From positions 1 through 19,297 of the forward strand of contig JADFKM010000040.1 in NCBI GenBank assembly GCA_022564935.1: a stretch of DNA of 19,297 bases. Reading direction: 5' to 3'. The notes under the pieces are model-generated. The model was given only the letters and a program-made list of their open reading frames with translations, ran no database searches and was not told where the DNA came from. Positions 1-19,297 of this stretch are shown here, piece after piece; positions within the stretch are counted from its first letter, which is position 1, and each line of letters starts with the position of its first letter. The position numbers were made by a program, and so were the translations under genes. Origin of the DNA: Candidatus Dadabacteria bacterium. Its GTDB lineage: Bacteria; Desulfobacterota_D; UBA1144; Nemesobacterales; JADFKM01.

Positions 1-1
1 A

Positions 2-928
2 AGAAGCGTTATGCTGGAGGACGAAGAGAGGAACTTCAAGGCTAAAGTGCCGCAGCAAAGACCGCATCTAGAAGTTGTGGAGAGGTTCGGCGAAACGCAC
101 AAGTCGACACCCGTGGCCAAAAGACTTGCCGATGAGCACGGCATATCGCTCCTGGAGATCAAAGGCTCGGGGCCGGGCGGGAGAATCATCAAAGCCGACG
201 TCGAGAGGCATATCGTCGAGGGCAGACCTAAAACCGCCGTCGAGGTGCCGGGACTGGTTCAGCCCCTCGACCAGAAACGAAAGTACATCGTGAGGAAAAT
301 GGTCGAGAGCAAAACCACCACTCCCCATTACTACCTCGGTGTTCGCGTTCGGATGGACGACGCCCTCGCCCTCAGGCGGGAATACAACGATACACACTCG
401 ACCCGTATTACCATTACCGACTTCATTATAAAGTCATCCGCCATCTCTCTGAAGACTTATCCCCTTGCTAACGCCCATTACGAATCGGACAGCATTAAAT
501 TCAGCGAGCATATCAATATCGCAGTAGCGGTCGACACGGGAGATATACTGCTCGCCCCCGTCATCAAGAACTGCGAATCGATGACTCTGACAGAACTCTC
601 AAACACGTCCGTGGGGCTGATTGAAAAAGCCCGCATCAAGAAGCTGATGCCCGAGGACTACGAGGGGGGTACGTTCTACATCTCCAACATAGGTAATTTA
701 GGCATCGAAGAGATCGCCCCGATTATTTTCCCCGCGACAAGCGCTATCCTAGGCGTGGGCGCAATAACCAAAACCCCCGTTGTGGAAGAAGACGACCGGG
801 TAGTCGTACGGCAGATGATGAAGATCATCATATCCGCAGACCACAGAATCCTTGACGGCGCCAGGGCAGCGGAATTCCTGATGGAGATAAAGAAAAACCT
901 GGAAAACCCTCTCAACCTGCTCACTTAA
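2..928 (+). CDS. Dihydrolipoamide acyltransferase (E2) of a 2-oxo acid dehydrogenase complex, 5'-truncated by the window
   Basis: E2 subunit that moves the acyl group from lipoyl-lysine to CoA in pyruvate or branched-chain 2-oxo acid dehydrogenase in the cytoplasm. Counting from the ATG at 11, a peripheral subunit-binding domain lies at about residues 32-68 (STPVAKRLA, then GSGPGGRI), followed by the catalytic domain at about 90-300. The active-site signature ADHRILDG is at 276-283, with His278 and Asp282; the fold motif TFYISNIGNLGIEE is at 221-234. The frame stays open upstream of the ATG to the window edge, and no lipoyl domain is present, so the ATG is probably internal and the lipoyl domain lies outside the window. 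No E3 (lpd) gene follows. Family is certain; the substrate (pyruvate, branched-chain or acetoin) cannot be read from this part. Confidence 0.93.
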   Translation, partial: RSVMLEDEERNFKAKVPQQRPHLEVVERFGETHKSTPVAKRLADEHGISLLEIKGSGPGGRIIKADVERHIVEGRPKTAVEVPGLVQPLDQKRKYIVRKMVESKTTTPHYYLGVRVRMDDALALRREYNDTHSTRITITDFIIKSSAISLKTYPLANAHYESDSIKFSEHINIAVAVDTGDILLAPVIKNCESMTLTELSNTSVGLIEKARIKKLMPEDYEGGTFYISNIGNLGIEEIAPIIFPATSAILGVGAITKTPVVEEDDRVVVRQMMKIIISADHRILDGARAAEFLMEIKKNLENPLNLLT

Positions 929-1011
929 CGAAGTTACCGATTCAACCGGGAGGCGCTCAGTACCCACGCGCTTATTCGTCTATACATACACAGCCTATAC
1001 CACCTCACTAC

Positions 1012-1020
1012 TGGTATAAT
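1012..1020 (+). promoter_or_regulatory. Extended -10 promoter abutting the start codon at 1032
   Basis: TGGTATAAT is a full consensus -10 hexamer (1015-1020) with the extended TG at 1012-1013. A transcript would start near 1027, only about five bases before the ATG, leaving no room for a Shine-Dalgarno site. No good -35 is visible, which is usual for extended -10 promoters. Confidence 0.6.
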
Positions 1021-1031
1021 AAATCCCGGTT

Positions 1032-2135
1032 ATGAAGGCTCTTTTTCTTGTAATCACTCTATCCTACCTCTCCCTTTTTCCCGCCTCCTTCTCCCTTTCC
1101 GCCCCGTCCAAAAGGGGCTTGACCTTACCTCCCGGCTTCAAGATCGAAGTTTTCGCAAGCGGACTCGACAAACCCAGATTCATGGCCACGAGTCCCGACG
1201 GAGTTCTTTTCGTTACTCTCATTGGGAGCGGCAAAGTCGTTGCGCTTCTCGACAAAGACAGCGACGGCAGGGCTGAGAAAACTATCACCTACCTTAAGGG
1301 TCTCGACAGTCCCCACGGCATCGCTTTTCACGACGGATACCTCTATGTGGGCGAGACGCATCAGGTCATAAGGGTAAGGTACAGCGGTACGAATAACACG
1401 CCCGGCACGAAAGAAATAATTGTGCCCAACCTCCCCACCGGAGGCCATTTCACAAGGACTGTGGGGTTCGGCCCCGACGGCAGGATGTACGTATCCATCG
1501 GCTCCTCGTGCAACGTGTGCATAGAAAAAGACAGGAGGCGGGCGTCCATAATGCGCTACAGCCCCGACGGCACGGAGGGCGAGCTTTATGCGGAGGGACT
1601 CAGGAACTCGGTAGGCATTTCCTGGCATCCTGAGACGGGGGCTCTCTGGGCTTCGGATAACGGACGGGACTGGCTCGGGGACGACCTGCCCCCTGAGGAG
1701 ATAAACATCGTTATTAAGGGAAGTCACTACGGCTGGCCTTTCTGTTACGGGAGCAGAATTCCCGACCCCGATCTCGGGAAGCCCGCTTTCTGCAATACCA
1801 CCGAGCCGCCGGTATTTAAGATGCAGGCCCATTCAGCTCCCTTAGGCATCGCGTTCTATACCGGGAAGATGTTCCCCGAACGGTACAGAGGTGACCTTTT
1901 CGTTGCTTTCCACGGCTCCTGGAACAGGACGGAGCCAACCGGGTATAAAGTCGTGCGCATAAGAATCGACAATAACAAACCCGTTTCGATAAAGGACTTC
2001 GTGAGCGGATGGCTCCGGGGACACGGGGCGAGGTCAAGACCCGTGGACGTGCACATCGGCAAAAGGGGCGAGATGTACATCTCGGACGACCGGGGAGGAA
2101 ATATTTTCATTGTCACCTACGAGGGCGCAAGTTAA
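1032..2135 (+). CDS. Exported PQQ-dependent glucose/sorbosone dehydrogenase-like protein
   Basis: A 367-residue beta-propeller protein of the glucose/sorbosone dehydrogenase family, which oxidises sugars or aldehydes with PQQ in the periplasm. Residues 1-23 form a signal peptide (basic start, hydrophobic core, SLSA end). Family signatures are PPGFKIEVFA near 33-42, GGHFTRTVGFGPDG at 137-150 with the likely active-site His139, SHYGWPFCYG at 231-240, and a C-terminal SDDRGGNIF blade at 351-359. Cysteines at 160 and 163 (CNVC) and at 238 and 254 could form disulfides after export. There is no cytochrome c domain (no CxxCH), so electrons would pass to a separate acceptor. No PQQ biosynthesis gene is in the window. 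The start fits both the signal peptide and the promoter just upstream, implying a near-leaderless mRNA. Substrate unknown. Confidence 0.88.
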   Translation: MKALFLVITLSYLSLFPASFSLSAPSKRGLTLPPGFKIEVFASGLDKPRFMATSPDGVLFVTLIGSGKVVALLDKDSDGRAEKTITYLKGLDSPHGIAFHDGYLYVGETHQVIRVRYSGTNNTPGTKEIIVPNLPTGGHFTRTVGFGPDGRMYVSIGSSCNVCIEKDRRRASIMRYSPDGTEGELYAEGLRNSVGISWHPETGALWASDNGRDWLGDDLPPEEINIVIKGSHYGWPFCYGSRIPDPDLGKPAFCNTTEPPVFKMQAHSAPLGIAFYTGKMFPERYRGDLFVAFHGSWNRTEPTGYKVVRIRIDNNKPVSIKDFVSGWLRGHGARSRPVDVHIGKRGEMYISDDRGGNIFIVTYEGAS

Positions 2136-2295
2136 ATATCTCTTTTGGCACCTATCAGTATGAATGCCTCTTTAGGCAGCGTATCCATTTAAAAGCAGTA
2201 TGTCGTTAATCTTAAGGCCAAGCAAATTGAAATGTCACGTCCGATTAGGTTAGATAATAACAAGTCCGTGTCATCTCGCAGTAGGACTGACAACA

Positions 2296-2610
2296 ATGAG
2301 CACGTCAATACTTGAATCCTTAAAAGCCCTCGTTGAAAAGAACCCGGCCAGCGAGCTTGGAAGGTACGGCCTCGCCAACGAGTACATGAAGCTTGAGATG
2401 TACCCTGAGGCCATTGAGCAAATAAACGAGTATCTCAAGTTAAAAGACGACGAAGGTGCGGTGTACAGGATGCTTGCCGAGGGGTACATGAAGCTCGGCA
2501 GGAAGGACGAGGCGATCGAGGCCTACAAAAAAGGCATCGAGAGCGCCAACCGCCACGGACACCCCACCATGGCCGAGGAGTTCGAAGATGCGATCGAGTT
2601 TATGGATTAG
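2296..2610 (+). CDS. Small tetratricopeptide-repeat protein
   Basis: A 104-residue soluble protein made almost wholly of helical TPR units: one at about 21-50 (LGRYGLANEYMKLEMYPEAI) and one at about 55-86 (VYRMLAEGYMKLGRKDEAI), with a capping helix after them. It has no signal peptide or membrane segment, so it should act in the cytoplasm as a protein-protein adaptor. An AGGA stretch about nine bases before the ATG can serve as ribosome site. A weak promoter-like pair (TTGAAA near 2227, TAGATA near 2251) precedes it. The gene stands alone and ends towards the convergent pfkB gene. Its partner cannot be told from the sequence. Confidence 0.8.
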   Translation: MSTSILESLKALVEKNPASELGRYGLANEYMKLEMYPEAIEQINEYLKLKDDEGAVYRMLAEGYMKLGRKDEAIEAYKKGIESANRHGHPTMAEEFEDAIEFMD

Positions 2611-2707
2611 CATCTGGCTCAGCGCAGAAAACAGCGCTGCATCAGCAGGGACTGTATTTCTTTGATAACTAAGCATTAATCCCCCCAACATCCCCTAAGC
2701 ACCCCCT

Positions 2708-3640
2708 TCACCCCTCCAACATCTGGCGGTACAGCTTCATGGCGTCCTCTTCTCTACAGAGTTCGCTCCCGGCGGTCATAGCGGCCGCCGCTCCCGCAGC
2801 CACCCCCATAAGGAGCGCCTCCTCAACCGACTTGTCCATCGCAAGCTTGAGAACAATCCCGGCCACCATGCTGTCCCCTGCGCCCACTGCGCTCCTTACG
2901 GGCACTTCCGGGGAGGCGATGTATATATTGCCTCCCTTCCACGCGCCAAATGCCCCTTCCGCGCCCAGAGAAACCACAAGCACTTCAGCAGACCCCTTCT
3001 CCACTACATCCGTTGCGGCGCTCATAAGCTCCTCATTGTTTTTTATCTCCAACCCGGTGAGCAGACCGAACTCTCTCAAATTCGTCTTTATCATAAACAC
3101 ACCCTTTCGGGCAACCCTGCGAAGCGGCTCTCCTGAGGTGTCCACAATTGTTTTCGCCCCGATCTCACCCCCGGCATCGGCGACCATGGCATAAAAATCC
3201 TCGGGTACGCCGGGAGGCAGGCTGCCGCTCGCCACAATGAACTCAGGACGCGGCTCGACCGTGCAGAGCATTTCGAGGCATTTCCTCCACTCCTCTTCGG
3301 TAAGGGGCTGACCCGGCATCCCGAAGCGGTACTGCTTCCCTGTTGAGGTCTCACGCACAATGAGGTTAATGCGGGTCATCTCATCCACGCGAACCGGGCG
3401 GTGGTCTATGCCCTCGCTGTTTAAGATGCTTTCAAGGAGCTTCCCGCTGTACCCCCCCGAGGTGTACAGGGCCGTTGAGCTCCCCCCTAGCTCGCGCAGT
3501 GCACGGGAAACGTTTATCCCCCCTCCGCCCAGCTCGAACCTCGGAGCGCCGCAGCGCAGTTTTATCTCAGGCGCGACGACCTCCACGCCGGTACTCTTGT
3601 CGATGGCGGGGTTCATCGTTATGGTAACTACTGTTTTCAT
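2708..3640 (-). CDS. pfkB: 6-phosphofructokinase, PfkB (ribokinase) family
   Basis: ATP-dependent sugar-phosphate kinase, most likely fructose 6-phosphate to fructose 1,6-bisphosphate in glycolysis. At 310 residues it matches Escherichia coli PfkB in length. It shares the N-terminal TMNPAIDKS-type start, the KLRCGAP segment at 28-34, the glycine-rich GGGGINVSRAL at 38-48, and the C-terminal AVGAGDSMVAG at 251-261 with catalytic Asp256. The remembered E. coli PfkB sequence aligns along the whole length, so 6-phosphofructokinase is preferred over 1-phosphofructokinase or tagatose-6-phosphate kinase, though these relatives are not excluded. The ATG at 3640 is chosen over an in-frame TTG at 3664, because the TTG lies against the -10 hexamer and a GGAAGAG site lies between promoter and ATG. 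It is monocistronic, with the IS remnant upstream. Confidence 0.88.
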   Translation of the reverse strand: MKTVVTITMNPAIDKSTGVEVVAPEIKLRCGAPRFELGGGGINVSRALRELGGSSTALYTSGGYSGKLLESILNSEGIDHRPVRVDEMTRINLIVRETSTGKQYRFGMPGQPLTEEEWRKCLEMLCTVEPRPEFIVASGSLPPGVPEDFYAMVADAGGEIGAKTIVDTSGEPLRRVARKGVFMIKTNLREFGLLTGLEIKNNEELMSAATDVVEKGSAEVLVVSLGAEGAFGAWKGGNIYIASPEVPVRSAVGAGDSMVAGIVLKLAMDKSVEEALLMGVAAGAAAAMTAGSELCREEDAMKLYRQMLEG

Positions 3641-3663
3641 AGAACGGCTTTCTCTTCCGTTCA

Positions 3664-3693
3664 ATTATCTCATATACATGAAATTAGAGTCAA
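3664..3693 (-). promoter_or_regulatory. Sigma70 promoter of pfkB
   Basis: On the minus strand TTGACT (3693-3688), an 18-base spacer and GATAAT (3669-3664); each hexamer matches five of six consensus bases. Transcription would begin near 3657, giving a leader of about 17 bases that holds the GGAAGAG ribosome site. Confidence 0.6.
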
Positions 3694-3792
3694 TCCGATG
3701 TATAATAGGTGCTGATACACACTGACTGCGCGTTGGAGGCTAGAAGAGCGGCACTGACCGGGCTTCTTTGCTCTATACCCGTTTAAAAAGTA

Positions 3793-4232
3793 GGGTAAAG
3801 TCCCAAAATTTGCCACCTAATTGATGAACTTAATGCTGGAATTGTGTAACATTTTCAGCAACTTATTACTTAGTTCATCTACCCCTAAATTTCAATTATT
3901 ATACCTCCACACAAATTCGGATAAATATAGGGGTAATTTCTCTGTTCTAATGCCCCCTTTGGAGGCGAGATTCCTCTTCAGAAAACCCCAAAACTCTTCG
4001 AGTCCATTAATGTTATTTCCTTTACTCTCAGAGTACTCTCCTTTGCCGTGATCAACAAGACGGGTCTTTCGGAAACGGTGGAATCGGTTAAGAGGTCGAC
4101 TAACCCGCCCTCGAACAGATACTTCCTGGTTTCATCCGTATATAGGTCTTCCAGCCACTTTACGGTATTTATTAACTCGACTGCATGCATACTAACCTCT
4201 ATTTCCCAATCTATTAACCCCCACCGCTTTAA
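3793..4232 (-). mobile_element. Remnant of an IS1595-family (ISXO2-like) insertion sequence
   Basis: The stretch encodes, in broken frames, the C-terminal half of an IS1595-type transposase. Its 3' side ends in GGGTAAAGTCCCAAAATTTG (plus strand, from 3793), which looks like an IS terminal end rather than coding sequence. No matching inverted copy was found on the other side near 4230-4320, so the 5' half and left end appear lost and no target duplication can be defined. Boundaries are approximate. Confidence 0.6.
3817..4232 (-). pseudogene. Degenerate IS1595-family transposase, C-terminal half
   Basis: Two minus-strand frames join into one recognisable DDE transposase end. The first frame, open from 4232, gives LYTDETRKY with the catalytic Asp of the TDE motif. 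After a frameshift at about 4080-4105 the second frame reads RKTRLVDHGKGEYS, then NNINGLEEFWGFLKRNL (the glutamate-containing FW..LKR motif of the family), then LPLYLSEFVWRYNN. A TGA at 3894-3892 interrupts the usual RYN.R tail; reading through it gives NLGVDELSNKLLKML and a TAG at 3819-3817. The apparent 70-residue ORF at 4190-3978 is only the first frame running out after the shift, despite a fair AGAGG site before its ATG. There is no N-terminal zinc-ribbon region. At least one frameshift and one nonsense codon make it inactive. Confidence 0.75.
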
Positions 4233-4442
4233 TTATAGAGCCATTTCCTCCATTCATGATAACCTGACTTAAAACTCCCGAATTTTTCAACCCCCCACCT
4301 CAATATCCTGACCCGTTTTGAATACCCGTTTGCCTGCCGCCACGCTCCATCATAAAACTCAAGGAGCTTAAAACAACACCCCGGTCGTGTTGATAAAGTC
4401 ATAAAGGACGGCTTTCCCGGCCCCGAGCATATAAAGTGAAAG
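4233..4442. other. Gene-free stretch with one small hairpin
   Basis: No gene is seen between the IS remnant and the pepT-like promoter. A perfect six-base inverted repeat, CAACAC (4374-4379) and GTGTTG (4387-4392) with a seven-base loop, lies here. Read leftwards it is followed by TTTT, so it could be a weak terminator on the minus strand, but nothing obvious is transcribed into it. Confidence 0.3.
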
Positions 4443-4472
4443 TTGAAGTCAGCGGATTCGTTGCGTTATAAT
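4443..4472 (+). promoter_or_regulatory. Sigma70 promoter of the PepT-like peptidase gene
   Basis: TTGAAG (4443-4448), 18-base spacer, TATAAT (4467-4472, full consensus). Transcription would start near 4479, about 43 bases before the ATG at 4522. Confidence 0.55.
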
Positions 4473-4521
4473 ATAAAAGCAGCTCCCGGAAATAGCCCCG
4501 GAGTGATTGAGGCATTAACCC

Positions 4522-5673
4522 ATGATTTTAACAGACAGAATGACACAGTACGCCCTGGACTTGATGCGTATAGACAGCCTGTCCCGAATGGAAATGGATG
4601 TCGCCCTAAAGCTTAAAGCCGACATGGAAGAGCTGGGAGCGGAATGCGTTTTCGATAACTCGAACGATAAGGTCGACGGCAACGTCGGCAATCTAATCAT
4701 TAAGCTAAAGGGAAATAAACCGGAGGTAAACCCGTTTTTCCTTTCCGCCCATATGGACACCGTAGGCCCGGGCGAAGGCGTCAAGCCCCATATCGAGGGC
4801 AGGGTCATCAGGAGCGACGGCACCACCATTTTGGGAAGCGACGACAAGAGCGGCCTTGCCGTCATCGTGGAGGTGCTCAGGACGCTAAAGGAAAACGACC
4901 TGCCTCACGGAGACATTGAAATCGCCTTTACCATATGCGAAGAAGTGGGACTTTTAGGAGCAAAGCACATGAACACCTCCGGTTTCAAATCCCCTTACGG
5001 AATTGTGCTCGACTCCAGCTCCCCCTCGTACCTGGTGCTCCAGTGCCCGTCATCGGAAATACTCGAGTTCCGGGTTTACGGCCTGGAAGCGCATGCCGGA
5101 TTATGTCCCGAAAGGGGAATAAACGCCATCAAGGTGGCCGGGGACGCCATATCCAAAATGAGCCTGGGCAGGATTGACGAGGAAACCACAGCCAACCTGG
5201 GCATTATCACAGGCGGGGCAACAGTAAACGTGGTTCCGAACTGTGTGCACATAGTGGGAGAGGTTAGAAGTCACAGCGAGGAAAAGCTGAGGACGCAGGT
5301 AGACCACATGCGCAGGTGCTTTGATGAGGCCGCAGCGCACTACGAAATCGTTCTGGACGGAGAAAAGGAGACCTCCAGGGTCGAAGAGGTAATAGAGCGC
5401 ATGTATGAAAAAATGGACGTATCAAACGACTCCACCCCCGCCAGACTCGTCAATCAGGCGGTAAAGAGCCTCGGCCATGCCATCACACCGCGCAAGATCG
5501 GCGGCGGCTGCGACGCAAACTACTTCAACCTGAAGGGTATAGAGTGTGTGAACCTGGGCACGGGCATGAAGGACATACACACCGTGAACGAACACCTGGT
5601 GCTCGAGGAGTTCTACAGAACGGCGGATATACTCCTTGAAACCATACAGTTAAACGCCCGTCCCACAAATTGA
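4522..5673 (+). CDS. PepT-like M20 family metallopeptidase (tripeptidase-like)
   Basis: A 383-residue cytoplasmic zinc aminopeptidase of the M20 family, closest in feel to peptidase T-like proteins that cleave short peptides. The dinuclear metal site is complete: His77 in SAHMDTVGPG, Asp107 in LGSDDKSG, the catalytic Glu140 and Glu141 in TICEEVG, Asp164 in VLDSSS, and His353 in KDIHTVNEHL near the C-terminus. A dimerisation/lid domain lies at about 180-290 (GLEAHAG, then ATVNVVPN). Length is slightly under E. coli PepT. A GAGG about ten bases before the ATG can act as ribosome site. The CbiX-type gene follows 58 bases later on the same strand and may be co-transcribed, though the functions are unrelated. 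The exact substrate is inferred from family only. Confidence 0.87.
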   Translation: MILTDRMTQYALDLMRIDSLSRMEMDVALKLKADMEELGAECVFDNSNDKVDGNVGNLIIKLKGNKPEVNPFFLSAHMDTVGPGEGVKPHIEGRVIRSDGTTILGSDDKSGLAVIVEVLRTLKENDLPHGDIEIAFTICEEVGLLGAKHMNTSGFKSPYGIVLDSSSPSYLVLQCPSSEILEFRVYGLEAHAGLCPERGINAIKVAGDAISKMSLGRIDEETTANLGIITGGATVNVVPNCVHIVGEVRSHSEEKLRTQVDHMRRCFDEAAAHYEIVLDGEKETSRVEEVIERMYEKMDVSNDSTPARLVNQAVKSLGHAITPRKIGGGCDANYFNLKGIECVNLGTGMKDIHTVNEHLVLEEFYRTADILLETIQLNARPTN

Positions 5674-5731
5674 ACAACACTTTAACAACCCAAAGACCGC
5701 ATCACAACAACTATCCACGGAGACCCTGGGG

Positions 5732-6094
5732 ATGAAAAAAGCCCTGATAGTCGTAGACCACGGCAGCGTATTCGAGGCAGCAAACAATCAGCTTGCCGAA
5801 ATAGTGGAGCTGCTTCAAGATCGGGAGCACACTTTCGACATCGTCCGTCACGCGCATATGGAGCTCGCCAGCCCAACAATAGCCGACGCCTTCGATGCTT
5901 GCGTCAGTGATGGGGCAAGCGATATAACGGTGCACCCGTATTTTCTGGCTCCCGGCAGACACTCCACCACTGATATACCGAGATTGGTTACCGAAGCCGC
6001 CTCCAAGCATCCGCACGTAACGTACCGCATTACCGCACCCCTCGGAATTCACGACAAGATACTGGAGCTTGTGATTGAGCGGGCCGGAAAGTAG
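5732..6094 (+). CDS. Short CbiX/SirB-type sirohydrochlorin chelatase
   Basis: A 120-residue single-domain protein of the CbiX family, which inserts cobalt (early cobalamin synthesis) or iron (siroheme synthesis) into sirohydrochlorin. The two histidines expected at the metal site are His10 in VVDHGS and His77 in FLAPGRHSTTDIP; Glu44 in HMELASP is also typical. Larger bacterial CbiX or SirB proteins hold two such domains in about 250-300 residues; this one has the half size of archaeal CbiXS, which works as a dimer. GGAG upstream serves as ribosome site. No siroheme, cobalamin or sulfite reductase gene lies nearby, so the metal and pathway are open. Family assignment is firm. Confidence 0.82.
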   Translation: MKKALIVVDHGSVFEAANNQLAEIVELLQDREHTFDIVRHAHMELASPTIADAFDACVSDGASDITVHPYFLAPGRHSTTDIPRLVTEAASKHPHVTYRITAPLGIHDKILELVIERAGK

Positions 6095-6173
6095 TAGAGA
6101 CCCGCGCCCACCGAATCTTAGCCCGCCTTATATTTATCTGACTGCGAGGATTTCAGCAGTAAGAACAAACTGC

Positions 6174-6887
6174 TCATTGGCCCAAAACCATACGGCAGAA
6201 CTCGCCGAAAACGGCGCTGCTCAGCTCGTTCATACGCTCTAAATGCATATGGTTCAAAGACCTTATCTCGGCGGGGTCTATGTAGTCCAGAGTGGAAATC
6301 TCCACCGCATTCTCGGGCACTTCAAGCCAGCGGCCTATCATGTCCCGGGTAATCTCCACATGAAACTGCAGTCCGTACACGTTGTCCCCTACCCTGTACG
6401 CCTGGTTTTTGCAAAGCTCCGATTCTGCTAGGAGAGTGCCGCCCGGGGGTATTTCAAACGTGTCGCCGTGCCATTGAAAAACCGTTTCTACATCACAGAA
6501 GTGACCGAAAAGCCTGTCTTCCCTTCCCTCGGTCGTAACAGTTAGGGAATACCACCCGATCTCCTTCACGTTGTTTTTGATTACTTTCGCTCCAAGAGAC
6601 TTAGCCACTAGCTGCGCCCCCAAGCAAATGCCAAGCACGGGAAGCCCCCTATTAACCGCCATACGGATTAAACGCTCATGAGTATTCAAGAACGTGTAAG
6701 TATCCGTATCATATACGCTCATAGGCCCCCCCATCACAATCACCCCGTCGATGTCGTCCGGCTCGACCCACTCACTTCCGCCCTCGTATGAATTGACAAA
6801 AAAATACTCAACTCCGTTCTCACGAAGGGAGTGCTCGATAGTACCCAGATGCTCGTGCGGTACGTGCTTAAGCACCGCTACATTCAT
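6174..6887 (-). CDS. Class I glutamine amidotransferase-like protein
   Basis: A 237-residue free-standing GATase1 domain, which releases ammonia from glutamine. The triad is complete: nucleophile Cys88 in GICLGAQ, His176 and Glu178 in GLQFHVE. GGPMSVYD at 53-60 forms the oxyanion loop. It resembles the GMP-synthase-like amidotransferases (COG0518) that lack a fused synthetase, so the acceptor of the ammonia, if any, is unknown; a hydrolase acting on gamma-glutamyl compounds is also possible. The longer reading frame to 6953 is rejected: the ATG at 6887 starts the fold and has a good GGAGGT about nine bases upstream. It begins one base after the stop of the HAD gene, so the two are translationally linked. 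Confidence 0.85.
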   Translation of the reverse strand: MNVAVLKHVPHEHLGTIEHSLRENGVEYFFVNSYEGGSEWVEPDDIDGVIVMGGPMSVYDTDTYTFLNTHERLIRMAVNRGLPVLGICLGAQLVAKSLGAKVIKNNVKEIGWYSLTVTTEGREDRLFGHFCDVETVFQWHGDTFEIPPGGTLLAESELCKNQAYRVGDNVYGLQFHVEITRDMIGRWLEVPENAVEISTLDYIDPAEIRSLNHMHLERMNELSSAVFGEFCRMVLGQ

Positions 6888-6888
6888 A

Positions 6889-7635
6889 CTACAGAACCTC
6901 CAATATTTCCGGTAGGGACGTAATGACATGGTCAGGCAGAGTGGTGTCGGCATCCTGTGTAGCTCCCTTTTTCCTGATCCAAATTGCGTCCATGCCCGCA
7001 GACTTAGCCCCCACTATGTCCGCCTCATAGTTATCACCCACGAAAACGGCTTCTGCGGCCTCTATGTCCATTTGATCGAGGCATTTATTGAAAATCTCAC
7101 GCCTGGGTTTCCTCCAGCCGGTCTCCGCCGAGATAATCACCGCCTCGAAATATTTGGTAAGGTTTAGGTCGCCGATCAAGCTCCTTATAGTGGGGGAATG
7201 GTCGAAGTTGGAAATTAGCCCCAGCCTGTATTTCCCATGAAGAGCGTCGAGCACACCCCTGCTTTGATAACCCATTTCCATACCCAGCCTGAGGGTATTC
7301 ATGTGAGCGGACGACATCCTGCCCGCAAGCTCTGCGCTATCCCGGCCGGGGTCAATGCCCAGGTTCTTGAGGAGCAAAACAAACCTTTCCATGTTGGGGT
7401 ACTCCCTCTGGTCGCTTCGTTTAAGCTCCTCGAACTCTTCGAAGCTCGTCTTGAAAACGTCGTAAAAACGCTCGAAATCCACACCGTTGTATTGAGCGGA
7501 AAAAACTTCGTAAACGGCCCTGCCGGTAGTATGAACGCCGGTTCCGTTAACCGTCACGAGCGGGAGTTTTGAATAATGGAAATCTACTATCGTGTCGAAA
7601 AGGTCGAATATTACTGCGCTGTATTTTGTATTCAC
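6889..7635 (-). CDS. HAD superfamily hydrolase, subfamily IA
   Basis: A 248-residue haloacid dehalogenase-fold enzyme. With the GTG start at 7635, motif I is FDLFDT (nucleophile Asp11), motif II is LISNFDHS near 141-148, motif III is KPRREIF near 176, and motif IV is GDNYEAD near 200-206. A helical cap lies between motifs I and II. The residue two after the nucleophile, an Asp general acid in most HAD phosphatases, is Phe here, so dehalogenase-like chemistry or a slow phosphatase is possible. Start choice: TTG at 7653 and GTG at 7635 both lack a Shine-Dalgarno site, but a strong promoter predicts transcription starting exactly at the GTG, so a leaderless GTG is preferred. It lies between another HAD gene (59 bases away) and the amidotransferase (one base away). 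Substrate unknown. Confidence 0.82.
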   Translation of the reverse strand: MNTKYSAVIFDLFDTIVDFHYSKLPLVTVNGTGVHTTGRAVYEVFSAQYNGVDFERFYDVFKTSFEEFEELKRSDQREYPNMERFVLLLKNLGIDPGRDSAELAGRMSSAHMNTLRLGMEMGYQSRGVLDALHGKYRLGLISNFDHSPTIRSLIGDLNLTKYFEAVIISAETGWRKPRREIFNKCLDQMDIEAAEAVFVGDNYEADIVGAKSAGMDAIWIRKKGATQDADTTLPDHVITSLPEILEVL

Positions 7636-7641
7636 ACCCAA

Positions 7642-7670
7642 ATTATGTTCCAATTGAACTGCGTTGGCAA
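7642..7670 (-). promoter_or_regulatory. Promoter giving a predicted leaderless GTG mRNA
   Basis: On the minus strand TTGCCA (7670-7665), a 17-base spacer and CATAAT (7647-7642), each five of six to consensus. Seven bases past the -10 falls on the G of the GTG at 7635. It lies in the gap between the two HAD genes and overlaps the alternative TTG start. Confidence 0.55.
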
Positions 7671-7694
7671 GGTATGGGTGAGCGCGAATTGACG

Positions 7695-8387
7695 TTAAGT
7701 TGTGCTAAATATCCCCTCAAGCATTTCGATGCCAACGTCTTCGAGGCTGCCCACAATCATGTCCGCTCTCCGCAGCTTCTGCTCGGAATAGGTGTTCGTT
7801 ACCGCCAGGCATTTCATCCCCGCCCTCTTCGCAGCTTCAATCCCGTGAATTGAGTCCTCAATAACAATACAATCCCCGGGGCTTATACCATTGTAGCTAC
7901 CGGTATTTTGCTCCTCCAGTCCGGTGAGCGCTTTAACGTAGACCTCCGGATCGGGCTTGCAGGCCTCCACGTCCTCTGCGCTCACAATAAGGCTGAAGCG
8001 GTCATTCAGTCCCGCGCTTTGGAGAACGTACTCTATCTCGGCCCTGAGCGCGCCGGAGCCTATTGCCAAAGGAAAACGGCCGTGAAGTTCCTTTATGAGC
8101 TCGGTCACCCCCGGATATATGACGATGTGCTCTTTCATATGGTCATTGTAGAGTAAAGATTTCCGCTCAATCAGGCTCTTTAGAATTAGCTCATCATACC
8201 TTTGCCCATGCGCTTTCAGCACCTCGGCAAAACAAGTCCTGTCGTCATAGGCAAGGTATTTGGAATAATAGTCGTTTTCGCTGAGCTCAATCCCCTCCCG
8301 CGCGAGCACCTCCTTGAAGCACTTCAGGTGAATTGGCTCGGCATCTGCAATTACGCCGTCGAAATCGAATATCACGGCTTTCAGCAT
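7695..8387 (-). CDS. Beta-phosphoglucomutase-like HAD hydrolase
   Basis: A 230-residue HAD subfamily IA protein with four-helix cap. Motif I is FDFDGV with nucleophile Asp8 and general acid Asp10; motif II is IGSGAL with Ser111; motif III is Lys144 in CKPDPEVY; motif IV is VIEDSIHGIEAA with Glu177 and Asp178. His20 in the first cap helix matches the His used by beta-phosphoglucomutase, but many phosphatases of this group keep it, so phosphatase (for example of a sugar phosphate) is equally likely. It is the first gene of a three-gene minus-strand group with a second HAD enzyme and an amidotransferase. The ATG has no Shine-Dalgarno site, and a -10 element ends only nine bases before it, suggesting a nearly leaderless mRNA. 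Confidence 0.85.
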   Translation of the reverse strand: MLKAVIFDFDGVIADAEPIHLKCFKEVLAREGIELSENDYYSKYLAYDDRTCFAEVLKAHGQRYDELILKSLIERKSLLYNDHMKEHIVIYPGVTELIKELHGRFPLAIGSGALRAEIEYVLQSAGLNDRFSLIVSAEDVEACKPDPEVYVKALTGLEEQNTGSYNGISPGDCIVIEDSIHGIEAAKRAGMKCLAVTNTYSEQKLRRADMIVGSLEDVGIEMLEGIFSTT

Positions 8388-8396
8388 GGCGTTAAT

Positions 8397-8405
8397 ATTT
8401 TAACA
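8397..8405 (-). promoter_or_regulatory. Extended -10 promoter just upstream of the first HAD gene
   Basis: TGTTAAAAT on the minus strand (8405-8397): an extended TG and a five-of-six -10. Transcription would start near 8390, about three bases before the ATG at 8387. No -35 of note is present. Confidence 0.45.
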
Positions 8406-8488
8406 GTTAATGTACGGGCTTCGCAATCGGCTGCCTTGGATATCGGCAAACTAGACAATTATGAGGATAATGTTATATTCACCGCTTC

Positions 8489-10378
8489 CTACTGAATCGT
8501 TCCATCGAAGTATTTCATGGCCAGTTCGTAGGCGTCCTTGCCGATAATTGATCCGTTAATTCTACCCTCGAAGTCGTCGGCGTCCACATGAATGCCGCCC
8601 CATAGCCGCGAGATCCCCGCCTCGTCCGAGGCATCGTAGTAGGTAGCCCAATGCAGCACTACTTCCTCCGTGGGGCCGATCTCGAATTCCAGGAAATCAT
8701 CCTTCGGAGCCACAAACACACCGAGTCCTCCCGGGAAATATACGTCTCCGGTTAAAGCGGCCAACACCTCTGCAGCGGCGCGGCTGAATGTGCTGTGGCC
8801 TGAGGTATAACCCGCAAAAGGCGGCGTTACGAAGTTGGAGCGCTGATAGGTCAGCCAGTTAATGGCGAGGATCCAGCCTGAGCCGCTGAATTCGGTTTCA
8901 GGATCGTCGGGCTGGCCCTTCCATGCATAGATGGCGATAAAGCCCTCGAAGCCGAGCAGGAGCCTGTGTCTTTCCCCCACAGCCGTTGTCTCCTCGGTGA
9001 TCACCTCTATTAACCCGGGCACTAGAGGGAGCCCGTCAGGATCGTATGACGGTCCCATAGGGTCTGAGGATTGGCCCAGGCCGCCCATGTAGCGGATTGC
9101 GGAGATAGGGCGCACATAGTCGTATTTACGCTTTGCGTCCCAGGCGGATACGGCTGCGTCGTGAACAGCCCCATTGATCGCCAGATACAGCTTCACGTCC
9201 CATTCCTGATCGTCAACCACGGGTCCCACGCCCCCTATCCTCTTCTCAAGGAGCGGGTGATCCGATACATAGTTGGCCAGGGTGTTCCAGTGGCCTGGAG
9301 GGGTTTCGGAGGCCGGCCCGTCCGCCCAAAACTCTGCTATAACTCGGCCGAAGTCGCCGCGCTTGACTATGTTGGGCTCATATGGCTCACCAGTAAACGG
9401 GTTGAGGGGATAGCCGGAGCCGTCATTGGTTCCCAGGGTGTTGTTGCCCCTGGCACCCGGGGAGATGTCGATAAGGACGCCGTCGGTGGGGTCGACCTGG
9501 CTGCTGAATCGAATGACGCGCACAATAGCTTCTTTGAACTCCGCATCTCCAATGCCGCCAAGCAGAGGGGGAAATCCCGGGTCGAGGTATACGTCTACGT
9601 CAGGATTGTCACGGGGGGCCAGGGCGAATGGCGTTACATCTCCCCATTGCGAGCCTAAGAAGACCTGAACGTCGCCCCTCTCGAGTCCGTTCTGTGTAAG
9701 GCGCCCGGTGATATCGAGGGGCTGCCAGCGGTTCGGGTCTACCATTTCAGTGCCGGGAATGCTGACGATCATAGGCTCGTTAACGGGCATATAGCCCGTG
9801 TCATCAACATAGCCGTTGGCCTCGTTTGCCCCGTCGGTGAGACCGTATGCCAATACGGCTTGTGCAATGCGATTGCCCAGCGCCGCAGGGGAGTCTCCCG
9901 AGGTGCTGGTGAACGACTTGTCGTAGCCGAGCTCATTCATTAGTGCGTCGAAAGAGGCCAGTGACATCTCGGCCCCGGGGGAAAGTACGTAGCGAGCCGA
10001 TAGGATACGGTAAGCGGCAAAGCTTATCGCCTCTGCCCGGGCGGCCTCAATGTCTTCAGATGCGGCCGATTCATCGACGAGGTATCCAACTGCGGTTCCG
10101 TCATATGCAGCCCAGGCGTCCCACATTCCCACCGAAGTATGAAACAGGTTGCGTGAGTGCACGGTGGGGGCCGGGTAGTCAATCCGAATCGCATTGAGCA
10201 GTGCTTCGTTCCACAGCCGCGCTACCGAGTACAGATTTTCCCCTGAGCCACCACTGCCCCCTCCACCACAACCTCCTATTGAAGTTATGGAAATAAAGAT
10301 GATTAACAATGACCCTGCAAGAAATCTTAAGTACATATTAAAACTTCTTCTTAATAAATCATTTCTCCTCTGACTCAT
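8489..10378 (-). CDS. Vanadium-dependent haloperoxidase family lipoprotein
   Basis: A 629-residue secreted protein of the vanadium haloperoxidase/PAP2 fold, which uses bound vanadate and hydrogen peroxide to oxidise halides. Every vanadate contact of Curvularia chloroperoxidase has a counterpart: Lys416 and Arg423 (KRKYDYVRP, same seven-residue spacing), Ser526-Gly527-His528 (YTSGHSTF), and Arg591 and His597 (SRLWGGIH, same six-residue spacing). Phe521 sits seven before the active His, as Phe397 does in the chloroperoxidase, where bromoperoxidases have His. The N-terminus has a hydrophobic signal ending in IGGC with Cys37 as probable lipidated residue, followed by a Gly/Ser-rich linker; an RRSF just before the core resembles a Tat signal. 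The ATG at 10378 has a perfect AGGAGG six bases upstream, so the in-frame ATG at 10396 is rejected. Acid phosphatase activity is an alternative, because the site is shared. Confidence 0.85.
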   Translation of the reverse strand: MSQRRNDLLRRSFNMYLRFLAGSLLIIFISITSIGGCGGGGSGGSGENLYSVARLWNEALLNAIRIDYPAPTVHSRNLFHTSVGMWDAWAAYDGTAVGYLVDESAASEDIEAARAEAISFAAYRILSARYVLSPGAEMSLASFDALMNELGYDKSFTSTSGDSPAALGNRIAQAVLAYGLTDGANEANGYVDDTGYMPVNEPMIVSIPGTEMVDPNRWQPLDITGRLTQNGLERGDVQVFLGSQWGDVTPFALAPRDNPDVDVYLDPGFPPLLGGIGDAEFKEAIVRVIRFSSQVDPTDGVLIDISPGARGNNTLGTNDGSGYPLNPFTGEPYEPNIVKRGDFGRVIAEFWADGPASETPPGHWNTLANYVSDHPLLEKRIGGVGPVVDDQEWDVKLYLAINGAVHDAAVSAWDAKRKYDYVRPISAIRYMGGLGQSSDPMGPSYDPDGLPLVPGLIEVITEETTAVGERHRLLLGFEGFIAIYAWKGQPDDPETEFSGSGWILAINWLTYQRSNFVTPPFAGYTSGHSTFSRAAAEVLAALTGDVYFPGGLGVFVAPKDDFLEFEIGPTEEVVLHWATYYDASDEAGISRLWGGIHVDADDFEGRINGSIIGKDAYELAMKYFDGTIQ

Positions 10379-10384
10379 GACTTT

Positions 10385-10390
10385 CCTCCT
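10385..10390 (-). promoter_or_regulatory. Consensus ribosome binding site that fixes the haloperoxidase start
   Basis: AGGAGG on the minus strand, six bases before the ATG at 10378. It lies inside the longer reading frame from 10396 and argues for the downstream start. Confidence 0.8.
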
Positions 10391-10437
10391 TTGCATAGTG
10401 TTTGCTTGTAAAGTGCATATATAGGGAAAGAGAGGGT

Positions 10438-10466
10438 CTTATACTTTACCCCTCATTATTTCACAA
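10438..10466 (-). promoter_or_regulatory. Proximal promoter of the haloperoxidase gene
   Basis: Minus strand TTGTGA (10466-10461, four of six), 17-base spacer, TATAAG (10443-10438, five of six). The transcript would start near 10431 with a leader of about 53 bases. Confidence 0.45.
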
Positions 10467-10573
10467 ACTCACTGTATAAAGAAGAAAAGGGAGTTGACCC
10501 AAACACCCTTCTTCCATAACCCAACCTACAAAAAAATTGTAACCGTTTTTGTGATTAACCCTCGACTCATTTA

Positions 10574-10602
10574 CTTATATCAAAAAGCAAGTTTATTGTC
10601 AA
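10574..10602 (-). promoter_or_regulatory. Distal, near-consensus promoter of the haloperoxidase gene
   Basis: Minus strand TTGACA (10602-10597, full consensus), 17-base spacer, TATAAG (10579-10574, five of six). It is the best sigma70 match in the window and would give a leader of about 190 bases reaching through the proximal promoter. Confidence 0.65.
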
Positions 10603-10817
10603 CCTATTGCATCAGACCCCTGCTAAATCCCCTATAACTCACCTCAGAGTCTCAGGAAAACACCCCCTTTCATAAAACAAAAGGCATTTGCACAATTCTC
10701 AAAGCCATCACTTAAGCAATTTAGGTCGAGACTATCCATTTCTATCATGATATGATTTTATGTGCCCAAACACCCGTCAATGAATATGGGCAGTAGTAAT
10801 ATATTTGGATACTCTCT
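10603..10817. other. Intergenic stretch before the TIGR04282 gene, no clear feature
   Basis: AT-rich divergent region. A TATGAT at 10751-10756 could be a -10 for the plus-strand gene, but no matching -35 is present at the usual distance. No RNA gene or repeat is seen. Confidence 0.3.
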
Positions 10818-11441
10818 ATGGACTCAAAGACCGGGAACGCACTCATCGTGTTCCTCAAATATCCCGTGCCGGGAAGGGTTAAAACGAGGCTTGCGGACGA
10901 AATCGGCACTGAGAAAGCGGCGGCGATTTATAAAAAAATGGCAGAAGAGGTGGTAACAAATACAACAGGACGGGGAAAGTACACCTCACTCATATTCTAT
11001 GACCCACCTGAAGCGGAACACCATATCAAAAGGTGGCTGAGCTATGCTCACAACAGATACCTCCCGCAAACAGGGGCCGACCTGGGCGAGCGCATGAAAA
11101 ACGCCTTTGAGAAGACCTTCGCGCTGGGCTTTAAAAACAACATAATCATAGGCACGGACTGTCCGGGTATCACCACCGGGCTTCTCGGCAGCGCATTCGA
11201 GTCGCTTTCAGCCCACGACGCAGTTATCGGCCCCGCAAACGACGGCGGGTATTACCTGCTGGGACTGCGCAGAGCGCAGCCGGAGCTGCTCACAGGCTTA
11301 GACTGGAGCACGAACAGGGTGTTTGAGCAAACGGTCGAGAAAATGAGGAAATCGGGACTCACATGGCATGAGCTGGAGACGCTGCCCGACATAGACACCC
11401 ACGAAGATTTATTAAAGCTGCGCCCCGATCTGCTCGGCTAA
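10818..11441 (+). CDS. TIGR04282/DUF2064 nucleotidyl- or glycosyltransferase-like protein
   Basis: A 207-residue protein of the DUF2064 family, with a GT-A-like fold and usually annotated as TIGR04282 arsenosugar biosynthesis glycosyltransferase. The N-terminal signature KYPVPGRVKTRL at 14-25 is the nucleotide-binding loop; IGTDCPGI at 111-118 carries the metal-binding Asp region; GPANDGGYYLLGL at 138-150 is the third conserved block. It is cytoplasmic, with no membrane segment. No radical SAM or arsenic gene lies beside it, so the arsenosugar role is not supported here; many lineages carry the gene as an orphan. The ATG has no good Shine-Dalgarno site. Transcript boundaries are unclear. Confidence 0.82.
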   Translation: MDSKTGNALIVFLKYPVPGRVKTRLADEIGTEKAAAIYKKMAEEVVTNTTGRGKYTSLIFYDPPEAEHHIKRWLSYAHNRYLPQTGADLGERMKNAFEKTFALGFKNNIIIGTDCPGITTGLLGSAFESLSAHDAVIGPANDGGYYLLGLRRAQPELLTGLDWSTNRVFEQTVEKMRKSGLTWHELETLPDIDTHEDLLKLRPDLLG

Positions 11442-11575
11442 GCGTGCCTGCGTTCAGTTAAGGCATTATATTTCCAAATATCATGACGCTTACTATTAGT
11501 AAAACCTCTGTGAACATACTGCATTTAGTTATGGAACCCTATTTAATGCAAGATAATACCGCTTGAGAAGAACTC

Positions 11576-11642
11576 TGAAGACATGAAACCCGCTACCGGC
11601 CTTTTGCTTCAAAAGCTTGTGTCTTCAACAAAACAGTCCGGT
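11576..11642 (+). other. Intergenic inverted repeats with pseudoknot-like topology
   Basis: Between the TIGR04282 gene and the resA-like gene, TGAAGACA (11576-11583) pairs perfectly with TGTCTTCA (11620-11627). Within the loop, CTTTT and AAAAG (11601-11605, 11611-11615) can form a small hairpin, and ACCGG (11595-11599) can pair with CCGGT (11638-11642) beyond the stem. There is no U-tract, so it is not a classic terminator. It may be the 3' end of the upstream transcript or chance. Confidence 0.3.
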
Positions 11643-11669
11643 TCTATGCAACTTGAATTAAGAATTTAC

Positions 11670-11678
11670 TGTTATAAT
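11670..11678 (+). promoter_or_regulatory. Extended -10 promoter of the resA-ccdA pair
   Basis: TGTTATAAT: extended TG at 11670-11671 and a full-consensus TATAAT at 11673-11678. A partial -35 (TTGAAT, 11653-11658) is too close at 14 bases. Transcription would begin near 11685, leaving a leader of about 95 bases. Confidence 0.55.
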
Positions 11679-11780
11679 ATATCTACGACCACAAATCGGC
11701 ATCTAATTGCCAAATAGGAGTGACAGGCAGCCATTCACTAAAAACAGCATTACAAATACATTACCCTTCGAGAACACAAT

Positions 11781-12296
11781 ATGAGAAAAATCCAGTATAC
11801 AGTACTAATCGCATGTGTTGCGGTGCTTTTCACCACTGCTTGCAAGAGAACCAACATTGATATCAACAATATTTACACCAGTGATATCACCCTTCCTTCC
11901 CTTAACGACAAAGGGGAGACGATAAAGCTATCTGAGTTCAAGGGCTACCCCCTGGTGATCAATTTCTGGGCCTCATGGTGCATTCCATGCCGGGTCGAGA
12001 TGCCCTTCCTGGAGCTGTCATGGAAGCAGTACAAAGACAAGGGCGTTAAGTTCATCGGAATAAACGTGATGGACGAAAAGAAGGGGGCCCAGGACTATCT
12101 CAATGAACTGGGCGTAACGTTCCACAACCTCTACGACCCTAACGGAGAAATCGCCAACTCCTTCAACGTCGCCGCTCTGCCGGTAACGTTCTTCGTCGAT
12201 AAATCGGGCAGGATAGTGAACAGGAACTTCGGCGGCATAATAGGAGAGGAAGGAGAGTTGGAGTTTAGGTCAAACCTAGAGGCTCTACTCAGATGA
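11781..12296 (+). CDS. resA: ResA/TlpA-like membrane-anchored thioredoxin
   Basis: A 171-residue thiol-disulfide oxidoreductase held on the outer face of the membrane, which reduces the CxxC(H) cysteines of apocytochrome c. An N-terminal hydrophobic segment (about 4-20) ends in TTAC, so Cys21 may be lipidated, although Thr at -3 is not the usual lipobox residue; an uncleaved anchor is the alternative. The thioredoxin domain spans about 35-168. The active site is WCIPC (Cys67, Cys70), preceded by NFWASW, and the cis-proline is Pro134 in ALPVTFFVD. Its stop overlaps the start of the ccdA gene by ATGA, a sign of coupled translation, and CcdA supplies its electrons. The symbol is by family and context; TlpA is equally apt. 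Confidence 0.86.
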   Translation: MRKIQYTVLIACVAVLFTTACKRTNIDINNIYTSDITLPSLNDKGETIKLSEFKGYPLVINFWASWCIPCRVEMPFLELSWKQYKDKGVKFIGINVMDEKKGAQDYLNELGVTFHNLYDPNGEIANSFNVAALPVTFFVDKSGRIVNRNFGGIIGEEGELEFRSNLEALLR

Positions 12297-13051
12297 CAGG
12301 CCCTTCTGTAGCGGAGGTAAGCTGGTATTTAGCCTTTCTTGCAGGGGTGGTATCGTTCCTTTCCCCATGCGTGCTGCCTCTGATACCCGGCTATATCTCA
12401 ATGGTGTCAAAGATGTCCTTCGAAGAGCTGACCGACGGCACATCCGAGGTAAAAATAAAAAAGATTCTCCTTCCGACCGTTCTGTTTGTGCTGGGCTTTT
12501 CGGTCGTATTTGTGATGCTGGGCACCTCCGCTTCGCTAATCGGGTCCTTCATTGTCCATAACAAAATCCTTTTGCTGAAAATCGCGGGGGTAATAATCAT
12601 CGTCTTCGGCCTGTTTGTTATGGACATCCTCAAATTCGCCCCCTTTTACAAGGAGAGGAGATTCAGCCTGCCCGCAAACAACCTTGGTCCCATAGGCATC
12701 TTTCTTCTCGGCATCGCTTTCGGCTTCGGATGGATGCCGTGCGTGGGGCCGATACTAGCCTCAATACTTCTATATGCCAGCACCGCCGAGGGAGCGTCCA
12801 CAGGGGCCGCCCTGCTCTTCGTCTACTCCCTTGGGCTGGGCCTGCCTTTCATAGTCACCGGCCTTGCCCTCTCTCGCGCACTCAAAGCGTTCAGCTTGAT
12901 TAAAAGACACTACACGGCTTATAAGTTCACGGTAGGGGGAGTGCTCGTTGCGTTAGGCGGGCTTATGGTAACAAACTACATGTTCTACCTCAACGTATAC
13001 GGGCTAAAACTCTTTAACGCGATGGGCATCGATTTTTGGCAGAAATTCTAG
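12293..13051 (+). CDS. ccdA: CcdA-type cytochrome c biogenesis transmembrane protein
   Basis: A 252-residue integral membrane protein that carries reducing equivalents from cytoplasmic thioredoxin to the periplasmic ResA-like partner. Six hydrophobic segments are seen at about 11-33, 58-80, 93-113, 134-158, 170-195 and 212-235. The two conserved cysteines are Cys26 in LSPCVLPL and Cys150 in WMPCVGPI, in the inverted-repeat halves typical of the DsbD transmembrane family. There is no periplasmic thioredoxin domain, so it is CcdA rather than DsbD. It overlaps the resA-like gene by four bases. ResB and ResC, the rest of a system II haem ligation pathway, are not in the window and would be expected elsewhere if that system is used. 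Confidence 0.9.
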   Translation: MTGPSVAEVSWYLAFLAGVVSFLSPCVLPLIPGYISMVSKMSFEELTDGTSEVKIKKILLPTVLFVLGFSVVFVMLGTSASLIGSFIVHNKILLLKIAGVIIIVFGLFVMDILKFAPFYKERRFSLPANNLGPIGIFLLGIAFGFGWMPCVGPILASILLYASTAEGASTGAALLFVYSLGLGLPFIVTGLALSRALKAFSLIKRHYTAYKFTVGGVLVALGGLMVTNYMFYLNVYGLKLFNAMGIDFWQKF

Positions 13052-13132
13052 TGTATAATTGAACTCGTGGGCGGCTACTACCATATATCTACATTTTTCC
13101 TGTATTTCCGGTATCTTTATCCAACATATCTA

Positions 13133-13160
13133 TTGACTACCTACCCAGTTATTTTATACT
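13133..13160 (+). promoter_or_regulatory. Sigma70 promoter of the FmdB-type gene
   Basis: TTGACT (13133-13138), 16-base spacer, TATACT (13155-13160); each hexamer is five of six. Transcription would start near 13167, with GGAGG at 13180-13184 in the leader about 15 bases before the ATG. Confidence 0.6.
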
Positions 13161-13199
13161 TTTGAGAACGTCCCGATTCGGAGGTTAATAGATTTTTAT

Positions 13200-13433
13200 A
13201 TGCCCCTTTTCGAGTTTAGCTGCAACAGATGTGACCACAAATTCGAATCCCTAGTGCTGGACACCGATGAAGATGTTTGCTGTCCGGAGTGCGGGACAGA
13301 CGAACTAAACAAGCTTTTCTCCACCTTTGGTCTGAAAACAGGCAGTGCTCAATCCGACCTGTCCGAAACTATAAACACGGAGAGCAGTTGCTGTTCTTCG
13401 GTCTGCGGGTGTGGTACAAAGGGCTGGGATTGA
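13200..13433 (+). CDS. FmdB/RPP0-type zinc-ribbon protein with Cys-rich tail
   Basis: A 77-residue small protein of the FmdB putative regulatory family. It begins directly with the family signature MPLFEFSCNRC; Cys8 and Cys11 pair with Cys28 and Cys31 (CCPEC) to bind one zinc. Residues 39-46 (LFSTFGLK) match the usual end of the domain. The tail is Ser/Cys-rich, with Cys64, Cys65, Cys69 and Cys71 (SSCCSSVCGCG), and could bind a second metal. Function in the family is not established beyond the early link to formamidase regulation. It has its own promoter and precedes maeB by 90 bases, with a further promoter between them. Confidence 0.8.
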   Translation: MPLFEFSCNRCDHKFESLVLDTDEDVCCPECGTDELNKLFSTFGLKTGSAQSDLSETINTESSCCSSVCGCGTKGWD

Positions 13434-13459
13434 ATTGAATCTTCCTAAGTTTATTCGTT

Positions 13460-13488
13460 TTTTCAACACAAATTCAACAGATTATAAT
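13460..13488 (+). promoter_or_regulatory. Sigma70 promoter of maeB
   Basis: TTTTCA (13460-13465, four of six), 17-base spacer, TATAAT (13483-13488, full consensus). Transcription would start near 13495; GGAGGG at 13514-13519 is the ribosome site for the ATG at 13524. Confidence 0.6.
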
Positions 13489-13523
13489 AGATTTGTCAGA
13501 TGCTCACGACTACGGAGGGTAGA

Positions 13524-15812
13524 ATGAGTTTCAAGCAGGCTGCGCTGACTTACCACAGCCGTAATCCCAAGGGTAAAATAGAGGTAACACCTACCAAACC
13601 CTGCATCACGCAGAGAGACCTGTCCCTTGCGTATACCCCGGGCGTAGCGGTGCCCTGCCTGGAGATAGAAAAAAACCCGGAGCTCGTTTACGAGTACACC
13701 AACAAGGGGAATCTGGTAGCCATAATCACCAACGGCTCAGCTATTTTGGGACTCGGCAATATCGGCCCGCTTGCCGGAAAGCCCGTCATGGAAGGCAAGA
13801 GCGTTCTTTTTAAGAGGTTCGCAGACATCGATGCCTTCGACATCGAGCTCAACACAGACGACCCGGACGAGATAATAAAGGCAGCTAAACTACTCGAGCC
13901 CACCTTCGGCGGGATAAATCTTGAGGACATAAAAGCCCCGGAGTGTTTCTACATCGAGGAGCAGCTCCAGGAGCAGTGCAACATCCCCGTTTTCCATGAC
14001 GACCAGCACGGCACGGCCATCATATCGGGGGCCGGTCTTCTAAATGCGTGTGAACTGGTGAACAAGGACCTCTCAGACGTGAGGATTGTATTCAACGGCG
14101 CGGGAGGCGCCGCTATCGCCTGCGCCGAGTTCTACATCAGTCTCGGAGCTAAAAAAGAAAACATACTCATGTGCGACAGCCGTGGACTAATCTACAAGGG
14201 CAGAGAAGATGGGATGAACGATAAGAAGGCCCAGTTTGCCGTTGACACTAACAAGAGAACCCTTGCCGAAGCAATTAAAGGCGCAGACGTGTTCATCGGC
14301 CTTTCCGTAGGTAATGTGGTGACCAAGGAAATGGTTAAATCCATGGCCGAGAACCCGATAATCTTCGCAATGGCCAATCCCGACCCCGAAATATCATATG
14401 AGGACGCAATGAGCGTGAGAAAGGATGTAATAATGGCCACAGGCCGCTCCGATTACCCCAACCAGGTGAATAACGTCCTGGGGTTCCCTTTCATTTTTCG
14501 AGGAGCCCTTGACGTTAGAGCCAGGGCTATAAACGAGGAAATGAAGATAGCCGCCTCCAGGGCTCTTGCCGACCTGGCAAAGCGCGGGGCAGACGACTCG
14601 GTTGCCAAAGCGTACGGCCAGACCTACTTCAAATTCGGGAGCGAATACATCATCCCCAAGCCCTTCGACCAGCGCGTCCTGATATGGGAATCCGCAGCCG
14701 TCGCCCGGACGGCCATGGAAACGGGCGTCGCCGGAATTGAGATAGACATCGAAGAGTACAAAGAGTCACTCGAGAGGAAGCTGGGCAAGGCAAGAGAGAT
14801 CACCCGCGTCATGGTGACCAAGGCTAAGAGGCAGAGCAAACGCGTGGTATTTCCAGAAGGCGCAAACGAAAAAATCCTCCTTGCAAGCCAGCTTCTCATA
14901 GAAGAGAACATCGCAACTCCCATACTCCTTGGAAAAGAAGAAGTAGTCAGGGACACCGCTAGAAGCCTGGACCTGAATCTGGACGGGATAGACATCATTC
15001 AACCCTCTTCCGCCCCCAATTTCGAAGAATACGTCTATGAGCTGTACAACATCAGGAACCGTCAGGGAGTTACCATAGCCTCAGCCAGGGAGTTGATGAA
15101 AAACCGCACCACGTACGGCTGTATGATGGTGCATAAAGACGACGCCGACGCCGTTATAGCAGGTCTTACACAAAACTACCACGATACGATGAAGCCCGCC
15201 CTTGAGATAATCGGCACCAGGGAAGACGTCTCCGTCGTAGCCGGAGTGTATATAATTGCCAATAAGAACGATGTATATTTCTTTGCCGACACCACGGTGA
15301 ACATCGAGCCGAACGAGGACGAGCTGGCCGAGATAGCGCTTGGCGCCGCCGAGATGGCAAGGAGGTTCGGCATAGAGCCAAGGGTCGCCATGCTGTCGTT
15401 TTCAAACTTCGGCAGTAATCCGCACCCCTATTCCGCAAAAGTCCGAGCGGCGACAGAGATAATTAAAAAGAGGGCCCCGGATCTCATGGTGGACGGCGAG
15501 CTCCAGGCCGACACAGCCGTTGTGACGGAAATTGTAAGCGACCATTTCCCGTTCAGTACCCTTAAGAAGTCCGCCAACGTCCTGATATTCCCCGATCTAC
15601 AATCGGGTAATATCGCATACAAGCTCGTCCACAGGCTGGGAGAGACCGAAGCCATAGGGCCGATTTTAATGGGGATGAAAAAACCGGTTCACGTCCTCCA
15701 GCGCTCGTGTGAAGTAAAAGATATCGTGAGCATGGCTGCAATCGCGGTGGTGGAAGCCCAGGACAACGCCATCGCCAGGAGAAAAAACAAAAAGAGGCTT
15801 CCGGCCGGATGA
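13524..15812 (+). CDS. maeB: NADP-dependent malic enzyme with C-terminal phosphotransacetylase domain (MaeB)
   Basis: A 762-residue hybrid enzyme that decarboxylates malate to pyruvate, making NADPH. Residues 1 to about 425 are the malic enzyme: Tyr38 in SLAYTPGV, Lys92 in MEGKSVLFK, metal-binding residues around NLEDIKAPE (132-140) and FHDDQHGT (158-165), and the nucleotide fold FNGAGGAA at 190-197. From about 440 ([10 protein letters not shown]) to the end is a phosphotransacetylase domain; in studied MaeB proteins it lacks transferase activity and senses acetyl-CoA as an allosteric inhibitor. Length matches E. coli MaeB (759). The ATG at 13524 with GGAGGG upstream is preferred to the in-frame ATG at 13500, which has only a short leader after the promoter. 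It links the C4 pool to pyruvate and so to the dehydrogenase complex at the window start. Confidence 0.95.
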
Positions 15813-15894
15813 TTCCCGGGTTCGGATATTAAATACTCCTCAAACCCTCCCGGCTATGTCTCGGCACACACGTGGCGTCGAGTCTTGCAACTAC

Positions 15895-15904
15895 GCGTAT
15901 ACGC
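15895..15904. repeat. Perfect ten-base palindrome GCGTATACGC
   Basis: A self-complementary site in the gap between maeB and the His-rich gene, about 170 bases before the latter. It could be a regulator binding site, but a single palindrome of this length may be chance. Confidence 0.3.
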
Positions 15905-15960
15905 AGCCAAATACCACTCCAGCACCCTTATTGCCCCCTCATTAGGAGCAATACTAATGG

Positions 15961-15975
15961 GGCATTACAAATGCC
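15961..15975. repeat. Inverted repeat GGCATT-aca-AATGCC
   Basis: Perfect six-base arms around a three-base centre, about 100 bases upstream of the His-rich gene and before its putative -10 (TATAGT at 16044-16049). The geometry suits a dimeric regulator half-site pair. Confidence 0.3.
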
Positions 15976-16076
15976 TACAGTATCTTTTATTTTCCAAATT
16001 GATCTAAATAATAGAAACCTTTTCGCTATCAGACGTGTTTAAATATAGTGTGAAATAAAATTCACGGGAGGCCAAA

Positions 16077-16490
16077 ATGAAAAAGCTACTAGGTTTGTTT
16101 ATCTTAGCCCTAACGCTCAGCCTTTTATATACCGCTTTTGCAAATGCTAAGAGCTACAAATCTACCGTTAGCCACAAATCACACTTAAAATCCTCAAGGC
16201 ACTCTCAAAAATCTCACCACCGCAAATCACGCCGCCACACGAGACAAAGCTCGCATCATTACACCGCACACAACAACCATGGACGCCACTTCGGGCATTA
16301 TAAGCCCCATCACTACTACGGCCACAACTACTCGTACCCGTTCAGGCACCACTTTCGCCACCTGGGCTTGCACTACTTAGGTTTTCCCTTCCTGTATTTC
16401 AGCTACTACAGTCCATATTACAGCCACTATAATTACCCCTACATTCCCTTCTCACAGCCCTATACTACACTCCAGTTCAATTTTAGGTAG
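16077..16490 (+). CDS. Histidine/tyrosine-rich secreted protein of unknown function
   Basis: A 137-residue protein with a clear signal peptide: MKK start, hydrophobic core, and a cleavage site after ANA at residue 24. The mature 113 residues hold about 20 His and 17 Tyr. The first half is basic and Ser/His-rich (KSHHRKSRRH); the middle has HYKPHHYYGHNY; the last third is almost free of charge and made of Tyr, Phe, Pro and Ser (FSYYSPYYSHYNYPYIPF). Low complexity and export suggest a disordered metal-binding or surface/matrix protein, for example for Ni, Zn, Cu or Co, but no domain is recognised. A strong GGGAGG-type ribosome site precedes the ATG by six bases. It is monocistronic, with two inverted repeats upstream. 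Confidence 0.75.
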   Translation: MKKLLGLFILALTLSLLYTAFANAKSYKSTVSHKSHLKSSRHSQKSHHRKSRRHTRQSSHHYTAHNNHGRHFGHYKPHHYYGHNYSYPFRHHFRHLGLHYLGFPFLYFSYYSPYYSHYNYPYIPFSQPYTTLQFNFR

Positions 16491-16649
16491 CAAATAGGGG
16501 GGATTTGGTCGTACCAAGGCGAATCATACAACCGTAGGGTATGCAAATAACGTAAGCGCCCTACAAAGCCGCGATCTAAAATACAAGTTGGATATTTCTA
16601 AAAAAGAGATTAGGCTGGATTATCCAGGGCTTTACCAAAATTCATTCAG

Positions 16650-17003
16650 TTATTTTTCTTCCATCAGCATCCCCACCGTTTGTGTAACGATCTTCCCGTC
16701 TCGAACGATGAAGGTATCGGTGCCCAATGGAATTTTATAGTTCACAGATTCTGCAGACCAAACAATGTAGGCGATATCGTCTTCGATGATTTTTTTAGAC
16801 AATACAAAATCAGAGCCGACTGGAATGATTTCAGACAAAAACTTCTCAAACAACCCCTTTATCTTACTAAGTCCCCGGAAGACGCCGTCAGGCGTAATTA
16901 TTGTCGAATCATCAGTATAATCAGATAATAAACCTTCAATATCACCGGCGCCGAATGAACCAAGATGGTGCATGAGCACATTTTCCGTTTGTGTCTCAGC
17001 CAT
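16650..17003 (-). CDS. SnoaL-like (NTF2-fold) protein
   Basis: A 117-residue cytoplasmic protein of the SnoaL-like/NTF2 cone fold. The order is typical: an N-terminal helix pair ending in GDIEGLLSDYTDDSTIITPDG (residues 20-40), FRGLSKIKGLFEKF at 42-55, then strands with IAYIVWSAES at 78-87 and a closing TDTFIVRDGKIV at 95-106. Such small proteins range from steroid isomerase-like enzymes to polyketide cyclases and stress proteins, so no reaction is claimed. A GGGGGAG ribosome site lies about nine bases before the ATG. It is just downstream of the COG1058 gene on the same strand (50-base gap) and may be read from it or from its own -10. Confidence 0.75.
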   Translation of the reverse strand: MAETQTENVLMHHLGSFGAGDIEGLLSDYTDDSTIITPDGVFRGLSKIKGLFEKFLSEIIPVGSDFVLSKKIIEDDIAYIVWSAESVNYKIPLGTDTFIVRDGKIVTQTVGMLMEEK

Positions 17004-17052
17004 AGAGTTTAACTCCCCCTGAAAGTAGATTTTCTTACATCGAAGTAGTGAT

Positions 17053-17058
17053 ATTATA
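17053..17058 (-). promoter_or_regulatory. Possible -10 of the SnoaL-like gene
   Basis: TATAAT on the minus strand, overlapping the stop of the COG1058 gene, with no good -35. It would give a leader of about 43 bases. Confidence 0.35.
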
Positions 17059-17857
17059 ACTCATTTGATCCGAGAGATCCGAGCCTATCCAGTATCGCCC
17101 TTTTCGCCCTGTCTACTATCTCTCTCCCCTCGGCCTCATTCTCTGCACGACATGAAATATCAACCTCAATGCTCTCGTCCCTTCCAAAACCGACGGGAAT
17201 GGATTTCATGTACACCCCGCTTATAGCTGCCATTACTTCATCCAGAATAGGCTTCAGCACGGACTCATCCCCAACGCCGGTAGAGACCCTGTCCACAACC
17301 CACACGACCTCTCCTATCAAACCGCTCAGGTACGGCAGTACATGGTCGGTGAGCATGGCCTGCATCTCTACCGGCACCCCCGGCACCGAAAACACCGTCG
17401 TCCCCCCGCTTTCCACCCAAATCCCTGGGGCCGCCCCCACGTTGTTAAGAACCCATAGCGCTCCGGTGGGAAGTGCCGCCATCTTCTCCCTGGCACCCGT
17501 CATCTCCGGGGAGTCTACAAAGCCGCGCTCGTAGAGCACCCTGTACTTCTCCCGCACAAACTCTAGCGCCTCCTCGTTGATTTCGAGCGTTACACCCATA
17601 GCCTTCGCCACCCCCTCGGCCGTCATATCGTCAGTAGTAGGGCCAAGCCCACCCGTGGTAATAAGGACTTTGGTGCCCCTGCCCATCGCCAGGGATACAG
17701 CCCCGGAGATTTCATCAAGGTCGTCGTCAACACAGACTATCCTCTTTACCTCGCCGCCTATCTCGGTAACCCTCCCCGCTATCCAGTGAGAATTACTATC
17801 GAGGGTCCTCCCGGTCAATATCTCCCTACCCATCGTAAGTATCTCTATACGTTTCAT
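17054..17857 (-). CDS. CinA N-terminal-like (COG1058, MoCF_biosynth) protein
   Basis: A 267-residue cytoplasmic protein with the molybdopterin-binding-like fold of the CinA N-terminal half, which in some species hydrolyses ADP-ribose or nicotinamide dinucleotides. Motifs are LTMGREILTGRTLDSN (7-22), VCVDDD (41-46), TTGGLGPTTDDMT (67-79), NNVGAAPGI (138-146) and SVPGVPVEM (157-165). The C-terminal nicotinamide-nucleotide amidase domain of full CinA is absent, so it should not be called CinA proper. The frame extends to a GTG at 17923, but the ATG at 17857 matches the family start and has GGGAG about nine bases upstream; the region above it holds the divergent gene's promoter. The ribosome site sits in the loop of an inverted repeat. 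Confidence 0.83.
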   Translation of the reverse strand: MKRIEILTMGREILTGRTLDSNSHWIAGRVTEIGGEVKRIVCVDDDLDEISGAVSLAMGRGTKVLITTGGLGPTTDDMTAEGVAKAMGVTLEINEEALEFVREKYRVLYERGFVDSPEMTGAREKMAALPTGALWVLNNVGAAPGIWVESGGTTVFSVPGVPVEMQAMLTDHVLPYLSGLIGEVVWVVDRVSTGVGDESVLKPILDEVMAAISGVYMKSIPVGFGRDESIEVDISCRAENEAEGREIVDRAKRAILDRLGSLGSNEL

Positions 17858-17878
17858 GCCGTTCACTCCCGGCGGCAT
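17856..17878 (-). promoter_or_regulatory. Inverted repeat enclosing the ribosome site of the COG1058 gene
   Basis: Read on the minus strand, ATGCCG (17878-17873) and CGGCAT (17861-17856) pair perfectly across an eleven-base loop holding GGGAG. The last two arm bases are the first two of the start codon, so the RNA hairpin could limit translation initiation. There is no comparative support. Confidence 0.3.
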
Positions 17879-17916
17879 TACTACCGAAGCATAAAGCGCC
17901 GTTACCGATGCGGCGT

Positions 17917-17945
17917 TTGCCACGAGTTCATATATATCCTACTAT
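17917..17945 (+). promoter_or_regulatory. Promoter giving a predicted leaderless mRNA for the eIF2B-like gene
   Basis: TTGCCA (17917-17922, five of six), 17-base spacer, TACTAT (17940-17945, four of six). Seven bases past the -10 falls on the A of the ATG at 17952, and no Shine-Dalgarno sequence precedes the ATG. Confidence 0.5.
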
Positions 17946-17951
17946 TCTATC

Positions 17952-18911
17952 ATGGCCGGAGCAAAACATATCCGAGATGCTATCGAGGATATAAAGAGAG
18001 ACAACCTCTCGGGGGCTGCCGAGATTACCCGCAGGGCGTCTGGGGTCCTCATAGCGGCTGCTAAGCTGCCGGCAGATGATGCAGATTCTTATATCTCGAC
18101 CATACGGCAGACAGCCCTCTCGCTCATCAGCTCACAGCCCTCCATGGCTCCCCTCATAAATCTTGCGAATTCCGTGCTCCTTGAAATAGAAAAACATCAC
18201 GAGCGGGAAACAGTAAGGGACGCCGTAGTAAAGCGCGCGAACACATTTATAAGCGATATGGAGCGCGGGGCCGAGAAAATAGCCGCTCATACAACGGATA
18301 TATTGAACAACATAGAGGCTCCCGCGCGAATCCTCACTTATTCCTACAGCTCCACAGTGCTGAGCTCGCTAATCAAAGCAAAAGACTCAGGGCTTGAGCT
18401 TAGGGTGATTTGCACCGAGTCGAGACCCAACTATGAGGGGAAAAAGGTTTTGGAGACAATCAGGGCAAACGACATCCCCGTCACATACGGTGTGGACATG
18501 ACGGTCTTTGGTTTGCTGAGTAAAGGCATGGCGGACACGGTTCTTATTGGGGCGGATTGCGTTTCCCGAGAGGGCGTCGTGAACAAAGCCGGCACTTTGG
18601 GCATTGCCATAGCATGCAGTCATCTAGGAATTCCGTTATATATACTTTCCGGGGAAGAGAAATTCCTCCCTTCGGGCCTCCTTCCTTACCATTCTATCGT
18701 CCCCCATCCAGCAGGCGAAGTGCTCACCTCTCATGACGAGGGAACCGAAGTGATAAACACCTACTTCGATACCACGCCCCTAGCCCTAATTACAGGCTTC
18801 GTAACTCCCCGCGGCGTATTAAACTCCGAGGAAGTAAAGGCAACGCTCCGGAAAGGAGATGTGGCGACTCCGTTGAGCAGGGCGCCCAATGACCTCGCAA
18901 ACAAGGCTTAA
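17952..18911 (+). CDS. eIF2B alpha/beta/delta-family protein (ribose-1,5-bisphosphate isomerase-like)
   Basis: A 319-residue cytoplasmic protein of the family that joins eukaryotic eIF2B subunits, methylthioribose-1-phosphate isomerase (MtnA) and archaeal ribose-1,5-bisphosphate isomerase. A helical N-terminal domain (1 to about 115) precedes a Rossmann-like domain with CTESRPNYEG at 154-163, LIGADCVSREGVVNKAGT at 198-215 and the phosphate-site GADC/NK pair (Asp202, Asn211, Lys212). In the isomerases the catalytic Cys lies in a TxCNxG-type loop; here that loop reads LTYSYSST (128-135) with no Cys, although Asp202 remains. It therefore looks like the eIF2B-type branch, and activity is doubtful. 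It is divergent from the COG1058 gene, and the broken small gene lies 60 bases downstream. Confidence 0.78.
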   Translation: MAGAKHIRDAIEDIKRDNLSGAAEITRRASGVLIAAAKLPADDADSYISTIRQTALSLISSQPSMAPLINLANSVLLEIEKHHERETVRDAVVKRANTFISDMERGAEKIAAHTTDILNNIEAPARILTYSYSSTVLSSLIKAKDSGLELRVICTESRPNYEGKKVLETIRANDIPVTYGVDMTVFGLLSKGMADTVLIGADCVSREGVVNKAGTLGIAIACSHLGIPLYILSGEEKFLPSGLLPYHSIVPHPAGEVLTSHDEGTEVINTYFDTTPLALITGFVTPRGVLNSEEVKATLRKGDVATPLSRAPNDLANKA

Positions 18912-18971
18912 CTTCGAGGGCGGCAGGAACTATAATTCACTCTTCAACATTTGTACCCGGAGAGTTCCGCT

Positions 18972-19231
18972 ATGTATGTAAAAACATACCGATACCGCAT
19001 TCAACCCGACAAGGTAGAGCTGTACCTGGAAATTCAAAGACAGGCCACCGTATATACAAGAGACACCTTAACTACGAGATTTCTCTTCTCAGGAGCAAAG
19101 AAGACCCCTGGGAGTGGACTGAGATACATCGGTACTGGGTTAAGGAATCTTTTGAAAGAGCATCAATTGTGGCAGATTCGGAACCTGAGCTAAAGAGGCT
19201 GTTTCCCGAATTTCAGAGGACTATGGAGTAA
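18972..19231 (+). pseudogene. Small conserved-looking gene split by a one-base deletion
   Basis: The ATG at 18972 has GGAGAG about seven bases upstream and encodes YVKTYRYRIQPDKVELYLEI, after which the frame drifts into unlikely sequence ending at 19193. The frame one base back, entered after about 19046, continues sensibly: RIYKRHLNYEISLLRSKE, then WEWTEIHRYWVKESFERAS, then ELKRLFPEFQRTME with a stop at 19229-19231. Adding one base near 19045-19048 restores an 86-residue protein whose strand-helix pattern (paired aromatic beta strands, then a WxEIH strand and two helices) suggests a small dimeric alpha-beta barrel, as in the ABM-type monooxygenase superfamily. Either a recent frameshift mutation or a sequencing/assembly error. 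Function is not known. Confidence 0.65.
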
Positions 19232-19297
19232 AATTTACATCTCACGTTGCATTCCTCAATTCTGACTAACTTGGCGATTGTGAATAGAACGCCTTAA

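Follow-up and report, generated by a model that had tools for sequence, protein, structure and literature searches.

A predicted lipid-anchored vanadium haloperoxidase of a Candidatus Dadabacteria bacterium and the pairing of its relatives with CRTAC1-type propellers

The set of seven vanadate-contact residues is general to vanadium haloperoxidases (VHPOs) and PAP2 phosphatases alike, and to our knowledge few bacterial VHPOs have been tested. The vanadium iodoperoxidase (VIPO) of Zobellia galactanivorans (4CIT/4USZ) is a bacterial VHPO listed as 'I', i.e., active on iodide only (PMC8407142). The chloroperoxidase (VCPO) of Curvularia inaequalis (1VNC, 1IDQ) belongs to a lineage different from that of the protein described here. 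NapH1, NapH3 and XhnO11 (3W35, 8CXL, 9L8X) possess a DUF6851-type first bundle, and the His of their SGH motif is replaced (SGF in NapH3, SGS in NapH1 and XhnO11); NapH1 and NapH3 are biosynthetic and site-selective. Two further bacterial enzymes are likened here by description: RhobaVHPO of Rhodopirellula baltica (Q7UVW2), which lies outside the known chloroperoxidase clusters and groups with the iodoperoxidases, yet oxidizes chloride as well as bromide with an about five-fold preference for the latter (PMC12871659), and an alkylquinolone-brominating VHPO of Microbulbifer, which is exported and encoded outside a biosynthetic cluster (PMC8407465). Here we present a putative exported VHPO from a Candidatus Dadabacteria bacterium, together with the conservation of its residues and the genomic surroundings of its relatives.

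The window, i.e., the whole stretch of DNA analyzed (19,297 bases), is an entire contig of a draft genome of 2.0 Mb in 104 contigs (89% complete). An open reading frame of 629 codons on its minus strand was judged to be a real gene, and the start at 10378 was preferred over an upstream ATG at 10396 because AGGAGG is spaced six bases from the former (Table 1). Genes for HAD hydrolases, an amidotransferase and a DUF2064 protein are neighbors within the window; an operon with these was rejected, since a 74% identical ortholog (L002) has quite different neighbors. A protein encoded beside this ortholog (L002:1-726) carries a C-terminal sorting-type tail, P-TLSEWG...RRRK. RNA features were not found at the locus. 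PADLOC yielded no match for the gene or the tested neighbors, on which ground a defense-system reading was rejected, and so was a phage or plasmid origin, phage matches being absent and plasmid relatives distant (~30% identity, with 'vanadium-dependent haloperoxidase' or 'DUF6851' as the existing annotation of some). No second VHPO was found in a search of the draft genome at its 89% completeness.

Table 1. Coordinates of features in the window, and loci of relatives referred to in the text.
Feature	Position	Strand	Basis or lineage
Predicted VHPO lipoprotein gene, 629 aa	8489..10378	-	translation, Pfam domains, PDB sequence relatives
Ribosome-binding site AGGAGG	10385..10390	-	six bases 5' of ATG 10378
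Putative signal sequence with lipobox ITSIGG-C37, residues 1-37	10268..10378	-	translation; low-confidence part of AlphaFold model, as expected
Gly/Ser tether, residues 38-46	10241..10267	-	translation; like lipoproteins L094 and L095 of the genome
DUF6851, part of first helical bundle, residues 83-220	9719..10132	-	Pfam
Asp353 = Asp292 of Curvularia VCPO	9320..9322	-	82-sequence alignment, profile alignment
VCPO_2nd start, second helical bundle, residues 397-433, including W413, K416, R423	9080..9190	-	Pfam, profile alignment
Lys416 = Lys353, putative vanadate contact	9131..9133	-	alignments
Arg423 = Arg360, putative vanadate contact	9110..9112	-	alignments
Phe521 = Phe397 of Curvularia VCPO; Phe in Zobellia VIPO too	8816..8818	-	alignments
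Ser526-Gly527-His528 = Ser402-Gly403-His404	8795..8803	-	alignments
Arg591 = Arg490	8606..8608	-	alignments
His597 = His496, putative axial vanadate ligand	8588..8590	-	alignments
VHPO-propeller fusion	L017:7886-11962		Myxococcota
VHPO-propeller fusion, 5' end cut by contig	L023:1-3951		Binatota
VHPO-propeller fusion	L027:8168-11932		Verrucomicrobiota
VHPO-propeller fusion	L088:2186-6052		Verrucomicrobiota
Loci with sugar-transport surroundings	L026, L030, L031, L041, L042, L046, L048, L054, L060, L061 and others

Pfam recognized DUF6851 (E 2.5e-18) and VCPO_2nd (E 2.4e-9), both above the family cut-offs; no NCBIfam model applies to the protein. Every significant relative in a sequence search of the PDB was a VHPO (best E 2.7e-18), and a profile search of the same database yielded VHPOs down to E 4e-48, with Curvularia VCPO at E 3e-13. 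An AlphaFold model was computed from a 34-sequence alignment (pLDDT 89, pTM 0.89). The structural alignment that the sequence-only reading had proposed as a check returned the two-bundle VHPO fold: residues 47-629 of the model superpose on NapH1 (Z 35.2, 2.1 A over 433 residues), Zobellia VIPO (Z 30.0) and Curvularia VCPO (Z 24.5). XhnO11 and NapH3 are also among the nearest solved folds (Foldseek and fold comparison), and algal bromoperoxidases and single-bundle acid phosphatases reached Z values of about 13. At the level of the model, this settles the fold as that of a VHPO as opposed to a plain PAP2 phosphatase; activity does not follow from fold alone.

The translation contains K416-x6-R423, S526-G527-H528 and R591-x5-H597, plus Phe at 521. 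Profile alignment to Curvularia VCPO placed W413/K416/R423 on W350/K353/R360 and D353 on D292, and that to Zobellia VIPO placed F521 and SGH on the motif PPFPEYTSGHS, so that all seven vanadate contacts proposed earlier from the letters alone, with their spacings, lie in register. In an alignment of 82 sequences (80 relatives from many phyla besides the window protein and the ortholog 74% identical to it) W413, K416, R423, F521, S526, H528, R591 and H597 are identical throughout, as is D601; G527 is kept in 81 of the 82, and D353 is invariant or almost so. Judged from this alignment, the invariance of the catalytic positions is far beyond chance. Regarding Zobellia VIPO, the contacts are alike and the motif TPPF-x2-YTSGHS is near-identical, whereas identity over the aligned residues is only 22-23% and the Zobellia enzyme is about 170 residues shorter. 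Regarding Curvularia VCPO, the seven contacts, the equivalents of Asp292, Trp350 and Phe397 and the short spacings are the same, but identity is about 20% and R423 and S526 are 103 residues apart, versus 42 for the equivalent pair.

Residues 1-37 comprise a basic part followed by a hydrophobic stretch ending at the lipobox Cys, and a Gly/Ser tether comes next. The lipobox and glycine linker reported by the sequence-only reading are thus present, and the protein is predicted to be a lipoprotein. A hydrophobic segment also precedes the catalytic domain in 75 of the 80 relatives, an approximate count with upstream parts taken stop to stop; some of these relatives carry lipoboxes, others apparent membrane anchors.

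We consider it likely that the gene encodes an exported, lipid-anchored VHPO. By analogy with the mechanism described for the Curvularia enzyme (PMC10278073) and for VHPOs generally (PMC11871015), which would also supply cofactor, catalysis, halide and release of free hypohalous acid (HOX), the protein would be exported by Sec, lipidated on Cys37 and held on the cell envelope by its short tether, and because it would be tethered outside the cell it would act on external molecules. Vanadate would be bound by His597 and held by Lys416, Arg423, Ser526, Gly527 and Arg591; H2O2 would convert the bound vanadate to peroxovanadate, with His528 as acid/base, and a halide would be oxidized there to HOX, which could exit the pocket and halogenate or oxidize molecules outside the cell. 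Oxygen and peroxide are plausible because the genome encodes a haem-copper oxidase; that neither vanadate uptake nor a peroxide source nor a target was identified in the genome counts against the VHPO reading. The biological purpose can be guessed at as chemical defense, the altering or disrupting of neighbors' signals, or peroxide disposal, and the secreted Microbulbifer-type VHPO outside biosynthetic clusters provides a precedent (PMC8407465).

The residue set, being that of the PAP2 phosphatases, and the phosphatase activity of apo-VCPO (PMC4859513; title of PDB 3bb0) are points against a haloperoxidase and would suit an exported PAP2-superfamily acid phosphatase that retains the VHPO fold. 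We regard this as very unlikely: the predicted architecture is two-bundle, the PAP2 model PF01569 scored 12.0 bits against a cut-off of 27.2 (E 0.18), phosphatases rank far below VHPOs in the fold comparison, and the VHPO residues Trp413, Phe521 and Asp353 are conserved. The phosphatase reading was rejected on the PF01569 score and the fold comparison. A further counterpoint to the VHPO reading is that the fold of NapH3, NapH1 and XhnO11 serves other reactions, though in enzymes without the SGH His. A NapH-like biosynthetic VHPO that acts site-selectively on a product of the genome's NRPS would agree with the nearest solved folds being NapH1, NapH3 and XhnO11, and with the two NRPS condensation domains (L102, L103) at positions 7002-10009 of contig C16 in the same genome. 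The solved selective-type enzymes, however, have SGF, SGS or SAS where the window protein has SGH with His528, the window protein is a predicted exported lipoprotein, the window holds no biosynthetic genes, and the recurrent neighbors of the relatives are CRTAC1 and sugar-transport genes, all of which makes this role highly improbable in our view. The earlier statement that no biosynthetic cluster is nearby extends no further than the 19-kb contig, and the condensation domains on C16 lie elsewhere in the genome.

As to the halide of the predicted exported VHPO, the sequence-only reading had called its active site chloroperoxidase-type. Phe521 is indeed present; it does not discriminate, because the Zobellia iodide enzyme carries, in matching positions, both this Phe and a Trp at i-3 of the active-site Lys, and the label is too strong because both residues are, in addition, invariant in the clade. 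From mutagenesis, Zeides et al. concluded that halogen specificity is not traceable to one residue at the Trp/Arg position (PMC11871015). By analogy with the characterized enzymes, bromide or iodide is a likely substrate and chloride a possible one. A chloroperoxidase in the specific sense, making hypochlorous acid extracellularly, would be a narrower version of the VHPO reading and not exclusive of it; Trp413 and Phe521 match Curvularia VCPO and chloride is oxidized by RhobaVHPO (PMC12871659), but the Zobellia enzyme with the identical Trp and Phe is structurally nearer (Z 30 versus 24) and a single residue does not set the halide range (PMC11871015), so that we hold this version to be rather doubtful.

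At least 567 relatives in many phyla emerged when 84,980 species genomes were scanned. The best 80 of these show 52-65% identity and originate from Chloroflexota, Actinomycetota, Verrucomicrobiota, Planctomycetota, Myxococcota, Acidobacteriota, Binatota and others. In a tree with the best 80, the window protein groups with its ortholog L002 alone, with full support for the pair. Within the sampled order the gene is patchy, because only two of 43 genomes carry it (that of the window and G024). As a single gene, the window copy is unexceptional: its family is widespread and has already been annotated. This large clade, with members in many phyla that carry the full residue set and are apparently exported, could be a source of natural organohalogens and extracellular oxidants.

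The pairing of relatives with CRTAC1-type genes is a more interesting lead than the single window gene. In a clustering of neighbor genes, the combination FG-GAP + UnbV_ASPIC (CRTAC1 type) occurred far above every other family. A CRTAC1-type gene is found no more than 1.2 kb from the VHPO gene in 38 loci (among L017-L091) of the 64 with enough flank, a proportion that, like those by phylum, describes only this sample, i.e., the nearest 80 relatives of the window protein, with search seeds drawn from these same neighborhoods. Pairing was found in Chloroflexota (16/16), Actinomycetota (14/14), Verrucomicrobiota (4/13) and in one locus each of Myxococcota, Binatota, Planctomycetota and Thermomicrobiota. 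The CRTAC1-type gene is downstream on the same strand in 19 cases, upstream on the same strand in 15 and divergent in four, and the pattern of pairing requires at least six changes on the VHPO tree. Searches across the whole of 13 paired genomes showed that eight of them (2.4-5.8 Mb) contain just one UnbV_ASPIC gene, by coordinates always the neighbor of the VHPO gene, and that in a ninth (G111, locus L017) the sole copy above cut-off is inside the VHPO frame, so that in nine of the 13 the VHPO-linked copy is the only one over cut-off.

At four loci, from three phyla, VHPO and CRTAC1-type propeller are encoded in one frame (Table 1). AlphaFold modeling of the L027 fusion yielded both domains. 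The best PDB match of this model is murine CRTAC1 (9ETN); then come, besides VHPOs, propeller lectins that bind sugars and the heads of integrins. The model has a pTM of 0.57 and low confidence in the linker, for which reason no arrangement of the propeller on the VHPO is claimed. Among the papers searched, none joining a haloperoxidase with CRTAC1, UnbV or FG-GAP was found. The window holds no FG-GAP/UnbV_ASPIC gene, whether adjacent or fused to the VHPO gene. The same genome encodes two CRTAC1-type lipoproteins (L094 and L095, contig C73) with a Cys-Gly-run tether resembling that of the window protein; a link between them and the VHPO is unsupported, as L094 has a close relative in G012, where a VHPO match is absent.

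In the wider family the VHPO probably works with the CRTAC1-type propeller, which may place or present the enzyme. A more detailed proposal, to which we give slightly less credence than doubt, is that the VHPO of this clade supplies the enzymatic half of an extracellular halogenating module made of two parts, the other being a CRTAC1-type propeller, encoded nearby or within one chain, that would anchor the enzyme at, or aim it toward, a glycan or protein surface; the window enzyme would then be stand-alone and could use an unlinked CRTAC1 lipoprotein. Pairing and fusion offer a testable handle both on the targets of these VHPOs and on what CRTAC1 proteins do in bacteria.

The VHPO-CRTAC1 pair of Chloroflexota and Actinomycetota stands beside genes for a sugar-type ABC transporter (BPD_transp_2) and a ROK regulator, and adjoins sugar-kinase-/isomerase-like genes as well as genes for a Gfo/Idh-like oxidoreductase and a creatinase/M24-like peptidase. 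These surroundings could reflect lineage synteny or linked function. Other relatives carry different N-terminal parts. The N-terminal 250 residues of L018, L022 and L053 (Myxococcota, Methylococcales) form a common unnamed Cys-containing exported domain, for which Pfam gave no match in L018. In the Myxococcales relatives L069, L072, L090 and L092, a different repeat domain and a lipobox are located N-terminal to the VHPO, with a weak Kelch match in L072.
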